Both the position numbers and the translations under genes were made by a program. From Salinivibrio sharmensis (GTDB lineage: Bacteria; Pseudomonadota; Gammaproteobacteria; Enterobacterales; Vibrionaceae), in assembly GCF_001995985.1 (NCBI RefSeq), contig NZ_MUFC01000014.1:1-64000 (forward strand): a stretch of DNA of 64,000 nt, written 5' to 3'. Positions 1 to 64,000 of the stretch are shown one piece after another. Below the pieces are notes generated by a model. That model was not told the DNA's origin. It ran no database searches and saw nothing but the letters and a program-made list of their open reading frames with translations. Each line of letters starts with the position of its first letter. Positions within the stretch are counted from its first letter, which is position 1.

Positions 1-121
1 CTCGAATAAACTCGAAGTCGATGGCACGGTCGATTTTACGAACAAGATGGTCTTTGGGAACAAGTTGTTCCATCGTCACCATTTCAAGTTCATATTGGTG
101 TGGAGAAGGTTCTTGAAGCAT
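1..121 (-). mobile_element. IS1182-type transposase, N-terminal fragment (cut by window edge)
   Basis: Reading leftwards from an ATG at 121, the open frame begins MLQEPSPHQYELEMVTMEQL and continues with VPKDHLVRKI. This is the usual opening of the InsH/IS1182-type transposase N-terminal domain (a short tail, then LVPxDHLLRKID). Only about 40 codons are inside the window, so intactness cannot be judged. The end of the insertion sequence should lie somewhere in 122-200, but I cannot place its terminal repeat. It sits downstream of the ABC ATPase gene. Family assignment rests on the short N-terminal motif; an IS4/IS5-like relative is the alternative. Confidence 0.72.
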
Positions 122-157
122 ACCGGAGCATCCCTATTGCGACACTCCTATTAGATC

Positions 158-185
158 AAAGGTCTAGCTCGAAAGCTAGACCTTT
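158..185. repeat. 12-bp perfect inverted repeat (hairpin) beside the IS
   Basis: AAAGGTCTAGCT and AGCTAGACCTTT form a perfect 12-bp stem around a 4-base CGAA loop. There is no long T run on either strand, so it is at best a weak terminator. It contains two CTAG sites and may belong to the IS end or to its target. Confidence 0.6.
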
Positions 186-197
186 GTCAGCAGTCTG

Positions 198-222
198 ATG
201 CGCCAAATTGGCGCATTTTTTT
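198..222 (+). terminator. Rho-independent terminator, plus strand, without a visible upstream gene
   Basis: ATGCGCC and GGCGCAT form a stem (extendable to 9 bp) followed directly by seven T on the plus strand. The only coding sequence upstream within the window is the transposase on the opposite strand, so the terminator looks orphaned. It may have served a rightward gene now separated from it by the IS. Confidence 0.75.
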
Positions 223-258
223 CTAACCATGTTGCCCGTTTGGGCATCACTGTGTGGG

Positions 259-1890
259 CTAGGCCACTTCTTCTTCTGCCAGGTCGAACGAGGCGGCAAT
301 CAGACTACGCGTATACTCGTTTTGCGGGTTATGGAAGATTTCTTCTGGGGTGCCCGCTTCCATGACCTTCCCTTTTTGCATCACCATCACGCGATCGGAG
401 AGGGCTCGAACCACACTCAAATCGTGGCTGATAAACAGATAACCGATGTTATGACGCTTCTGAATATCTTTCAGCAAGTCGATCACGGTCAGCTGTACGG
501 AGCGGTCCAGTGCCGAGGTTGGTTCATCCAGCAAGATAAACGCAGGGTTCAAAATCAGTGCACGAGCAATGGCGATACGCTGACGCTGACCGCCGGAGAA
601 CTCGTGCGGATAACGGTTGATCGCTGAGGTATCTAGGCGTACCTCATACAACGCATCTTTCACTCGCTCGAGACGCTCTTTTTTGCTCAACTCGGGGAAA
701 TGCGTGCGCAAGCCTTCGGCAACGATTTCACCGACGGTCATGCGTGGCGACAAAGAGCCAAATGGGTCTTGGAAAACCATCTGCATATCGCGGCAAAGTG
801 CTTTGTTCTCGCTGTTTTTGATCCCGTGAATATCTTGGCCTTTAAAGCAAACGCGACCTTCAGCCACGGGTAACAGGCGCATAATGGCGCGGCCTAGGGT
901 TGATTTGCCCGAGCCGGACTCACCGACGATACCCAAGGTTTCGCCGCGACGCAGTGATAAGCTGATATCACTGACCGCTTCGAAGTAGCGTTTGTTGCCA
1001 CCAAAGAAGTCGGCACCTAAGAAGTATTTGATGGTGACGTTATCCACGGTGAGCAAGTTTTCTGCATCGTCCTGCGGGGCTTCTTTACGGCCACGTGGCA
1101 CCGCGTCGATCAGCATCTTGGTGTAATCTTTTTGTGGGTTCTCGAACAGGGCTTGGGTGTCGTTGGTTTCGACCACTTCGCCTTTACACATGACCACCAC
1201 ACGATCGGCCAGGTGTTTCACCACGCCGAGATCATGCGAAATAAACATGATGGCCATGCCCATTTTTTGCTGGAGCTCGCCAATCAGATTAAGCACTTCC
1301 GCTTGCACGGTCACATCAAGCGCGGTGGTTGGTTCGTCGGCAATCAACAAATCCGGTTCGTTAACCAGTGCCATGGCAATCATGATGCGTTGTAGCTGAC
1401 CGCCAGAAAACTCGTGCGGATACTTTTCTAACGCGCTGGTTGGGTTAGGCAAGTGAACCAGGTTCAGCAAGTCGATGATGCGCTGTTTTGCTTTCTCAGC
1501 CGTAGTGCGATGGTGACATTGAATCGCTTCGGTCAACTGCTCGCCAACACGCATATACGGGTTAAGCGAGGTCATCGGCTCTTGGAAGATCATGGCAACA
1601 CGATCGCCGCGCATCTTCTGAATTTGCTTGGTGGATAGCGTCAACACATTGGTGTCATTAAAGGTCACTTTAGAGGCTGGCTTAACCAGTGCGTTATTGG
1701 GGAGCAGCCCCATCACCGCGCTACTAGAAACCGATTTTCCCGACCCTGATTCACCAACGATTGCCACGGTTTCACCGGGCATGATGTCAAAGCTAACATT
1801 TTTAACGGCATCGACCATGCCGTCGTTGGTGGTAAATGACACACTCAGATTTTCGACACTGAGAAGTGGCTTAGAAGCAGATGAAGACAT
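259..1890 (-). CDS. yejF: Fused peptide ABC transporter ATPase (YejF/GsiA type)
   Basis: A 543-residue protein with two complete ABC ATPase domains in tandem, as in YejF, which powers uptake of oligopeptides and microcin C-like compounds at the inner membrane. Each half has a Walker A (GESGSGKS), a signature (FSGGQLQR in the first, FSGGQRQR in the second) and a Walker B (LLIADEP, ILLDEP). Each half ends with the C-terminal extension typical of oligopeptide ATPases. GTG-ATG-ATG codons occur at the 5' end; the ATG at 1890 sits best behind GAGG. No permease or binding-protein gene adjoins it, so the ATPase is an orphan here and its partners must be elsewhere or lost. The YejF name is by similarity; GsiA is the alternative. 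Confidence 0.88.
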
Positions 1891-2446
1891 CATCACCTCA
1901 CTGGTTGATTATTCGACGTCACGAGGTATCCGATAGCCTTTGATGCTGAGTTTGTTCAGTATCGTTGGCACGGTACATACTCGATGATTTGGATGGTCGC
2001 CCGCGATTTATACGCAAACGCCCGTCATTCGTGTTGGGTTGGTCATTGTTGGCCGGAGCCACAATGCACGCCCTGATGCGGATATCAGCCAGCTGGAGCC
2101 TTTCATCAATAGCCAAAACAGGCATGATGAACAGCTTGCGCCAGTGGAAGAGGTAGGATACGAGTGTCGCGATAACCGAAAGACGCTTAAGGTTACCTCT
2201 CCTTGCGAACACAGCTTTTCAACATCATCCGTGTTGAAACCAAGCAGCGTGAATATCCATATATCACCCACACAATATACGATTCGGATATAAAAGCAAA
2301 TCGTTATTGCGTGCAAGGTTTGTGATGCCAGAGTTTGACCTGTCAGACAAAAACACCCTTGTTGACGTTTTATACAGTGAAATATCTGTTTTATGCGCGC
2401 GACACAGGGTCGCGCGCATGCATGCTAGACGCGCATGTTCAATGAC
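1891..2446. other. Gene-poor interval upstream of the ABC ATPase
   Basis: About 550 bases without a supportable gene. Several open frames of 60-100 codons overlap on both strands. None has a convincing ribosome-binding site or a recognisable product. In a normal yej operon the permease gene yejE would lie here; no trace of it was seen. The right part carries a strong GC-rich palindrome (2393-2419). A degraded gene or a long regulatory leader is possible. Confidence 0.55.
2393..2419. repeat. GC-rich 11-bp perfect inverted repeat after the dihydroorotase gene
   Basis: ATGCGCGCGAC and GTCGCGCGCAT pair perfectly around a 5-base loop. It is 28 bases past the stop of the leftward dihydroorotase gene. 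No T run follows on that strand, so it is not a classical terminator, though it could protect the mRNA 3' end. Confidence 0.7.
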
Positions 2447-3802
2447 TTACTGACGATCAAACTCAAGGCGCGTTGAATAGCGCTCTTCGCTGTGTTGACC
2501 GTGCTCAAAGGCGATTTGGCCATTGACGATGGTCATATCAATGCTAGAGCCAAACGTGTGGCCGTCAAACGGTGACCATTGGCATTGGTAGAAGAGGTTG
2601 TCTTTGCCAACAGTTTGGGTTTGGTTGAGATCCACCAAGACCAAATCGGCCCAGTAGCCTTCGCGGATAAAGCCACGATCTTTCACCTGATAACGCACTG
2701 CAGGGGCGTGTGCGACTTTTTGCACCACCAAAGGCAAATCGAAGATACCACGATGATAGAACTCTAAGGCGACTTGTAACGCATGTTGCACAAGTGGCAG
2801 GCCAGCCGGCGCGTTGAAATAGCTGTTTTGCTTTTCTTCATACGTATGAGGCGCATGATCGGTGGCAATCACATCAATCACGCCGTCTTTGACCGCTTGA
2901 ATCAGTGCTTGCTGATGGTGAGCTTCTTTGATCGCTGGGTTGCATTTGATCAGCGTGCCTTTGGTCGCGTAATCATCACGGTTGAAAAACAAGTGATGGA
3001 CACAGGCTTCCGCGGTGATCTGTTTTTGCTGCAGGGCTTCGAGCGTTTTAGCAGGCTCAAACTGATACAGCTCATCTTCAGTGGTTAAGTGGAGTACGTG
3101 TAAGCGTGTACCGTGTTTTTTAGCTAAATTGACCGCCAATTGTGAAGATTTTAAGCATGCCTCTTTGGAGCGAATATGGGCATGGGCGTCAATCGGTACG
3201 TCGTCGCCATACTTTTCACGGTAAATACTCTCTAGCTCACTGATCATGGGGGTGTCTTCGCAATGGGTCGCGATCAGCGTGGGACAATCAGCGAAAATGG
3301 CGTTGAGTGTCTCTGGGTTATTGACCAGCATATTGCCCGTGGAGGCGCCCATAAACACTTTTACCCCGCAGGCGCTATTTGGGTCTAAACGACGAATTTC
3401 GTCGATATTGTCGTTGGTCGCGCCCAAGTAAAACGCGTAGTTGGCATGGCTGGATTGTGCGGCGCGTTGGTATTTTTCTTCCAGCGCCTCTAGCGTCGTG
3501 GTAGGTGGATTAACGTTAGGCATTTCCATGTAGGTGGTAATGCCTCCCGCCACAGCGGCTTTGGATTCGGTGGCGATGGTGCCTTTTTTCGGAAAACCGG
3601 GCTCACGAAAATGCACTTGGTCGTCAATCATCCCTGGGAGAAGGTGCTTGCCGGTGGCATCAATCACGCGGCAATCGGCCGCGGCGGGCGCGCTGATATC
3701 TTGGGCGATTTGGCTGATTCGGCCATGCTCAATGAGGACGTCCGTTTCAACAACTTGTCCTTCGTTGACAACGGAGACATTCTTAAATAATAGGGTGGTC
3801 AT
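2447..3802 (-). CDS. Dihydroorotase, class I-like amidohydrolase
   Basis: A 451-residue cyclic amidohydrolase that should interconvert carbamoyl-aspartate and dihydroorotate in pyrimidine synthesis. Visible family motifs are VHFREPG, KVFMGASTGNMLV (the lysine is the expected carbamylated metal bridge), a HCED histidine, HVLHLTT and ATDHAPH. The first metal motif reads DDQVH rather than the usual DxHxH, a Gln for the first His; I recall the same form in Bacteroidetes-type dihydroorotases. At about 450 residues it is the class I size, unlike the about 348-residue E. coli PyrC, so it may coexist with a PyrC elsewhere. ATG 3802 was chosen because AAGGA lies 7 bases upstream and homology begins there. 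Hydantoinase or allantoinase activity cannot be excluded. Confidence 0.87.
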   Translation of the reverse strand: MTTLLFKNVSVVNEGQVVETDVLIEHGRISQIAQDISAPAAADCRVIDATGKHLLPGMIDDQVHFREPGFPKKGTIATESKAAVAGGITTYMEMPNVNPPTTTLEALEEKYQRAAQSSHANYAFYLGATNDNIDEIRRLDPNSACGVKVFMGASTGNMLVNNPETLNAIFADCPTLIATHCEDTPMISELESIYREKYGDDVPIDAHAHIRSKEACLKSSQLAVNLAKKHGTRLHVLHLTTEDELYQFEPAKTLEALQQKQITAEACVHHLFFNRDDYATKGTLIKCNPAIKEAHHQQALIQAVKDGVIDVIATDHAPHTYEEKQNSYFNAPAGLPLVQHALQVALEFYHRGIFDLPLVVQKVAHAPAVRYQVKDRGFIREGYWADLVLVDLNQTQTVGKDNLFYQCQWSPFDGHTFGSSIDMTIVNGQIAFEHGQHSEERYSTRLEFDRQ

Positions 3803-4005
3803 GCTGTGATCCTTACATGTCAAGGCATTGTCGCTATGGTAACGCAATCGATTACTTGATTCAGCCCCTGATTGTTTAAGGAGATTAACCAAGTTTTAAC
3901 CGAGTGTTGACGCAATTGTTGTACATTAGCACAGTCAGCATATTGCCCTTCAAGTAGGGCTGCCGCATACTTGGCGCGGTAAACAACAATAAAAGGGAGT
4001 GAACC

Positions 4006-4356
4006 ATGGCGGAAGAAACCATTTTCAGCAAAATCATTCGTAAAGAGATCCCCGCAGATGTTTTGTACCAGGACGAACTCGTGACCGCCTTTCGCGATAT
4101 CAACCCGCGTGCCCCTGTGCATATTTTGGTGGTACCGAATAAGCTGATCCCAACCACCAACGACGTGGAGACGGATGATGAACTGGCGCTTGGGCGCATG
4201 ATTACCGTGGCGAAGAAGCTGGCCGCTGACGAAGGGATCGCCGAAGACGGTTACCGCTTGATCATGAACTGTAATCAACATGGTGGACAAGAGGTTTACC
4301 ATATTCACATGCATCTAGTCGGTGGCCGTGCGTTGGGGCCGATGGTGGTTGGCTAG
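4006..4356 (+). CDS. hinT: HIT-family purine nucleoside phosphoramidase HinT
   Basis: A 116-residue cytosolic HIT protein that hydrolyses adenosine phosphoramidates. The signature HIHMHLVGG lies near the C-terminus, and the N-terminus ([18 protein letters not shown]) is the normal HinT start. GGGAG is 6 bases before the ATG. It is the first gene of a cluster matching the E. coli order hinT-ycfL-lpoB-thiK. It is divergent from the dihydroorotase gene, with about 200 bases of shared upstream region. Confidence 0.95.
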
Positions 4357-4384
4357 TCGAGATAAGCGTTAAGAGGGCAAGAGT

Positions 4385-4762
4385 ATGGGTAAATGGTTGT
4401 GTTTACTGGCAACCCTGAGCCTGTTGGCTGGATGTACCACCGGCAAGCCATCTCTTTCGATCACGCCAGGACAATCTGTGGTTTATTCGGATACTACTCT
4501 GGCGCAGGTACTCGACGTTAAACGGCGGGCGTGTGCCGATGCGAAGACCATGCAACAAACCTGTTTAACGCTTATTAATCGTAGCCAGCATTCCCAGTGG
4601 ATGCGTTACCGCTTTTATTGGTACGACAAACAAGGGCTGCAAGTGGAGGCCTCGCCGTCTGAGTGGCAGCGTATTAACTTGCCAGCAGAAGCCTCAAAGC
4701 GCATTGACACTCAGGTTCCTTCTGCAAGCGCGACGCAATACCGTATGGTGATTGTCCACTAG
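4385..4762 (+). CDS. ycfL: YcfL-like lipoprotein (DUF1425)
   Basis: A 125-residue predicted lipoprotein. The signal peptide is short and hydrophobic with lipobox LLAGC (Cys at about residue 16). The remainder resembles the YcfL family, whose biochemical role is unknown. It sits 28 bases after hinT and before lpoB, the standard enterobacterial order. A GGGGCT/AGCCCC hairpin at 4762-4778 just after the stop could shape the mRNA but has no T tail. Confidence 0.85.
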   Translation: MGKWLCLLATLSLLAGCTTGKPSLSITPGQSVVYSDTTLAQVLDVKRRACADAKTMQQTCLTLINRSQHSQWMRYRFYWYDKQGLQVEASPSEWQRINLPAEASKRIDTQVPSASATQYRMVIVH

Positions 4763-4821
4763 GGGCTGCTCAAGCCCCAAAACACCCGCAGACTCACGTT
4801 TACAATCTAGGAAACAACACA

Positions 4822-5415
4822 ATGGCACTTGTTTGCTCTGCTTTTTCGTCTCCACGTTGGCTGGGACGTCAGCGTCCACAGCTAATCAAGCTCGTGGTGG
4901 CCATTTTTCTGCTCGGTTTGGTGGGTTGTGCGCCGCGCACCCAACCTGTCTATCAACCGTCAGGCACAGATAACCCATCTCCCATGCCAGCATCTGGCCA
5001 GCCACATCGGAGCGTTGAGCTAGCGATGCGCGCAGCAGTACGTGCACTGCTCGATAGTCAGCCGTTGCAATCCTCGCCGGTGACCTTGGTGCAGCCGATT
5101 CAAAACCTCAGTAACAGCTACTTTCCGACACAGCGCTATTCCGAGCAGCTTGAAGCGGGGCTCGTTAGCGCTGGCCGCATCACGCCAGTACCAGAGGTGA
5201 GAGTACAAGCGGTGCGTCAATCCCTTGGGCTTGCGCAAAATCAGGCATTGGTCGATCCCTCTACCATTGTTCAATATGGCCGCATGTTGGGGGCTGAATA
5301 TCAGCTAAGTGGCAAAATCATTGGCCGCAGTCCGCATCGACTGCGTTTACAGCTGATGGACTTACACTCTGGTGTTATCGCGTGGCAAGGTGTTGAATCG
5401 TTTGTCAGTGAATGA
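4822..5415 (+). CDS. lpoB: Outer-membrane lipoprotein activator of PBP1b, LpoB
   Basis: A 197-residue lipoprotein of the LpoB family, which reaches from the outer membrane to stimulate PBP1b glycan synthesis. After a lipobox (LVGC, Cys at about 36) comes a Pro/Ser-rich linker. The globular domain follows with the family pattern of VQPIQNLSNSYFPTQRY, an EVRVQAVRQSLGL segment and YGRMLGAEYQLSGKI. The N-terminus before the lipobox is about 20 residues longer than in E. coli; the ATG at 4822 has AGGA 9-10 bases upstream, so the extension may be real. The 3' end overlaps thiK. Confidence 0.9.
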   Translation: MALVCSAFSSPRWLGRQRPQLIKLVVAIFLLGLVGCAPRTQPVYQPSGTDNPSPMPASGQPHRSVELAMRAAVRALLDSQPLQSSPVTLVQPIQNLSNSYFPTQRYSEQLEAGLVSAGRITPVPEVRVQAVRQSLGLAQNQALVDPSTIVQYGRMLGAEYQLSGKIIGRSPHRLRLQLMDLHSGVIAWQGVESFVSE

Positions 5416-6271
5416 TTGGGCACCAGCGCTAGCGGCCAAGCTTAACACCGAGCTAAGCCGATATTACGCGCAACCTACCCAGATTACGGCGGTTGAGCCA
5501 CTGGAAGCAGGCTTGACCAACCGATGCTTGCGTTTGACGGACTCTCAAGGTGGGCTGAGTGTATGGCGTCCTAATAGCCAAGCAGTCAGGGCATTTGACA
5601 TCGAACGCTCCCGCGAAGCAAGTGCACAATCTTTGGCTGCCAATTACGGGTTGGCACCCCAGCCGATTGCGCTGTTGGCTGAAGGCTTACTGGTGCCCTG
5701 GGTGCCCGGTCAGCCACTTGATCAATGTAACGATGATTACACAGCGATCTTAATTGACCTGTTGGTTCGTATACACCAACTGCCGGTTGACGTTGAAACC
5801 GCCTCGGTGGATGCACAGTGCCAGCATTATGAGCGGCAGCTTTCAGCCGGGAACGTGCGTTGTCTAGCCGACATTAAAGCCTGGGCAATCGAGCAGCGAC
5901 CTGCCGAGCAGGGTTACATCCCGGTGGTGTGTCACATGGATCTGGGCGCTTACAACGTTGTGATGACGCCCCATCGTGGCGCTTTAGTGCTCGATTGGGA
6001 ATATGCGCGTACGGCCGATGCGCACCTTGATATTGCGCTGTTTTGTCGTGCCAATGGTCTTCAACCCGATACGGTGATTGAAGCTTACTGCGCCAAGCAG
6101 CAGATAAAGACGGTAGAGGCCGTGCGCAGGCGTGTGTTGGCTTGGTTGCCGTTTGCCGACTATTTGGCGCTATGCTGGTATGAGGTAGGTGCGAAGTTGT
6201 ATCGGCTACCGGCCTATAAAGAGGCGGCTAATCAGCTTTTTGAACAGCTGGCGGCACAAAGGCGAGGCTAA
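5372..6271 (+). CDS. thiK: Thiamine kinase-like phosphotransferase (ThiK/YcfN)
   Basis: A protein of about 299 residues in the choline/aminoglycoside kinase fold, matching ThiK, which phosphorylates thiamine to thiamine monophosphate for salvage. The catalytic loop is VCHMDLGAYNVVM (Brenner-type HxDxxxxN) and the metal-binding motif is VLDWEYA. The frame overlaps lpoB by up to 44 bases, suggesting translational coupling. The start is uncertain: GTG 5372, GTG 5390 and TTG/GTG codons just before the lpoB stop are all possible, and no ATG exists at the 5' end. Position after lpoB agrees with the E. coli order. Confidence 0.85.
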   Translation: MLSRGKVLNRLSVNDWAPALAAKLNTELSRYYAQPTQITAVEPLEAGLTNRCLRLTDSQGGLSVWRPNSQAVRAFDIERSREASAQSLAANYGLAPQPIALLAEGLLVPWVPGQPLDQCNDDYTAILIDLLVRIHQLPVDVETASVDAQCQHYERQLSAGNVRCLADIKAWAIEQRPAEQGYIPVVCHMDLGAYNVVMTPHRGALVLDWEYARTADAHLDIALFCRANGLQPDTVIEAYCAKQQIKTVEAVRRRVLAWLPFADYLALCWYEVGAKLYRLPAYKEAANQLFEQLAAQRRG

Positions 6272-6289
6272 TTGAACACGGAGGAAGGG

Positions 6290-7135
6290 ATGGTCAAACA
6301 AGGTTGTCGAACAGGGTGGTTAGTTGGCTGTTTGCTTTTGCTGGTGGGCTGTACCACAGAGCTGGCCTACAACACCTTGCCGTTTTGGATTCATTACTAC
6401 ATTGACGATATAGTCAATTTGCGCCCCGAGCAGTCCCGCCAAGTCAAAGCCGATCTCGATAAGATTCAACAATGGCACCGCACTCACGAATTGCCCGCGA
6501 TTGCCGAGCGATTAGGATTGATCGCCTCGCAAAGCACTGAGCGGCACACCATGGCGCAATTACGCGCGCATCAAGAGGCGGTGAAAGAGAGAATTCGCGC
6601 GACGTTACAGGCTTTTGTGCCCGCCACCGCACGTTTACTTGATAGTTTTGACGATGAGCAAGCCAAAGCACTCACGCAGTGGATGGAAGAGGAAATTGAA
6701 CAAGCCACTCAGCGCCGCGCCAAGCGTTCTGAGGACGAGCAGTTTGCCTATCAGCGCGATGACTTAGAAGAAGATACCGAAGAGTGGGTGGGTGATACCG
6801 ACCGCGATCAGCAGCCGCTGTTCGCCGAAATGGCGCAATACCAACAAGCGGCGATGCCGACATTCCGTCAAGTACGCGAGCGGTTAGTCAGCCGTCTGTT
6901 CAACATTATCAATAACAGACAATCGATCGATACCGAGGCGGCGCTGGCCCAATGGGTCGATGATGTGGTGGCGTGGCGAGCGGGGCCAGAGGCCGAAACC
7001 GAAATGGCGATATACCGTTCGCGACGGCTTGACTGGCTGTTGCGCCTGGACCGCAGCTTAGACGATGAGCAACGTAACCACCTGGTGGAAAGCCTCAATG
7101 AGTGGCAGACACGCCTCGATAATATGAGTCGCTAG
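6290..7135 (+). CDS. DUF6279-type lipoprotein of unknown function
   Basis: A 281-residue predicted lipoprotein with lipobox LLVGC after a hydrophobic signal. The opening YNTLPFWIHYYIDD followed by WHRTHELP matches the DUF6279 pattern of a Trp/Tyr-rich segment and then helices. The rest is strongly helical, acidic and rich in Glu/Arg, probably a periplasmic helical bundle. ATG 6290 has GGAGG 5 bases upstream. It lies between thiK and ycfP, where E. coli has nagZ. Function is unknown. Confidence 0.8.
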   Translation: MVKQGCRTGWLVGCLLLLVGCTTELAYNTLPFWIHYYIDDIVNLRPEQSRQVKADLDKIQQWHRTHELPAIAERLGLIASQSTERHTMAQLRAHQEAVKERIRATLQAFVPATARLLDSFDDEQAKALTQWMEEEIEQATQRRAKRSEDEQFAYQRDDLEEDTEEWVGDTDRDQQPLFAEMAQYQQAAMPTFRQVRERLVSRLFNIINNRQSIDTEAALAQWVDDVVAWRAGPEAETEMAIYRSRRLDWLLRLDRSLDDEQRNHLVESLNEWQTRLDNMSR

Positions 7136-7317
7136 CGTGGCTCGGTGGGCGGACAGAGGACCTATACGCTTTTTTTTGACAGGCTCTGATTGACTGCAGT
7201 AATTGCGGTCACACCAATACCCTGATTATTTCTAAGGTGATCTTGCTCATTTTTCTGGTTGGAGGGCTATGCTATTGATAAGGGTCACAGCTCCGCGACA
7301 ACCAAGGACGGCTTTAC

Positions 7318-7860
7318 ATGATCATATACCTTCACGGTTTCGATGCCACTAGCCCAGGCAACCATGAAAAAGTGCTGCAGCTTCAATTTGTCGATGACGA
7401 TGTCCGTACCATCAACTACAGCACCATGCACCCTAAGCACGATATGCAACACCTGCTGAAACAGGTTCAGACTCAAATTGACGCGAGTAGCGATCCAGAC
7501 CCTTTGATCTGCGGTGTCGGCTTGGGGGCTTATTGGTCTGAGCGCATTGGCTTTCTGTGCGGCATTAAGCAGGTGATGATTAACCCCAATCTGCATCCTT
7601 ACGAGAATATGCAGGGCAAAATCGACCGTCCGGAAGAGTATGAAGACATCGCCACGAAATGCGTTACCGATTTTCGCCAGCGGAATCAACAGCGTGCATT
7701 AGTTATCTTGTCGCGCGAAGATGAGGTGCTAGACAGCCAGCGCAGTTATCACCTGTTGTCGCCTTTTTATCCGGTGCGCTGGGATGAAAAACAAACCCAC
7801 AAATTTAAAAACCTCTCCGCCCATCTACAAGCCATTGCCCAGTTTAAACAATCGGCCTAA
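7318..7860 (+). CDS. ycfP: YcfP-family esterase-like protein
   Basis: A 180-residue protein of the UPF0227/YcfP family with an alpha/beta-hydrolase look. It opens [18 protein letters not shown]. The nucleophile-elbow position reads GVGLGAYW, with Gly where a catalytic Ser would be expected in GxSxG. Activity is therefore doubtful, as for YcfP generally. It closes the hinT-ycfL-lpoB-thiK cluster. About 180 bases separate it from the lipoprotein gene, so it may have its own promoter. Confidence 0.88.
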
Positions 7861-7864
7861 TGCC

Positions 7865-7892
7865 ATGCTCGTAACCACAGTGTTGCGAGCAT
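7865..7892 (+). terminator. Probable weak terminator after ycfP
   Basis: ATGCTCG and CGAGCAT pair, with an AAC/GTT continuation after one mismatch. This forms a hairpin 5 bases after the ycfP stop. The tail (TTTGGTGTAATTTT) is only moderately T-rich. Confidence 0.5.
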
Positions 7893-8122
7893 TTGGTGTA
7901 ATTTTCCTACATGTAATCCATTAATTAAGCGCAGACAAGGCTCGAAGTAATTGTCGTTTTACGGCAAAATAGAGCCTTGCGTTGACGAACAACCCAATAA
8001 AAAAGAACGCAGAATACGCAATAGATGTTGTTAGTTACTGACAAAATGCCAATGAGTGCCAGTTTTAGCCAGTCGCCGATGGGCGGCTAGCGTGTATTTT
8101 TTAATTAGGTAAGGATGTAGAA

Positions 8123-9412
8123 GTGACCAAAATTATCGTTGTCGGTGGCGGTGCAGGCGGGCTTGAGCTTGCAACCAAGCTGGGCCGCACGTTAGGCCGC
8201 AAGCGTCGTGCAGAGATCACCTTGGTGGACAAAAATAGCAGCCACCTTTGGAAACCGTTATTACACGAAGTGGCGACCGGTTCAATGGACGAGGGCGTCG
8301 ATGCACTGAGCTATCGTGCCCACGCTAAAAACCATGGCTTTGATTTCCAAATGGGCACGCTGTGGGACATTGACCGTGATCAGAAAGTGATCACCCTCGC
8401 GCCCATGTATGATGAAAACAATGAGCTGTTGATGCCTGAGCGTGAGCTGGAGTACGACATCTTAGTGATGGCGATTGGCTCAACGTCGAACGACTTCAAC
8501 ACCCCAGGGGTGCGGGACAATTGTATTTTCCTCGACAACCCCAAGCAGGCGCATCGTTTCCGTCGTGAGATGAACAACGAGTTTATGCGCTTGCATGCCA
8601 AGCACGGCCAAGGCAGTGTCGATATCGCTATTGTGGGTGCGGGCGCGACAGGGGTAGAGCTGTCTGCCGAGCTACACAATGCGATTAAAGAGTTGCGTAA
8701 CTATGGCTTCCGTGACCTCGATAACTCGAAATTGAACGTGACCTTGGTTGAAGCCGGTGAGCGGATCTTGCCCGCGCTGCCGCCACGCATTTCCAGTGCC
8801 GCACATCAAGAGCTATTAAAGTTAGGCGTGAAGGTGAAAACCAATACCTTTGTCACCAAGGCCGATGAGGAAGGGCTGGAAACCAAAGAAGGCGAGCGCA
8901 TCCACGCTGATATTATGGTGTGGGCAGCAGGCATTAAAGCCCCTGACTTTTTGAAAGATATTGCCGGTTTAGAAACCAACCGTATCAATCAGCTAGAAGT
9001 AGAAAACACCTTGCAGACCACCCGTGACGAAAACATCTTTGTGATTGGTGACTGCGCGGCGTGTACACAAGAAGATGGCAGCAAAGTGCCACCACGCGCG
9101 CAATCTGCCCACCAGATGGCGAGTCGCTGTTTTAGTAACATTGTGGCGAAGTTGAATGGACGTGAACTCAAACCGTATGTCTTTAAAGATCACGGTTCGT
9201 TAGTCTCACTCAGCCGCTTTTCTACCGTGGGTAGCTTGATGGGTAACCTGACCAAAGGCTCGATGATGATCGAGGGCCGGATTGCTCGCATGGTTTATAT
9301 CTCGTTGTACCGGATGCACCAAATTGCGTTGCACGGTTATGTCAAAACCGGCTTGATGATGCTGGTTGGACGGATTAACCGTGTATTGCGCCCAAGCCTA
9401 AAGCTGCATTAA
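8123..9412 (+). CDS. ndh: NADH:quinone oxidoreductase type II (NDH-2)
   Basis: A 429-residue single-subunit flavoprotein that oxidises NADH and reduces quinone without pumping protons, bound peripherally to the inner membrane. The FAD motif [10 protein letters not shown] is at residues 6-15 and a second dinucleotide motif ([11 protein letters not shown]) lies near the middle. The C-terminus ([20 protein letters not shown] onwards) is nearly identical in pattern to E. coli Ndh. The start is GTG at 8123 with AAGGA 7 bases upstream. About 260 bases of upstream DNA without a gene probably hold its promoter; no clear FNR site was seen. Confidence 0.97.
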
Positions 9413-9430
9413 TACAACGTATTCGCTGAC

Positions 9431-9458
9431 AAAACCGAGGCGTGTCCTCGGTTTTTTT
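9431..9458 (+). terminator. Terminator after ndh
   Basis: AAACCGAGG and CCTCGGTTT form a 9-bp stem followed by a run of T. It is a textbook rho-independent terminator about 20 bases after the ndh stop. Confidence 0.92.
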
Positions 9459-9657
9459 ATTGCCGCGGATCAACGATAGTGGTTGCCGCGTGGCGTGAAA
9501 GTCGTCACAATGGCGCGGTAATCAAGATTATTGATATCACTTCTAGAGCAACCCTCCTGACGCCGAGTTTTTCTCACAACACGATATTGATATTCATGAC
9601 CCTAAGTGACGGGCCATGCGGCCTGTGACGACATTTTTTATTTATTGAGATCAATTG

Positions 9658-10989
9658 ATGAGTTTCTCCTCTTTAGGACTATCTGCACCCCTACTAAAAG
9701 CCGTGCAAGAGCAAGGCTATACCACACCCTCACCGATTCAGGAAAAAGCGATTCCAGCGGTGATTGAAGGCCAAGATGTCATGGCTGCCGCGCAAACCGG
9801 TACAGGTAAAACGGCGGGCTTTACTTTGCCTATTTTAGAGCGTTTACAAGCGGGTAAACGTGCGCGTCCAAACCATGTACGCACGCTGATTCTGACCCCA
9901 ACCCGCGAGCTTGCCGCCCAAGTACATAAAAATGTTGAGCAGTACAGCCAGCATACGTCGCTGAGCTCTATGGTGGTATTTGGCGGAGTGAAGATAAATC
10001 CGCAGATGATGAAGCTTCGCAAAGGCGCCGATGTGCTGGTGGCCACGCCAGGGCGCTTGTTGGATCTGTATCAGCAAAACGCGGTGCGTTTTTCTCAGCT
10101 TGAAGTGCTGGTATTGGATGAAGCTGATCGCATGCTAGACATGGGGTTTATTCGTGATATCCGCAAGATCTTGGGACTGTTGCCAGCCAAGCGTCAAAAC
10201 TTGCTGTTCTCTGCCACCTTTTCAGATGACATCCGCCAGCTGGCGAAAGAGCTGGTGAATAACCCAGTTGAGATCTCGGTGAGCCCTGCGAACCAAACCG
10301 CGACAGGGGTGGAGCAGTGCATTTATCCGGTTGATAAGAAGCAAAAGCCTGCGATGCTGCTTTCTTTGATTGCTGACAATAATTGGCAGCAGGTGTTGGT
10401 GTTTAGCAAAACCAAGCACGGCGCCAACCGCTTGTCGCGTTATCTGGATGAGTACGGCGTAAGTGCCGCCGCCATTCATGGTAACAAGAGCCAAGGCGCG
10501 CGCACCAAAGCGCTTGAACAATTCAAAACCGGTGATGTGCGAGTGTTGGTGGCAACGGATATCGCAGCGCGTGGTATTGATATTGCCCAGTTGCCACAAG
10601 TGGTGAACTTCGATTTACCCCATGTGGCGGAAGATTATGTTCACCGTATTGGCCGCACCGGTCGTGCGGGGGCGGTAGGCAATGCGGTGTCTTTAGTGTG
10701 TGCTGATGAAGCCAAAGATCTGTTTGCCATTGAACGCTTGATTAAACAGGTCCTCCCGCGCCATAGCTTGGCAGACTTTCCGGTGGCAAACCCATTGCCA
10801 GAGTCTAAGCTCGATACGCGGCCCATCAAGCCCAAGAAACCGAAAAAGAACAAACCGCGTCAGGATGGTCAACGCTCTGGTGACAATGCACGTGGTCACA
10901 AACCGGTGGGGAAAAACCGTCGCCATACCAACAAACCAAGTGGCGGTAAGTCCAACCCATCTCGTTCACAGAGTAAAACGCCATCATAA
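9658..10989 (+). CDS. rhlE: DEAD-box ATP-dependent RNA helicase RhlE
   Basis: A 443-residue DEAD-box helicase. It shows motif [13 protein letters not shown] in [22 protein letters not shown] and [10 protein letters not shown]. The first residues ([21 protein letters not shown]) are typical of RhlE, which acts in ribosome maturation and RNA turnover. The C-terminal 70 residues are a disordered Lys/Arg/Asn/Gly tail that should bind RNA. A TTG codon precedes the ATG at 9658; the ATG matches the family start. About 200 bases upstream are gene-free. Confidence 0.94.
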
Positions 10990-11046
10990 GTGGGGCGTTC
11001 GGGTAGGCATCGGCATGCTGATTGCGTGCCTATGATTGTTGAGTAA

Positions 11047-11080
11047 AAAGCCGGTGTGGTCACACCGGCTTTCTTGTTTT
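11047..11080. terminator. Bidirectional terminator between rhlE and csiV
   Basis: AAAGCCGGTGTG and CACACCGGCTTT pair perfectly (12 bp) between convergent genes. Rightward transcription meets TTCTTGTTTT; leftward transcription ends in TTTTTACTC. Confidence 0.88.
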
Positions 11081-11112
11081 AAGGCTTATAGGTCGCACCG
11101 ACAGTCGGGACC

Positions 11113-11991
11113 TTATTGATCCTGAACTTTACGCACCTGGATGATCATGCCCATCATGGGGTTATCTAAATAGTGGATTTCGCCACTGCGCATTCGTCGT
11201 TTGTGTGTAAATGCATAAGGCTGTAAAAAGCGCTCGATGTGGTACTGCTTCTTCACCTTTTCTAAGCCCGCAACTTGCACGTTATCCGTCTTTGATGAGG
11301 CACCTTGCTGCGCATCTGTGGTTTGCAGTGGCATATTGACCACGTCTTCAACCAGTGCGCGCCGCTCGCTTGGCTCTCGTAGCACCATGTCGGCCTCGAC
11401 GAACAAGTAATGCTGCACGTAAACGCGCAGTGTCCCATCTAGCTCATAGAGGGGCTGGCGAGGGGGCGCGGTTTCAAGCGCCTGCTCGTCCCACGTTTGT
11501 TCGCTATCTGACGCTGTATTGCTCTTGCTCGACGAGGTAGGTTGCGCTGTCACCGGCGTACCGTCTGGATTAAAACGGTCGCGATAGTCTTTTCCGGCAC
11601 TGACACGCAGCAAAGGCAGGGCAGCGCGGCCACTGTCATCTTGACGCCATGCAACATGCACCATGGGCGTAAAACCCGCATGATTAGAAAGCTTATTATA
11701 AGCGCCCGTGAGCTGCCATTGACTACGTGGCAGCGGGGTGAGTCCTGCATTTTGTAGCGCGCTGTTATTCGTCACTGGCGTTGCACCACGTACCGATCCC
11801 ATATCGGTTTGTGCCGGCCAGCTCTCCTCGACGCTGGCAGGGTCTTGGTTGCGTTTAAACACAATCAATTCGACATCATAAAGCCGCTTAGCTAAAACCG
11901 GTTGGCTAAGTGAGATCAGTAGCAACGCCCAAAGGCTCTGTTTGGCATAGCGTGCTAGCCAGCCTGGTGGGTGACATGAATGATTTTTCAC
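11113..11991 (-). CDS. csiV: CsiV-type periplasmic peptidoglycan-binding protein
   Basis: A 292-residue exported protein with a signal segment ending LLISLSQPVLA near residue 34. The mature start is RLYDVELIVFKRN, the hallmark of the CsiV family. In Vibrio cholerae CsiV is a periplasmic partner of the LpoA/PBP1a branch of wall synthesis. The C-terminal half carries YVQHYLFVEADMVLREP and an RMRSGEIHYLDNPMMGMIIQ segment. The middle is a low-complexity Ser/Thr/Gln-rich linker. It lies 28 bases after mfd on the same strand, so the two may be co-transcribed. Confidence 0.87.
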   Translation of the reverse strand: MKNHSCHPPGWLARYAKQSLWALLLISLSQPVLAKRLYDVELIVFKRNQDPASVEESWPAQTDMGSVRGATPVTNNSALQNAGLTPLPRSQWQLTGAYNKLSNHAGFTPMVHVAWRQDDSGRAALPLLRVSAGKDYRDRFNPDGTPVTAQPTSSSKSNTASDSEQTWDEQALETAPPRQPLYELDGTLRVYVQHYLFVEADMVLREPSERRALVEDVVNMPLQTTDAQQGASSKTDNVQVAGLEKVKKQYHIERFLQPYAFTHKRRMRSGEIHYLDNPMMGMIIQVRKVQDQ

Positions 11992-12019
11992 AGGTTACTC
12001 CGTTTTCTTTGGCAAGCCA

Positions 12020-15000
12020 TTATGCGACCAGTTGGTGGCTTGCAAATTGAGTCAACAGCTCATCAATAAAGTTCATCCGCTCCCGTCGATCGGTGAGACT
12101 TTCGATAAACTTAATTTTGGTTGGCCCGTCGAATTTATACTTGTCTGGCCGCGATTGTAACAGCCCGACCAAGAATCCGGGATCAATTTGCGCGTCCTCA
12201 TGAAACTCGACCATGCCGCCACGATCACTGGCTTCGATCTTTTTCACCCCTAATGCAGCGGCGCGTATCTTGAGCTGCTGGATATGAAGCAGATTCTTGG
12301 TGGCGTCAGGTAGTAGACCAAAACGGTCTATCAACTCAACTTGCAGCTCATTGATGTCATCATTGGACTTGGCGCTGGCAATGCGTTTGTACATCGACAA
12401 ACGCATGTTGATATCGGGAATATAGTCATCCGGTAACAGTGCAGGCAGGCGCAGTTCAATGTCGGTTTGCTCATTAAGAAGGGCATCTAAGCTTGGCTCT
12501 TTGCCTTCTTTGAGTGCCTCAACGGCCTGCTCAAGCATGTCCATGTACAAAGTGAAACCAATAGATTGGATTTGACCACTTTGCTCGTCTCCTAGTAACT
12601 CGCCCGCGCCACGTATTTCCAAATCTTGAGTGGCAAGGGTAAAGCCGGCGCCAAGATCTTCGAGTGACGCAATGGCTTCCAGTCGTTTGACTGCATCTTT
12701 GGTCATCCGTTTAGGGTGCGGAGTGAGCAAGTAAGCATAGGCTTGATGGTGTGAGCGACCCACACGGCCGCGCAGCTGGTGGAGTTGCGCCAGGCCAAAG
12801 TGGTCAGCACGATCGATGATAATGGTGTTGGCTGAGGGAATATCGATACCGGTTTCGATAATGGTGGTACATACCAGCACGTTGTATCGTTGATGGTAGA
12901 AATCGCTCATGATCTTTTCTAGCTCACGCTCGCGCATTTGGCCATGGGCCACGGTCACGCGCGCTTCTGGGATCATCTCACTGATTTCATTAGCCGTTTT
13001 TTCTATGGTCTCGATATCATTGTGTAAAAAGTACACTTGGCCACCGCGCATAATCTCACGCAGTAATGACTCTTTAATCAGACTGTCTTCGCGTTCACGG
13101 ACAAAAGTTTTGACTGCGAGGCGACGCGACGGTGGGGTGGCGATAATCGAGAGATCGCGCATGCCACTCATCGCCATATTAAGCGTTCTTGGGATCGGCG
13201 TGGCGGTTAATGTGAGAATATCGACATTGGCGCGCATGGCCTTAATTTTCTCTTTCTGGCGAACGCCAAAGCGATGCTCTTCATCGACAATCAATAATCC
13301 AAGGTCGCGCAGCTTCACATCCGATTGCAGCAACTTATGGGTACCAATCAGAATGTCCACTTTGCCTGCTTCACAATCGGCCAAAATCGCTTTTTGCTCT
13401 TTTGCAGACTTAAAGCGTGAGAGTACCTCGACCCGAACGGGGAGGTTAGCGAAGCGGTCACGGAAATTCTCGAAATGCTGTTGCGCCAGCAAGGTGGTGG
13501 GGACTAATACAGCCACTTGCTTGCTGTTATTGACCGCTAAGAAGGCGGCACGCATGGCCACTTCGGTTTTACCAAAGCCGACATCGCCACACACCAAACG
13601 GTCCATGGCAATGGGGCGGCACATGTCTGAGAGCACCGCATTGATGGCTTGTGATTGATCACTGGTTTCTTCAAACGGGAAGGTCGCCCGGAAGGCGCGA
13701 TAGGCGTCTTTGTCATGGCTAAAGGCAAAGCCAGGCTTGGTTTCTCGCTTGGCATAAACATCAAGCAGTTCGGCGGCGACATCACGTACTTTCTCTGCGG
13801 CGCGGCGGCGTGCTTTTTCCCAGGCTTCTCCGCCAAGTTTATGCACAGGCGCGCTCTCTTCCGCGCCACCTGAATAGCGGCTAATCAAGTGTAGTGCGCC
13901 CACCGGAACATATAACTTGGCGCCTTGTTGGTATTCCAGCGTCATATATTCGGTTTTGAGCCCGCCAGCTTCCAGAGTTTGTAAGCCTTGGTAGCGTCCA
14001 ATGCCGTGCTCAAGATGCACAACGGGTTGGCCAGGTTTTAATTCGGCCAAGCTTCTGATCACCGCATCGCTGCTGACACTCTGCTTTCGCTTGTCGCGGC
14101 GGCGTTGCTGCACCGCACGCTCGCCAAACATATCGCTTTCACAAATCAGCGCAAACTGGCGGCTGTTGTCAATAAAGCCTTGGTCAACTGGGCCGATGAT
14201 TAAACCAAACCGGCCAGGCTGCGCTATCGCCTCGGGCAGGCCATCAGCCACCATAGGGCGAATCTTGGCTTGGGCGAGGAGATCGAGCAGGGCTTCGCGT
14301 CGCCCTTCAGACTCGACTGAGAAAATGATGTCGCCGTTAAATTGCTCACTAAATTGGCGCAGCGCGGCGAGTGGCTCTTTGGCTTGGTGGTTGACCGTTA
14401 ACGTTGGCAGCGGCGCAATATCGAGGTTTTCTCGCCCTGCCTTTTCAGTGACAGTGTCACTTTCTAGTTTTAAGCGTGGGTAGTGCTTAAGGGTAGTAAA
14501 TAGTGCCTCTTTGCTTAACCACAGCGCATCGGGGGGGAGCAGTGGGCGAAGCGGATCGACGCGACGCTGATCATAGCGATTTGCCACGTCGGCTTGGAAA
14601 TGATCAATGGCGCTCTCAATGTCGCCAACTGATAATACCAACGTATTGTCAGGCAAATAATCAAACAAGGTTTCTGTTTGTTCAAAAAACAGCGGCAGCC
14701 AGTATTCAATCCCCGCCGGCCAGGTTTTTTTACTTACCTGCTGGTAAATGGATTCTGGCTCTCGGCGTGCCTCAAAATGCTCGCGAAAACGGCCACGAAA
14801 ATACTCCACTGCGGCATCATCGGTAGGAAATTCGTGTGCCGGCAACAGCTGGATGTGTTCCAGCTCCCCGTTTGAGCGCTGGTTTTCCGGGTCAAATTGA
14901 CGAATGGTGTCGACTTCATCGTCAAAAAAGTCAATACGATAAGGCTCGTCACTGCCCATCGGGAACAAGTCGAGAATCGAGCCTCGGCTGGCAAATTCGC

Positions 15001-15484
15001 CATGCTCCATGACTTGATCAACATGACGATAGCCCGCATCGGTGAGCTGATCGCGCAGTTTTTCTAGCGATAAAATATCGCCTTTTTTCACCATTAAGGC
15101 GTGTTGATGGAGAAAATGTCGTGGCGTCACGCGCTGTAATGCGGTGCTCGCCGGTGCAATCAGGACGCCATCTTGTTGATGTGGCAGTTGATACAAACAC
15201 GACAAACGCGCGGAAATAATATCCTGATGGGGCGAGAAACTGTCGTAGGGCAGGGTTTCCCAGTCAGGAAAGAGATCGCAATGGCCTTGAGTAAATTGGC
15301 GAATGGCGGGCTGCAAACGCACGGCGGTTTGGTTGTCCGGCACCAAAAGAAACACCGGACCGGCGTGTTGCTGGGTGAGCGTGGCAATGGCTAGCGGTAA
15401 AGCAGCCCCAGATAAATTACCAAGATGTTTAACATCGCCTGGCCCAGAGGGCAGCGTAAAAGCATAGAGCGGTTGTTGGGTCAT
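12020..15484 (-). CDS. mfd: Transcription-repair coupling factor Mfd
   Basis: A 1154-residue protein, the usual size for Mfd, which displaces stalled RNA polymerase and recruits UvrA. The N-terminal UvrB-homology region, the RNA polymerase-interacting module (PVVHLEHGIGRYQG) and the RecG-like translocase (VCGDVGFGKTEVA, DEEHRFG, LTATPIPRT, HQLRGRVGRS) are all visible. The C-terminal TRCF domain follows. A GTG at 15520 would overlap the PilZ gene; ATG 15484 matches the E. coli N-terminus and begins 5 bases beyond that gene's stop. A long rightward open frame at 12909-13658 is antisense shadow. Confidence 0.97.
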   Translation of the reverse strand: MTQQPLYAFTLPSGPGDVKHLGNLSGAALPLAIATLTQQHAGPVFLLVPDNQTAVRLQPAIRQFTQGHCDLFPDWETLPYDSFSPHQDIISARLSCLYQLPHQQDGVLIAPASTALQRVTPRHFLHQHALMVKKGDILSLEKLRDQLTDAGYRHVDQVMEHGEFASRGSILDLFPMGSDEPYRIDFFDDEVDTIRQFDPENQRSNGELEHIQLLPAHEFPTDDAAVEYFRGRFREHFEARREPESIYQQVSKKTWPAGIEYWLPLFFEQTETLFDYLPDNTLVLSVGDIESAIDHFQADVANRYDQRRVDPLRPLLPPDALWLSKEALFTTLKHYPRLKLESDTVTEKAGRENLDIAPLPTLTVNHQAKEPLAALRQFSEQFNGDIIFSVESEGRREALLDLLAQAKIRPMVADGLPEAIAQPGRFGLIIGPVDQGFIDNSRQFALICESDMFGERAVQQRRRDKRKQSVSSDAVIRSLAELKPGQPVVHLEHGIGRYQGLQTLEAGGLKTEYMTLEYQQGAKLYVPVGALHLISRYSGGAEESAPVHKLGGEAWEKARRRAAEKVRDVAAELLDVYAKRETKPGFAFSHDKDAYRAFRATFPFEETSDQSQAINAVLSDMCRPIAMDRLVCGDVGFGKTEVAMRAAFLAVNNSKQVAVLVPTTLLAQQHFENFRDRFANLPVRVEVLSRFKSAKEQKAILADCEAGKVDILIGTHKLLQSDVKLRDLGLLIVDEEHRFGVRQKEKIKAMRANVDILTLTATPIPRTLNMAMSGMRDLSIIATPPSRRLAVKTFVREREDSLIKESLLREIMRGGQVYFLHNDIETIEKTANEISEMIPEARVTVAHGQMRERELEKIMSDFYHQRYNVLVCTTIIETGIDIPSANTIIIDRADHFGLAQLHQLRGRVGRSHHQAYAYLLTPHPKRMTKDAVKRLEAIASLEDLGAGFTLATQDLEIRGAGELLGDEQSGQIQSIGFTLYMDMLEQAVEALKEGKEPSLDALLNEQTDIELRLPALLPDDYIPDINMRLSMYKRIASAKSNDDINELQVELIDRFGLLPDATKNLLHIQQLKIRAAALGVKKIEASDRGGMVEFHEDAQIDPGFLVGLLQSRPDKYKFDGPTKIKFIESLTDRRERMNFIDELLTQFASHQLVA

Positions 15485-15488
15485 GAGT

Positions 15489-16082
15489 TTAACTGCTTGA
15501 TTGTTTGCGGTTTCGTGCACGCTTTTTTAAGAGTCTTTGTTGATGATGTAACGCAGCACGAATGAGCGTGTCGCGGTCTTCTTCCAATAAACGCGTGTAC
15601 TGAATTTGGATCACATAGTCAGGGTTTTCTTGATCGCTGTCGGTATGTGGCTCGCATCCTGTCACGACGCCGTAGCAATAGATGGCCGTCGGCGGATAAT
15701 CGAGAAACACCTTCACGCGCGCGTGCACGCCTTTTTTAAGCGGTGAATGACTATGATAAGAAAAACTGCTCGCCCCAAATGCGTGGGTCATAAAGCGATG
15801 GTCGGGCTGATCTTCGTGGCTAAGCATATAGCCCATCATCAGTGTCATTTTTTCGTTTTGAGCCTGTAGAACGCGAAATAATGCGGAGGCATCCTCCGGA
15901 TCGATAGCCTTTAAATCTTTTTCCACATCACTATCGAGCTGGCCGCACTGGCTGGCGAGGCGGAAAGGCGCTGGTATTTCGGCCATGAAGGCGTCCGCAT
16001 CGGGTTGTGCTTGGTTGTCGGCAAGTGGCTCAACATTGATACGAATCGCCGCTCGCACAGAAAAATATTCGTCTTGGCTCAT
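15489..16082 (-). CDS. PilZ-domain protein (PlzB-like)
   Basis: A 197-residue soluble protein. An RxxxR motif (VRAAIRINVE) sits near the N-terminus, and a beta-rich segment after residue 110 looks like the rest of a PilZ domain. The second cyclic-di-GMP motif, normally (D/N)xSxxG, is not clear; the nearest match is HSPLKKG. Binding is therefore uncertain. From memory the position between lolC and mfd is that of the V. cholerae PilZ gene plzB. ATG 16082 has AAGG 7 bases upstream. It ends 4 bases before mfd starts, so co-expression with mfd is likely. Confidence 0.78.
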   Translation of the reverse strand: MSQDEYFSVRAAIRINVEPLADNQAQPDADAFMAEIPAPFRLASQCGQLDSDVEKDLKAIDPEDASALFRVLQAQNEKMTLMMGYMLSHEDQPDHRFMTHAFGASSFSYHSHSPLKKGVHARVKVFLDYPPTAIYCYGVVTGCEPHTDSDQENPDYVIQIQYTRLLEEDRDTLIRAALHHQQRLLKKRARNRKQSSS

Positions 16083-16275
16083 CACTGTGCCTTAGATTGC
16101 AGTTGTATTAATGATTATCACGCACCCGTCGCGAGAGGTAAAGGTTAGTTGCTTTTTCTTGGTAAAGGAGACGGTGTTTATGCTGTGAATCCTGGCTTTA
16201 AAGTAAGGTTGGCTTGGCGTCCCTGTGTTGGACAGGTATGCTTGCAACGAATCAAAACAATAAGCTAGGTGCGCT

Positions 16276-17463
16276 ATGTTTCAACCCTTGTCGGTGTTTA
16301 TTGGCTTGCGATACTTACGCGGCCGTTCAGCCGACCGTTTTGGCCGATTTGTCTCGTCGATGTCCACCGCAGGCATTGCCATCGGCGTGATGGCTTTAAT
16401 CACGGTGTCGTCGGTGATGAATGGCTTCGAAGCTCAATTGAAAGGCCGAATACTCGGCGTGTTGCCCCATGCGATTATTGCCAACGGGCAAGCACACCCA
16501 GATCAAACCGCGATTGAACGTTGGCCTCACGTGATTGATACGGCACCAATACAGACCACGGATGCCGTGATTCAAAGCCGCAGCAGTTTAAGTGCAGGCT
16601 TGTTGGAGGGCGTTGACCCTAATGCGCATGAACCCTTGGCCGCCCACCTTTTGCAAGGTGACCTCTCCGCACTTCGCCCTGGTGAGTATCAAGTGATCAT
16701 TGGGCGCAGCATGGCCTCTGAGTTGCAATTGCGAGTCGGCGATCCGGTTCGGGTGATGGTAACCAGTGCCAGCCGCTTTACACCGATAGGGCGGATCCCT
16801 GCGCAACGTCTCTTTACGGTGGCGGGGATCTTTCATACCGGCACGGATGTTGATGGGCAACTGATGCTTGCTAACATCAAGGATGTGGCCAGGTTGAGTG
16901 GTATCGCACCAGACAATGCCAATGATGTGCGCCTGTTTTTAGATGATCCATTTGCCATTACCCAATTAAAGACACACGCCGATCCCGATACGTGGACGGA
17001 TTGGCGTGTTTGGCGCGGCGAGCTGTTTCAAGCGGTAAAAATGGAAAAAAACATGATGAGCTTGATGCTCAGCCTGATTGTGATTGTCGCCGCGTTTAAC
17101 ATTATTTCTGCGCTGATCATGGTGGTTATGGAGAAACAATCTGAGGTTGCGATTCTAAAAACCCTCGGGATGCAAAATAAAGACATTGTTGCTGTCTTTA
17201 TTGCCCAAGGCAGTTTGAGTGGTGTGCTTGGCGCAGCGGTTGGTGGCATCCTCGGCGTGCTCCTATCAGCATATATCAATGAAATTATGTCTATTTTTGG
17301 TGTGAGTTTGTTGGGTAATGGTTTGGCGTTACCTGTGGTTATTAATCCTTTTCATGTGGCGATGGTATTAGGCTTAGCAGTCGTGCTAAGTGTGCTAGCC
17401 ACGTTATTTCCTGCATTTAAAGCGGCATCTGTTCACCCTGCTGAGGCACTGCGTTATGAGTAA
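16276..17463 (+). CDS. lolC: Lipoprotein-releasing ABC permease LolC
   Basis: A 395-residue inner-membrane permease of the LolCDE complex, which extracts outer-membrane lipoproteins and hands them to LolA. It has one N-terminal transmembrane helix, a large periplasmic domain and three C-terminal helices. Family motifs are [10 protein letters not shown] at the start, SVMNGFE after the first helix and [10 protein letters not shown] before the last helices. Its end overlaps lolD by 8 bases, giving tight coupling. About 190 bases upstream probably contain the promoter. Confidence 0.95.
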
Positions 17464-18145
17464 ATCTTTGTTGTCCTGTCACCGCGTCAGTAAAACGTAT
17501 CAAGAGGGCGGACAGCCGACCTGCGTGTTAAACGATGTTTCCTTGACCATTGCCCCGGGGGAGCTGGTGGCGATAGTGGGCTCCTCGGGCTCGGGGAAAA
17601 GTACATTATTACACACCTTGGGTACCCTCGATTTGCCCTCGGAAGGTGGCGTGTGGATTGAGGGTGAGGCGGTCAATGCGATGACGGCCAAGCAGCAAGC
17701 GAAGCTGCGCAATCAAACTCTCGGGTTTGTTTATCAATTTCACCATTTGCTCGCCGATTTCACCGCGCTGGAAAATGTGATGATGCCGCTGTTGATTAAC
17801 AAAATGAGTCACAGTGCGGCGTCTGAGCGTGCGACGGCGATGCTCAACGCGGTAGGGGTTGGACACCGACTCAGTCACCGTCCATCGGAGCTATCAGGTG
17901 GCGAGCGCCAGCGTGTTGCCATTGCGCGTGCGTTAGTCAATGAACCCAAGTTGGTGCTGGCTGATGAGCCTACGGGGAATCTCGATCACACCACCGCGCT
18001 GGAAATTTATGATTTGATGCGCCAGCTCAACGCGCAGCATGGCACGGCATTTTTGGTGGTGACCCACGATAGCGAGCTCGCCGCCAAGCTAGACCGTCAG
18101 CTGACGATGCAAGATGGCCAATTGCTGGGGCAGGAGGGAGCATGA
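17456..18145 (+). CDS. lolD: Lipoprotein-releasing ABC ATPase LolD
   Basis: A 229-residue ATPase that energises LolC/LolE. It has Walker [10 protein letters not shown], a Q-loop reading [20 protein letters not shown] (LolD-typical), signature LSGGERQR and Walker [12 protein letters not shown]. The gene overlaps lolC by 8 bases and lolE by 4 bases. Confidence 0.96.
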
Positions 18146-19380
18146 AGCCTTTATCGTTGGCTATCGGCCGTCGTTTTAGTCGCGCTAGACAACGGAATCG
18201 TTTGGTGTCGTTTATTTCCTTGTCGTCAGTGATCGGGATTGCGGTGGGGGTGATGGTGATCATTGTGGGTCTGTCTGCGATGAACGGCTTTGAGCGCGAA
18301 CTGAATCAACGTGTGCTGTCTGTGGTACCGCATGCACAAGTGTTTGGTGTCAATGGTCCCATCGATAATTGGCAACAGGTAAAACGTCAGACTGAACAGC
18401 ATCCCAATGTGGTGGCTGCGGCTCCCTATGTTGAAATGACCGTGTTGATGGAGCATGGCTCTGCGCTGCAGCCTGCGAAAATTCGCGCCGTCGATCCGGA
18501 TGATGAGCAAACCGTGAGTCGCATTGGTGATTATATCGAAGGTGGCTGGGAGAGCTTGCCGTCTGGGCAGTCGCAGATTGTGTTGGGACAAGGCGTGGCG
18601 GCAAAGCTGGGCGTCAGTCAAGGGGATTGGTTGACGGTCATGGTTCCCGCAACGGATAGCCAACTTGCATTACGCGCCCCGAAGCGAGTGAGAATGCAAG
18701 TGGCTGGCCTGTTGCGCCTCGGTGGCCAAATCGACCATTCATTGGCCCTGATGCGACTTCAGGACGCGCAATCTATTATGCGCATCGGCCAGTCAGTGAC
18801 CGGTGTGTCGCTGAAAGTCTCTCCGGTGTTGCAAGCGCGGCAGATTGTGCATGAAGTCGGCCAAACGCTAACCACTTATGTGTATTTAAAAGACTGGACC
18901 AGTGAGTTCGGTTATTTGTATCGGGATATTCAATTGGTGAGAACCATCATGTATTTGGTGATGGTGTTAGTCATTGGTGTGGCCTGCTTTAATGTGGTGT
19001 CAACCTTGATGATGTCGGTAAAAGATAGAGCCGCAGATATCGCGATTTTGCGCACCATGGGGGCGGACGATCGACTGATCCGTCGCATCTTTATTTGGTA
19101 TGGGCTCTTTTCTGGTGCCTTAGGCAGTGTGTTGGGCAGTGTATTGGGTGTTACCCTCGCCACTCACCTCACGGCGATATTGTCTCAGGTCGAACAGTGG
19201 CTCGGGCATCGCTTTTTGTCAGGTGATGTGTACTTTATTAATTTCTTACCCAGTGAGCTACATGCTACGGACGTGGCGCTTGTAAGTCTCACAGCCATAC
19301 TGCTCAGCTTGCTGGCTGCCTGGTATCCTGCTCGACGCGCGTGCCAACTTGAACCGGCTGCGGTGCTGAGCGCGAAATAG
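18142..19380 (+). CDS. lolE: Lipoprotein-releasing ABC permease LolE
   Basis: A 412-residue permease paralogous to LolC. It has an N-terminal helix with [20 protein letters not shown], then [20 protein letters not shown], a periplasmic domain and a C-terminal three-helix bundle ([19 protein letters not shown]). ATG overlaps the lolD stop (ATGA). Separate LolC and LolE proteins indicate the classical heterodimeric exporter rather than the single LolF of many other gammaproteobacteria. Confidence 0.95.
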
Positions 19381-19412
19381 CAAGCGGCAGTCAGATAGCT
19401 GCGTTGTTTCAT

Positions 19413-19438
19413 TGAGAGCCCGAAATCGGGCTCTTTTT
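19413..19438 (+). terminator. Terminator after lolE
   Basis: GAGAGCCCGA and TCGGGCTCTT form a stem followed by TTTT about 35 bases past the lolE stop. Confidence 0.92.
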
Positions 19439-19526
19439 GATCTGGCTCGCTAAGTCGTGAAGGGGCGCCAATGAGTGAACACACAGCTGATGAGTGTGTC
19501 GCACGAATACCAATGAAGCATTGGTC

Positions 19527-19560
19527 GCGTCTGATGCTTCACTTAGAGTCCATCAGACGC
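19527..19560. repeat. 10-bp inverted repeat ending at the DUF2062 stop codon
   Basis: GCGTCTGATG and CATCAGACGC are perfect partners around a 14-base loop. They abut the stop of the leftward gene that ends at 19561. No T run follows on the minus strand. A smaller CCAATG/CATTGG hairpin sits just to its left. Confidence 0.65.
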
Positions 19561-20118
19561 TTAAGAGGATTTATTTGGATTCGGCAGAACTTCTTTAATT
19601 TTCTTGGGCAAGCGTAACTTACGTTTTTCCCAGCTTCTGACCACAGAATAGCGCCAGATGCCACGCACGGTGAAATACCCGATGACAGCCATCACCAGTC
19701 CGCTGGTGGCGCAGCCTAATAAAAACGGTGGGCCGATGTGGCTCATTTGCTCCGCTAAGTAGTGCCAAGAGAGCTCGAAGTGAAACGGGTATGGTGGACT
19801 GTTCATCATCCAGGTACCGAGCTTATAAGCAAGATAAAAAAGCACTGGCATAGTGATGGGGTTGCTTACCCATACTAAAGCGACGGCAAGCGGCAAGTTG
19901 ACCCCAAATAAGATCGCCAGCCCGGCGGCCATGATCATTTGGCTTGGCAGGGGGACAAATGCCATAAACAGGCCGACGGCAAAGGCACCAGATGCTGACC
20001 GGCGGTTAAGGCACCATAAGTTGGGATCATGCAACAGGCTACCAAACACCCTGAGTGCCTTATTGTCGCGCAATGTTTCACGCTTGGGCATATAGCGTTG
20101 GAAAAACTTCTTGGGCAT
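19561..20118 (-). CDS. DUF2062 inner-membrane protein
   Basis: A 185-residue protein of the DUF2062 family with three or four hydrophobic segments. One spans GAFAVGLFMAFVPLPSQMIM, one follows at about 70-105 and one at about 130-155. Conserved features are the N-terminal DPNLWCLNRRSAS and VSNPITMPVLF motifs. Function is unknown. It is divergent from comEC, with only 29 bases between the two start codons, so their promoters must overlap the opposite genes. Confidence 0.85.
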   Translation of the reverse strand: MPKKFFQRYMPKRETLRDNKALRVFGSLLHDPNLWCLNRRSASGAFAVGLFMAFVPLPSQMIMAAGLAILFGVNLPLAVALVWVSNPITMPVLFYLAYKLGTWMMNSPPYPFHFELSWHYLAEQMSHIGPPFLLGCATSGLVMAVIGYFTVRGIWRYSVVRSWEKRKLRLPKKIKEVLPNPNKSS

Positions 20119-20147
20119 ACCTGTTTACATTACCTGGAAATTACGCA

Positions 20148-22448
20148 ATGACGCTGACCTTTACATTGACTGCCGCACTGGCCGTGCTGTCGCTACCTTG
20201 GTGGCCAATATTACCGCCACTTTGGGTCTGCATCATGACAGTGATCGTCTTCTTTGTTGGGTGGAAAAGACGTTGGTGGTGGCTTGCTGGAAGCGCGTTA
20301 GGGCTCACTTGGGCTGTATTGTCCGCAAACTTGTATCAAGCCGACGTGATCCACGTCATTTCACACCAAGAGGATACTACAATCAGTGGGAAAGTGGGCA
20401 CCCTTTTCAGCGCAAAAAAGGGAGCGCAAGCGATTATTTTTGACGTTGATAAAATTAATCACACAAGATTGCCGCCTTTTCGCTCAGCCCGAGTGCGTGT
20501 TTATTGGCAATCTCCCCCGTATCCTAAGCAAGGCGAGCGTTGGCAGTTGGTGGTGACGTTTAAGCCGCCTTATGGGCGATTAAACGAGGCAGGTTTTGAT
20601 GCTGAAAAATACTACGTTGCACGGCGAGTAAATGCCAAAGCTCGGCTCAAAGAAGCAACGCGGTTAACCGAGCAGGTGAGTTGGCGTCAGCAATTACTTG
20701 ATAAACTCAGCCCCGTTTTGTCGCCGCTTTCCTTTGGGCCGCACCTTTTGGCATTGAGCCTTGGCGAGCGCGAGTGGCTAACTCCAGCGCACTGGAACAC
20801 CCTGACGCACAGTGGTTTAGCCCATTTGATGGCCATTTCAGGGTTGCATATTGGTTTGGCCTACGGAATAGGGTGGCAAATCGGCCGTTGGGCGCGTGTC
20901 TTTCTCCCGGAACGACGCCTATTTCTATGGCTGCCCTTGTACGTTGCGGTAGGAGTAGCGGCACTCTATGCGGCATTAGCCGGGTTTGCATTGCCCACGC
21001 AACGCGCGCTCATTGCATTGATGCTGGTCTCGATCAGTAAGCGCTTGGGAGCGCGGATTTCGCCGCTCAATTTGTTGCAGCTAACCTTATTGCTGGTAGT
21101 GCTCCGCGATCCTTTTGCCGGTTTCTCAATGAGTTTTTGGCTCTCGTTTGCGGCCGTGGGAGCTTTATGTATGGCGCATTACACGCTGACTCACGCCGCT
21201 TCTGATGGTCGAAAACACACAAAGCCTTGGCTTCGTCCAATCAAGCAGCTTATTGGTATTCAACTGATTTTATTAGTGGGGATGCTCCCTTTGCAGTTGG
21301 GGTTGTTTGCCGGTATTAGCGGGGCCGCGACACCGGTTAATTTAATCGCGGTCCCTTGGGTTGGAATCGTGACTGTTCCCTTGGTTTTCCTTGGGTTGTT
21401 AACGACGAGTTTATCGTTTTCAGGTCTGAGTCAAGCGGTCTGGGATGGGGCCAGTACCAGCCTCAAGCCGGTTATGGCACTGGCAGAGTATGCCACTGAA
21501 ACTTGGTTACCTGCACCGGCTTCCGCTTTTGGGTGGGCATTTGCTGCAATGGTTCTTATCTGGGGGTTGTACGGCTGGCGTTGGCATCGTTTAAGTTGGG
21601 TGACGATCGCATTGTTGATTGTTGTGGTGGCGTGGCGTGAGCCTGAACAAGGACACTGGCAACTTGATGTGTTGGACGTCGGGCATGGTTTGGCGGTTTT
21701 GATCAGTAAGAATAACCGCGCGGTGCTCTATGACACAGGCAACCGCTGGCAGGTGGGTGGCATTGCGCAAGCGGTGATCGCGCCGATTCTGACACATCGG
21801 CAAATCAGGCAGCTAGATGGCCTCATTCTCAGTCATGGCGACAGTGATCATGATGGTGGGGCGAAGTATATGTCTGACACCTATTCACCACAGTGGCGCC
21901 GCGCCAGTGAGCGTCGCGTTGGGTATCAAGCCTGTGTGGCCGGCGAGCGTTGGCGCTGGCAAGGGCTCACCTTTTCGGTACTCTGGCCCCCGGCACAAAA
22001 GCCGCGTGCTGATAATGATGATTCCTGTGTGATCCGAGTGTCTGGCGATGGGCGTAGCGTGTTGCTCACAGGCGATATAGAAGCCAGTGGAGAGGCTGAT
22101 TTGTTGGCGTCTCTGACCGATAAACGGGCGCTTGATAGTGACATTCTCTTAGTGCCCCACCATGGTAGTGCGTCTTCGTCTTCCTCGGCGTTTATTCGCG
22201 CCGTTGAACCCATTTGGGGCGTGGCGTCAACCGGGCTTCTTAATCCATGGCAGCTTCCTTCACAAGACGTGAAGTTGGCGTATCAAAACGCCGGTATTAT
22301 CTGGCTTGATACCGCCGCGAATGGCCAAGTGCGTTGGCAAGATGTTGGCTCTGGTTGGCAGTTAACACGTTGGCGGCAGAACCGCAGCGATTATTGGTAT
22401 CGTCAGATGTTTAAACGTCGGCCAGTATATTTGGACGCAGACTTGTAA
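20148..22448 (+). CDS. comEC: DNA internalization channel ComEC/Rec2
   Basis: A 766-residue polytopic protein expected to carry single-stranded DNA across the inner membrane in natural transformation. The N-terminal DUF4131 domain and the competence core (HWNTLTHSGLAHLMAISGLH) are visible. A C-terminal metallo-beta-lactamase-like domain follows, with DVLDVGHGLAVLI, an LSHGDSDHDGG metal motif and VPHHGS. ATG 20148 was preferred over an upstream ATG at 20055 that would overlap the DUF2062 gene. Its upstream position relative to msbA matches the E. coli ycaI-msbA-lpxK order. Confidence 0.93.
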   Translation: MTLTFTLTAALAVLSLPWWPILPPLWVCIMTVIVFFVGWKRRWWWLAGSALGLTWAVLSANLYQADVIHVISHQEDTTISGKVGTLFSAKKGAQAIIFDVDKINHTRLPPFRSARVRVYWQSPPYPKQGERWQLVVTFKPPYGRLNEAGFDAEKYYVARRVNAKARLKEATRLTEQVSWRQQLLDKLSPVLSPLSFGPHLLALSLGEREWLTPAHWNTLTHSGLAHLMAISGLHIGLAYGIGWQIGRWARVFLPERRLFLWLPLYVAVGVAALYAALAGFALPTQRALIALMLVSISKRLGARISPLNLLQLTLLLVVLRDPFAGFSMSFWLSFAAVGALCMAHYTLTHAASDGRKHTKPWLRPIKQLIGIQLILLVGMLPLQLGLFAGISGAATPVNLIAVPWVGIVTVPLVFLGLLTTSLSFSGLSQAVWDGASTSLKPVMALAEYATETWLPAPASAFGWAFAAMVLIWGLYGWRWHRLSWVTIALLIVVVAWREPEQGHWQLDVLDVGHGLAVLISKNNRAVLYDTGNRWQVGGIAQAVIAPILTHRQIRQLDGLILSHGDSDHDGGAKYMSDTYSPQWRRASERRVGYQACVAGERWRWQGLTFSVLWPPAQKPRADNDDSCVIRVSGDGRSVLLTGDIEASGEADLLASLTDKRALDSDILLVPHHGSASSSSSAFIRAVEPIWGVASTGLLNPWQLPSQDVKLAYQNAGIIWLDTAANGQVRWQDVGSGWQLTRWRQNRSDYWYRQMFKRRPVYLDADL

Positions 22449-22491
22449 AAGAGTAGAATGCCCGTCTGTTTTACACATCTAAACGATTTTA

Positions 22492-24246
22492 ATGAGCGAA
22501 TATCACGATAAAACGACCTGGCAGACGTTTAAGCAGCTTTGGCCCTACATTGCCAACTATAAAGTAGGGCTCATTGTTGCCATTATTGCGTTGGTGATTA
22601 ATGCCGCCAGTGACACCCTGATGCTCTCAATGCTGAAGCCTTTGCTTGATCAAGGCTTTACCTATGATGATGTCAAAGGCGATTTCCTCAAGTGGATGCC
22701 TGTCTATTTAGTCGCACTCATGGTGATACGTGGCTTGTCGAGCTTTGTGTCCGCTTATTGCTTATCTTGGGTGTCGGGCCATGTGGTGATGACCATGCGC
22801 CGCCGCATGTTCAATCACTTTATGAAAATGCCCGTCAGCTTTTTCGATCAAGAGTCGTCGGGGGCACTGCTTTCGCGAATTACCTATGACTCAGAACAAG
22901 TCGCGTCAGCGACCAGTAGCGCCTTGGTCAGCTTGGTGCGAGAGGGCGCGTCTATTATCGGATTGATGGCACTGATGTTTTGGTCAAGTTGGCAGCTTTC
23001 CGCCATTCTTCTGGTGATTGCGCCGGTGGTCGCGATTTCTATCCGCATCGTATCTAAGCGCTTCCGTCGCATTTCTTCCAATATGCAAGATGCAATGGGG
23101 TCGGTGACAAGCTCCGCCGAGCAAATGCTTAAAGGACACAAAGTGGTGCTTAGTTACGGTGGGCAAGACGTTGAAAAGACACGTTTTGAGAAAGTCAGTA
23201 ACCGTATGCGTCAGCAGACCATGAAGCTGGTGTCCGCACAAGCGATTGCCAACCCAGTGATCCAGTTGATTGCGTCAATGGCATTGGTGGTGGTGTTGAT
23301 TTTGGCCAACACCGAGGCGATCCGCTCTGAGCTGACCGCAGGTACCTTTGCGGTAGTATTTGGTGCCATGTTCGGTCTGATGCGGCCACTTAAATCCTTG
23401 ACCAACGTTACCTCGCAATTCCAACGCGGGATGGCGGCCTGCCACAGCTTGTTTAACTTGATGGAGCTTGAGACCGAGAAAGACACCGGGACGCACGAGG
23501 TAGAGCAGGTCAATGGCGATATTAAGGTCGAGGATGTGGTCTTCACCTATCCCACTCGAGATGCGCCCGCGCTAAACCATGTCAGCTTCGAGCTCCCCGC
23601 GGGTCAAACCCTGGCCCTGGTGGGACGCTCAGGGTCAGGAAAAAGCACCATTGCTAATCTGTTAACCCGTTTTTATGAACTAGACAGTGGCGTGATTACG
23701 CTTGATGGCGTACCGATTGAGGACTATACCCTGGGTAATTTGCGTCAGCATGTCGCAGTGGTGTCGCAAAACGTTCATCTGTTTAATGACACGGTGGCGA
23801 ATAACATCGCGTATGCCGCAGAAGATAAATACAGCCGTGAGCAAATAGAGCATGCCGCGAAGCTTGCCTATGCCGATGATTTTATCCGCGGGCTCGATCA
23901 TGGCTATGACACCATGATTGGTGAAAACGGAGTGAGCTTGTCAGGCGGACAGCGTCAACGCTTGGCCATTGCGCGCGCCTTGCTGCGTAACGCGCCAGTT
24001 TTGATCCTGGATGAAGCAACGTCGGCACTGGATACCGAGTCTGAGCGTGCGATTCAGGCGGCGCTGGATGAGCTGCAAAAAGACCGTACGGTGTTGGTGA
24101 TTGCACACCGGCTGTCGACCATTGAAGATGCCGATCAGATTCTGGTTGTCGACGAAGGTGAAATTGTCGAACGAGGTAGTCATCAAGCACTACTTGAACG
24201 TGATGGCGCTTATGCACAACTTCACCGTATTCAGTTTGGTGACTGA
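22492..24246 (+). CDS. msbA: Lipid A flippase MsbA
   Basis: A 584-residue half-transporter that flips core-lipid A across the inner membrane. It has a six-helix transmembrane domain in residues 20-310. The ATPase domain shows Walker [10 protein letters not shown], signature LSGGQRQR and Walker [13 protein letters not shown]. It starts 43 bases after comEC. The next gene, lpxK, begins 2 bases after its stop, as in enterobacteria. Confidence 0.97.
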
Positions 24247-24248
24247 GT

Positions 24249-25244
24249 ATGTTAGAGCAACTGTGGTTTGGTCATCAACGCCCGCTATGGTCGGTATTAT
24301 TAAGGCCGCTTAGTGCGTTGTTTGGCATGATTGTACGCCATCGTCGTCGCCAGTTTTTACGCGGCAAAACACAGTGCTATTCAGCACCTGTGCCGGTTAT
24401 CGTGGTGGGGAACATCATGATTGGCGGCAATGGCAAAACCCCGTTTGTGATTTGGTTGGTGGAACACCTAAAAGCGCATGGCTACCGACCAGGGGTGGTA
24501 TCACGCGGCTATGGCGGGAAATCTGAGCAGTATCCACTATTACTCAGCCAAACCACGCCTCCGCGTACGGCGGGAGACGAGCCAGTATTAATTGCGCGTC
24601 GCACTCAGGTGCCGGTTTGTGTTGACCCCAATCGCAGCGAGGCGGTTAAGCGCGTCCTCCAAGAAGATGTAGATATCGTGGTCACGGATGATGGCCTGCA
24701 GCATTATCGGCTGGATAGAGACATCGAAATCGTGATCATTGATGGCCAGCGTCGGTTTGGTAACGGTCACTACCTGCCCCTGGGACCGTTGCGCGAATCA
24801 CTCGATAGGCTTGAGAGCGTCGATATATTGGTCACCAATGGCGGCACGCCACAAGGCCAAGAGTGGGGGATGCATCTGGTGCCCGGCTTGGCGGTTAACC
24901 TACGCACGGGACAACGCTGTCAAGCTTCAATGCTACCGCAAGTGGTGGCGGTAGCAGGGATTGGCCATCCACCACGTTTTTTTAATACCTTACAACAAAT
25001 GGGCGTGACACCTGTTCATAGCCAAGGAATTAACGATCATCAAACCCTCAACGCCGACGAGCTGGACAGCTTGAGCAAGAAGGGGCAACATTTGCTGATG
25101 ACAGAAAAAGATGCGGTAAAATACCAAGGGATCGCCCAAGATAACTGGTGGTATTTGCCGGTAGAGGCGCGGCTGCCTGACGAGGCGGCTCAGGCCGTAT
25201 TGACTAAGATCGAACGTTTGCACACAAACGCGAATAAAGAATAA
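24249..25244 (+). CDS. lpxK: Tetraacyldisaccharide 4'-kinase LpxK
   Basis: A 331-residue kinase that adds the 4'-phosphate to the lipid A precursor. The family P-loop is in VVGNIMIGGNGKTPFV at about residues 50-65. VVSRGYGGKS, DDGLQHYRLDRDIEIV and VTNGG follow in the expected order. It forms an operon with msbA upstream (2-base gap) and ycaR-kdsB downstream. Confidence 0.96.
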   Translation: MLEQLWFGHQRPLWSVLLRPLSALFGMIVRHRRRQFLRGKTQCYSAPVPVIVVGNIMIGGNGKTPFVIWLVEHLKAHGYRPGVVSRGYGGKSEQYPLLLSQTTPPRTAGDEPVLIARRTQVPVCVDPNRSEAVKRVLQEDVDIVVTDDGLQHYRLDRDIEIVIIDGQRRFGNGHYLPLGPLRESLDRLESVDILVTNGGTPQGQEWGMHLVPGLAVNLRTGQRCQASMLPQVVAVAGIGHPPRFFNTLQQMGVTPVHSQGINDHQTLNADELDSLSKKGQHLLMTEKDAVKYQGIAQDNWWYLPVEARLPDEAAQAVLTKIERLHTNANKE

Positions 25245-25253
25245 AGGAACGCT

Positions 25254-25436
25254 ATGGATCACCGCCTGCTTGAAATTGTTGCCTGCCCATCATGCCAGGG
25301 AAAACTCTATTATCAACGAGACAACAATGAGTTAGTTTGTAAGTTTGATCGTGTTGCCTATCCGATCATTGATGGTATCCCCGTGCTGCTTGAATCAGAA
25401 GCTCGCGATATGTCACTGGAAGAGGTCCAGGGATGA
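25254..25436 (+). CDS. ycaR: Trm112/YcaR-family small protein
   Basis: A 60-residue member of the UPF0434/Trm112 family, beginning [20 protein letters not shown]. It keeps CPxC but the second zinc-ligand pair is incomplete ([20 protein letters not shown]). It is always found between lpxK and kdsB in this gene order; its role is unknown. The stop overlaps the kdsB start. Confidence 0.92.
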
Positions 25437-26200
25437 GCCCGTTTTATGTGGTGATCCCGGCGCGGTTTGGCTCAAGCCGCTTGCCGGGTAAACCGTTAGC
25501 TGATATCGCCGGTAAGCCGATGATCCAACATGTATACGAGCGCGCTCAAGCGGCCGGTGCCAGTCAGGTGATTGTTGCCACCGACGACCAGCGTATTGAA
25601 GCGGCGGTCAGAGCCTTTGGTGGAGAGGTGTGTTTAACACGTGCCGACCACGAATCGGGCACTGAGCGCTTAGCGGAAGTGGTCGAACGTTATAAGTTTG
25701 CCGATGACGATATCATCGTCAATGTGCAAGGCGATGAACCGCTGATCCCCTCTGCGGTAATTGGTCAAGTGGCGGAGAACCTCAGCCAAAATGACCAGGC
25801 ACCGATGGCCACTTTGGCGGTTGCGATTGATGACAAAGAGCAGGTATTTAACCCGAATGTGGTGAAGGTAGTAACGGATCAAAAAGGGTTTGCCCTGTAT
25901 TTTAGCCGCGCCACCATCCCTTGGGACCGCGATCATTTTGAGGCCGAATCACCTGATATTCCGCAGGCGTTACTGCGCCATATTGGTATTTACGGCTATC
26001 GTGCAGGATTTATCAGCCGTTACATCCACTGGGCGCCGAGCCCGTTGGAAAAGATTGAATCATTGGAACAACTGCGTGTGCTATGGCATGGCGAGAAGAT
26101 CCATGTGGCAGTTGCCACACAGACCCCGCCGCATGGCGTCGATACCCAAGCGGACTTAGAGGCAGTACGCGCCTGTTTAGCCGCAGATAGCGACGCATAG
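25433..26200 (+). CDS. kdsB: CMP-KDO synthetase KdsB
   Basis: A 255-residue cytidylyltransferase that activates KDO for lipopolysaccharide inner core. Motifs are [17 protein letters not shown] at the N-terminus, then [19 protein letters not shown] and [16 protein letters not shown] overlaps the ycaR stop (ATGA). A strong terminator follows, ending the comEC-msbA-lpxK-ycaR-kdsB run. Confidence 0.97.
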
Positions 26201-26233
26201 GCGCGGTTTTACGCCTACTGCAATGGTAATAAC

Positions 26234-26261
26234 AAAGCCGCGAATCAATCGCGGCTTTTTT
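26234..26261. terminator. Terminator between kdsB and elyC
   Basis: AAAGCCGCGA and TCGCGGCTTT form a 10-bp stem with further T on the plus strand. The genes converge, so it may serve both. Confidence 0.92.
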
Positions 26262-26285
26262 GGTGGTTGATGCGCTTTGGGGATC

Positions 26286-27059
26286 TTAATTGGCCGGTTG
26301 CGCGATAAAATCGCGCAGCCTCTGCCATGCTTGCCCCAAGCGCTCGTGCCAATATCGCTCGAACTGCTCTAGATATTGTGCACGCGGGCCGTACTTTATC
26401 CATGGCTGCTTGATTTGCTTTTGCGCCATGAAGTTAGTGGGAGCTGGGATGGGGTTGAGACCGGCGCTTTGAAACTCATAGACGGCACGGTCCATATGTG
26501 CCGCCGAAGTGACGAGCACCAGGTTGCTGCTGCCAACAACGGACGCGGCTTGATAGGCTTCCTCCCACGTATCCTTGGCGGTTTCAAGCAACAGGATACT
26601 GTTTTTATTGACACCCAACGCCATTGCGACTCGTGCCAACATACGCGCATGGCTGACTTCATAACCATGGTCATAACCTGACAAAATCAGCTTGGAGGTG
26701 GGGTACATACGGTGAATACGGATGCCCTCTGCGAGGCGCATTAACGCCGCACGAGAAAGCTCAGAGGTTGGGGGTATGGCGTCATCTACCACATGACTGT
26801 TGCCCAGTACCATTACAAAGTCTACCGGCTTTTCCGTGGGGAGAAACGCGGTGTATTGACGCTCAAGTGGACGAAGGAGCCCAGAGGCGACCGGTTGAAA
26901 CGAAGTGAGAAAAATCCCAGCAAACGCAACGAAGATAACAAAAGATGCCAGCCTTTTACGCTGAGAGAACCAAAGCAGGCATAGCCCGAAAAGACCCAAC
27001 AACAACAGCGCGGGCAAGGGCATTATCAAGGTTGAGATAAGTTTTTTTAATTCAAACAT
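26286..27059 (-). CDS. elyC: Envelope biogenesis factor ElyC (DUF218)
   Basis: A 257-residue inner-membrane protein. Two N-terminal hydrophobic segments lie in residues 12-55 and a DUF218 domain follows (VDFVMVLGNSHVVDD, KLILSGYDHGYEVSHA, TSAAHMDRAVYEF). ElyC (YcbC) affects peptidoglycan and undecaprenyl-phosphate carrier metabolism in E. coli. As in E. coli it is divergent from cmoM-mukFEB. Confidence 0.9.
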   Translation of the reverse strand: MFELKKLISTLIMPLPALLLLGLFGLCLLWFSQRKRLASFVIFVAFAGIFLTSFQPVASGLLRPLERQYTAFLPTEKPVDFVMVLGNSHVVDDAIPPTSELSRAALMRLAEGIRIHRMYPTSKLILSGYDHGYEVSHARMLARVAMALGVNKNSILLLETAKDTWEEAYQAASVVGSSNLVLVTSAAHMDRAVYEFQSAGLNPIPAPTNFMAQKQIKQPWIKYGPRAQYLEQFERYWHERLGQAWQRLRDFIAQPAN

Positions 27060-27138
27060 GCAATGTCGCCCGAAATATAGTCAAACGAGGCACAAATAGT
27101 GCCATAAACCTTTATTAACGTAAGGCTTGTGACAGAAT

Positions 27139-27984
27139 ATGCCTTTCTACCACTCAATGATAACGAATGCCATTGTGACTGAGGATAAAAATTTCGACGA
27201 CATTGCCCACAAATTTGTTAAAAACATTTATGGATCGGGCAAAGGCGAAATCCGCCAAGCGGTAGTTTGGCACGACATCGAGCAGATCCTGCAATGTTTT
27301 CCACCAGAGCAGACGCTGCATATTTTGGATGCCGGCGGTGGCGTTGCTCCTCTGTCTCGGCATTTGGCTGCGCGTGGTCACAGGGTCACTTTATGTGATC
27401 TTTCTTCGCAAATGCTCGACTTAGCCCGTCAGGAGATTGAACAACAGGGCTTACTTGCGCAGTATCAGCTGGTTCATTCGTCGGTGCAGACAGTTGGCGA
27501 TCATTTGACCGATATGCCGGATGTGATTTTATTCCATGCGGTATTGGAGTGGACTGCCGAACCGGAGCTGGTGTTGAAAGACTTGCTCAAGCACTTGCGG
27601 CCGGGTGGGATGGCGTCAGTCATGTTTTATAACCAAACCGGGTTGCTATTTAAGAACCTTGTCTGCGGTAACTTGACGCATGTTGAAGAGGGGATGCCGC
27701 ACCGCAAGCGGTTTAAGCTTCAGCCACCGAAAGGCTTGCAACCGGAAAGCGTGTATCGATGGATGCAAGACAGTGACATTACCCTCAAAGGTAAAACAGG
27801 CGTGCGCACCTTTCACGATTATATGCGTGATACCAATATTGGTGATTTTACCTTTGAGCAAGTTATTGCATTAGAGCAGCAGCTTTGCCGCCAAGAGCCG
27901 TTTGTGTCTCTTGGGCGATATATTCATGTCTGGGGCCAACATCATGCCCCAAGCAATCAAGATGAAAACAAGGACAACGGATGA
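27139..27984 (+). CDS. cmoM: tRNA 5-carboxymethoxyuridine methyltransferase CmoM
   Basis: A protein of up to 281 residues, class I SAM-dependent. It carries [20 protein letters not shown] near the N-terminus and [19 protein letters not shown] as the SAM motif. [20 protein letters not shown] and [14 protein letters not shown] follow. It methylates the carboxyl of cmo5U34 in certain tRNAs. Homology begins about 12 residues in; ATG 27139, ATG 27157 and GTG 27175 are all possible starts and none has an ideal ribosome-binding site. Its stop overlaps the mukF ATG by 4 bases. Confidence 0.93.
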
Positions 27985-29345
27985 GTGATCAGGCTCAGTC
28001 TTCCCAGTATTGGGCAGACGACGCTCAGACAGTACCTGAGTTGGTCAGTTGGGTGAAACAAAGTGGCTTGGGGTTAAACCTGCCGCCGGAGCGCTTGGCA
28101 TTTTTGCTAGCGATGGCGGTGATGAGCCAGGAACGATTAGAAGATGAGTTGAGTGAGCACGAGCTCGTGGACGTCTTTCGGTTGGTTAGCGAGCAGTTTA
28201 CGAGTGATGAAGGGGGCAGCCTTGGTAATGTTGCCTTCCGTGCCAATAATGCCATCAACGAGATGGTACAAGCGCGGCTGCTAAGCCGGTTCACCAGTGA
28301 AATGACTGATGGCGACAGCATTTATCGTCTCACCCCGTTGGCGTTGGGGATTGCAGATTATTATGCTCGTCACCGTGAGTATTCAACCTTAAAGCTTTCA
28401 GTGCAGCTATCCATGGTGGCCGATGAAATCGCCAAGGCGCGTCGCGCTGCCGAGCAAGATGGTGATGCCGCTTTTTGGCGCCATAATGTTTATGGCGTGT
28501 TGAAGTACTCAGTCGCAGAAATTTTTGACCGTATTGATCTTAACCAGCGGGTCATGGATGAGCAGCAGCAACAGGTAAAAGAAGACATTGCTGCGCTACT
28601 GACCCAAGATTGGCAAGCCGCAATCGCCAACTGTGAATACTTGCTCAACGAAACCTCGAGCACCTTGCAAGAGTTGCAAGAAACACTGCAAGCCGCAGGG
28701 GATGAACTTCAAAGCCAGCTTCTGGAGATTCAAGAAGTGGTTCGGGGCCGAGATGACCTCGATTTCGTTGATAGCATGGTATACAGCTTGCAAATGAAGC
28801 TGGATCGGATTGTGAACTGGGGACAGCAAGCCATCGACCTATGGATAGGCTACGACCGCCATGTGCATAAATTTATTCGTACCGCGATTGATATGGACAA
28901 AAACCGTGCATTCAGTCAGCGTCTGCGTCAATCGGTATCGGACTACCTTGATGCACCATGGTTTTTGACTTACGCCGATGCTGAGCGGCTGCGTGATACG
29001 CGCGATGAAGCGTTGGTATTGCGTGACGATGAAGTGACGGGGGAAATGCCAGAAGAAGTGGCATTTGAGCAGTTGAGTGTGGTCGACGACGGTCTATCAC
29101 ACAAAGTGTCCCAGATGCTTAACCGTCACCGAGAAACCGGACAAGCGATCGACTTAGGTCGTGTTCTGAAAGATTACTTAGCCGAGCATCCACAAGCTCG
29201 CCATTTTGATCTCGCGCGCTTAGTGATCAACCAAGCGGTCCGCATGGGCTACTCCCAATCTGATCTTAACGCGATTCAGCCTGATTGGCAGGCGATTAAC
29301 GACTTCGGAGCTAAGGTACAAGCGAATGTCATCGATAAATACTGA
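27981..29345 (+). CDS. mukF: Condensin kleisin subunit MukF
   Basis: A 454-residue kleisin of the MukBEF complex that compacts chromosomes. An N-terminal winged-helix dimerisation domain includes [21 protein letters not shown] long helical middle contains [19 protein letters not shown]. The C-terminal winged helix that binds the MukB head follows. ATG overlaps the cmoM stop and the end overlaps mukE by 20 bases. Confidence 0.97.
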
Positions 29346-30057
29346 ACAGCCAATGCCAGAAGGGCTGGCCAAAGCCATTGCTAACCCTTTGTTCCCGGCG
29401 TTGGACAGTGCACTGCGTGCTGGCCGCCATATTGCCAGCGACGATCTGGATAACCACGCCTTGCTGATGGAATTTGAGCAAGAGCTTAATATTTTCTACC
29501 AGCGTTATAACGCTGAGCTCGTGCGTGCGCCAGAGGGCTTTTTCTATCTTCGTCCTCGCTCAACCAGTTTAATTCGGCGCAGCGTGTTGTCTGAGCTCGA
29601 TATGCTGGTTGGCAAAGTGCTTTGTTTTTTGTACTTAAGCCCAGAGCGCTTGGCACAAGAGGGGATCTTTACCACCCAAGAGCTCTTTGATGAGCTGCTG
29701 GCGTTGGCGGATGAGAAAAAACTGATGAAGTTGGTCACGCATCGTGCAACGGGCTCTGATCTTGACCGTGAAAAGCTTTTCGACAAAGTGAAAACCTCGC
29801 TGCGACGTTTGCGTCGTCTTGGGATGATTTTACCCATCGGTGAAGGAAGCAAATTCCGCGTCAGTGAAGCGACTTTCCGCTTTGGTGCCGATGTACGAAC
29901 CGGGGAAGATCCACAAGAAGCCCAGTTGCGTCTGATTCGTGACGGGGAAGCCGTGGTGCATAGCCAAGCGCATATTCAATCAAGCTTGCTTGATGACTAC
30001 TCGGATGAAGACGCAGACAATGCCGACAAAGAGACAACGGAGGAGCCGACAGTATGA
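29326..30057 (+). CDS. mukE: Condensin subunit MukE
   Basis: A 243-residue KITE-type protein with two winged-helix domains that bind MukF. The family run [19 protein letters not shown]-like segment is at residues 18-38 and [20 protein letters not shown] follows. The C-terminus is acidic. It overlaps mukF (20 bases) and mukB (4 bases), implying coupled translation at set ratios. Confidence 0.97.
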
Positions 30058-33000
30058 GTCAGCGCGGTAAGTATCACTCACTCACCATGGTGAACTGGAA
30101 CGGCTTTTTTGCACGAACCTTTGATATTGACTCCCTTGTTACCACCTTATCAGGCGGGAACGGCGCGGGTAAGTCGACCACCATGGCGGCCTTTATCACT
30201 TCGTTGATCCCTGACCAAACCCTGTTGCACTTCCGTAACACCACAGAGGCGGGGAGCTCGAGCGCGTCTCGTGATAAGGGCTTGCATGGTAAACTACAGC
30301 CTGGCGCTTGTTATGCCGCGTTAGATGTGGTGAATTCACGCCAACAGCGGGTGCTGTTTGGTGTGCGTCTTCAACAAGTGGCAGGGCGTGATAAGAAGGT
30401 GGATATCAAGCCGTTTGTCTTACAAGGCTTACCTTCATCGGTGGCGCCGACCGATGTGTTGGTGGAAACTTTGGGCAATGGCCAAGCGCGAGTCCGTCAG
30501 CTGAACGAAGTAAAAGACGCGGCGGGCGCGTATGAGACTGCGCACTTTAAAGCGTTTAATTCAGTGACTGACTACCACGCGCAAATGTTTGAAGTTGGTG
30601 TGCTACCGAAAAAGCTGCGCACTCAGCAAGATAGAGGCAAGTTTTATCGACTAATTGAAGCCTCGCTTTACGGCGGTATTTCAAGCGCGATCACCAAATC
30701 GTTGCGTGAATATCTGTTACCACAAAATGGTGGCGTGAAAAAAGCCTTCCAAGATATGGAAGTGGCACTTAAAGAAAACCGTATGACGCTTGAGGCGATT
30801 AAGCTGACGCAGCGCGATCGTGATTTGTTTAAGCATTTGATCACCGAAGCGACCCATTATGTGGCCTCGGACTATATGCGTCATGCCAATGAGCGTCGAA
30901 GCAAGCTGGAACAAGCGCTATCGTTGCGGGCGGAGCTGAACGCCGCACAGCAGACATTGCAGCAAAAGCAGCAGCATGCGGAAACCATGCGCGCAGAATT
31001 AACCGAGCTGGAAGCGGGACAAGATCATCTCGAGCAAGATCACCAAGCGGCGGCCGATCATCTGCAGTTGGTGCAATCCGCGATGCGCCAACAAGAAAAG
31101 ATTCAGCGTTACGAGGAAGACTTATTAGAGCTTTCTGAAAAGCTGGAAGAGCAAATCATGGTGGTGGAAGAGGCCACAGAGCAGCTTGCTGAGGCTGAAT
31201 TGCGTGCGGCGCAAAGTGAAGAGGAAGTGGATAGTCTGAAGACTCAGCTTGCCGACTATCAACAAGCGCTCAACACGCAACAAACGCGGTCTTTGCAATA
31301 CCAACAAGCGGTTAATGCGCTAGAAGCCGCCCGCCGCCTCACTGAGGATGAGACCCTCAGTGCAGACGAGGCCACGACACGGTTACAAGCGTTGAAAACG
31401 CAAGAATCTGAACAAACCGATCGCGTACTGTCACTCAAACACAAACGCGATCTAGCATCAGCGACGGCCAATCAATTTGAACAGGGTTTGCATCTTTTGC
31501 ACCGTCTTGATCCATCCGTGCCCCGCGCAGATGCGGGAACGGAAGCAAAGCGTTGGGTCGAGCAGGGCAGAGAGCGTCGCTATCTGGCCGACAGTGTGAC
31601 ACAGCGCCAGTATGAACAGCGTGAACTGAACCAACGGGCTGAGCAATATCAGCAAGCGAGTCAGTTAGTGTCGGAATATCAGGACCTAACAGGCGAACCG
31701 CTGGCTGACAGTGACGCGGTCGAGCAAGCCGCAGCGGTGCAGCAAGCACGACGCGACGCGCTACAAGAGGAAAAAGAGACTCAGGCCGAGCAAGTCCGCG
31801 AGTTGGCACGGACACAAGAAGCGATTGATTTGGAAATCCAAGCGCTTGAGGGCAAAGCACCGTCTTGGTTTGCGGCCAATGACGCCTTGACCAAACTGGA
31901 AAGCCAAACTGAAAAAAGCTTGGAGGATGGCCAAGCGGTCATGGCGGCGATGCATGAGACGCATGAGGCGGTGCGCACGCGCGCGCAGCATCAAGAGCTA
32001 CTGGGCAAACAGAAGGCGGAGATTGAACAGGCGATTGAACAACTAGCGCAGCCAGGTGGCAGCGACGATGCGCAATTGCAAGGCCTCGCCGACACACTTG
32101 GTGGTACCTTACTCTCTGAAATTTATGATGATATCACCTTAGATGACGCTCCTTACTTCAGCGCACTGTATGGCCCGGCGCGGCATGCCATCGTGGTGCC
32201 CGATCTAAAAGGCGTAAAGGATAAGCTCACGGATTTAGACGCATGTCCTGATGACTTATACATCATTGAGGGTGACGCAGACGCGTTTGATGATAGCGTG
32301 TTTGATGCGCAAGAGCTGTCGGGTGCCGTGTGTGTACACCTCAATGATCGGCAAATGCGCTATTCGCGCTTCCCAGCTACCCCACTGTTTGGTCGTGCTG
32401 CCCGAGAGCACCGTCTTGAGCAGCTACGTGAACAGCGGGAGGCCTTGGTCGAAGATCACGCCAAAGCTTCTTTTGATGTACAAAAGTGGCAACGCTTGTC
32501 TCAAGCCTTTAGTCAGTTTATTGCCGAGCACCTCACGGTGGCGTTTGAGCCCGACCCTGAGCAGGCGATCGCCGCTTGCCGCGAGAAACGAGCGCAGACG
32601 CAGCGTGCGATAACCGATGCCAAACAGGCATTGGCACAACATGAGGCGGAGGTGACGCGGTGTCAGCAAGCGCTGCAAATCCTCGATAAACTTCGCTACT
32701 GTGCCGAGGCGCTTACAGAGGATAACCTTGAGGCGCGCTTGCAAATGGCTACTGAGCGCGTAGAGGCGGCGAAAGAGGCACAAGGCTTTATCCAGCAACA
32801 TGGTGAAACCTTGGCGGCACTGGAAACAAGCCTCGCAACGCTCGACAGCGACCCTGAGCAATTTGATAAACTAGAGCAGGCCTACCAAGAGGCGGATAAC
32901 ACGTTACAGGCTATTAAGCAGCAAGTGTTTGCAGTCGCGGATTTAGCGGAGCGTCGTCCGCACTTTGCTTATCAAGATGCGTCTGAAATGCTGACGCAAA

Positions 33001-34505
33001 GCAGTGAGCTTAATGAACAGCTAAAAGCCAAACTCAAAGACGCCGAACAGGTGCGCCAACGTGAGCGTGAATCGCTCAAGCAGATTCAGTCGCAGACGAG
33101 TCAATATCACCAGGTGCTCGCGTCACTCAAAAGCGCCCATCAATCTAAGCAAGAGACGCTGAACGAGTTTAAACGAGAGCTCAGTGAGTTGGGTGTGCAA
33201 GCGGATGAAGATGCCTTAATGCGTGCGCAAAGTCGTCGTGATGCCTTGTACGAGCAAATGCACCAGACGCGGCAGCGCCATAGCGAGCTGTCTCGCGGTA
33301 TCACATCGCTGGAGATGGAAACCAAATCACTGACTAAAGAGCTGCGTAAACTGCTTAAGCAGTACAAAGAGCTGCGCCAGTTTGTGGTCAACGCCAAAGC
33401 GGGTTGGTGCAGTGTCCTGCGTATTGCGCGCGACAATGGGGTAGAAAAACAACTGCATCGTCGAGAAATGGCGTATATGTCTGCTGACGAGTTGCGCTCA
33501 TTATCAGATAAATCGTTAGGTGCATTGCGCCTTGCGGTTGCGGACAACGAAACCTTGCGCGATGCCTTGCGTGCCTCTGAGGATGTCGGGCGGCCTGAGC
33601 GTAAAGTCTTGTTCTATGTCGCCGTGTATCAGCACTTACGCGAACGTATCCGCCACGACATTATTCGCACCGATGATCCGGTTGAAGCGATTGAGGAAAT
33701 GGAAGTCGAACTGGCTCGTCTTACTGAAGAACTCACGCAGCGTGAACAACGCTTGGCAATCAGCTCTGAATCGGTCGCCAATATTATTCGCAAGACGATT
33801 CAGCGTGAACAAAACCGGATCCGCATGCTCAACCAAGGGCTACAGAACGTAGGCTTTGGTCAAGTGCAAGGTGTGCGCCTGAATGTGTCTATCCGTGAAA
33901 CCCATGCACAGTTGCTGATGGGCTTGGCTGAACATGCCGATCAGCACCAAGATTTGTTCGGCAACCCAAACCTCACCTTCTCGGAAGCCATGGCGAAGTT
34001 GTTCCAACGTTTGAACCCGCATATTGAAATGGGGCAACGTGCGCCACAGACTTTGGGTGAAGAGCTGTTGGACTATCGTAACTATCTGGACTTGGGGATT
34101 GAAGTTAATCGAGGAACGGATGGCTGGCTGAAAGCAGAGTCCGGCGCTTTGTCGACCGGTGAAGCGATTGGTACCGGGCAGGCTATCTTGCTGATGGTGA
34201 TTCAAAGCTGGGAAGAAGAGTCGCGCCGACTGCGTGGCAAAGATGTGATCCCATGTCGCTTACTCTTCCTCGATGAGGCAGCGCGCTTGGATGCCAAATC
34301 GATCTCAACCTTGTTTGAGCTGTGTCATCGTTTAGATATGCAGTTGTTGATTGCGGCACCAGAAAACATCAGCCCAGAGCAAGGGACGACGTATAAACTG
34401 GTGCGTAAAATCTTCAATGATCGTGAGCACGTCCATGTTGTGGGCTTGCGCGGGTTTGGTGAAGAGAAGCGTCGGGAGTTAGAGCGTGAGCCGGTGATGG
34501 AATAA
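30054..34505 (+). CDS. mukB: Condensin ATPase MukB
   Basis: A 1483-residue SMC-like ATPase, nearly the E. coli length. The Walker A ([15 protein letters not shown]) is at about residues 34-48. Two long coiled coils rich in Gln and Glu flank a hinge near residues 650-790. The C-terminal head carries the signature [17 protein letters not shown] and Walker [13 protein letters not shown]. It is the last gene of cmoM-mukF-mukE-mukB. In E. coli ldtD, ycbK and ycbL follow; here a 12.6-kb block intervenes. Confidence 0.98.
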
Positions 34506-34526
34506 TCGTCCGACAAGGTGAAAACG

Positions 34527-34555
34527 AAGGGGTCGGCCTTGAGGCCGACCCCTTT
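34527..34555. terminator. Bidirectional terminator after mukB
   Basis: AAGGGGTCGGCC and GGCCGACCCCTT pair perfectly (12 bp, TTGA loop) between mukB and the convergent chemoreceptor gene. The tails are short (TTTGG and TTCG). Confidence 0.8.
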
Positions 34556-34560
34556 GGATC

Positions 34561-36894
34561 TTAGTCGGTTTTAAAGTGACTGATCCGCGCTTCCAAGGTA
34601 CTGGCATGCTCACGTAAGTGATTGACGGTTTGCTCAGTGTTGCGCGTGCGCTCTGAAACATGGTCAGCCGATTGTGCCATCGTGTTGACATTTTGGCTGA
34701 TTTCATCGGTAACCTGCGTTTGCTGGTTGGCCGCGGTGGCGATTTGCATATTCATTTCGTTGATTTGCTCAATCATGGTTTTGATTTGACCCAGCTTATC
34801 GTTGTTTTCGTGGCAATGCTCAACACTTCGGGTCACCGCGTCATTAGCTTGGGTCATCCCATCGGCGGCACCACGCGTCTCCTGTTGCAATGCATCGACC
34901 TTGGCACGAATTTCCTCTGTAGAGGATTGGGTGCGTGTCGCCAAAGAACGCACTTCGTCAGCGACCACGGCAAACCCCCTTCCTTGTTCACCAGCTCGCG
35001 CCGCTTCAATCGCCGCATTGAGCGCCAACAAGTTGGTTTGCTCGGCAATTTCTTGAATCACATCTAACACGGATCCGATTGATTCACTCTCGTGCGATAG
35101 TTTCTCCATCGAGCGAGTGGCTTTGTCCATGTGATCTTTGAGTGTTTGCATTTGGCTGACCAAGGCTTCACCTTTTTGGCTGCCTTCATTGGCAGTGAGG
35201 GTAATGGTGTCAGACGCTTCAGAGGCATTGCTCGCATGCTCTGACACTTCGCTGATAGAGGCGGCCATCTGTGTGGCAGCGGTAGCGACCTGGTTCGAGC
35301 TTTTGGCTTGCTCGTCCACTTGCCCGCGCACAGCGACTACGTCATCACTGATATCGTTGGCTGATGACAACAAGGTTTTTGACGCGCCGTGTGTTTTTTG
35401 AATCACGTCTCGGAAGCTTTGGAACATTTCATTGAGGCTGTCAGCCAACGTAGAGAGCTCATCTTTACTGGTGTGGTGCAACGTGATGGTCAAATCTTTA
35501 CTGTCTGCCACCTGTTTGATGCTGGTGGCGAGTTTCAAGATAGGCGCCCCAATGCTTTTACCCAACCAATACGCCGCTAGTGCGGCGAGACTGCCGAGCA
35601 GCACTGCCGTGAACGCGGTTACTACGCCGATATCAGTGCGTAATTTGGTAATGGCTGTAAAGGCTTCATCGGTGTCTTGTTGACTGATCACCGCCCATGT
35701 CACCCCGTAGACGTCAATGGGTGAATAAGAAACAAGCACCTCAGTATTACGATAGCTCGTTTGCGTGATAAACCCTTGCTCTCCCCGTAGCGCCCTTTTT
35801 ACCGCAGGGTTATCGAGGGGTTGGTTACCCGCAGCGGAATTTTGATAATCAATGCGGTGAATGGTATCGGCATTGAGCCCATGGCTTTCTAGTGCACTGA
35901 GGTAGGCGTCTTTATCGTCACTTAAAAGACGTGGTTGTGTACGTAATAGGTTATCGGGGCCAACCAATAAGATCTCGCCGCTTTTGCCCATCCCTGATTC
36001 AGCCCATTGACCATTATTGCTAATGAGCTCACTGATACGATCGATTGGCATTTGAAATATCAACGCCCCGATCTGCTGACCGTTTTTGTAAACCGGGCTG
36101 GAGATAAATGAAGCCGGGCTGTCGTAGGAGGGGTAGTAAGGGCGAAAATCAATGAAGCCCAGTTCCCCTTGCGGCGCTTTGCGTACCGCTTTATAGGCAT
36201 CAGCCAAACCACTGGTTGAGTACGGGCCGGTTAATAGGTTGGTCGCGTAATCCAGCTCTTTGTAAACGCTGTAGACAATATTGCCCTGATTATCGACCAG
36301 GAAAATATCGTAGTAGCCGAAGGTTTTTAAATAATGCTGAAAGTTGGGATGAAAGACGCTGTGGATCTCACTGTAGACACTGCCGTCGTTGGCTTTTGCC
36401 ATGGCATCTTTACTTCCTAATGGATGGGGGTTGTCGCTGATATACGCGTGTTGCAACCGTTTCGCTACAACAGGTAACTGATTGTACCTTCCCATTACGT
36501 CGGTAGAGGTATCGTTAATCTCTTGATAGGTCGCGCCGAATTGATTGCGATAATAACTGGCTAGTTGGCTCTCTTGGCTGGGAGAGTTGGCAGTGTCTGC
36601 GGCGATGCTTTTAAATGCTTGTGCCAGTTGTGCCAGTTGTGCCAGTTGTGCCAATGCATCTTCTGTCATGGTTGAGTCTGACAGCGTATTAATTTGATCA
36701 CCAATGAACTTGAAGTAATTACTTATTTCCGACTTTTTCGACGCTTTCACTGCCGTTAGTTGCGATTTTACTTTCTTATCAAGTGCTTGTGATGATAAGC
36801 CGATGGTTCTAAACGCTAAGATAGCCGCAATAGTTAAAACACAGGTTAATGATGCCGCAACGATTGCGAGCGTGATCTTATTACTGATTCTCAT
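34561..36894 (-). CDS. Methyl-accepting chemotaxis protein with Cache sensor (first of a pair)
   Basis: A 777-residue chemoreceptor. The first transmembrane helix is in residues 8-30. A large periplasmic double-Cache-type sensor with [20 protein letters not shown] spans about 35-400. A second helix near 415-440 is followed by HAMP, then a cytoplasmic signalling domain. The hairpin tip [20 protein letters not shown] is intact. No C-terminal CheR-docking pentapeptide is seen. AAGGAG lies 7 bases before ATG 36894. A short in-frame repeat codes (AQL) units near residue 82. It is paralogous to the next receptor. The ligand is unknown. Confidence 0.93.
36619..36654. repeat. Four 9-bp tandem repeats inside the first chemoreceptor gene
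   Basis: The unit TTGTGCCAG occurs three times exactly and a fourth time with one change. In the gene it encodes repeated Ala-Gln-Leu. Copy-number change would keep the frame, altering helix length in the sensor domain. Confidence 0.9.
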
Positions 36895-37042
36895 CGTGAC
36901 ACTCCTTCTTACATCACGTTTTGAATCTAGTCACTGCGGATAAAAAGTGCGTAGAAAAGGGGATAAAATTTGAACAAATGGTGAGCGTGTGTCTAGCTAG
37001 TCAGTCTTAATGAGTGGTTTCTAGACAGACAGCGAGAAAAGC

Positions 37043-37064
37043 AGGGAGGTGCGATGACCTCCCT
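37043..37064 (-). terminator. Terminator after the second chemoreceptor gene
   Basis: On the minus strand AGGGAGGT and ACCTCCCT form an 8-bp stem followed by GCTTTTC, 16 bases beyond the stop at 37080. The downstream receptor therefore probably has its own promoter in the 185-base gap. Confidence 0.7.
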
Positions 37065-37079
37065 AGATAGGGTGAGTAT

Positions 37080-39395
37080 TTACTCAGTTTTGAAATGACC
37101 GATAGTATCAGCCAGACGTGCTGACCGTTGGCTTAAGCCGGTGACGGTTTCTGCGGTGTCATGCGTGCGTTGTGAGACGGTTTCAGCCGATTGCGCGATA
37201 TCAGAGATGCTTTCGCTGATTTCTGTCGTCACTTGCGTTTGCTGCTGAGTGGCATTGGCAATGTGTGAGGTCATCTGATTGATTTCGGTGACCATGTTGG
37301 CAATATCAACCAGTGCGGCGTTATTTTGCTGACAATAATCCACACAAGCGTCGACGGTTTGGCTGGTGGTATCCATATCTGCCACCGCTGACTGCGTCTC
37401 TTGACGTAATGCGGCAATTTTATCGCGAATACTCTCCGTTGAATCCTGGGTACGAGAAGCCAGGGTACGTACTTCTTCGGCGACCACGCTGAACCCGCGG
37501 CCTTGCTCGCCCGCGCGCGCCGCTTCAATCGCCGCATTCAGCGCCAACAAGTTGGTTTGCTCGGCGATGGCTTGAATCACATCCAGTACGGTACCGATTT
37601 CTTCGCTCTGTTGCGATAAACGCCCCATGGTGGCTGTGGCCGCTTCCATACTCGATGACAGGGTACGGATTTGCGCAACCAGGTCGTCTCCAATTTGTGA
37701 GCCCTTATTGACGGCTTGGGTAATATCATCAGAAGCCGTGGAAGCTTGATTGGCATATTGGGCAACATCGGTGACGGAGGTGGCCATTTCTGTGGCCGCA
37801 GACGCGACCTGATGTGTGTGCTTGACCTGATCGGTCACGCGATCGCGCATGGTGGCTACGTCTTGGTTAATATCGCTAGACGCTTGACCGAGTAGCCCGG
37901 ATGCTTGGTGCGCTTCTTGGATCACTTGCTGGAAACTGGCGAACATATCATTAAGAGAACGGCCTAACATTGCCATTTCATCTTTGCCTTTGTCTGATAA
38001 ACGCTGGGTTAGATCTTTGTTTTCGGCAATGGTTTTTATCCGGGTGGTGACCGCAATCATCGGTTTAGCAATATTGCCGCCGAGGATATAGGCAATCACA
38101 ATCGCAACAACGACTAACACCAATGAAGTAATCACCGTCGCTTTGAGAATGGTATCTTGCATGGTTGCCACTTGTGATAGGGCTTCCCGTTGACTGATTT
38201 GGTTAATCAGCGCCCAGCGCGTGCCGAACACGTCAATCGGTGAGTAAGCGGTATAGACGGTTTGGTTACGATAGCTTTGTTCTTTGCCCGTCCCCGTCTC
38301 GCCGGCCAATGCTTGTTCAACGCTACGGGACGTAATGGGCATCTGGCCCGCTGCAGTATCGGTGAAATCGATTCGGCGAATTAGGTCTGAGTTGACGCCA
38401 TTGGTGCGCAGCAAGTTTAAATACGCTGATTTATCTTCTTGTAACGCGCGCGCCTCGGTGCGCAAGACTTTATCTGGCCCTACCATAAACATTTCGCCGC
38501 TTTGTCCAAAGCCTGCTGACTGCCATTGGCCTTGACCGCTGATCACGCCGCTCAAACGCTGAATCGGCAATTTAAAGATGAGTACGCCCTGCGTTTCGCC
38601 GTTTTCGACGATAGGGGTGGCGATAAATGAGGCTGGCTCATCGTAGCTGGGAAAGTAAGGGCGGTAATCAACAAAGCTGATGTCACCGGCTTTTGCATCA
38701 ATGGCTTCTAAGAAGGCATCGCCCATCCCGCTAGTGGCATAGGGGCCTGCAAATAAGCTGGTGCCAAAATCAATTTCTTTTGCCACCGAGTAGACAATAC
38801 GGCCGTTGGCGTCTGCTAACAGAATATCTTGATAGCCAAAAGTCTCGGCAAAACGGTGGTAATTAGGATGGTATTGAGTATGAACATTGTCATACGTAGA
38901 GCCGTCGTTGGTGGTCACCAACCTGTCTTTCTCACCCAGAGGGTGTGGACTGCCGCTAATATAAAACTGTTGTAATGTCCGAGTGGCAGGGGCGAGAGCC
39001 GCGAGGTTAGACCGTGCATTGGCGTTGGTATCGTTACGTGCTTGATAGACCTCGCCAAATGTGTCTGTGTAGTAATCTTGCAGCGCGCGGCGAGCTGATC
39101 TGTCGGTGCGGACTTCGCGGCCGTAAAGCCGATAGGCTTGGCTAAAAGCATCGACCGCATTTTCGGTCATGGTGGAGTCGGCCATGGATGTTAATTGCTG
39201 ACCGATAAATGAAAAATAACTGGTTAATTCTGAGTGTTTGGCTTCACGCACGGCTTTAAGCTGGCTAATCGCCTGCTCGCGCATTTCATCGCCAAACAGT
39301 GTGGTGGTTCGGTTTGCCAACACCGCGGCGGTGGCGACAATACAAATAACACAGGCGGAGATGATCGCCGCAGAAACCTTGGTGCGAACTTTCAT
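37080..39395 (-). CDS. Methyl-accepting chemotaxis protein with Cache sensor (second of a pair)
   Basis: A 771-residue receptor with the same layout as its neighbour. It has a transmembrane helix at about 8-30, a Cache-type sensor ([20 protein letters not shown]), a second helix near 408-432, HAMP and a signalling tip ([20 protein letters not shown]). The two sensors share many blocks, for example SPHPLG versus NPHPLG and [12 protein letters not shown] versus [13 protein letters not shown] tandem duplication with later divergence is likely, perhaps for related ligands. AGGAG is 9 bases before ATG 39395. Confidence 0.93.
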
Positions 39396-39495
39396 ACTAC
39401 TAAACTCCTGAAACGTCGTTATGACGGCATCAAATTAGGGCACCTTACTGGCGTAAAGTGGAGGTGGGGGCTTATTCGATAGGGAAATAACATGC

Positions 39496-39993
39496 TCAAA
39501 CCGTCAGGTCGCACTCTAGCATTGCCACACTGTGGTATTGGCCAAATTTTTCACCGACATCATTTAGCTGTCCAACTTGTTGGAAGCCAAAGCGACGATG
39601 CAATGCCAATGACGCTGGGTTGGGTAGGGTGACGAGAGAATAGGCGTGGCGCAGGGCCTTATCGCGCATACCGTCAAGCAAGGTTTGCATTAATGCAGAG
39701 CCAACCCCACGGCCACCGGCATCGGGGGCCGCATAAATGGTGATTTCTGAGGCGATGTGGAAAGCCTGCTTGGGATTGAAAGGCGTATTGTAAGCAAAGC
39801 CAAGGATTTGTTGGTCTCGCTCTGCCACCCAAGCTTGATAGCAGGAGGACGGGTCAAACTGAGCGAACCATTGTTCACGTTCGGCTAATTGCCATGGGCA
39901 CAAGTCAAACGTAATGGCGGTGTGTGTAATGTAATAATTATAAATCGTATTGATCGCGTCACAATCACGCAATTCCATGCGTCGAATAAGCAT
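39496..39993 (-). CDS. GNAT N-acetyltransferase (phosphinothricin/YncA-like)
   Basis: A 165-residue acetyltransferase with the Pat/YncA pattern. It has DAINTIYNYYITHTAITFD near the start, a GRGVGSALMQTLL acetyl-CoA loop and NPASLALHRRFGFQQVGQLNDVG-type ending with GEKFGQY. Such enzymes acetylate methionine sulfone or sulfoximine and related amino acids. ATG 39993 has AGGAAG 6 bases upstream; an upstream frame extension to 40167 lacks homology. Confidence 0.87.
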   Translation of the reverse strand: MLIRRMELRDCDAINTIYNYYITHTAITFDLCPWQLAEREQWFAQFDPSSCYQAWVAERDQQILGFAYNTPFNPKQAFHIASEITIYAAPDAGGRGVGSALMQTLLDGMRDKALRHAYSLVTLPNPASLALHRRFGFQQVGQLNDVGEKFGQYHSVAMLECDLTV

Positions 39994-40228
39994 TTTCGCT
40001 TCCTTTTCGCTTTTCTTTGCGCGACATAAGATAACGAAGTTCACCGCATTCGCCAAGTGTTGGTGATAAATTGAACACTTGGAGGTCGTTTTGTGTCCAA
40101 TCATTACGGTGTTTTGAGCGAAAACAAACGTACGCCCCGTTGGTCTAACAAAATACTCGGTAGGCATTGAGGGTATCGGAAGATAGGATTAGCATGATAG
40201 CTCCACTTCTCGGCATAAAGGATGCGTT

Positions 40229-41143
40229 TTGTCAGAGTTTAAAGCTACATCTATTTCTCCGGTCGGTCCGTTTTTCTCGCCCATGGTGCAAGGCTACTGG
40301 CGACTGGACGATTGGCAAATGACGCCGCAGCAACGGTTGAGTTTTCTTAAGGCACATATTGATCTAGGTATTACCACGGTCGACCATGCCGACATATACG
40401 GCGATTACCGCTGTGAGACACTCTTTGGCCAGGCGCTCAAGCTTGACCCAAGTGTAAGAGATGATATTCAGGTGGTGTCGAAATGCGATATCAAGTTGGT
40501 CAGTGAGGCGGCTCCAAACCGTAAAATCAACCATTACGATACCAGTTACCGGCATATTTTGGAGTCGGTCGATAACTCGTTGTCTCGTTTGGGTGTGGAA
40601 AAACTAGATGTGTTACTGATCCACCGTCCTGACGCGTTGATGGATGCGGATGAAGTGGCTGAAGCATTCACCACGCTACGTCATCACGGCAAGGTGGCGC
40701 ACTTTGGGGTGTCTAACTTTACGCCTGCACAGTTCGACCTGCTTCAGTCTCGTTGGGATGAATCTTTGGTGACCAACCAAGTTGAAATCAACCCGCTACG
40801 GTTTGATGTGGTTCATGATGGAACCCTGGATCAGCTGCAGCGGTTGCGTATTAAACCGATGGCGTGGTCTTGCCTTGCAGGCGGTGAGATGTTTAACGGC
40901 GAGTCTGAGCAGGCTGTACGGGTACGTGATACCTTGCATGCTATTGGCGAAGAGCTCGGTGGCGCGACGATCGATCAGGTGATTTATGCTTGGGTCATGC
41001 GCCATCCGTCTCAACCTTTACCTATAATCGGTTCGGGCAACATTGAGCGCGTTAAAGCTGCCAAAGCGGCTTATGACCTCAAACTCACGCGTGAGCAATG
41101 GTACCGGATATGGGTGGCGTCAAAAGGACACAATGTACCTTAA
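40229..41143 (+). CDS. ydhF: Aldo/keto reductase, YdhF family
   Basis: A 304-residue NADPH-dependent reductase with a TIM-barrel pattern. It contains TTVDHADIYGDYRCE (catalytic Asp/Tyr region), LLIHRPDALMDADEVAEAF, HFGVSNFTPAQFDLLQSR and PLPIIGSGNIERV. These align end to end with E. coli YdhF. The start appears to be TTG at 40229 with AAAGGA 7 bases before; the next in-frame ATG (40283) would delete conserved N-terminal residues. The physiological substrate is unknown. Confidence 0.92.
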   Translation: MSEFKATSISPVGPFFSPMVQGYWRLDDWQMTPQQRLSFLKAHIDLGITTVDHADIYGDYRCETLFGQALKLDPSVRDDIQVVSKCDIKLVSEAAPNRKINHYDTSYRHILESVDNSLSRLGVEKLDVLLIHRPDALMDADEVAEAFTTLRHHGKVAHFGVSNFTPAQFDLLQSRWDESLVTNQVEINPLRFDVVHDGTLDQLQRLRIKPMAWSCLAGGEMFNGESEQAVRVRDTLHAIGEELGGATIDQVIYAWVMRHPSQPLPIIGSGNIERVKAAKAAYDLKLTREQWYRIWVASKGHNVP

Positions 41144-41177
41144 AGAACAGTGTGTAACCGACTGACTCTCAATCAAT

Positions 41178-41202
41178 AAGGCGGCTATTAGCCGTCTTTT
41201 TT
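41178..41202 (+). terminator. Terminator after ydhF
   Basis: AAGGCGGCT and AGCCGTCTT pair with one wobble, followed by five T, about 35 bases past the stop. Confidence 0.85.
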
Positions 41203-41343
41203 GTTGATAGTTTGGTGACGGAATAGGGGCAATATGGCGTATTGATAACGGATGAGTGGAAAGTGCTATACGATAAATGGTGCGACTTGCTGTCGCATGC
41301 AGAGCCAGTGTATGAGACTGATGGCGACAAAAAGCGAACGTCC

Positions 41344-41379
41344 CTTGCTTTTAATACGCCACTTGCTTTTACTACGCCA
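41344..41379. repeat. 18-bp tandem duplication between ydhF and the marR gene
   Basis: CTTGCTTTTAATACGCCA is followed at once by CTTGCTTTTACTACGCCA, two head-to-tail copies with one mismatch. It lies in a 286-base interval with no supported gene, about 50 bases beyond the end of the leftward MarR gene. Confidence 0.85.
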
Positions 41380-41429
41380 TAGTAGGCAGGTGGACCGGTG
41401 GAGACATCCTGTTTACCCGCCGGAAACCA

Positions 41430-41927
41430 TTATTTTTTTGCTTGGAGTTGTGAGTTATGCGAGGTGAGGGCAGATACTTCTAACAGCGGTGCCGCATCAA
41501 TATCATCGGCGTTCATCATCGAAGAGATACGTTGTACCGATGACAGCAATAACGATTGTTCCCACTCATCTAAACTTTGAAAGCGTGAAATAAAGTTTTC
41601 TTGTAGGGGTTTGGGAGCTTGTTCTAACGCCGCTTCCCCTTGCTCGGTCAAGTGGGCATGCACTTTACGTTTATCAAGCTCACTGCGAACACGCAAAATT
41701 AATCCGCGCTTTTCAAGACGATCAAGAATGGTCGTTGCCGTTGCTTGACTCATATTGGTATGGGTCGAGAGCTTACGAATGGTCACTTGGCCCAGCTCTT
41801 TAATCGCACGCATTAGGACAAGTTGGGGGCCAGTGATCCCGGATACTTTGTTAAGTTTTCGTGAATGCAGGTCTATTGCGCGGATGATTTGCCGCAGCGC
41901 AACCAGTACTTCTTCGTGTTTTTCCAT
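41430..41927 (-). CDS. MarR-family transcriptional regulator
   Basis: A 165-residue winged-helix regulator. The DNA-binding part reads LGQVTIRKLSTHTNMSQATA, TTILDRLEKRGLILR and a wing with SELDKRKVHAHLTEQG. The C-terminal helices should dimerise. No cysteine or obvious ligand site is visible. It is divergent from the imelysin operon and has a palindrome in its upstream region. Its targets are not evident; the aldo/keto reductase or its own gene are candidates. Confidence 0.92.
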   Translation of the reverse strand: MEKHEEVLVALRQIIRAIDLHSRKLNKVSGITGPQLVLMRAIKELGQVTIRKLSTHTNMSQATATTILDRLEKRGLILRVRSELDKRKVHAHLTEQGEAALEQAPKPLQENFISRFQSLDEWEQSLLLSSVQRISSMMNADDIDAAPLLEVSALTSHNSQLQAKK

Positions 41928-42063
41928 TTACTCACCTCCACCAGAAAAAATCGCCAACGAAACTTACAATACCCGCGGTTGGAGTGCAAAGGCATCGAGA
42001 GAAAAATCGACTTTTTATGTTTTTTTTCACTATCAAATAATCAATGTGCTTTCAGTCTATTAT

Positions 42064-42076
42064 AACTCTTAGAGTT
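42064..42076. promoter_or_regulatory. Palindrome upstream of the marR gene, possible operator
   Basis: AACTCTTAGAGTT is a perfect palindrome about the central base, 137 bases upstream of the MarR start. MarR proteins bind such dyads, but distance and lack of other copies leave the link as inference. Confidence 0.4.
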
Positions 42077-42291
42077 CAAATTAAATCTAATTTATTGTTA
42101 TTTTTAGCTGTTTCAGTGAGCGGGCGCAAAAAGTGCCATATAGTCATCAATTTAAGCAGTCAAGAGGTCGGATCAGCGTTGCAACAAGTTGCATCAACCA
42201 TGCTTGGAGTGTGGAGATCACAGCTTTGATAATAGCCTCAATTCTTTGTTGCATTTAGTAACATAATGCTTAGAATCTCTCGCATACAAAC

Positions 42292-42310
42292 GATAATAGT
42301 TCTCATAACT
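42292..42310 (+). promoter_or_regulatory. Probable Fur box upstream of the imelysin operon
   Basis: GATAATAGTTCTCATAACT matches about 12 of 19 positions of the classical Fur consensus, including an exact GATAAT arm. It ends 29 bases before the imelysin ATG. A second GATAATAG with a nearby CTCA lies at 42228-42244. Iron repression would suit the operon. Confidence 0.55.
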
Positions 42311-42339
42311 GTTCATATCAAAGCGAAGGACAAAGTACC

Positions 42340-43596
42340 ATGGAAATGACCCCTTTTAAGCGTAACCTTATTGCGCTTTCCTTATTTGCCGCACCTCTGG
42401 GTGTTAATGCGGCGACGCAAGAAGACGTTGTTGAACATTACGCAGATATCGCGCATGCGGTATTCGCAGACTCCCACGCGACCGCGGTCGCGCTGGATGA
42501 GGCCATTGAGGCTTTTACTGCCAGCCCCTCTCAAAAAACCTTTCAGGCAGCAAAAAAAGCATGGCTAGACGCGCGAGTCCCTTATCAGCAATCAGAAGTG
42601 TTCCGTTTTGGCAACGCGATTGTTGATGATTGGGAAGGACAGCTGAACGCGTGGCCATTGGATGAAGGCTTGATTGATTATGTGGCAGACGGTTATCAAG
42701 CCGAACTGGGTAATGCCGGTGCGACAGCAAACATTATTGCCAACCAGAGTATTCAAATTGGTGCGACCGATTTAGATGTGGCTGAGATTACGCCAAAACT
42801 GTTGGCAAGTCTCAATGAGGTAGGCGGGTCAGAAGCCAACGTTGCTTCCGGTTATCATGCGATTGAGTTTTTGCTGTGGGGGCAAGACTTAAATGGCACC
42901 AATCCAGGTGCGGGTGAACGCCCATACTCAGACTTTGCTTACGGGGAAGACTGCACGAACGGCCACTGCGATCGTCGCCGCGCGTACTTGAAAGCGGCCG
43001 CCGCTCTCTTGGTTGATGATCTAGCCTGGATGCGCGATCAGTGGGCGGAAGGTAATAAAGACAACTATCGTGCGAGCCTACTTGCCGATTCAAGCGAAAA
43101 TGGCCTACGCAAAATGCTGTTTGGTATGGGCTCTCTCTCTCTGGGTGAATTGGCGGGTGAGCGTATGAAAGTTGCGTTGGAAGCCAACTCAACAGAAGAT
43201 GAGCACGATTGTTTCTCTGATAACACGCATAACTCGCATTTCTACAATGAGCAGGGCATCTATAACGTGATGATGGGCTCTTACCAGCGTGTTGACGGCA
43301 GCAAGCTGACAGGGCCATCGGTGCTAGATTTGGTAGAGGACAAAAACACCGAAGCGGCAGACGCGATCAAGAAAAGCTTTGAGCAGGCGCGTGAGCAAGT
43401 AAAAACGCTGGTCGTGTCAGCGGAAGAAGACAATGTGCATTTTGATCAATTGATAGCAGCGGGCAACAATGACGGTAACCAACTCGTCAATGCCTCTATT
43501 TCGGCGTTGGTTGACCAAACCAAACACATTGAGAAAGCCGCTCAAATTATCGGCATTGATAATCTCAACCCAGATACCGCGGACCATCAATTCTAA
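42340..43596 (+). CDS. Imelysin-family periplasmic protein (iron-regulated, IrpA/M75 type)
   Basis: A 418-residue exported protein with signal peptide MEMTPFKRNLIALSLFAAPL cleaved near GVNA at residue 24. It is all-helical, with the imelysin GxHxxE motif in SGYHAIEFLLWGQD. A C-terminal repeat half ends in a conserved QLVNASISALVDQTKHIE segment. Imelysin-like proteins are linked to iron acquisition and no protease activity is established. AAGGA lies 9 bases before the ATG. It leads a four-gene set with a di-heme protein, a second imelysin and a DUF1513 protein, under a probable Fur box. Confidence 0.92.
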   Translation: MEMTPFKRNLIALSLFAAPLGVNAATQEDVVEHYADIAHAVFADSHATAVALDEAIEAFTASPSQKTFQAAKKAWLDARVPYQQSEVFRFGNAIVDDWEGQLNAWPLDEGLIDYVADGYQAELGNAGATANIIANQSIQIGATDLDVAEITPKLLASLNEVGGSEANVASGYHAIEFLLWGQDLNGTNPGAGERPYSDFAYGEDCTNGHCDRRRAYLKAAAALLVDDLAWMRDQWAEGNKDNYRASLLADSSENGLRKMLFGMGSLSLGELAGERMKVALEANSTEDEHDCFSDNTHNSHFYNEQGIYNVMMGSYQRVDGSKLTGPSVLDLVEDKNTEAADAIKKSFEQAREQVKTLVVSAEEDNVHFDQLIAAGNNDGNQLVNASISALVDQTKHIEKAAQIIGIDNLNPDTADHQF

Positions 43597-43614
43597 TTGT
43601 CCGCTAATGATGTT

Positions 43615-43638
43615 AAGCCCCGTGCCGCGGGGCTTTTT
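43615..43638 (+). terminator. Intrinsic terminator inside the imelysin operon
   Basis: AAGCCCCG and CGGGGCTT form a stem followed by TTT between the first imelysin gene and the di-heme gene, 8 bases before the latter's ribosome-binding site. Partial readthrough would give more imelysin than downstream products. Confidence 0.8.
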
Positions 43639-43656
43639 GCTTTGTCAGGATACAAC

Positions 43657-45054
43657 ATGAAGTCCAAATTCATTGTTTACCTCGGTGCAATCGGCATCAG
43701 TGCCTTGGTGAGCGCGTCAGCGGTTGCTTTTGAACGCACCTCTGGTGGCCGCACCACGGTGATTAAAGAAGGTGCCAACGCTTTCTCCCAACCTGCCGCT
43801 AACCTACCCATGAGCGAGCGTATCGACTTCAGTGTGGGGAACAGCTTTTTTCGTAATCCCTGGGTGAGCTCGCCGGCTTCAACCGATGCGCGAGATGGCT
43901 TAGGCCCTTTGTTCAATACCAATGGCTGTCAAAATTGTCATATTAAAGACGGCCGTGGGCATCCGCCTTCTCCTGGCGATCCCAACGCCGTGTCTATGTT
44001 GGTGCGATTGAGTGTGCCTGCAATGAGCGAAGCAGAACGGCAGAAATTGATCCAATATGGCAATATTCCCGAGCCAAACTACGGCGGGCAGTTGCAAGAC
44101 TTTGCACTGCCAGGCGCGAAGCCAGAAGGAAAGGTCGCCATCACCTATTCATCCGTCCCCGTGACCTTTGCCGATGGTGAGACCGTCACTCTGCGTCAGC
44201 CACATTTAACGGTTACCGATCTTAATTATGGGCCGATGGCTGAAAATGTTCAGATGTCGGCGCGGATTGCGCCTCCCATGATTGGATTGGGATTGCTGGA
44301 ATCTATCCCTGCGGAAGACATATACGCACTGGCTGATCCTGATGATGCCAATAGTGATGGGATCTCAGGACGACCCAACCAGGTGTGGGATATCGAAAAG
44401 CAGCGTACGGCGCTTGGCCGGTTTGGTTGGAAGGCAGGGCTACCCACGGTTAACCAACAAAACGCGGCGGCCTTCAATGGCGATGTGGGATTAACCACCT
44501 CCATGTTTCCTCATCACAATTGTATGCCGTCACAGTCTGTGTGCGACGAGATGCCCAATGGTGGTGATCCAGAAGTCAGCGACAATATCCTCGGGTTTGT
44601 AGAGTTTTACGCCCGTCATTTGGCGGTACCAGCGCGTCGCAATATGCAGGATCCGGCAGTGAAAAAGGGGCAAGATACCTTCGTTCAAGCCGGCTGCAAT
44701 GCGTGCCATGTTGAGTCGTTTACTACCGCAAAACGCCCCGATCTTAGTGCCCTGAGCGAACAGCGTATTCATCCTTATACGGATTTGTTGTTGCATGATA
44801 TGGGAGCGGGGCTAGCTGATCATCGAGGGGAGTTTATCGCCAACGGCAGAGAGTGGCGAACGCCGCCTTTATGGGGCATTGGATACACCAAAGAAGTGAA
44901 TGCGGATGCCACCTATCTGCACGATGGTCGCGCGCGTACCCTCATGGAAGCCATTTTATGGCATGATGGCGAAGCCGCCAGTGCGAAACAGCGCGTGCTG
45001 GCGATGCCGAAAGCGGAGCGTGATGCCTTAATCGCGTTTTTACGTTCCTTATAA
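43657..45054 (+). CDS. Di-heme c-type oxidoreductase (DHOR/DUF1111)
   Basis: A 465-residue periplasmic cytochrome with a signal peptide in residues 1-24 (ending SASAVA). Two CxxCH heme sites are CQNCH at 91-95 and CNACH at 347-351. The family blocks NSFFRNPWV, SARIAPPMIGLGLLESIP and RTPPLWGIGYTKEVN are present. DHOR proteins are thiol-oxidoreductase-like or peroxidase-like, and the true substrate is unknown. ATG 43657 follows AGGA by 6 bases. In the imelysin context a role in redox cycling of iron in the periplasm is plausible. Confidence 0.92.
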   Translation: MKSKFIVYLGAIGISALVSASAVAFERTSGGRTTVIKEGANAFSQPAANLPMSERIDFSVGNSFFRNPWVSSPASTDARDGLGPLFNTNGCQNCHIKDGRGHPPSPGDPNAVSMLVRLSVPAMSEAERQKLIQYGNIPEPNYGGQLQDFALPGAKPEGKVAITYSSVPVTFADGETVTLRQPHLTVTDLNYGPMAENVQMSARIAPPMIGLGLLESIPAEDIYALADPDDANSDGISGRPNQVWDIEKQRTALGRFGWKAGLPTVNQQNAAAFNGDVGLTTSMFPHHNCMPSQSVCDEMPNGGDPEVSDNILGFVEFYARHLAVPARRNMQDPAVKKGQDTFVQAGCNACHVESFTTAKRPDLSALSEQRIHPYTDLLLHDMGAGLADHRGEFIANGREWRTPPLWGIGYTKEVNADATYLHDGRARTLMEAILWHDGEAASAKQRVLAMPKAERDALIAFLRSL

Positions 45055-45079
45055 CAACAATATGCTGGAGTCTTGTCGC

Positions 45080-46093
45080 ATGCGTTTTCGACTCAATCCT
45101 ATCGCTGCGCTCTCTCTGAGCGCCACGGTATTTCTCGGTGGGTGCCTATCTCAAACCGAGACTGGGCCTAATCATGGCCTATGGCAACTACAAAAGCAGC
45201 GAAGTGAGCAGTTTCTTTCTGCGACCACGGATCTAGCTAAAACCACGCAATCGGTCTGTACTCAGGGTACGCCCATTGATGATGCGCGCCAAGCGTGGAA
45301 GACAGTGATGGCCAATTGGATGCCGTTACAAGGGGTAGAAAAAGGGTCTGAGGACGCCTTGGCGCAAAGTTGGCGTATTCAGTTTTATCCTGACAAAAAG
45401 AACACCACTGGGCGTAAAATAAACGCTTTACTTGCCAGTGATACACAGTGGACCGCGGAGGCGTTGGCTGAGCAAAGTGTGGCCGTGCAAGGCGTCGGCG
45501 CGATGGAGTGGTTGCTTTATGATCAGCAAGCTGACTTAAGTCAACCGAAGCACTGTGAAGTAGCGATGGCGGTCAGTGCTCGCTTGCAACAAACGGCATC
45601 CGCGCTCAATGCGGCTTGGCAGCACAACCCTTGGCGTGGCATGCCGCCTTCGATGGCGGTGTCAGAAAAGCTCGGTGCGCTGACCCATCAGCTGGATTAT
45701 GTGCTGAAGAAACTGTCTGGCCCTCTGGGTAAGCCGGGCTTTCCTAACCCTTACCAAGGGGAAGCGTGGCGCTCGCGGCATTCTCTCACACTGTTACGCC
45801 AAAGCATCAAAGCGATGCAAACTCAATATCACGCTGAAGGCGGCATTGAGCAAGCGCTCCGTGAGCGAGGCTATGATGAGGTCGCGGATCGTGTCAGCGA
45901 GCATTGGCAGTTGGCGTATAACAGCGTGCCACAAGATGGTGAGTCTTTATTTGACAGGTTAAATAGCGTTGCGGGGTACCGTGACATGCTCACTGTGTAC
46001 AATAATCTTGAGTATCTCAAATTGGTGCTTGGCGGCCAGGTCGCACAAGATTTAGGTATTATCGTTGGGTTTAATGCATCAGATGGAGACTAG
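45080..46093 (+). CDS. Imelysin-family lipoprotein
   Basis: A 337-residue predicted lipoprotein with lipobox LGGC (Cys at about 22). It belongs to the second imelysin subfamily: the motif region reads GVGAMEWLLYDQ, without the histidine of the upstream paralogue. It ends with NLEYLKLVLGGQVAQDLGI. ATG 45080 has GGAG 9 bases upstream; ATG 45062 has none. The end overlaps the DUF1513 gene, indicating translational coupling. Confidence 0.88.
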   Translation: MRFRLNPIAALSLSATVFLGGCLSQTETGPNHGLWQLQKQRSEQFLSATTDLAKTTQSVCTQGTPIDDARQAWKTVMANWMPLQGVEKGSEDALAQSWRIQFYPDKKNTTGRKINALLASDTQWTAEALAEQSVAVQGVGAMEWLLYDQQADLSQPKHCEVAMAVSARLQQTASALNAAWQHNPWRGMPPSMAVSEKLGALTHQLDYVLKKLSGPLGKPGFPNPYQGEAWRSRHSLTLLRQSIKAMQTQYHAEGGIEQALRERGYDEVADRVSEHWQLAYNSVPQDGESLFDRLNSVAGYRDMLTVYNNLEYLKLVLGGQVAQDLGIIVGFNASDGD

Positions 46094-47180
46094 TTTAAAG
46101 CGCCGCCGCCTATTAAAAGCGGCTCTGATGGGCGCAGCGCTGCCTACAGTGGTGAATGCGTTGAGTGGTTGTCGTGGCAATCCTACTGCCGACCGTTGCG
46201 AGTTACTCGGCTGCGCGCTGAGCAGTGATGGTTCGTTTACGGTCGTTGGTGCTGATCGAAACGGGCAGCCTTTGTTTCGGTTGCCTTTACCTGACCGAGG
46301 GCACGGTGTTGCAGCTCAGCGGCGAGAAGTTGGATCGCTTGGGGTGGCGTTTGCGCGACGCCCGGGTGATTTTATGCAGGTGTTTGATTATCAACGTGGC
46401 GTGACGTTGTCACAGGTAGCGGTCAGCGCAGAACGCTACTTTTATGGCCATGGTGTGATTTCTGATGATGGCCAATGGTTATATACCACTGAAGGAAAAC
46501 GTCAAACCAGCGAGGGCGTGGTCGGTGTTTATCGACTGAGCGAGCACGGCCAGGTGAAAAAAGTGCGTGAGATAAGCGGCTTTGGGATTGGTCCTCATGA
46601 AATCGCGCTGGCGGATACGAACACACTGGTGGTGGGGGTCGGTGGCATGCATACCGATGGCCGCACTGTGCTAAACATCGATTCAATGTCACCGGCGTTG
46701 GTGTACATCGACATCGACACGGGTAAGGTGGTTGAGCGTGCCGAATTAGCCAACAAAAAGCTGAGTATTCGTCATTTGATGGTATCAAATGAGGGCTATG
46801 TGGTGACGGGGCAGCAATACCATGGTCAGGATAATGCCCCCTTAGTGGCCATTCACCGTCGTGGTGAGCCGATGACAATGCTCAATGCCACCCCTGAGCA
46901 ATGGGCGCGATTTAACAACTATGTGGCGAGTATCGCGACACTCAATGGCTGGGTAGTGGCGACCTCGCCCAGAGGCAATTGCTACGGTGTCTGGTCATTA
47001 GACACGAAAAATATGATAGGTTTGCATCCATTAGTGGATGCCTCTGGTGCCAGCCGTGACGGTGATGTGATCAATTTAAGTTCAGGGGGCGGCAAAATGG
47101 TGACCCTTGATAGCGCACACCATCCCGATTATCAGATGACGCCAGTACGATGGGATAATCATTGGATAACGCTGGTGTAA
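46083..47180 (+). CDS. DUF1513 protein with Tat-like signal
   Basis: A protein of about 365 residues with a twin-arginine-like signal LKRRRLLKAALMGAALP at residues 5-22. The rest is rich in beta strands, suggesting a propeller, with repeated short blocks such as GHGVISDDGQWLYTTE and GIGPHEIALA. DUF1513 proteins commonly accompany imelysin and di-heme genes; biochemical role unknown. Starts at TTG 46065, ATG 46074 or ATG 46083 are possible, all overlapping the previous gene. Tat export would suggest a folded cofactor before export. Confidence 0.88.
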   Translation: METSLKRRRLLKAALMGAALPTVVNALSGCRGNPTADRCELLGCALSSDGSFTVVGADRNGQPLFRLPLPDRGHGVAAQRREVGSLGVAFARRPGDFMQVFDYQRGVTLSQVAVSAERYFYGHGVISDDGQWLYTTEGKRQTSEGVVGVYRLSEHGQVKKVREISGFGIGPHEIALADTNTLVVGVGGMHTDGRTVLNIDSMSPALVYIDIDTGKVVERAELANKKLSIRHLMVSNEGYVVTGQQYHGQDNAPLVAIHRRGEPMTMLNATPEQWARFNNYVASIATLNGWVVATSPRGNCYGVWSLDTKNMIGLHPLVDASGASRDGDVINLSSGGGKMVTLDSAHHPDYQMTPVRWDNHWITLV

Positions 47181-47200
47181 TGAAAGCGTGGTAGCGTGAA

Positions 47201-47231
47201 GAGCGGTAGTCTGGAGAGGCTGCCGCTTTTT
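47201..47231 (+). terminator. Terminator after the DUF1513 gene
   Basis: AGCGGTAG and CTGCCGCT pair (one G-U), followed by TTTT, about 20 bases after the stop. It ends the four-gene iron cluster. Confidence 0.85.
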
Positions 47232-47330
47232 GTTTCAGTGCGGTGTGGGGAGCGAGAAAAAATCAGTCGATGATTTTGTCGAGACGGGGGCAAAATTTGC
47301 CATAATTAAAGAATGGATGAGGAGGGGCGT

Positions 47331-49103
47331 ATGGTGAGAAGGCACGGTGCCTGGTTGGCTAACCTTCTGATAGGATTTTGTTTTTGGGTAACCCCCGTCA
47401 TGGCAAATGAGACGCTCGAGGCCGGTGGTATGCGGTTTCTGGCACCATCCACCTCGGCGCTCTCGAGCTCAGATCAAGCGGCGTCGGCTGAGCAAACTCT
47501 GTCGGCTGACGATCATCGTCAACGCGCCTATCAGTATGCGCGCGACTGGTTGGAATCGGCAGCCCCCGATGCCACTGTCTTGGCCTACTCCTCAGCGCTG
47601 GCTCAAGACTACCTCGATAATGGGTTTTCGCTGCTTTGGACCCAGGATGCAGCGCGGGATGAGCTGGCAACGCAAGTTAATGTGATTTCATTGGCCAGCT
47701 TCAGTCCGGAATTTGAGTGGCGCGCCTGGCAACTTCGCCAACTCCGCCAGCAGGGTAGCGACACCGCGTATGATATTTTTGCTACCGACACGGCGTATGC
47801 CTTAATGAGTTACCTGGATGCGGTGTCCGATAAAGGTATGCGCTGGTTTTTTGGCTCTTTGCATCACACGCCGCTGCCCGAGCCATCCGAGTCTCAGCGC
47901 GCGTCCTTTTTTCAAGCGGGTTTGGGGCCGGCGTTGCCCGCTTTTCTGCGCAAGCTTCGGCCACAGCATCCGCAATATACCGCGCTGATTAAGCAGATTG
48001 TTCGCTTGCAACGTCAAGCCCGCTCAGTGTGGCCCAGCGTGACCAGCGATGGATTGATTTACCCTGACCAAGCGGTAGCGATCCCCTTGGCGCTCAACTT
48101 AGTTGATAACCTGCGGGTGCAGGGATATTGGGGGGACAGTCAACGGTTAGAGGCACTGGATGGTAAAACGGTGCAATATGGTGGCGATCTACTCGATGCC
48201 GTTAAACGGTTTCAGTCACAACACGGACTGAGTGTGGATGGCATCATTGGCCCATCAACGTTGAAATGGCTTAATTTAGATGCGTCGGCGCGTATCCGGC
48301 TGCTGGCGCTTAATGCCGAGCGGTTACGGTTATGGCCCCAGCAGCAACCGGATCGCATTGTGGTTAACATCCCAGATTATCGTATGCGTCTGTGGGCTAA
48401 CGATCAGAATGTATTCGAGAGCAAAGTGGTAGTCGGACGTCAATCTAGACGCACGCCGCTGTTCTCGTCACGACTCGACTCTGTGGTACTCAATCCAAGC
48501 TGGAATGTGCCTCGGAGCATAGTGCAAAAAGATATCTTGCCCAAGCTGGTTGATGGGCACGAGTATTTGTCTCAGCATCAATATCGTATTTTGCCCAATT
48601 GGCAAAGTGACACCCAGATTGACCCTAGCTCGATTGATTGGCAAAAAGTGTCAGTCGACGGGTTTCCCTACCGGCTTCAGCAGGCACCAGGTCGAGGCAA
48701 CGCCCTCGGAAAATACAAATTCAACACGCCCAATCGTAATGCTATCTACCTGCATGATACGCCAGCGCAAAGCTTATTCAGCCGGTCACGGCGTGCATTT
48801 AGCTCCGGTTGCATCCGTGTCGAGCAAGCGGAGCAACTGGCGGACTTATTATTGGATTTATCGGGTAAGCAGCTGACTGACTACCAGTCCTATATTGATA
48901 GAACCCAGACCAAGTGGGTACCGCTCAAAAAACGTTTAGCGGTACAGACCATTTACCAGACAGCTTGGGTCACGGATGACGGGGAGGTGGCCTTTCGTGA
49001 TGATGTGTACGCCTATGATGTCCCCGCAAAACGGAAGATCACCACACAAAAGCCCAGTTATTTAACCCAGCAGCGTCATTCTGTGGCGGTGCAAGCGCAA
49101 TAG
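47331..49103 (+). CDS. ldtD: L,D-transpeptidase LdtD (YcbB)
   Basis: A 590-residue periplasmic enzyme that forms 3-3 crosslinks in peptidoglycan. It has a signal peptide to about residue 24. A peptidoglycan-binding motif (AVKRFQSQHGLSVDGIIGPS) lies near 290-310. The YkuD catalytic domain contains IYLHDTPAQSLF and SSGCIRV with Cys at about residue 494. GGAGG before ATG 47331 favours this start over ATG 47313. In E. coli the gene follows mukB directly; here it is 12.8 kb away. Confidence 0.94.
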   Translation: MVRRHGAWLANLLIGFCFWVTPVMANETLEAGGMRFLAPSTSALSSSDQAASAEQTLSADDHRQRAYQYARDWLESAAPDATVLAYSSALAQDYLDNGFSLLWTQDAARDELATQVNVISLASFSPEFEWRAWQLRQLRQQGSDTAYDIFATDTAYALMSYLDAVSDKGMRWFFGSLHHTPLPEPSESQRASFFQAGLGPALPAFLRKLRPQHPQYTALIKQIVRLQRQARSVWPSVTSDGLIYPDQAVAIPLALNLVDNLRVQGYWGDSQRLEALDGKTVQYGGDLLDAVKRFQSQHGLSVDGIIGPSTLKWLNLDASARIRLLALNAERLRLWPQQQPDRIVVNIPDYRMRLWANDQNVFESKVVVGRQSRRTPLFSSRLDSVVLNPSWNVPRSIVQKDILPKLVDGHEYLSQHQYRILPNWQSDTQIDPSSIDWQKVSVDGFPYRLQQAPGRGNALGKYKFNTPNRNAIYLHDTPAQSLFSRSRRAFSSGCIRVEQAEQLADLLLDLSGKQLTDYQSYIDRTQTKWVPLKKRLAVQTIYQTAWVTDDGEVAFRDDVYAYDVPAKRKITTQKPSYLTQQRHSVAVQAQ

Positions 49104-49176
49104 TCACTAGGAAGCCGTGTATAACCGCGGCTCCCTCTTCATGTCGGTGTCGGCGAGTCACGCCATTATCGTTATC

Positions 49177-50925
49177 TCAACGAGAAGTATCAGCGTTAGC
49201 CTGGTGGCTCAGGTGAGGGGCAATGTAGCGTTGATAACGTTTGGGTTTTAAGCGCTTAAGATCGACCAAAACAAGGCCATCAATACAATCGGCAAAGTCA
49301 GGATCCACACCGAAGTCCAGGAACTGGACACCACCTGGTTCGCATAACTCACTGTACTGTTTGTACAAGGTGGGGATCCCAACGCCCAAGTGATCGAGTA
49401 GCATTTTAAGTTGTTTAAGGTCTTTGGCGTAATCGTTCCCGCAGAAGTGACCCAGAAGCTCGCTTTCTTTACTGTCTGCCAGTTCAAAGGGGCGTTTGGA
49501 GCGTGCACACTCGCTCTCGCCAGTAAAGTAGGTACGGTAAAAGAAAATGAGCAACTCTTTAGCCGCCTGTGGCATGGCGTTGCTGATGGTGACTGGACCA
49601 AACAGATAACGATACTGTGGCTTTTGCGCGAGCAAAGCGCCAATACCAAGCCATAAATAGTCCAAACTCCGTTTGCCCCAATATTTAGGTTGCACAAAAC
49701 TACGCCCCAGCTCCAGCCCCTGTGCAAGATACGGCTGCATGCCTTGCTCAAAATCGAATAAGCTCGCGCTATAGATCCCATCAAGCCCTTGGGCGGTGAG
49801 CGTCGCTTGGGTGTCACATAAGCGGTAGGCGCCCACAATATCGAGTTCGGCGGGATCCCAAAGGACTAAATGCCAGTAATGCTGATCATATTTATCGAGA
49901 TCACGTCGCTGACCTGTGCCTTCTCCCACAGCACGAAAAGCAACTTCACGTAATCGTCCAATCTCGCGCATGACAGGGGAGTCTGCTTGATAGTCGAGTA
50001 AGTAAATCAGTTTGCCATCAGGTGTTTGTCCGAGTTGCTGGCCAGCGTTGAGGGCTTGTTTAAGCGCTAAACGAGGCTCGGGAGAGGCGATTGCTGTCTC
50101 TGTGGGAAACAAGCCAGGTTTGCGTTTGGCAATACGATACAAGTGCTTATGGAATAACTTAACGCGTGTTTTGACGGGCAGGGAGGCGGTAGCACTATAG
50201 CTGTGGTGTGGGATTAATTCGCCGACGGTAAAAGCAATGGTATTGTTCTCTTGGCGAAACATTTCCTCGACGAGCAACAGGGTAGAGAGCGGCTTGTACA
50301 CCATCGACGCGCCATAAAAACGGGCTGAATTGCGGCCCTGGACGTGAATAGGGAGAATGGGCGCTTTTGATTTGGTTGCCATGCGTAAAAAGCCTGGATG
50401 CCAGGCGCCATCACGGATCCCGGTTGGCGCAACCCGCGATACTTCTCCGGCGGGGAAAATGATGACTGCCCCGTCACTTTCCAGCCACTGAGTGATGTTT
50501 TGTAGGTTCTGTTTCGGGGTATACCCACCCATATTGTTGACCGGCAACAAGCAACCGTGGAGCGGTTTAACTTGCATCAATAAATCGTTGGCAATGACTT
50601 TGATGTCCGGCCGAACAGAGCGCACCAGTTTTAACAGCGCTAACCCATCCAGCGAGCCGATAGGGTGGTTGGCGATAATCACTACCCGCCCTGATTCGGG
50701 AATCCGTTCTTTCTCGCGATCACTCACCCGATAGCTAAAGTTAAAGTAGTCGAGCACTTGCTCAACAAACTCAAACCCTTGCAGATGAGGATACCGCTCG
50801 GCAAAGGCCTGAAACTCCTGTTCATGAAGTAACCGTTTAAGGGTTCGACTGACGGGACGTTTTAGCCAGTCACGCTGTTCTAGTTGGGGATAATGAGACG
50901 ATAGAACTTTATCAACATCTAACAT
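49177..50925 (-). CDS. Bifunctional acyltransferase, OlsF-like (ornithine/aminolipid synthesis)
   Basis: A 582-residue fusion. Residues about 80-270 form a PlsC-type O-acyltransferase with an HxxxxD motif in ANHPIGSLDG and FPAGEVSR. Residues about 320-560 resemble OlsB-type N-acyltransferases (GRLREVAFRAVGEGTGQRRD, DKYDQHYWHLVLWDP, GRSFVQPKYWG). This order matches OlsF, which makes phosphate-free ornithine lipids in one polypeptide. ATG 50925 has AGGG 6 bases upstream; the TTG at 50943 is less likely. It converges on ldtD. The acyl acceptor is inferred; glycine or another amino acid is possible. Confidence 0.85.
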   Translation of the reverse strand: MLDVDKVLSSHYPQLEQRDWLKRPVSRTLKRLLHEQEFQAFAERYPHLQGFEFVEQVLDYFNFSYRVSDREKERIPESGRVVIIANHPIGSLDGLALLKLVRSVRPDIKVIANDLLMQVKPLHGCLLPVNNMGGYTPKQNLQNITQWLESDGAVIIFPAGEVSRVAPTGIRDGAWHPGFLRMATKSKAPILPIHVQGRNSARFYGASMVYKPLSTLLLVEEMFRQENNTIAFTVGELIPHHSYSATASLPVKTRVKLFHKHLYRIAKRKPGLFPTETAIASPEPRLALKQALNAGQQLGQTPDGKLIYLLDYQADSPVMREIGRLREVAFRAVGEGTGQRRDLDKYDQHYWHLVLWDPAELDIVGAYRLCDTQATLTAQGLDGIYSASLFDFEQGMQPYLAQGLELGRSFVQPKYWGKRSLDYLWLGIGALLAQKPQYRYLFGPVTISNAMPQAAKELLIFFYRTYFTGESECARSKRPFELADSKESELLGHFCGNDYAKDLKQLKMLLDHLGVGIPTLYKQYSELCEPGGVQFLDFGVDPDFADCIDGLVLVDLKRLKPKRYQRYIAPHLSHQANADTSR

Positions 50926-51135
50926 AAGCAACCCTGCATGCAAAAATGCGTATCTGATTTATCCAGATATCCTGACGTTAGCCTAGAGAGCAAAAGTGAC
51001 ACCTCCTTGGCAGCATAGTTGCAAACTGATGACAGCGTGGCATAGTGAGGCGCACATTGACGATTGAAAACCTGAGGGCGTGTCACGGATTACGTGTTAT
51101 TGCGTCACTGAACAGACAAAGAGAAGGTTAACTCC

Positions 51136-51780
51136 ATGGCGTTGCATTATGAAATTGTGCCAGTCACGGCATTTCAGCAAAATTGCTCCATTATTTGGTG
51201 CGACCAAACGCAACAGGCGGCTGTCGTGGATCCCGGTGGGGATATTGCTAAAATTCGCCAAGTCATTCATTCGCTCGAAGTGACGGTGACGAAAATCCTC
51301 CTAACGCATGGCCATTTAGATCATGTTGGCGGCACTGTTGAGCTTGCTAGCGCGTTGAATGTCCCTGTGGTGGGACCGCACAAAGAAGACGCTTTTTGGT
51401 TACAAGCGTTACCGGCACAGGCGCAAATGTTTGGTTTCGCGCACGCTGAGCCGTTTGATCCTGACCAGTGGCTGCAGCAAGGTGACACCGTGTCCGTGGG
51501 CAATAGTACGCTCTCAGTGTTGTTTGCCCCTGGACATACCCCAGGCCACATTGTGTTTGTCGATTTGGAAGGGCGAACCGCTTGGGTAGGAGATGTGCTG
51601 TTTAACGGTGGTATCGGGCGGACTGATTTTCCCAAAGGAGATCACGCCACCTTGATCAACGCCATCAAACACACCTTGCTGCCAGTTGGGGATGATGTGA
51701 CCTTTATCCCTGGCCATGGCCCTACATCGACCTTGGGTCATGAGCGGAAAACGAACCCATTTTTGACTGGGGCGTTCTAA
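51136..51780 (+). CDS. ycbL: Metallo-beta-lactamase fold hydrolase YcbL (type II glyoxalase-like)
   Basis: A 214-residue cytosolic metallohydrolase with the [11 protein letters not shown] zinc motif. [32 protein letters not shown] and [17 protein letters not shown] complete the family pattern. Relatives hydrolyse S-lactoylglutathione weakly. E. coli keeps ycbL just after ldtD and ycbK, so this is a remnant of the mukB-ldtD-ycbL order. Confidence 0.93.
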
Positions 51781-51795
51781 CATATTGCCGAGGAC

Positions 51796-51837
51796 AACCG
51801 GCCTTTTGCTGCTATCTCATGCTAAAGGCTGGTTTTT
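51796..51837. terminator. Bidirectional terminator between ycbL and the DUF2982 gene
   Basis: AACCGGCCTTT pairs with AAAGGCTGGTT (one G-U) and is followed by TTTA on the plus strand. Its right arm reaches the stop codon of the leftward gene. Confidence 0.75.
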
Positions 51838-52522
51838 AGTCATCACCACTGGCAGCGGCCAAATAGCGCCGGGCGACGCCGACAAAGTCTTCTAGTGGCC
51901 TATCAAGTAAGTCTTCACTGATAAACAAATCATACCCGAGCAGCTCCCGAGTGTAGCGCATTCGGTTGGCCAACATAGCCATCAAGCCTTTATATAGCAC
52001 ACCATTTTTCCCTCTATAGGGGGTGTCATCAAACATCATATCTTCCAGCGGTTTGCTGGGTTTGTGATCGCCTCGCCGATACGCAGTAATGAGCAATGCA
52101 CGTTGCGTCATCACAATGTGGGTGACCATTCGTAAGCTGATGCTGTCCAAAAGGGCATCGTAACGCTTAATCTTAATACCAACCCATGGAAGTGGTTCAC
52201 CTAACCCTTGCCGGTGGAGGTGCGGAATGCCAATGGCTTCAATATTTCGCCATTTCAGCGCCCAGCCACCACGAAAGCTATGGTGTTGTAAATGCATAAA
52301 CGACAGAGAAAAAGATAGCTGAGCGCGTTGAAGTAACTGATTAACTGCATAAAAAATGGCGATAATAGCAATCAGCCCTAGCAAACCTTGACCTATCGAC
52401 AAGGTGGGTTGGACGAGAAAAAAACAGATCAAGCCGAAGGCGACTGCCATCGCCGCCAACATACTCCAACGTGCAGCTTCAAACTGAGGCGGGTAGATTT
52501 TGATCGTTTTCAAGGCATCCAT
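51836..52522 (-). CDS. DUF2982 membrane protein
   Basis: A 228-residue protein with two hydrophobic segments in the first 65 residues (SMLAAMAVAFGLICFFLVQP and GLLGLIAIIAIFYAV). A soluble domain follows, with SFRGGWALKWRNIEAIGIP, PLPWVGIKIKRYD and an ending RPLEDFVGVARRYLAAASG. It fits the Vibrionaceae DUF2982 family; function unknown. ATG 52522 lies 9 bases after GGAG, making it the likelier start than TTG 52537 or ATG 52528. Confidence 0.78.
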   Translation of the reverse strand: MDALKTIKIYPPQFEAARWSMLAAMAVAFGLICFFLVQPTLSIGQGLLGLIAIIAIFYAVNQLLQRAQLSFSLSFMHLQHHSFRGGWALKWRNIEAIGIPHLHRQGLGEPLPWVGIKIKRYDALLDSISLRMVTHIVMTQRALLITAYRRGDHKPSKPLEDMMFDDTPYRGKNGVLYKGLMAMLANRMRYTRELLGYDLFISEDLLDRPLEDFVGVARRYLAAASGDD

Positions 52523-52788
52523 GAGCATCCACTCCAATGGCGAGAGAAAGATGACGACTCACGCCTATTCGATATCTTTCGAAGACTAATATACGTGCAA
52601 TGTGTCTGATTAGTTTGCCTAATAATTACTGAATTAGTAAACATTTATCGCTGAATATCACGATCTTTGCGTCTATTAGGGGGCGGTTACCTACAAAAGC
52701 GAGCAGAAATTTGGTATAACACGCGCTTTGTTTTTCACCCGCTGCATTCAGCGCGCCTGAACGTAGTGCTTCGGAGTAGGATGATTGA

Positions 52789-53154
52789 ATGAAAATCTCT
52801 CACAAGCGTAAGGTACAACTTAAACTCAACAAGCGTGTTAAGGCATCATCGCCAGCGCGTCAGCGTCCGGTTAAATCCAAGCCGGTTGCGCCTGCAAAAC
52901 CTGCGGTAGAAACATCGCCTAAGGTATCTACTGCCAACACAGCGTCTTCACTGACGCCGAAACAGCAGCAGGTTTTAGAGATTGTTCAAGCAAACCCTGA
53001 AGGAATTAATCCAAAAGGGATTGGCCTTGCGGCTGGTCAAGAAGACACCAAAGCAGCGTCTTGGGCAACAGGTGCATTGAAAAAGCTGACCGAAGAAGGC
53101 GCCGTTGAGCGTGTTCAAGTCGCCGCCAACAAGGTGATTTACAAAGCTTGCTGA
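52789..53154 (+). CDS. Small basic protein with C-terminal winged-helix domain
   Basis: A 121-residue protein in two parts. Residues 1-55 are Lys/Arg/Pro/Ala-rich (KISHKRKVQLKLNKRVKAS and SKPVAPAKPAVE) and probably disordered, like a histone H1 tail. Residues 58-121 form a winged-helix-like module: TPKQQQVLEIVQANPEGINP, KGIGLAAGQ and TGALKKLTEEGAVERVQV. This suggests a DNA-binding or nucleoid-associated protein. It lies alone, with about 265 bases of gene-free DNA upstream. Similar proteins are annotated as MarR-like or hypothetical in vibrios, from memory. Confidence 0.8.
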   Translation: MKISHKRKVQLKLNKRVKASSPARQRPVKSKPVAPAKPAVETSPKVSTANTASSLTPKQQQVLEIVQANPEGINPKGIGLAAGQEDTKAASWATGALKKLTEEGAVERVQVAANKVIYKAC

Positions 53155-53164
53155 TCCCTTTGCG

Positions 53165-53210
53165 CATCCGCTTACGTGTTTGATGATGAGATTTCATGCG
53201 TAAGCGGATG
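53165..53210. repeat. 12-bp inverted repeat after the basic winged-helix gene
   Basis: CATCCGCTTACG and CGTAAGCGGATG are perfect partners around a 22-base loop, starting 10 bases after the stop. No T run follows. The rest of the 290-base interval to 53446 shows no gene. Confidence 0.75.
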
Positions 53211-53377
53211 TTCACCCGACTCAGCAATCGTCTTGTCTGATTTCCTTCCCGCATTGTGATGTAAGAGTAAACAAATCTTTCTAATATCAAATAGTTGTTT
53301 TTATTGTGCTAATAAAGTTTGTCTTTATTGCGCATTCCCTTAGCTAAAGCATGATCAAGCGCAAAATACTGTACGAT

Positions 53378-53440
53378 CTTCCAGACATATGTTTGAAACT
53401 GCCTATAGTGGGAGTGTCTATTTCATTTTCTGTCTGGAGG
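53378..53440 (+). promoter_or_regulatory. Inverted repeat that would sequester a ribosome-binding site
   Basis: TCCAGACA (53380-53387) pairs with TGTCTGGA (53431-53438), extendable by a wobble and a C-G to cover GGAGG at 53436-53440. GGAGG is the ribosome-binding site of the ATG at 53447. It matters only if transcription starts upstream of 53378. Confidence 0.5.
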
Positions 53441-53446
53441 TAAGCC

Positions 53447-53878
53447 ATGGATGTGCTGTCAACCCAGCTGAAAGCGCCCACAGAAGTCGTGTTCGACTAC
53501 ACCCACTTTTTGTGTGAGAGTCAGCAACCAACCTGGACGTTTACCGATATTTTTCGCAGTTTATTACCCATCTTTACGACTGTGCTTGAACACCAGGCCA
53601 GTGAGGGAACTTCACCGCTTTCTGCACAAGAGCAGCTATACCAGCAAGCCACTCGCGTGATGTCGGTCCGTAACACCGATACGGCCAATTTGGTGCAGCT
53701 GGCACGTCTTGCGCGTCAACAAGGCATTGAAGAGCTAACGATTTTAATGCCTTATGCCCTTGAATATCGGCAGATGGAAGCGATTAGCCAGCAAACCGAT
53801 GCGCAAATTGAGTACAGCAATGAGAACCGTGAATGGGTTCGCCTAACGCTATCGTCAAGTATTAATCCTCAACCCTAA
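53447..53878 (+). CDS. Uncharacterised 143-residue protein
   Basis: A cytosolic-looking protein with no signal peptide or membrane segment; I do not recognise the family. It is acidic and mostly helical. It starts MDVLSTQLKAPTEVVFDYTH and contains FRSLLPIFTTVLEHQA, ARLARQQGIEELTILMPYAL and EWVRLTLSSS. GGAGG 6 bases before the ATG supports translation, though it lies in an inverted repeat. It converges on the SulA-like gene with a 35-base gap. Confidence 0.75.
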   Translation: MDVLSTQLKAPTEVVFDYTHFLCESQQPTWTFTDIFRSLLPIFTTVLEHQASEGTSPLSAQEQLYQQATRVMSVRNTDTANLVQLARLARQQGIEELTILMPYALEYRQMEAISQQTDAQIEYSNENREWVRLTLSSSINPQP

Positions 53879-53913
53879 TCACTCGTGATCCCAACTTGTT
53901 GATACTGCGTGAA

Positions 53914-54330
53914 TTAGTGACGCTGAATGAAGGTGGGATCGACGCGCGCGATCCCTTGTTTGTTTTGCTCACAGTAATTGAACGGCTTAGCTGTTGGGGT
54001 AAAGGCGATAATGGCACATGAGGTGTCAGCCGCTAACGCTGCATCAATAAGCGCTTCATCATCGTACCCTGCTTGGCGATGAACCACTCGTACCTGATTC
54101 GCATTAATACCCCAAAGGCTAAGCTGTGCCGCATTTAAAGCGCGAGGTGGATTGATGATCGTGACCCACTTGGGCTGGCGTGCTTGCAGTGCAATCGCGC
54201 GTAAGGTCGCTTGCCAGTGCGCGTTTACCTGTGTTGCGGCAGTAAAGGCAGCATGATAGCAAGACGATGGCGTGACACGCGCGGGAGACTGAGCCTTAGC
54301 TTGATTTGACACATTGGACGTCACGTACAT
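53914..54330 (-). CDS. sulA: SulA-like SOS cell-division inhibitor
   Basis: A 138-residue protein of the SulA (RecA-like fold remnant) family. WVTIINPPRALNAAQLSLWG, NANQVRVVHRQ and SCAIIAFTP occur in the family order. It ends in His (FIQRH), as E. coli SulA does, where the tail is a Lon recognition site. SulA binds FtsZ to pause division during DNA damage. It is short compared with about 169 residues in E. coli. AGGTG lies 5 bases before ATG 54330 and a perfect LexA box lies 26 bases further upstream. Sequence similarity is moderate, but the LexA box supports the call. Confidence 0.8.
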   Translation of the reverse strand: MYVTSNVSNQAKAQSPARVTPSSCYHAAFTAATQVNAHWQATLRAIALQARQPKWVTIINPPRALNAAQLSLWGINANQVRVVHRQAGYDDEALIDAALAADTSCAIIAFTPTAKPFNYCEQNKQGIARVDPTFIQRH

Positions 54331-54353
54331 AAAACACCTGTATATATAATCAA

Positions 54354-54373
54354 TGCTGTATGTTTAAACAGTA
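54354..54373 (-). promoter_or_regulatory. LexA (SOS) box of the sulA-like gene
   Basis: CTGTATGTTTAAACAG at 54356-54371 is a perfect CTGT-N8-ACAG operator with an extra TA on its right flank. A degenerate half-site (CTGTATATATAA) follows at 54338, nearer the start codon. Damage-induced expression is therefore likely. Confidence 0.88.
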
Positions 54374-54519
54374 ATGTTTTGTGGCGTCACTCGCAAGCCA
54401 CTCAGTGGCTAGTTTGTGATCAAGATCGATAATAGCGGCTAACGCGCCTGAGTCTCGACGTTAATGAGTTTGGGGAAATAACTTGCTAAAATCATCGTTT
54501 TTATCACCTTGGAGAGAGC

Positions 54520-55137
54520 ATGGAACAAGAGTTCTGGCATCAGCGCTGGGCAGAAAATCAAATAGGCTTTCACCGCGATACCGTACACCCGATGCTTATC
54601 CGCCACTGGCCATCACTGGCCCCACAAAGTGACGAGCCTGTATTGGTCCCCCTATGCGGTAAATCGATAGATCTCAACTGGCTTGCTGAAAAACATCAGC
54701 ATGTGATTGGTGTCGAGCTTAGTGAGATCGCAGTGCGTGCCTTTTTCTCGGAAAACCTATATACCCCTCAGGTTTATCGCGCACCGTCAGGGCATGTGCA
54801 CTATTGTTTTGATGAACTGGAGCTAATTAATGGCGACTTCTTTACCGCGCGCCTGAGTCCTATGCCATTGATTTATGATCGCGCCGCCTTGGTGGCCATG
54901 CCGCCTGCTATGCGTGCTCAGTATGTCAGCCATATTCGAACCTTGCTTGCACCTGGGGGGCGTTTACTGCTGATCACCTTATTTTATCCACAAACGGATG
55001 ACACACCGCCGTTCTCTATTGACGCGGCGGTGGTAGAAGAGGCGTTCCAAGGATTAGACATTGCGTTGCTAGAGACGCATACGGAGCCAGACGGTGAGCG
55101 CGGTGAGCAGGTGTGGCTAATTAAGGCAACTGACTAG
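54520..55137 (+). CDS. tpm: Thiopurine S-methyltransferase-type enzyme (Tpm)
   Basis: A 205-residue SAM-dependent methyltransferase of the bacterial TPMT family. It begins MEQEFWHQRWAENQIGFHRD, then VLVPLCGKSIDLNWLAEKHQ and VIGVELSEIAVRAFF. YDRAALVAMPPAMRAQYV comes later. Bacterial Tpm enzymes methylate selenium and tellurium compounds and thiols. It is slightly shorter than the usual 215-220 residues. It diverges from the sulA-like gene. Confidence 0.94.
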   Translation: MEQEFWHQRWAENQIGFHRDTVHPMLIRHWPSLAPQSDEPVLVPLCGKSIDLNWLAEKHQHVIGVELSEIAVRAFFSENLYTPQVYRAPSGHVHYCFDELELINGDFFTARLSPMPLIYDRAALVAMPPAMRAQYVSHIRTLLAPGGRLLLITLFYPQTDDTPPFSIDAAVVEEAFQGLDIALLETHTEPDGERGEQVWLIKATD

Positions 55138-55167
55138 TACGTATCAGTGACCGTTTGGTGTTATTCA

Positions 55168-55197
55168 TGAAGGGGGCGATAGACCCCTTCATTGTTT
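55168..55197 (+). terminator. Terminator after tpm
   Basis: TGAAGGGG and CCCCTTCA form an 8-bp stem followed by TTGTTTTG between tpm and the convergent transporter gene. Confidence 0.8.
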
Positions 55198-55244
55198 TGA
55201 CTCTCAAAGTGCAGCTGGCAGCGGGTAGGATACAAGATAATCGG

Positions 55245-56144
55245 TTAAGCGGGTTTACGTTGAGTTTGTGTGTACTGGCGAGATTCCCAGTGAGTAATAA
55301 AAAAGACCGCTGCAATAATAATACCCGCTCCTAACCACAATCGACCGGGTGGTACCCAGCTAAACACCAACCATCCGAAAAGAACATTTAGGGGGAGTTT
55401 AGCGTGATCAAAAGGCTGTACAAAAGAGGCATCGGAAACAGCATATGCCTTGGCAATAGCCCACTGGGCGAGGGCAGTAAGTATGCCGGCGCCAAACAGC
55501 ATCCACCAAGCGGTTGATGCCTGGGGGAACGTCCAATCAGGCACCGCGAGCAGCAAATTAAAGGGCGTGATCAACAAGAGCAGGTAGACCACCATGGTGG
55601 TCGGTGGGTCGTATGCGGAAAGGCGCTTCACCATCAGGGAGTAGGTAGCCCAGAAAAACGCTGCGCCCACCGGTAATAAGGTGGCCCAAGTAAATCCATT
55701 TGACCATGGCTCGAGGATAATCATGGCGCCGCAAAACCCAGCGAGCGTCGCAAGACCGCGTGCGATCCCCACTCGCTCTCGTAAAAACAGCCCAGAGCCT
55801 ACCGTTGCGAATAGCGGTGAGGTCATTAATAGCGCAATCCCTTGCCAAATGGGCACTGGGTAGGCCAGCGCCCACAGCCATAGTTGAATGCCAATCACGG
55901 AGATAAACACCCGCAGACAATGCTGACCAAGATGCTGGGTTTTGAGTGCTTGACGGATCCCGAGTTGCTTCAACCAGGGGATCATCGCCACCAAGGCGAT
56001 GGCGTATTGAATGAAGGCAACCGTGGTAGAGGGTAAGCCCATTTTAAAACTAACGTACTGAGACAGGCTGTTAACGAGGGCAAAACACAGGCCTGCGGTC
56101 AGCATCCAGGCTGCGCCTTGGAGTGGGTTATGAACTTGTTTCAT
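55245..56144 (-). CDS. EamA-family (DMT) transporter
   Basis: A 299-residue inner-membrane protein with about ten hydrophobic helices in two EamA halves. The first half contains GAAWMLTAGLCFALVNSLSQ and the second FFWATYSLMVKRLSAYDPPT. A late helix run LFGWLVFSWVPPGRLWLGAG precedes the final helix. DMT members export amino acids, nucleobases or drugs; this one cannot be assigned a substrate. Confidence 0.88.
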   Translation of the reverse strand: MKQVHNPLQGAAWMLTAGLCFALVNSLSQYVSFKMGLPSTTVAFIQYAIALVAMIPWLKQLGIRQALKTQHLGQHCLRVFISVIGIQLWLWALAYPVPIWQGIALLMTSPLFATVGSGLFLRERVGIARGLATLAGFCGAMIILEPWSNGFTWATLLPVGAAFFWATYSLMVKRLSAYDPPTTMVVYLLLLITPFNLLLAVPDWTFPQASTAWWMLFGAGILTALAQWAIAKAYAVSDASFVQPFDHAKLPLNVLFGWLVFSWVPPGRLWLGAGIIIAAVFFITHWESRQYTQTQRKPA

Positions 56145-56244
56145 CGCCGAGATAATCCGAAAAAAGACGCACGGATAGTAGCGTAAAACCGACCTCAGGG
56201 CGATCGGAAATCCCCCCGAGCGTCGGATTAATCAGACATGGCGC

Positions 56245-57135
56245 TTATAAGGTTGAATAGACTAAGGGAATGTCTGGATCAATGGCATCCAGTGTCGCCT
56301 GTGTATCGGCAAGGTGACTGACTGTACTCGTTGCCATTTCGGCCAGCGCAACAGAGCGAATGTCTGCCCAATGATAGCCCGCCATATTGACCGCAATTAA
56401 TGCAACCTGAAGAGGCGGAAGACTTGGGTTAAAAGCTGCGTTCTCGGCATACATGCCAGAGAAAAATTCGCCATCATTGGTTTCAACCGCGGCCCCGCTA
56501 TAGTTACCTGAGTAGGGCGCGTGACTGCGATTAGCGGCGTCAGCGGCGGCTTTTAGCAATGGAATATCGATATCATCCGTTGATAATTGATTGGACTCGT
56601 TGGTCAATAGGCGAGAGTCAATCCCCAAATCGGCAGGACCAAACGGCTCGGGTAGATAGGTGTGCAAATCTTTCGGATCGGATTGTGGCAGCTGGATGAT
56701 CAAGGACTCAGCGCCATTGAGCTCATTCATGAACTGCCGACAGTGACCACATGGGCTGTAATTGATCGTAATATCGGTGAGGCGTTTTGCCCCTTTTGTC
56801 CAAGCATGGCTAATAGCACATTGCTCGGCATGCACTGTTTGCCCTAGCTGCACCCCGGTGAATTCTATGTTTGCGCCTAAATACAGGGTGCCACTTTGGT
56901 CACGGACAATTGCACCAACATTAAACTGAGAAATGGGAGTAACCGCATAGGCCGCCGCCAAAGGCAATAAAGCAAGACGCAGTGCGGCACCGTTAAGGCC
57001 ACTGGCGGATTCCATTTGCGCCACCTGCTCTGGCGTAAAGGTAGCACCAAAGTTTGCGTCATTTATCCAATCAGAGACGACGTTTTGCAGGGCGTCGGGC
57101 AATTGTGTCAGTGCGTCAGTTAGTGCGGTTCGCAT
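56245..57135 (-). CDS. cdd: Cytidine deaminase Cdd
   Basis: A 296-residue enzyme, the long dimeric proteobacterial type. It deaminates cytidine and deoxycytidine for pyrimidine salvage. Zinc and proton-transfer residues are in TVHAEQCAISHAW (His, Glu) and SPCGHCRQFMNEL (two Cys). The C-terminal degenerate domain contains RSHAPYSGNYSGAAVE and YAENAAFNPSLPPLQ. About 200 bases of gene-free DNA lie upstream, a likely regulatory site; no clear CytR/CRP pair could be assigned. Confidence 0.96.
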   Translation of the reverse strand: MRTALTDALTQLPDALQNVVSDWINDANFGATFTPEQVAQMESASGLNGAALRLALLPLAAAYAVTPISQFNVGAIVRDQSGTLYLGANIEFTGVQLGQTVHAEQCAISHAWTKGAKRLTDITINYSPCGHCRQFMNELNGAESLIIQLPQSDPKDLHTYLPEPFGPADLGIDSRLLTNESNQLSTDDIDIPLLKAAADAANRSHAPYSGNYSGAAVETNDGEFFSGMYAENAAFNPSLPPLQVALIAVNMAGYHWADIRSVALAEMATSTVSHLADTQATLDAIDPDIPLVYSTL

Positions 57136-57337
57136 AGCATCTCTTCTTTATCGTTAACGGGAGGACAGTGTAGAGAATCCTTTTCAATAATTATATGAGC
57201 AATGTCACGCAAGTTTTGCAAGAGTGGATTTGTTGCTGAAAGTTAGAGTGACATCAATGTTTTTATGCCTCTTGATATGACCACCATGACGGCGTGCATA
57301 GGCAGACACGTCCATGAGCCGAAATACGGTTGATGCA

Positions 57338-58072
57338 TTATGGCTGCCAATCGACATAGGGGCGATGTACCTTTCGGTACTCATGCATCAGATTCCCCTG
57401 TTCACGCAAGCGAGTAATCAGTCGTGTGAGATACGCATCGATTTCTCGGCCCGCTATGCCTTTAGGGATAAAAAAGACATCGTCAAAATCCGCAAAGTGC
57501 GCGCGTTTGATCATGGTTAAGCCTAGCTCTTTAAGTGCCAAGTCAGCTTCCTCTTGCGCCCAAACGAAACCATCAATTCTCCCCGCGGCCAAGCGCAACA
57601 AAGATTGTTTAATACTGTGTGAGCGTTGGACCTTAAAAGGCATATAGTAGGGAACGGCTTCAATGGTATAGCGCGAGGGACTCGCCCAGAGTTCTTTGAC
57701 CGAGAGAGGGGCCGCTCTATTGGTGTAAAGGACATGAGTGACCTGGCCAAATGACACCTCGCTAAAGGCGAAAGGCAAGGTGGACACTTCCCGCGTCGGG
57801 CGCACGGCAGGTAAACCAAAGTCGGCTCGCCCTTGTACGACACTGTTTATCGCTCGATGAATAGGGAAAACCTCGATAAGAATCTTGGTGCTGGGGTCTT
57901 GCTTATCAAGGTAGCGGACGAAATCGACAAACGCGCCACTACCATCCAAATTGATCAAGCCAGGTAGTTCGCCAAGGTGTGCAACATAGGTTTTGTCAAT
58001 AGTGGCTCGGGTAGGAGCGGCGAGATTGAGCAGCGTGATAAACAGTAAAAGTGGTAAATAGCAGCGTGGCAT
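57338..58072 (-). CDS. Periplasmic solute-binding protein (amino-acid type)
   Basis: A 244-residue secreted protein with signal peptide MPRCYLPLLLFITLLNLAAP ending near TRA. Its fold resembles SBP_bac_3-type binding proteins: LPGLINLDGSGAFVDFVRYL, IKQSLLRLAAGRIDGFVWAQ and a DVFFIPKGIAGREIDAYLTR segment. No permease or ATPase gene is near, so it may act as a sensor rather than in uptake. ATG 58072 gives a clean signal peptide. It is 93 bases downstream of a membrane-anchored winged-helix regulator on the same strand. Confidence 0.82.
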   Translation of the reverse strand: MPRCYLPLLLFITLLNLAAPTRATIDKTYVAHLGELPGLINLDGSGAFVDFVRYLDKQDPSTKILIEVFPIHRAINSVVQGRADFGLPAVRPTREVSTLPFAFSEVSFGQVTHVLYTNRAAPLSVKELWASPSRYTIEAVPYYMPFKVQRSHSIKQSLLRLAAGRIDGFVWAQEEADLALKELGLTMIKRAHFADFDDVFFIPKGIAGREIDAYLTRLITRLREQGNLMHEYRKVHRPYVDWQP

Positions 58073-58135
58073 TATCTCTTTCTCGGATTTAAAAGGGCAA
58101 ATGGGCACAGCGAAAACGACGACCCAACACGACAC

Positions 58136-58155
58136 GCCCGTGGCGCACCACGGGC
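58136..58155 (-). repeat. 8-bp hairpin between the regulator and the binding-protein gene
   Basis: GCCCGTGG and CCACGGGC pair perfectly around 4 bases, 10 bases past the regulator stop. No T run follows on the minus strand, so it is not a clear terminator and the two genes may still share a transcript. Confidence 0.6.
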
Positions 58156-58165
58156 ATCATACACG

Positions 58166-58669
58166 CTAAGCTTGAGTCAGTAATGCTGTCATGCCAATAA
58201 TGACCGCAGCTGCTGTGACTAGGATCGTGAGTGGTTTAGCGATACTAAACGACGACTCTTCAATGGAAGTTGAGTGCGTTAAAGATGGTGGAGGTGTCTG
58301 TGATGAAGCGTTTGCTGCTCGTCCTGGACGCTTGGCGAGTGTTTGCTGCGGAAGCGACACACGAAAACCAAATTCACCGACGACCTCAAACGGTAGGCAT
58401 TTTTTGCCGTTGCGGTAGGATTTGGCCATTAATGATGTCACCACACTTTGATGCTGGGCAAATGAGCTGTCGGGCAAGGCCACTTGTTTGAATAAGGTGC
58501 GGCTAGAGAGTACCTCTCCGGCATAGTAGCAAAGCATCTCGAGTAAACGAGACTCTTCGTAGGAGAGAACCGTCATCGTGTCATCGGCCCAATATAACGT
58601 ACGGCTTTCTGGTTCGAAATCAACCTCGGGAAAGCGGTAACAGCGCGTATCTACTTTTGTTGTCATCAT
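58166..58669 (-). CDS. Membrane-anchored winged-helix regulator (ToxR/CadC-like, no periplasmic domain)
   Basis: A 167-residue protein. Residues about 10-105 form an OmpR/PhoB-type winged helix: TVLSYEESRLLEMLCYYAGE, LSSRTLFKQVAL and HQSVVTSLMAKSYRNG. A Pro/Ser/Thr linker follows. A single C-terminal hydrophobic helix (PLTILVTAAAVIIGMTALL) ends within 3 residues of the stop. It is thus a ToxR-like anchored regulator with no sensing domain outside the membrane. Starts at 58690, 58669 and 58666 are all possible. The neighbouring secreted binding protein is a candidate sensory partner. Confidence 0.83.
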   Translation of the reverse strand: MMTTKVDTRCYRFPEVDFEPESRTLYWADDTMTVLSYEESRLLEMLCYYAGEVLSSRTLFKQVALPDSSFAQHQSVVTSLMAKSYRNGKKCLPFEVVGEFGFRVSLPQQTLAKRPGRAANASSQTPPPSLTHSTSIEESSFSIAKPLTILVTAAAVIIGMTALLTQA

Positions 58670-58819
58670 TGCCCACACTCCAAACAACATCCTTTTTAAA
58701 AGTGTGGACTCAAATCACAGAACTGCAACTGGTCAAGCTATCTTTTTTTTGGTAGGACAAAGTGGGCAGTGTGTCAATATTGCTAGCTAATAATTTAAAA
58801 AACATGACGTTAAAAACAA

Positions 58820-58890
58820 AAGGCGACCAAACCAGTCTACAACAGCAACCTGATAGATAGACTAAGGTCGGCGTGATGGTAGGTCGCCTT
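58820..58890 (-). terminator. Nested inverted repeat, probable sbcB terminator
   Basis: On the minus strand AAGGCGACC and GGTCGCCTT enclose a second stem (AGTCTA/TAGACT), and the outer stem is followed by TTGTTTTTAA. It is about 50 bases beyond the sbcB stop. The loop is longer than in ordinary terminators, so a small structured RNA is an alternative. Confidence 0.5.
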
Positions 58891-58939
58891 ATTGACCGGT
58901 CGGTGTATTCGCGATGCGTCTTTAGCTACCGTGTCAGTG

Positions 58940-60382
58940 TTAGCCAACCAGTGATTCCACATAGTGGTAAATAGCTTTTAAAACGCGAACTTTATCCTCC
59001 TCAGCTTGGTGTTGTTCAGCGAGATGTTGCAGGTTATCCATATAAGCAGGAAGGTGTGTTTCAAAGTAATCACGTCGATGCATAAACCATTTTTTCTGCT
59101 CGGCTTCGGTGAGCGTCCACGGATAATTGCGCGCGCGATAACGGAATAACAGCGGCTTGATGCGCCAGTCATCTACGCTGAGATCCAGTGCGGCAAGATT
59201 CTCAGGATCGCGTGCACGGATGATATCCATCGCACTGCGGTCGCTTTTGGAGAAAAAGCCTGAATACAGGGCCGTATCCACGTCCTGATTGTTGAAAAGC
59301 TTTGCATCGGCAAATACAGCGACGAGCTTCTCGCGTAATTCTGGCGCGGCTTTCAATGCTTTTAGGTGGTGTAAGCAGGCTTCGCGATCCACACCGAGTC
59401 GGGCGGCATCCTCGGGTCGTAATGTTTTTGCGTCCGCGAGCACGGGGCATTTATTGATATGTACCAGTTTAAGAGGGGCGGGTAACTGCCCTTCCGTGAG
59501 GTCGTGGTGCGGGGTATACAGGCGCTCGCGTAACGAATCAGCGTCCAATTCAAACAAAGGGGCCGGGTCACGGGCTAGATCGACCGTAATCACGGCGTTA
59601 GGGTTATCAGGATGCCAAGCAACGGGCACAATCCAGCTGGTGTTGCCGCGCTCGGTGCCGAACATGCCAGAGACATGCACGAGAGGCGTCATATTCACCA
59701 CATCAATCAGGTGCTTGATTTTGTTTTTATTCCGATGTTTTAACAAATAATCAAATAGCCGTGGCTGTGCTGCCTTGACCTTTTTCGCCAGCTCGATGGT
59801 CGCGTGCACATCCGCCATCGCATCGTGCGCGTTGCTATGCTCTATACCATTGGCAACAGAAAGGTTTTCTAATTTGAAACTGGGTTTACCGTTGTCATCA
59901 TGGGGCCACTCAATACCATCCGGACGCAGTGCGTAGCAGGCGCGCATCACATCGAGCAAATCCCAGCGCGAATTACCGTTTTGCCAACTCCAGCCGTATG
60001 GGTCAAAAAAGTTGCGGTACAGCGTGTAGCGAGTCACTTCGTCATCGAAACGCACATTGTTGTATCCAACAATACAGGTATTGGGTTGCGAGAAGGCAGC
60101 ATGGATCTGTGCGATGAACTCCGGTTCGGGTAAGCCTTTTTTCAGTGCCAGCTGCGGTGTGATCCCGGTGACCAAACAGGCTTCCGGTGCCGGTAAGTAG
60201 TCATTCGGCGGTTGGCAGTACAGGACTAAGGGTTCACCGATGACATTAAAATCACTGTCGGTACGAACGCCAGCAAATTGGCAAGGCCTGTCTTTACCTG
60301 GATGAGTGCCGAATGTTTCAAAGTCGTAGAAAAAAAAGCTTGGCTGGTCGGCGTCTGTCACAATCGAATCCAACTTGGTCAA
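58940..60382 (-). CDS. sbcB: Exodeoxyribonuclease I SbcB
   Basis: A 480-residue 3'-5' single-strand DNA exonuclease of the DEDD superfamily. The first catalytic motif is FFFYDFETFGTHPGKD. ITPQLALKKGLPEPEFI, VGYNNVRFDDEVTRY and SNAHDAMADVHATIELA follow in order. The C-terminal domain ends in a helical region. It works with recombination and mismatch repair. About 235 bases upstream to azoR hold no gene. Confidence 0.97.
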   Translation of the reverse strand: MTKLDSIVTDADQPSFFFYDFETFGTHPGKDRPCQFAGVRTDSDFNVIGEPLVLYCQPPNDYLPAPEACLVTGITPQLALKKGLPEPEFIAQIHAAFSQPNTCIVGYNNVRFDDEVTRYTLYRNFFDPYGWSWQNGNSRWDLLDVMRACYALRPDGIEWPHDDNGKPSFKLENLSVANGIEHSNAHDAMADVHATIELAKKVKAAQPRLFDYLLKHRNKNKIKHLIDVVNMTPLVHVSGMFGTERGNTSWIVPVAWHPDNPNAVITVDLARDPAPLFELDADSLRERLYTPHHDLTEGQLPAPLKLVHINKCPVLADAKTLRPEDAARLGVDREACLHHLKALKAAPELREKLVAVFADAKLFNNQDVDTALYSGFFSKSDRSAMDIIRARDPENLAALDLSVDDWRIKPLLFRYRARNYPWTLTEAEQKKWFMHRRDYFETHLPAYMDNLQHLAEQHQAEEDKVRVLKAIYHYVESLVG

Positions 60383-60524
60383 TAAGAAAGCAGGAGCAAA
60401 ATCCTGCGATAAACCAGTATGGTAACACTGGCATCGCGTATCACCAATCCTGAGCTAACCGGTGCAATATTGAAGCGCTGATGCGGATAAAAACAGGCAA
60501 TCAGCAGCGAAGATCGATAATGAA

Positions 60525-60544
60525 AGCCTGCACGCAGGCAGGCT
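60525..60544 (-). terminator. Weak terminator after azoR
   Basis: AGCCTGC and GCAGGCT form a 7-bp stem; leftward transcription meets TTTCATT. A second hairpin (TCGTGCG/CGCACGA, 60583-60600) lies between it and the azoR stop, without a T tail. Confidence 0.45.
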
Positions 60545-60617
60545 ATAGTGACAAGGCAGGTGGTAAGGTCGGTGAGTTTACGTCGTGCGAATACGCACGA
60601 GCATGCGTTTTCCGCTG

Positions 60618-61202
60618 CTAAGACGCTAAGCGTTTCAGTGTTTGCTTGGCCTCATCAATGGCTTGGCTTGCAGTGTCTTCGCCCATTGCCAGCCCTTCGG
60701 CGTAAACAAACTCGACGTCGGTGATCCCAATAAAGCCAAGTACGGTCTGCATGTAACCCGTGATATGGTCGGTCGTGCCTCCTTTGTGCATCCCACCGCG
60801 TGTGGTGACCACAATGGCACGCTTGCCTTTCAGTAGGCCCTCGGGACCGTTTTCAGTGTAACGGAAAGTCACCCCTGCACGGGCAACGAGATCAATCCAG
60901 GCCTTGAGTTGCACAGGGATAGTGAAGTTATACATAGGTGCCGCAATGACTAGCGTATCGCTTTGCTGAATTTCTTCGATCAACTGATCTGAAGCTTGCT
61001 GTACTTGCTGTTGCGCGTCAGTGAGCTCATCTGCACCGCGTAAGCCGCCGACATTGTCGCCATTGAGGACCGGCAAAGGGGTAGAAGCAAGATCGCGCTC
61101 AATCAGCGTGTCTGGGGACAGCTCATCCACCACACTGTTAATCACAGCATTTGAGCTTGAGTGGGGGCCAAGGATACTTGATTTCAATACCAGCGCTTTC
61201 AT
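60618..61202 (-). CDS. azoR: FMN-dependent NADH-azoreductase AzoR
   Basis: A 194-residue flavodoxin-fold quinone/azo reductase. LVLKSSILGPHSSSNAVIN binds FMN phosphate near the N-terminus. APMYNFTIPVQLKAWIDLV and TTRGGMHKGG form the flavin pocket. Enzymes of this type protect against quinone and thiol stress. ATG 61202 follows AAGGAG by 5-8 bases. Confidence 0.95.
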   Translation of the reverse strand: MKALVLKSSILGPHSSSNAVINSVVDELSPDTLIERDLASTPLPVLNGDNVGGLRGADELTDAQQQVQQASDQLIEEIQQSDTLVIAAPMYNFTIPVQLKAWIDLVARAGVTFRYTENGPEGLLKGKRAIVVTTRGGMHKGGTTDHITGYMQTVLGFIGITDVEFVYAEGLAMGEDTASQAIDEAKQTLKRLAS

Positions 61203-61526
61203 GCATCTCTCCTTAAAATTTGATTGGCTTATCGCACATGATGGTGTTTTGTTACGAGACTCAGTGTAGAGAATCCCAACGTTAAAACCAGCATAGAGAT
61301 TCGTTAAACTTGTTCAAAAATTTTGTTGATGTCGCTAAGCCCTGTGCGGCCAGTTGCACTGAGTCGGTATGGGCGTATGCCGGCGACCGGCAGTCGTTCA
61401 TAATGTAAAAATAATGTTATAATGCCCGTTGTATTGGTTAGGTATCCCAGACAAAGAACGGCAAAGCGCCAAGTCAAATCACAAGTCGGTCGCTTGTGGG
61501 ACGCAACGGGGTTTGAGGAAATGCGC
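61203..61526. other. Divergent promoter region azoR / HAD phosphatase
   Basis: About 320 bases without a gene. A perfect TATAAT lies at 61418-61423, pointing rightward, with a poor -35 region. A transcript from it would begin near 61430 and carry a leader of roughly 100 bases before the phosphatase start. Confidence 0.55.
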
Positions 61527-62201
61527 GTGAAAAATTTATTTATGTTAGACGTGGATGGCACGCTGGTCGACAGCTGCCAAATGGATCACGAGTGTTTTAG
61601 TGAAGCGGTTTATGACGTCACCGGTTTTACGGTGCCGGATGATTGGGGCGGCTATACCAATGTTACGGATGCGGGGATCATTGAAGAGCTGATTGATAGT
61701 CATGATCTTCAGCGTGAAAAGATCATGCTCTTTCGAGAAATCAAGCGCGTATTTACGCATAAACTGACCAACGCAATTGCTAACCACGGATTAAAGCCGT
61801 TGCCAGGCGCGGTAGCATTTATTGATGAGATGCGTCATATGCCGACCGTTGCCTTGGCGATAGCAACGGGAGGCTGGGAAGAAACCGCACGGATGAAACT
61901 CAAAGCCGCTGGCTTTAATGTTGAAGGCATTGTATTTTCGTCTTGCTCAGATGCGATGAGTCGCAGCGAAGTGATGGCATTGGCTGCGTTCCGTGCTAAA
62001 CAAGATTACGGTGTCCATTTTGAGCGTCGAATCTATTTTGGTGATGGAGTGTGGGATAAACAAGCCACACAGTCGCTGAACTATGAGTTTGTCGCCGTCG
62101 GTGACAAAGTCGAGCACGATGTGAGGGTGAGTAATTTCGTCAACCCGCGCGCTATTTTGGGTAAACTGGGCATTGATGAAGCGCAGCGTCAATACGCCTA
62201 A
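61527..62201 (+). CDS. HAD-superfamily phosphatase
   Basis: A 224-residue HAD hydrolase. Motif I is LFMLDVDGTLVDS at the N-terminus, motif II lies in LAIATGGWEETARMKLKAAG and motif IV in IYFGDGVWDKQA. A helical cap lies between residues 18 and 95. GTG 61527 is preferred because GAGGA lies 7-8 bases upstream and the sequence starts VKNLFMLDVDG, as relatives do; ATG 61521 would sit 1-2 bases from GAGGA. Its substrate is unknown; phosphoglycolate-like or beta-phosphoglucomutase-like relatives exist. Confidence 0.86.
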   Translation: MKNLFMLDVDGTLVDSCQMDHECFSEAVYDVTGFTVPDDWGGYTNVTDAGIIEELIDSHDLQREKIMLFREIKRVFTHKLTNAIANHGLKPLPGAVAFIDEMRHMPTVALAIATGGWEETARMKLKAAGFNVEGIVFSSCSDAMSRSEVMALAAFRAKQDYGVHFERRIYFGDGVWDKQATQSLNYEFVAVGDKVEHDVRVSNFVNPRAILGKLGIDEAQRQYA

Positions 62202-62237
62202 TCGTTTTATACGTAAACGCGAATAATGAGCAGAAAA

Positions 62238-62271
62238 GAAAAGCCGACGTTTTGACACGTCGGCTTTTTTA
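62238..62271. terminator. Bidirectional terminator between the HAD gene and the AGCS gene
   Basis: AAAGCCGACGT and ACGTCGGCTTT pair perfectly around 6 bases, with T runs on both strands. The genes converge here. Confidence 0.93.
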
Positions 62272-62308
62272 TTCGGTGTTCAACGTCTTACCGAGTCGCT
62301 AATCACTT

Positions 62309-63727
62309 TCATTGTGCGTCAACAACGGCATTGGTTTCTTGGCTCGGTACATTGGTAGCGCTAGCCCGGCTGTCTAGTGCGGCAAAGTAGGCTTGAGTTT
62401 CCGCTATCACCACCTTGCGTAGCAGCAATAGGCCAATCAAGTTAGGAATAGCCATTAAGCCATTAACAATATCAGCCAGTATCCAAATGGTGTTTAATTG
62501 GATAAAGGCACCGGATGCAATTAAGCCGATAAAGAATAGCTTGTAGATATAAATCGCTTTTTTGCCGAACAGATAAGCCACGCAGCGTTCGCCATAATAG
62601 TGCCATCCTAAAATGGTGGTGAAGGCAAAAAACAATAGGCCAATGTTTACCAGCATCGGGCCAACAGGGCTTTCCATTCCCACGGCAAACGCATGTGAGG
62701 TCATGGCGGCGCCAGCAAGCTCGCCAGACCAAGATTGCGTAAGGATCAAGGTGAGTCCGGTCATGGTACAAATCACCAGCGTATCGATAAAGGTGCCGGT
62801 CATTGATACCAAGCCTTGCTCAACACAGGAGTCCGTTTTTGCTGCGGCCGCGGCAATAGGCGCACTCCCAAGGCCAGATTCGTTAGAGAATACCCCACGT
62901 GCAATACCCGATTGAATCGCAAGCATCATGCCGGCACCCGCAAAGCCTCCGGTTGCGGCCATGCCGTTGAAAGCAGATTCAAACACCAGGCTGACTGCTT
63001 GTGGTAATTGTGCGGCGTTTGCCACGAGTACCCATAAGCACGCGCTTACATAAAGCACTGCCATAACAGGCACAATCTTGGCGGCGACGGCGGAAATGGA
63101 TTTGACGCCACCCAAGGTGACTGAGGCGACGAGCACGGTTAACAGGGCTGCGACAACGGCTGTTGGAATATTAAATAAGTGGGTCGCTGCGCTACTAATC
63201 GCGTTCACTTGTGGGAAGGTGCCAATGCCAAAGCATGCCACTCCCAGTCCAAATAAAGCAAAGAGCTTGGCGAGAATGGGTTTACCGGCACCTTTAGACA
63301 GGTACATCATTGGTCCACCAAGCATGTTGCCTTTGTGGTCAACTTCGCGGTATTTGACCGCCAGCAAGCATTCCGCGTACTTGGTCGCCATGCCCAAAAA
63401 GGCGGCGAGCCACATCCAAAACAGTGCCCCTGGGCCCCCAAGAGAAATAGCCGTGGCTACGCCGATGATGTTGCCAGTACCTATGGTCGCGGATAAGGCT
63501 GTACACAGCGCCGCAAACCCTGAAACATCCCCTTGGGTTTTGGCGTTCGACGGCTTAAAGATTTGTTTGAGCGCAAACGGTAGGCGACGGAGTTGGAGTA
63601 GCCCTAACCGTACTGTAAAAAAGAGCCCCGTACCGGTGAGTAGCAAAAGAAGCGGTGGACCCCATATCCAGTCGTCAATGGTGCCTAGAAGTGTTTGTAT
63701 ATCTGGTAGTTGCGAAAAAAATGGCAT
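62309..63727 (-). CDS. Sodium:alanine/glycine symporter (AGCS family)
   Basis: A 472-residue inner-membrane symporter with about 11 hydrophobic helices. The AGCS hallmarks are GDVSGFAALCTALSATIGTG, KYREVDHKGNMLGGPMMYLS and SNESGLGSAPIAAAAAKTD. It imports small amino acids with Na+. AAGGGGGAAT is just ahead of ATG 63727. The tandem glycine riboswitch upstream implies that glycine is a substrate and that expression follows cellular glycine. Confidence 0.96.
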   Translation of the reverse strand: MPFFSQLPDIQTLLGTIDDWIWGPPLLLLLTGTGLFFTVRLGLLQLRRLPFALKQIFKPSNAKTQGDVSGFAALCTALSATIGTGNIIGVATAISLGGPGALFWMWLAAFLGMATKYAECLLAVKYREVDHKGNMLGGPMMYLSKGAGKPILAKLFALFGLGVACFGIGTFPQVNAISSAATHLFNIPTAVVAALLTVLVASVTLGGVKSISAVAAKIVPVMAVLYVSACLWVLVANAAQLPQAVSLVFESAFNGMAATGGFAGAGMMLAIQSGIARGVFSNESGLGSAPIAAAAAKTDSCVEQGLVSMTGTFIDTLVICTMTGLTLILTQSWSGELAGAAMTSHAFAVGMESPVGPMLVNIGLLFFAFTTILGWHYYGERCVAYLFGKKAIYIYKLFFIGLIASGAFIQLNTIWILADIVNGLMAIPNLIGLLLLRKVVIAETQAYFAALDSRASATNVPSQETNAVVDAQ

Positions 63728-63751
63728 TAATTCCCCCTTTAAACATCAAAG

Positions 63752-63811
63752 GAGGAGATAGACCACACTAATATTAACAAAAGTGCTACATATTGGGGTG
63801 GGTATCTCCTC
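63752..63811 (-). promoter_or_regulatory. Possible expression platform of the glycine riboswitch
   Basis: The segment that closes the second aptamer (TATCTCCTC on the plus strand at 63803-63811) is fully complementary to GAGGAGATA at 63752-63760, 9 bp. This would form a competing hairpin just upstream of the symporter's ribosome-binding site. Whether it acts as terminator, anti-terminator or mRNA switch is inference. Confidence 0.55.
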
Positions 63812-63980
63812 TGTCCTTTTGCCTGAGAGTTTCACTTGAGTACAAGCTTGCTCCTTCGGCGCCCGAACTAACGGGTCTCTCCAGAGTCTCCTCCAACAGC
63901 AGTCCATACAATTAAGTGCCTGAAAGATTTACTTCTTCGGCGGATGGCGTCGGCCACCTCTCTCCTGCTGTCTTCATCGG
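63803..63980 (-). promoter_or_regulatory. Tandem glycine riboswitch (gcvT-type, two aptamers)
   Basis: Reading leftwards, the first aptamer (about 63974-63896) has CAGGAGAGAGG, then GCCGAAGAAG and TTTCAGGCA. The second (about 63895-63803) has GGAGAG, GCCGAAGGAGCAA, AACTCTCAGGCAAAAGGACA and GAGG. These are the conserved pieces of the gcvT motif. A short linker joins the two. The arrangement equals the tandem riboswitch known ahead of a sodium:alanine symporter in V. cholerae. Confidence 0.95.
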
Positions 63981-64000
63981 AACGTCGTCATGACGGAAAG

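Follow-up and report, generated by a model that had tools for sequence, protein, structure and literature searches.

The four genes IM1-DHOR-IM2-DUF1513 of the Salinivibrio window (the whole 64,000-nucleotide stretch of DNA analyzed here) form an imelysin operon of a known, Fur-regulated type, and the products of this probably Fur-repressed operon may, with a probability of about 0.5, form a periplasmic iron-handling complex in which the C-terminal tail of IM2 is docked on a histidine metal centre of DUF1513. The gene association and its iron control are already known and are not new. The observations made here are the gene order, a conserved candidate Fur box, the conservation of the IM2 tail and its linkage to DUF1513, the invariance of five DUF1513 histidines, and the strand register of these residues in a confident model. 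If the tail docks into a metal centre made by a ring of histidines, this would provide a defined contact, a defined site, a short testable peptide, and a function for DUF1513. Imelysin operons are widespread iron-starvation loci, and how imelysins work in iron transport was left open by the 2011 structure paper (PMC3143127). The four genes are as follows:

42340-43596, forward strand: IM1, a secreted imelysin (PF09375), from its Pfam match and a phmmer match to PDB 7xrx (1.1e-160)
43657-45054, forward strand: DHOR/DUF1111, a di-heme oxidoreductase (PF06537), with CxxCH at 43927-43941 and 44695-44709
45062-46093, forward strand: IM2, an imelysin-like lipoprotein with lipobox LGGC and GxxxxE, related to PDB 3pf0 (2.1e-10)
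46074-47180, forward strand: DUF1513 (PF07433), with a Tat signal and a predicted seven-bladed propeller

The sequence-only reading had described an imelysin, a di-heme protein, an imelysin lipoprotein and a DUF1513 protein, and this composition was confirmed, in that order and on one strand, by the open reading frames and their Pfam matches (Peptidase_M75 at 5.1e-86 for IM1, DHOR at 4.6e-107, Peptidase_M75 at 3.2e-38 for IM2, and DUF1513 at 2.9e-97, the last with a profile score of 325.8 bits vs a gathering score of 27). The GxHxxE motif that it had placed in the first imelysin is present in IM1 as GYHAIE (residues 171-176, codons 42850-42867), and IM2 carries GxxxxE, without the histidine, as in the definition given in PMC3143127. 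The two heme sites correspond to the two CxxCH motifs of DHOR, the Peptidase_M75 match and the lipobox bear out the second imelysin as a lipoprotein, and a Tat-type signal, RR-x-LLK, was read at the start of the DUF1513 protein together with a possible lipobox, LSGC. Judged from sequence, ATG 43657 is more likely to be the DHOR start than the listed TTG 43597, IM2 probably starts at 45080, and DUF1513 probably starts at 46074 or 46083, overlapping the end of IM2.

The gene association had also been called known in proteobacteria, and the operon has indeed been described for P. aeruginosa and V. cholerae. The window operon is an ordinary member of this PA4370-PA4373 / VC1264-VC1266 type, sharing its imelysin and di-heme families and probably its iron control (PMC3143127). 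In the open literature searched, this paper by Xu et al. was the only one to combine DUF1111 with imelysin and the only one to name at least three of PA4370-PA4373 together with iron; table rows of PMC7600106 list VC1264, VC1265 and VC1266-7. The placing of DUF1513 as the fourth gene is drawn from the loci compared here and not from PMC3143127, in the available text of which PA4373 is named only as the operon end, with no fold, role or tail given. Among 51 distant DUF1513 loci, 45 have the full order IM1-DHOR-IM2-DUF1513, and a first pass over 92 loci (80 from Vibrionaceae, the window and 11 others) showed it intact in 85. These counts are partly built in because most loci were picked for DUF1513 or for a close DHOR, the DHOR protein having served as the query for locus collection. 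Of the seven exceptions, L028 and L029 have DUF1513 only, L024 has a second DHOR, L027 is the fourth, and in the remaining three some open reading frames are extra, missing or split.

Two GATAATAG sites upstream of the operon had been taken to suggest iron repression. Both strings exist, and scoring used the 7-1-7 Fur consensus pattern TGATAATNATTATCA:

42227-42241, forward strand: the first GATAATAG, a half-site with the left half of the consensus only, probably no Fur box
42291-42305, forward strand: candidate Fur box CGATAATAGTTCTCA, scoring 11/14 against this consensus, at a conserved place upstream of IM1

Only the second GATAATAG is the conserved candidate Fur box, and it was called because it is conserved across loci, not from the window score alone: when the region upstream is shuffled, 5.5% of the resulting sequences score as well, and there are eight sites of at least 11/14 in the whole window. 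The place of the second site is kept in relatives (12/14 in L060 and L063, 10/14 in L062), and the first is kept in L060 (S. siamensis) and absent from L062 and L063. With start codons guessed by a simple rule that was wrong or truncated in some loci (e.g. L061), 76 of the 90 loci had a site of at least 11/14 upstream of IM1, and 48 had one of at least 12/14. The corresponding controls gave 106/1840 for random windows and, for upstream regions of other open reading frames in the same loci, 15/379 at 11/14 or better and two at 12/14. Scores lower than 11/14 were obtained for 14 loci, among them L020-L023, L026, L027 and eight from Vibrionaceae. Iron repression of the operon is probable, with good support from one conserved candidate box, rather than two, and from orthologues for which regulation by Fur or a response to iron has been published (PMC3143127, PMC4324432).

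The C-terminal end of IM2 is far better conserved than its poorly conserved body:

46067-46090, forward strand: tail GFNASDGD, the last eight residues of IM2 before its stop codon

An exact DGD end was found in 125 of 126 IM2s, comprising 79/79 from Vibrionaceae (the window included, L104 and L137 left out) and 46/47 from distant loci, where the IM2 of L174, ending DGDGS, is the single exception. The longer GFNxxDGD end occurs in 113 of the 126. At first no IM2 had been seen in L027, L028, L029, L104 and L137, and that of L027 was recovered later. The tail-pattern searches are free of the selection bias noted above for gene order. Across 398 genomes, 56 of 57 matches lay 149-334 nt upstream of a DUF1513 match, compared with two matches for the reversed pattern; the lone match away from DUF1513 (G394) ends no open reading frame of at least 80 residues in the examined stretch and was set aside as chance. 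The strict pattern was missing from 23 of 79 DUF1513-bearing genomes, a list that omits the weakest DUF1513 matches, and each of the 13 of these that were examined has a DGD variant. In the G038 assembly (81% complete), the IM2 next to DHOR carries a canonical GFNADDGD tail, yet DUF1513 neither follows it nor was found elsewhere; in G149, where no DUF1513 was found, an IM2-like protein ends ILDADGD. In L028, the lipoprotein encoded beside DUF1513 has no Pfam match at E 0.01 and ends GFNSDDGD. Its homologues in L247 (E 6e-17) and L248 (E 3e-4) are both without the tail, the pattern is absent from the three other genomes of the same family, and the lipoprotein case is that of one genome. By these patterns, the tail tracks DUF1513.

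The structure model of DUF1513 (pLDDT 90.8) is a predicted seven-bladed propeller in which five blades each hold one of the five invariant histidines, placed on the innermost strand or adjacent to it:

46302-46304, forward strand: His77 codon, innermost strand of blade 2
46449-46451, forward strand: His126 codon, innermost strand of blade 3
46596-46598, forward strand: His175 codon, one residue before the innermost strand of blade 4
46773-46775, forward strand: His234 codon, innermost strand of blade 5
47160-47162, forward strand: His363 codon, C-terminal innermost strand of blade 1

These residues are present in 47/47 distant DUF1513s found beside IM2, are invariant in 62 aligned rows, and are kept in 49-50 of 51 rows of a looser full-ORF alignment that includes four DUF1513s without IM2. 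Alignments A2 and A3 had been freed of rows more than 92% identical to an earlier row, of too-short rows and, by hand, of L137. Among the 13 histidines of the protein, only these five are on or next to strands assigned as innermost, by zones set post hoc, after the conserved histidines had been seen. The putative histidine ring is read from this strand register. In L029, L198 and L199, DUF1513 homologues with no tail-bearing gene in the stretch examined, all aligned histidines are kept (L199 is unaligned at His363). The full set R75/R95/Q248/Y283/D361 is not kept in these three and is kept in L028; the loss may be plain divergence of weak, diverged homologues.

The fold match alone says only that DUF1513 is a propeller, because generic G-beta/WD40 chains lead its Foldseek list. 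Nitrous oxide reductase (VIA-align Z 29.2, rmsd 3.1, 308 aligned) and thiocyanate dehydrogenase (Z 26.8, rmsd 3.2, 298 aligned) are likewise seven-bladed, but generic YVTN and WD40 propellers match DUF1513 as well or nearly as well. In both enzymes, metal is held by histidines from inner strands; the CuZ site of nitrous oxide reductase (NosZ) has seven histidines, as opposed to the five that are invariant in DUF1513. No homology to NosZ was seen: hhalign gave a probability of 1.8% and a 10-column signal-peptide match only, against a shallow 10-sequence NosZ profile, and nos_propeller (PF18764) had no match in the genome of the window. BtuG-type propeller lipoproteins have the propeller fold in common with DUF1513 (8blw_B, Z 26.5) and work at an outer-membrane transporter; unlike at such systems, no TonB receptor was found in the window operon or among 30 scanned neighbour proteins. 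The role of structural partner that the sequence-only reading had given to DUF1513 is probably too modest, as its invariant residues resemble a metal or ligand site and the conserved IM2 tail is matched to it. In the open literature searched, no mention was found of the propeller fold and histidines or of the IM2 tail of this family, nor was the term DUF1513, alone or with imelysin (absence in print is not implied); "DGD" and "tail" do not occur in the main text of PMC3143127.

What we infer is that a metal is bound and which one it is, that the tail docks, which way electrons flow, and that the four proteins join in one complex. In the proposed mechanism, Fur would repress the operon, and its products would form a periplasmic iron-handling complex in which IM1 and IM2 bind or present metal. 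The di-heme DHOR would move electrons to or from this metal, most likely oxidizing Fe(II), which is the presumed role of the peroxidase or multicopper oxidase partner in EfeUOB and Fet3/Ftr1. DUF1513 would hold a five-histidine metal centre in the mouth of its propeller channel, and the IM2 lipoprotein would dock there through its free C-terminal GFNxxDGD-COOH tail, three carboxylates of which (Asp, Asp and the C-terminus) could reach the His/Arg-lined mouth. The EfeUOB/EfeM iron uptake system similarly pairs an imelysin domain with a periplasmic heme peroxidase-like partner, but unlike in EfeUOB, no match to the EfeU/Ftr1 permease domain was found among the four window genes. To our knowledge, IM2 and DUF1513 have no Efe counterpart.

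The idea of a periplasmic redox or iron-handling system, already put forward from the sequence, fits some companion genes found elsewhere: multicopper oxidases in L174 and L175, MauG-type peroxidases in L019, L022, L170 and L172, and a binding-protein ABC transporter that follows the operon in L026. These came from the 30 neighbour proteins, most of which have no metal connection and which were hand-picked where 475 candidate open reading frames (many of them spurious) had been listed; the others were gyrase, sulfotransferases, rRNA methyltransferase, chemotaxis, EAL/GGDEF, MFS and metabolic proteins, or were unmatched. Its premise of iron binding by both imelysins is not established, as two imelysins, one of them IM2-type, showed no significant ferric-ion effect and had lower melting temperatures with heme (Xu et al., PMC3143127). 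For EfeM, a protein with an imelysin domain, binding of Cu, Fe and Zn has been described (PMC9174327), in keeping with metal binding by IM1 and IM2. P. aeruginosa IcmP has been reported in molybdate uptake (review, PMC8602904), which counts against an iron reading.

The last two reports would suit a system that handles another metal or an oxyanion (copper, zinc, molybdate) under iron starvation and otherwise overlaps our main reading, as would the nitrous oxide reductase and thiocyanate dehydrogenase propellers among the structure matches of DUF1513. Both of these propellers hold copper. We nevertheless consider this unlikely in view of the conserved candidate Fur box, the Fur/iron control published for orthologues, and the transporter in L026, for which a ferric-iron cargo is inferred. 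It is similarly improbable that DUF1513 acts enzymatically on the GFNxxDGD end, modifying or processing it as a substrate or maturation tag, with oxidizing equivalents from the di-heme protein, as MauG supplies them for its partner protein. The contrast between tail and attached body, the tail on the non-imelysin lipoprotein of L028 and the extra MauG-type genes at four DUF1513 loci would agree with such an enzyme. However, the tail residues include no typical oxidation target, the 13-kb stretch of L028 has no DHOR match, and DUF1513 homologues without a nearby tail keep their histidines, which indicates that the histidine site is useful without the tail.

By analogy with MbnP/MbnH, DHOR might instead be a MauG/MbnH-like protein that oxidizes an imelysin tryptophan (e.g. 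IM2 Trp86 or IM1 Trp75) to build a metal site, with DUF1513 as an assembly platform. Trp86 is invariant in 26/26 rows of A4, a hand-picked alignment without L174, and is kept in 96% of 47 full-ORF rows, and Trp75 is present in 45/45 rows, but the PIBO structure has six tryptophans near its domain interface (PMC3143127), a structural reason for such conservation. DHOR does not match CCP_MauG (PF03150), its only matches at E 0.001 being PF06537 and PF00034, and its model (pLDDT 57.9) is too poor for fold work or for judging heme ligands; we regard this proposal as very unlikely. The hypothesis that the tail is kept only through translational coupling, by the overlap of the IM2 end with the DUF1513 start, and is no protein feature, is hardly credible. 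The DGD codons do hold a possible DUF1513 ATG in the window and at several loci, but GACGG codons give no ATG, the L028 lipoprotein has the tail too, and DGD is unchanged where DUF1513 has its nearest plausible start beyond the IM2 stop (e.g. +31 in L024, +35 in L193, +37 in L177 and +69 in L192). The overlap was rejected as the cause of tail conservation because DGD is kept in loci without it.

In extension of the docking reading, we tentatively suggest that DUF1513 could be a new His5 metal propeller that recognizes a portable GFNxxDGD-COOH tag on lipoproteins of different folds, the carboxylates of which would complete or gate the metal site; such a tag-docked device for metal handover (or redox chemistry) would serve cells across Pseudomonadota when they are starved of iron. 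The tag on a second, non-imelysin lipoprotein would offer a handle for finding more clients by simple sequence search. In IPPA, residues 384-389 are disordered in the crystal (PMC3143127), as expected of a free docking tail.

The four-gene operon proposed in the sequence-only reading was borne out, with both the coordinates and the Pfam families in agreement:

42340-47180, + strand, four-gene operon: Peptidase_M75 (IM1, the secreted imelysin with GxHxxE), DHOR (di-heme DUF1111 protein), Peptidase_M75 (IM2, the imelysin-like lipoprotein with GxxxxE) and DUF1513

The Pfam E-values for the four proteins ranged from 3e-38 to 5e-107. The genome holds two imelysins by the Pfam profile and one DHOR, all within the operon, and a single DUF1513 copy; the nearest named relative found was Salinivibrio siamensis (DHOR identity 99%), which places the window in Salinivibrio. 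DUF1513 scored at or above the cut-off in 91 of the 121 genomes sampled from the family (Vibrionaceae), 12/185 from the class (Gammaproteobacteria) and 80/398 from the phylum (Pseudomonadota), the latter two samples overlapping partly. The order IM1-DHOR-IM2-DUF1513 was unbroken in 85/92 loci in a first pass, and was complete by profiles in 45 of the 51 distant loci. The operon in the window is an ordinary member of a kind already described, and both the linkage of these genes and their response to iron were known before. PMC3143127 (Xu et al. 2011) describes PA4370-4373 as a Fur-regulated operon of two imelysins and one di-heme protein; it also covers VC1264 and VC1266 as a V. cholerae pair, and the IM2 family, which carries GxxxxE. 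In PMC4324432, the VC1264 and VC1265 orthologues are among the transcripts common to Aliivibrio salmonicida and V. cholerae when iron-limitation studies are compared, and a table in PMC7600106, a study of the IurV regulator, lists the V. cholerae operon genes with iron-uptake genes. On one side of the operon lies a divergent gene resembling a MarR-type regulator (41430-41927), and downstream comes one resembling an L,D-transpeptidase (47313-49103), both names being read from the sequence. Two DHOR genes in succession were seen within the operon at L024 and L180.

Upstream sites were scored against a 7-1-7 Fur consensus (maximum 14). The site at 42291-42305 reached 11/14; when the upstream region in the window was itself shuffled, 5.5% of the shuffles did as well, and taken alone the site is weak. 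Across loci the support is strong: a site of at least 11/14 was found upstream of IM1 in 76/90 loci and of at least 12/14 in 48/90, compared with 15/379 and 2/379 for control regions upstream of other ORFs and 106/1840 random windows at 11/14, and 52 of the 90 loci exceeded 95% of their own shuffles. The site lies mostly 45-75 nt ahead of the start codon and scores 12, 12 and 10 in three Salinivibrio relatives. Thus, of the two Fur-like sites claimed earlier, the one at 42291-42305 is conserved, while the first GATAATAG is kept among these relatives in S. siamensis only.

The DUF1513 structure model (62 aligned sequences) had a mean pLDDT of 90.8, and its strand pattern reads as seven blades, with the C-terminal strand predicted to close the propeller. 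The PDB matches were propellers, including YVTN (Z 30.0), nitrous oxide reductase (NosZ; Z 29.2, 308 residues aligned) and thiocyanate dehydrogenase (Z 26.8). Rows no more than 1 Z unit apart were treated as tied, and the matches therefore establish the propeller fold and nothing further. It is conservation, not the fold match, that points to a putative site. His77, 126, 175, 234 and 363 are invariant in 62/62 aligned rows and in all 47 distant sequences adjoining IM2. They fall on, or one residue ahead of, the innermost strands of blades 2, 3, 4, 5 and 1, a zone that holds none of the remaining eight His; the post hoc chance of five random positions all falling there is 2.4e-4. Also invariant in the distant set are R75, R95, Q248, Y283 and D361, with R233 in 46/47; these lie near inner-strand starts or next-strand ends and, by propeller topology at the level of strand register, would sit at the same channel mouth as the His. 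Known propellers with such His rings carry copper or iron. Since a profile comparison of DUF1513 with NosZ found no similarity, the likeness in fold and site would be one of analogy, not membership.

Conservation is lowest in IM2 among the four proteins; across 26 diverse rows its invariant columns are limited to a single Trp, the GxxxxE Glu and a D-G-D. This D-G-D belongs to the tail GFNxxDGD, the last eight residues in 79/79 Vibrionaceae. The exact DGD end was found in those 79/79 loci, including the window, and in 46/47 distant loci, where the tails counted by eye carried GFN (34), GFS (10) or another triplet (3). At L174, alone among these 47, the tail is extended to DGDGS. The solved relative IPPA ends in VGFNSTDGD, and its residues 384-389 are disordered in the crystal (PMC3143127), as expected of a free tail. 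Overlap with the start of DUF1513 does not account for the conserved tail, because several loci place the nearest plausible start 3′ of the IM2 stop.

The DNA pattern G-F-[N/S]-x-x-D-G-D-stop gave 57 matches in the 398 phylum genomes, 56 of them on the same strand and 149-334 nt upstream of a DUF1513 match; the remaining one does not terminate any long ORF, and the reversed pattern gave 2 matches. The strict pattern was missing from 23/79 DUF1513 genomes; in the 13 of these that were fetched, IM2 ends in DGD after GFS or another triplet, or in DGDGS. In the 185 class genomes, nine of ten matches fell in DUF1513-bearing genomes. The tenth is a tail on IM2 after DHOR, in an 81%-complete assembly where DUF1513 was not found.

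The most telling case for the tail following DUF1513, though a single one, is L028 (genome G025), where neither an imelysin nor a DHOR match was found near DUF1513 in the 13-kb stretch. The gene directly upstream encodes a lipoprotein of 199 residues, for which Pfam gave no match at E 0.01. Its C-terminus was inspected because a docking of the tail onto DUF1513 predicted a tail there, and it ends in GFNSDDGD. Homologues in other genomes, L247 (E 6e-17) and L248 (E 3e-4), are without the tail, and the pattern occurs in 0/3 other genomes of the same family (that of G025). Three DUF1513 homologues (L029, L198 and L199), whose fetched stretches contain no such tail, keep all aligned His and do not keep the full R75-R95-Q248-Y283-D361 set, which L028 keeps in full. 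This loss is possibly plain divergence among weak homologues; the more interesting reading is that the five residues would form a tail docking site beside the His ring.

What is new is a specific, testable partner relation between a C-terminal tail, which appears portable, and a propeller in which five His are invariant. The model in which the tail docks the lipoprotein onto a metal centre in the His ring is given a probability of about 0.5, and any particular metal less, because the imelysin-domain protein EfeM binds copper, iron and zinc (PMC9174327), whereas ferric or heme binding was not seen for two other imelysins by Xu et al. (PMC3143127), and P. aeruginosa IcmP is tied to molybdate (PMC8602904). 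DUF1513 may instead be an enzyme that processes the tail, or the di-heme protein may be one that oxidises Trp; both are live rivals to the docking model.

Companion genes were scanned across 30 neighbour proteins. A multicopper oxidase gene lies between IM1 and DHOR at L174 and L175, ApbE takes that position at L176, and a MauG-type di-heme peroxidase accompanies L019, L022, L170 and L172. At L026, a binding-protein ABC transporter, probably specific for ferric iron, directly follows DUF1513. Most others had no link to metals. An FMN_bind/Fer4_5 protein adjoins DUF1513 on the opposite strand (L023:3729-5939).

Imelysins may more widely carry acidic C-terminal tails. At L280-L283, with no DUF1513 nearby, they end in GDND or SDSD. 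Their neighbours include a protein the size of a TonB receptor, its domain confirmed in L283 only; L282 and L283 also have an HTTM protein resembling vitamin-K-dependent gamma-carboxylase, and a DUF4856 protein occurs at L280 and L283. In the IM1-DHOR-IM2-like operon at L279:4531-10300, DUF1513 is replaced by a protein of the fatty acid hydroxylase family together with a MauG-type peroxidase, and the IM2-like protein ends in ILDADGD.
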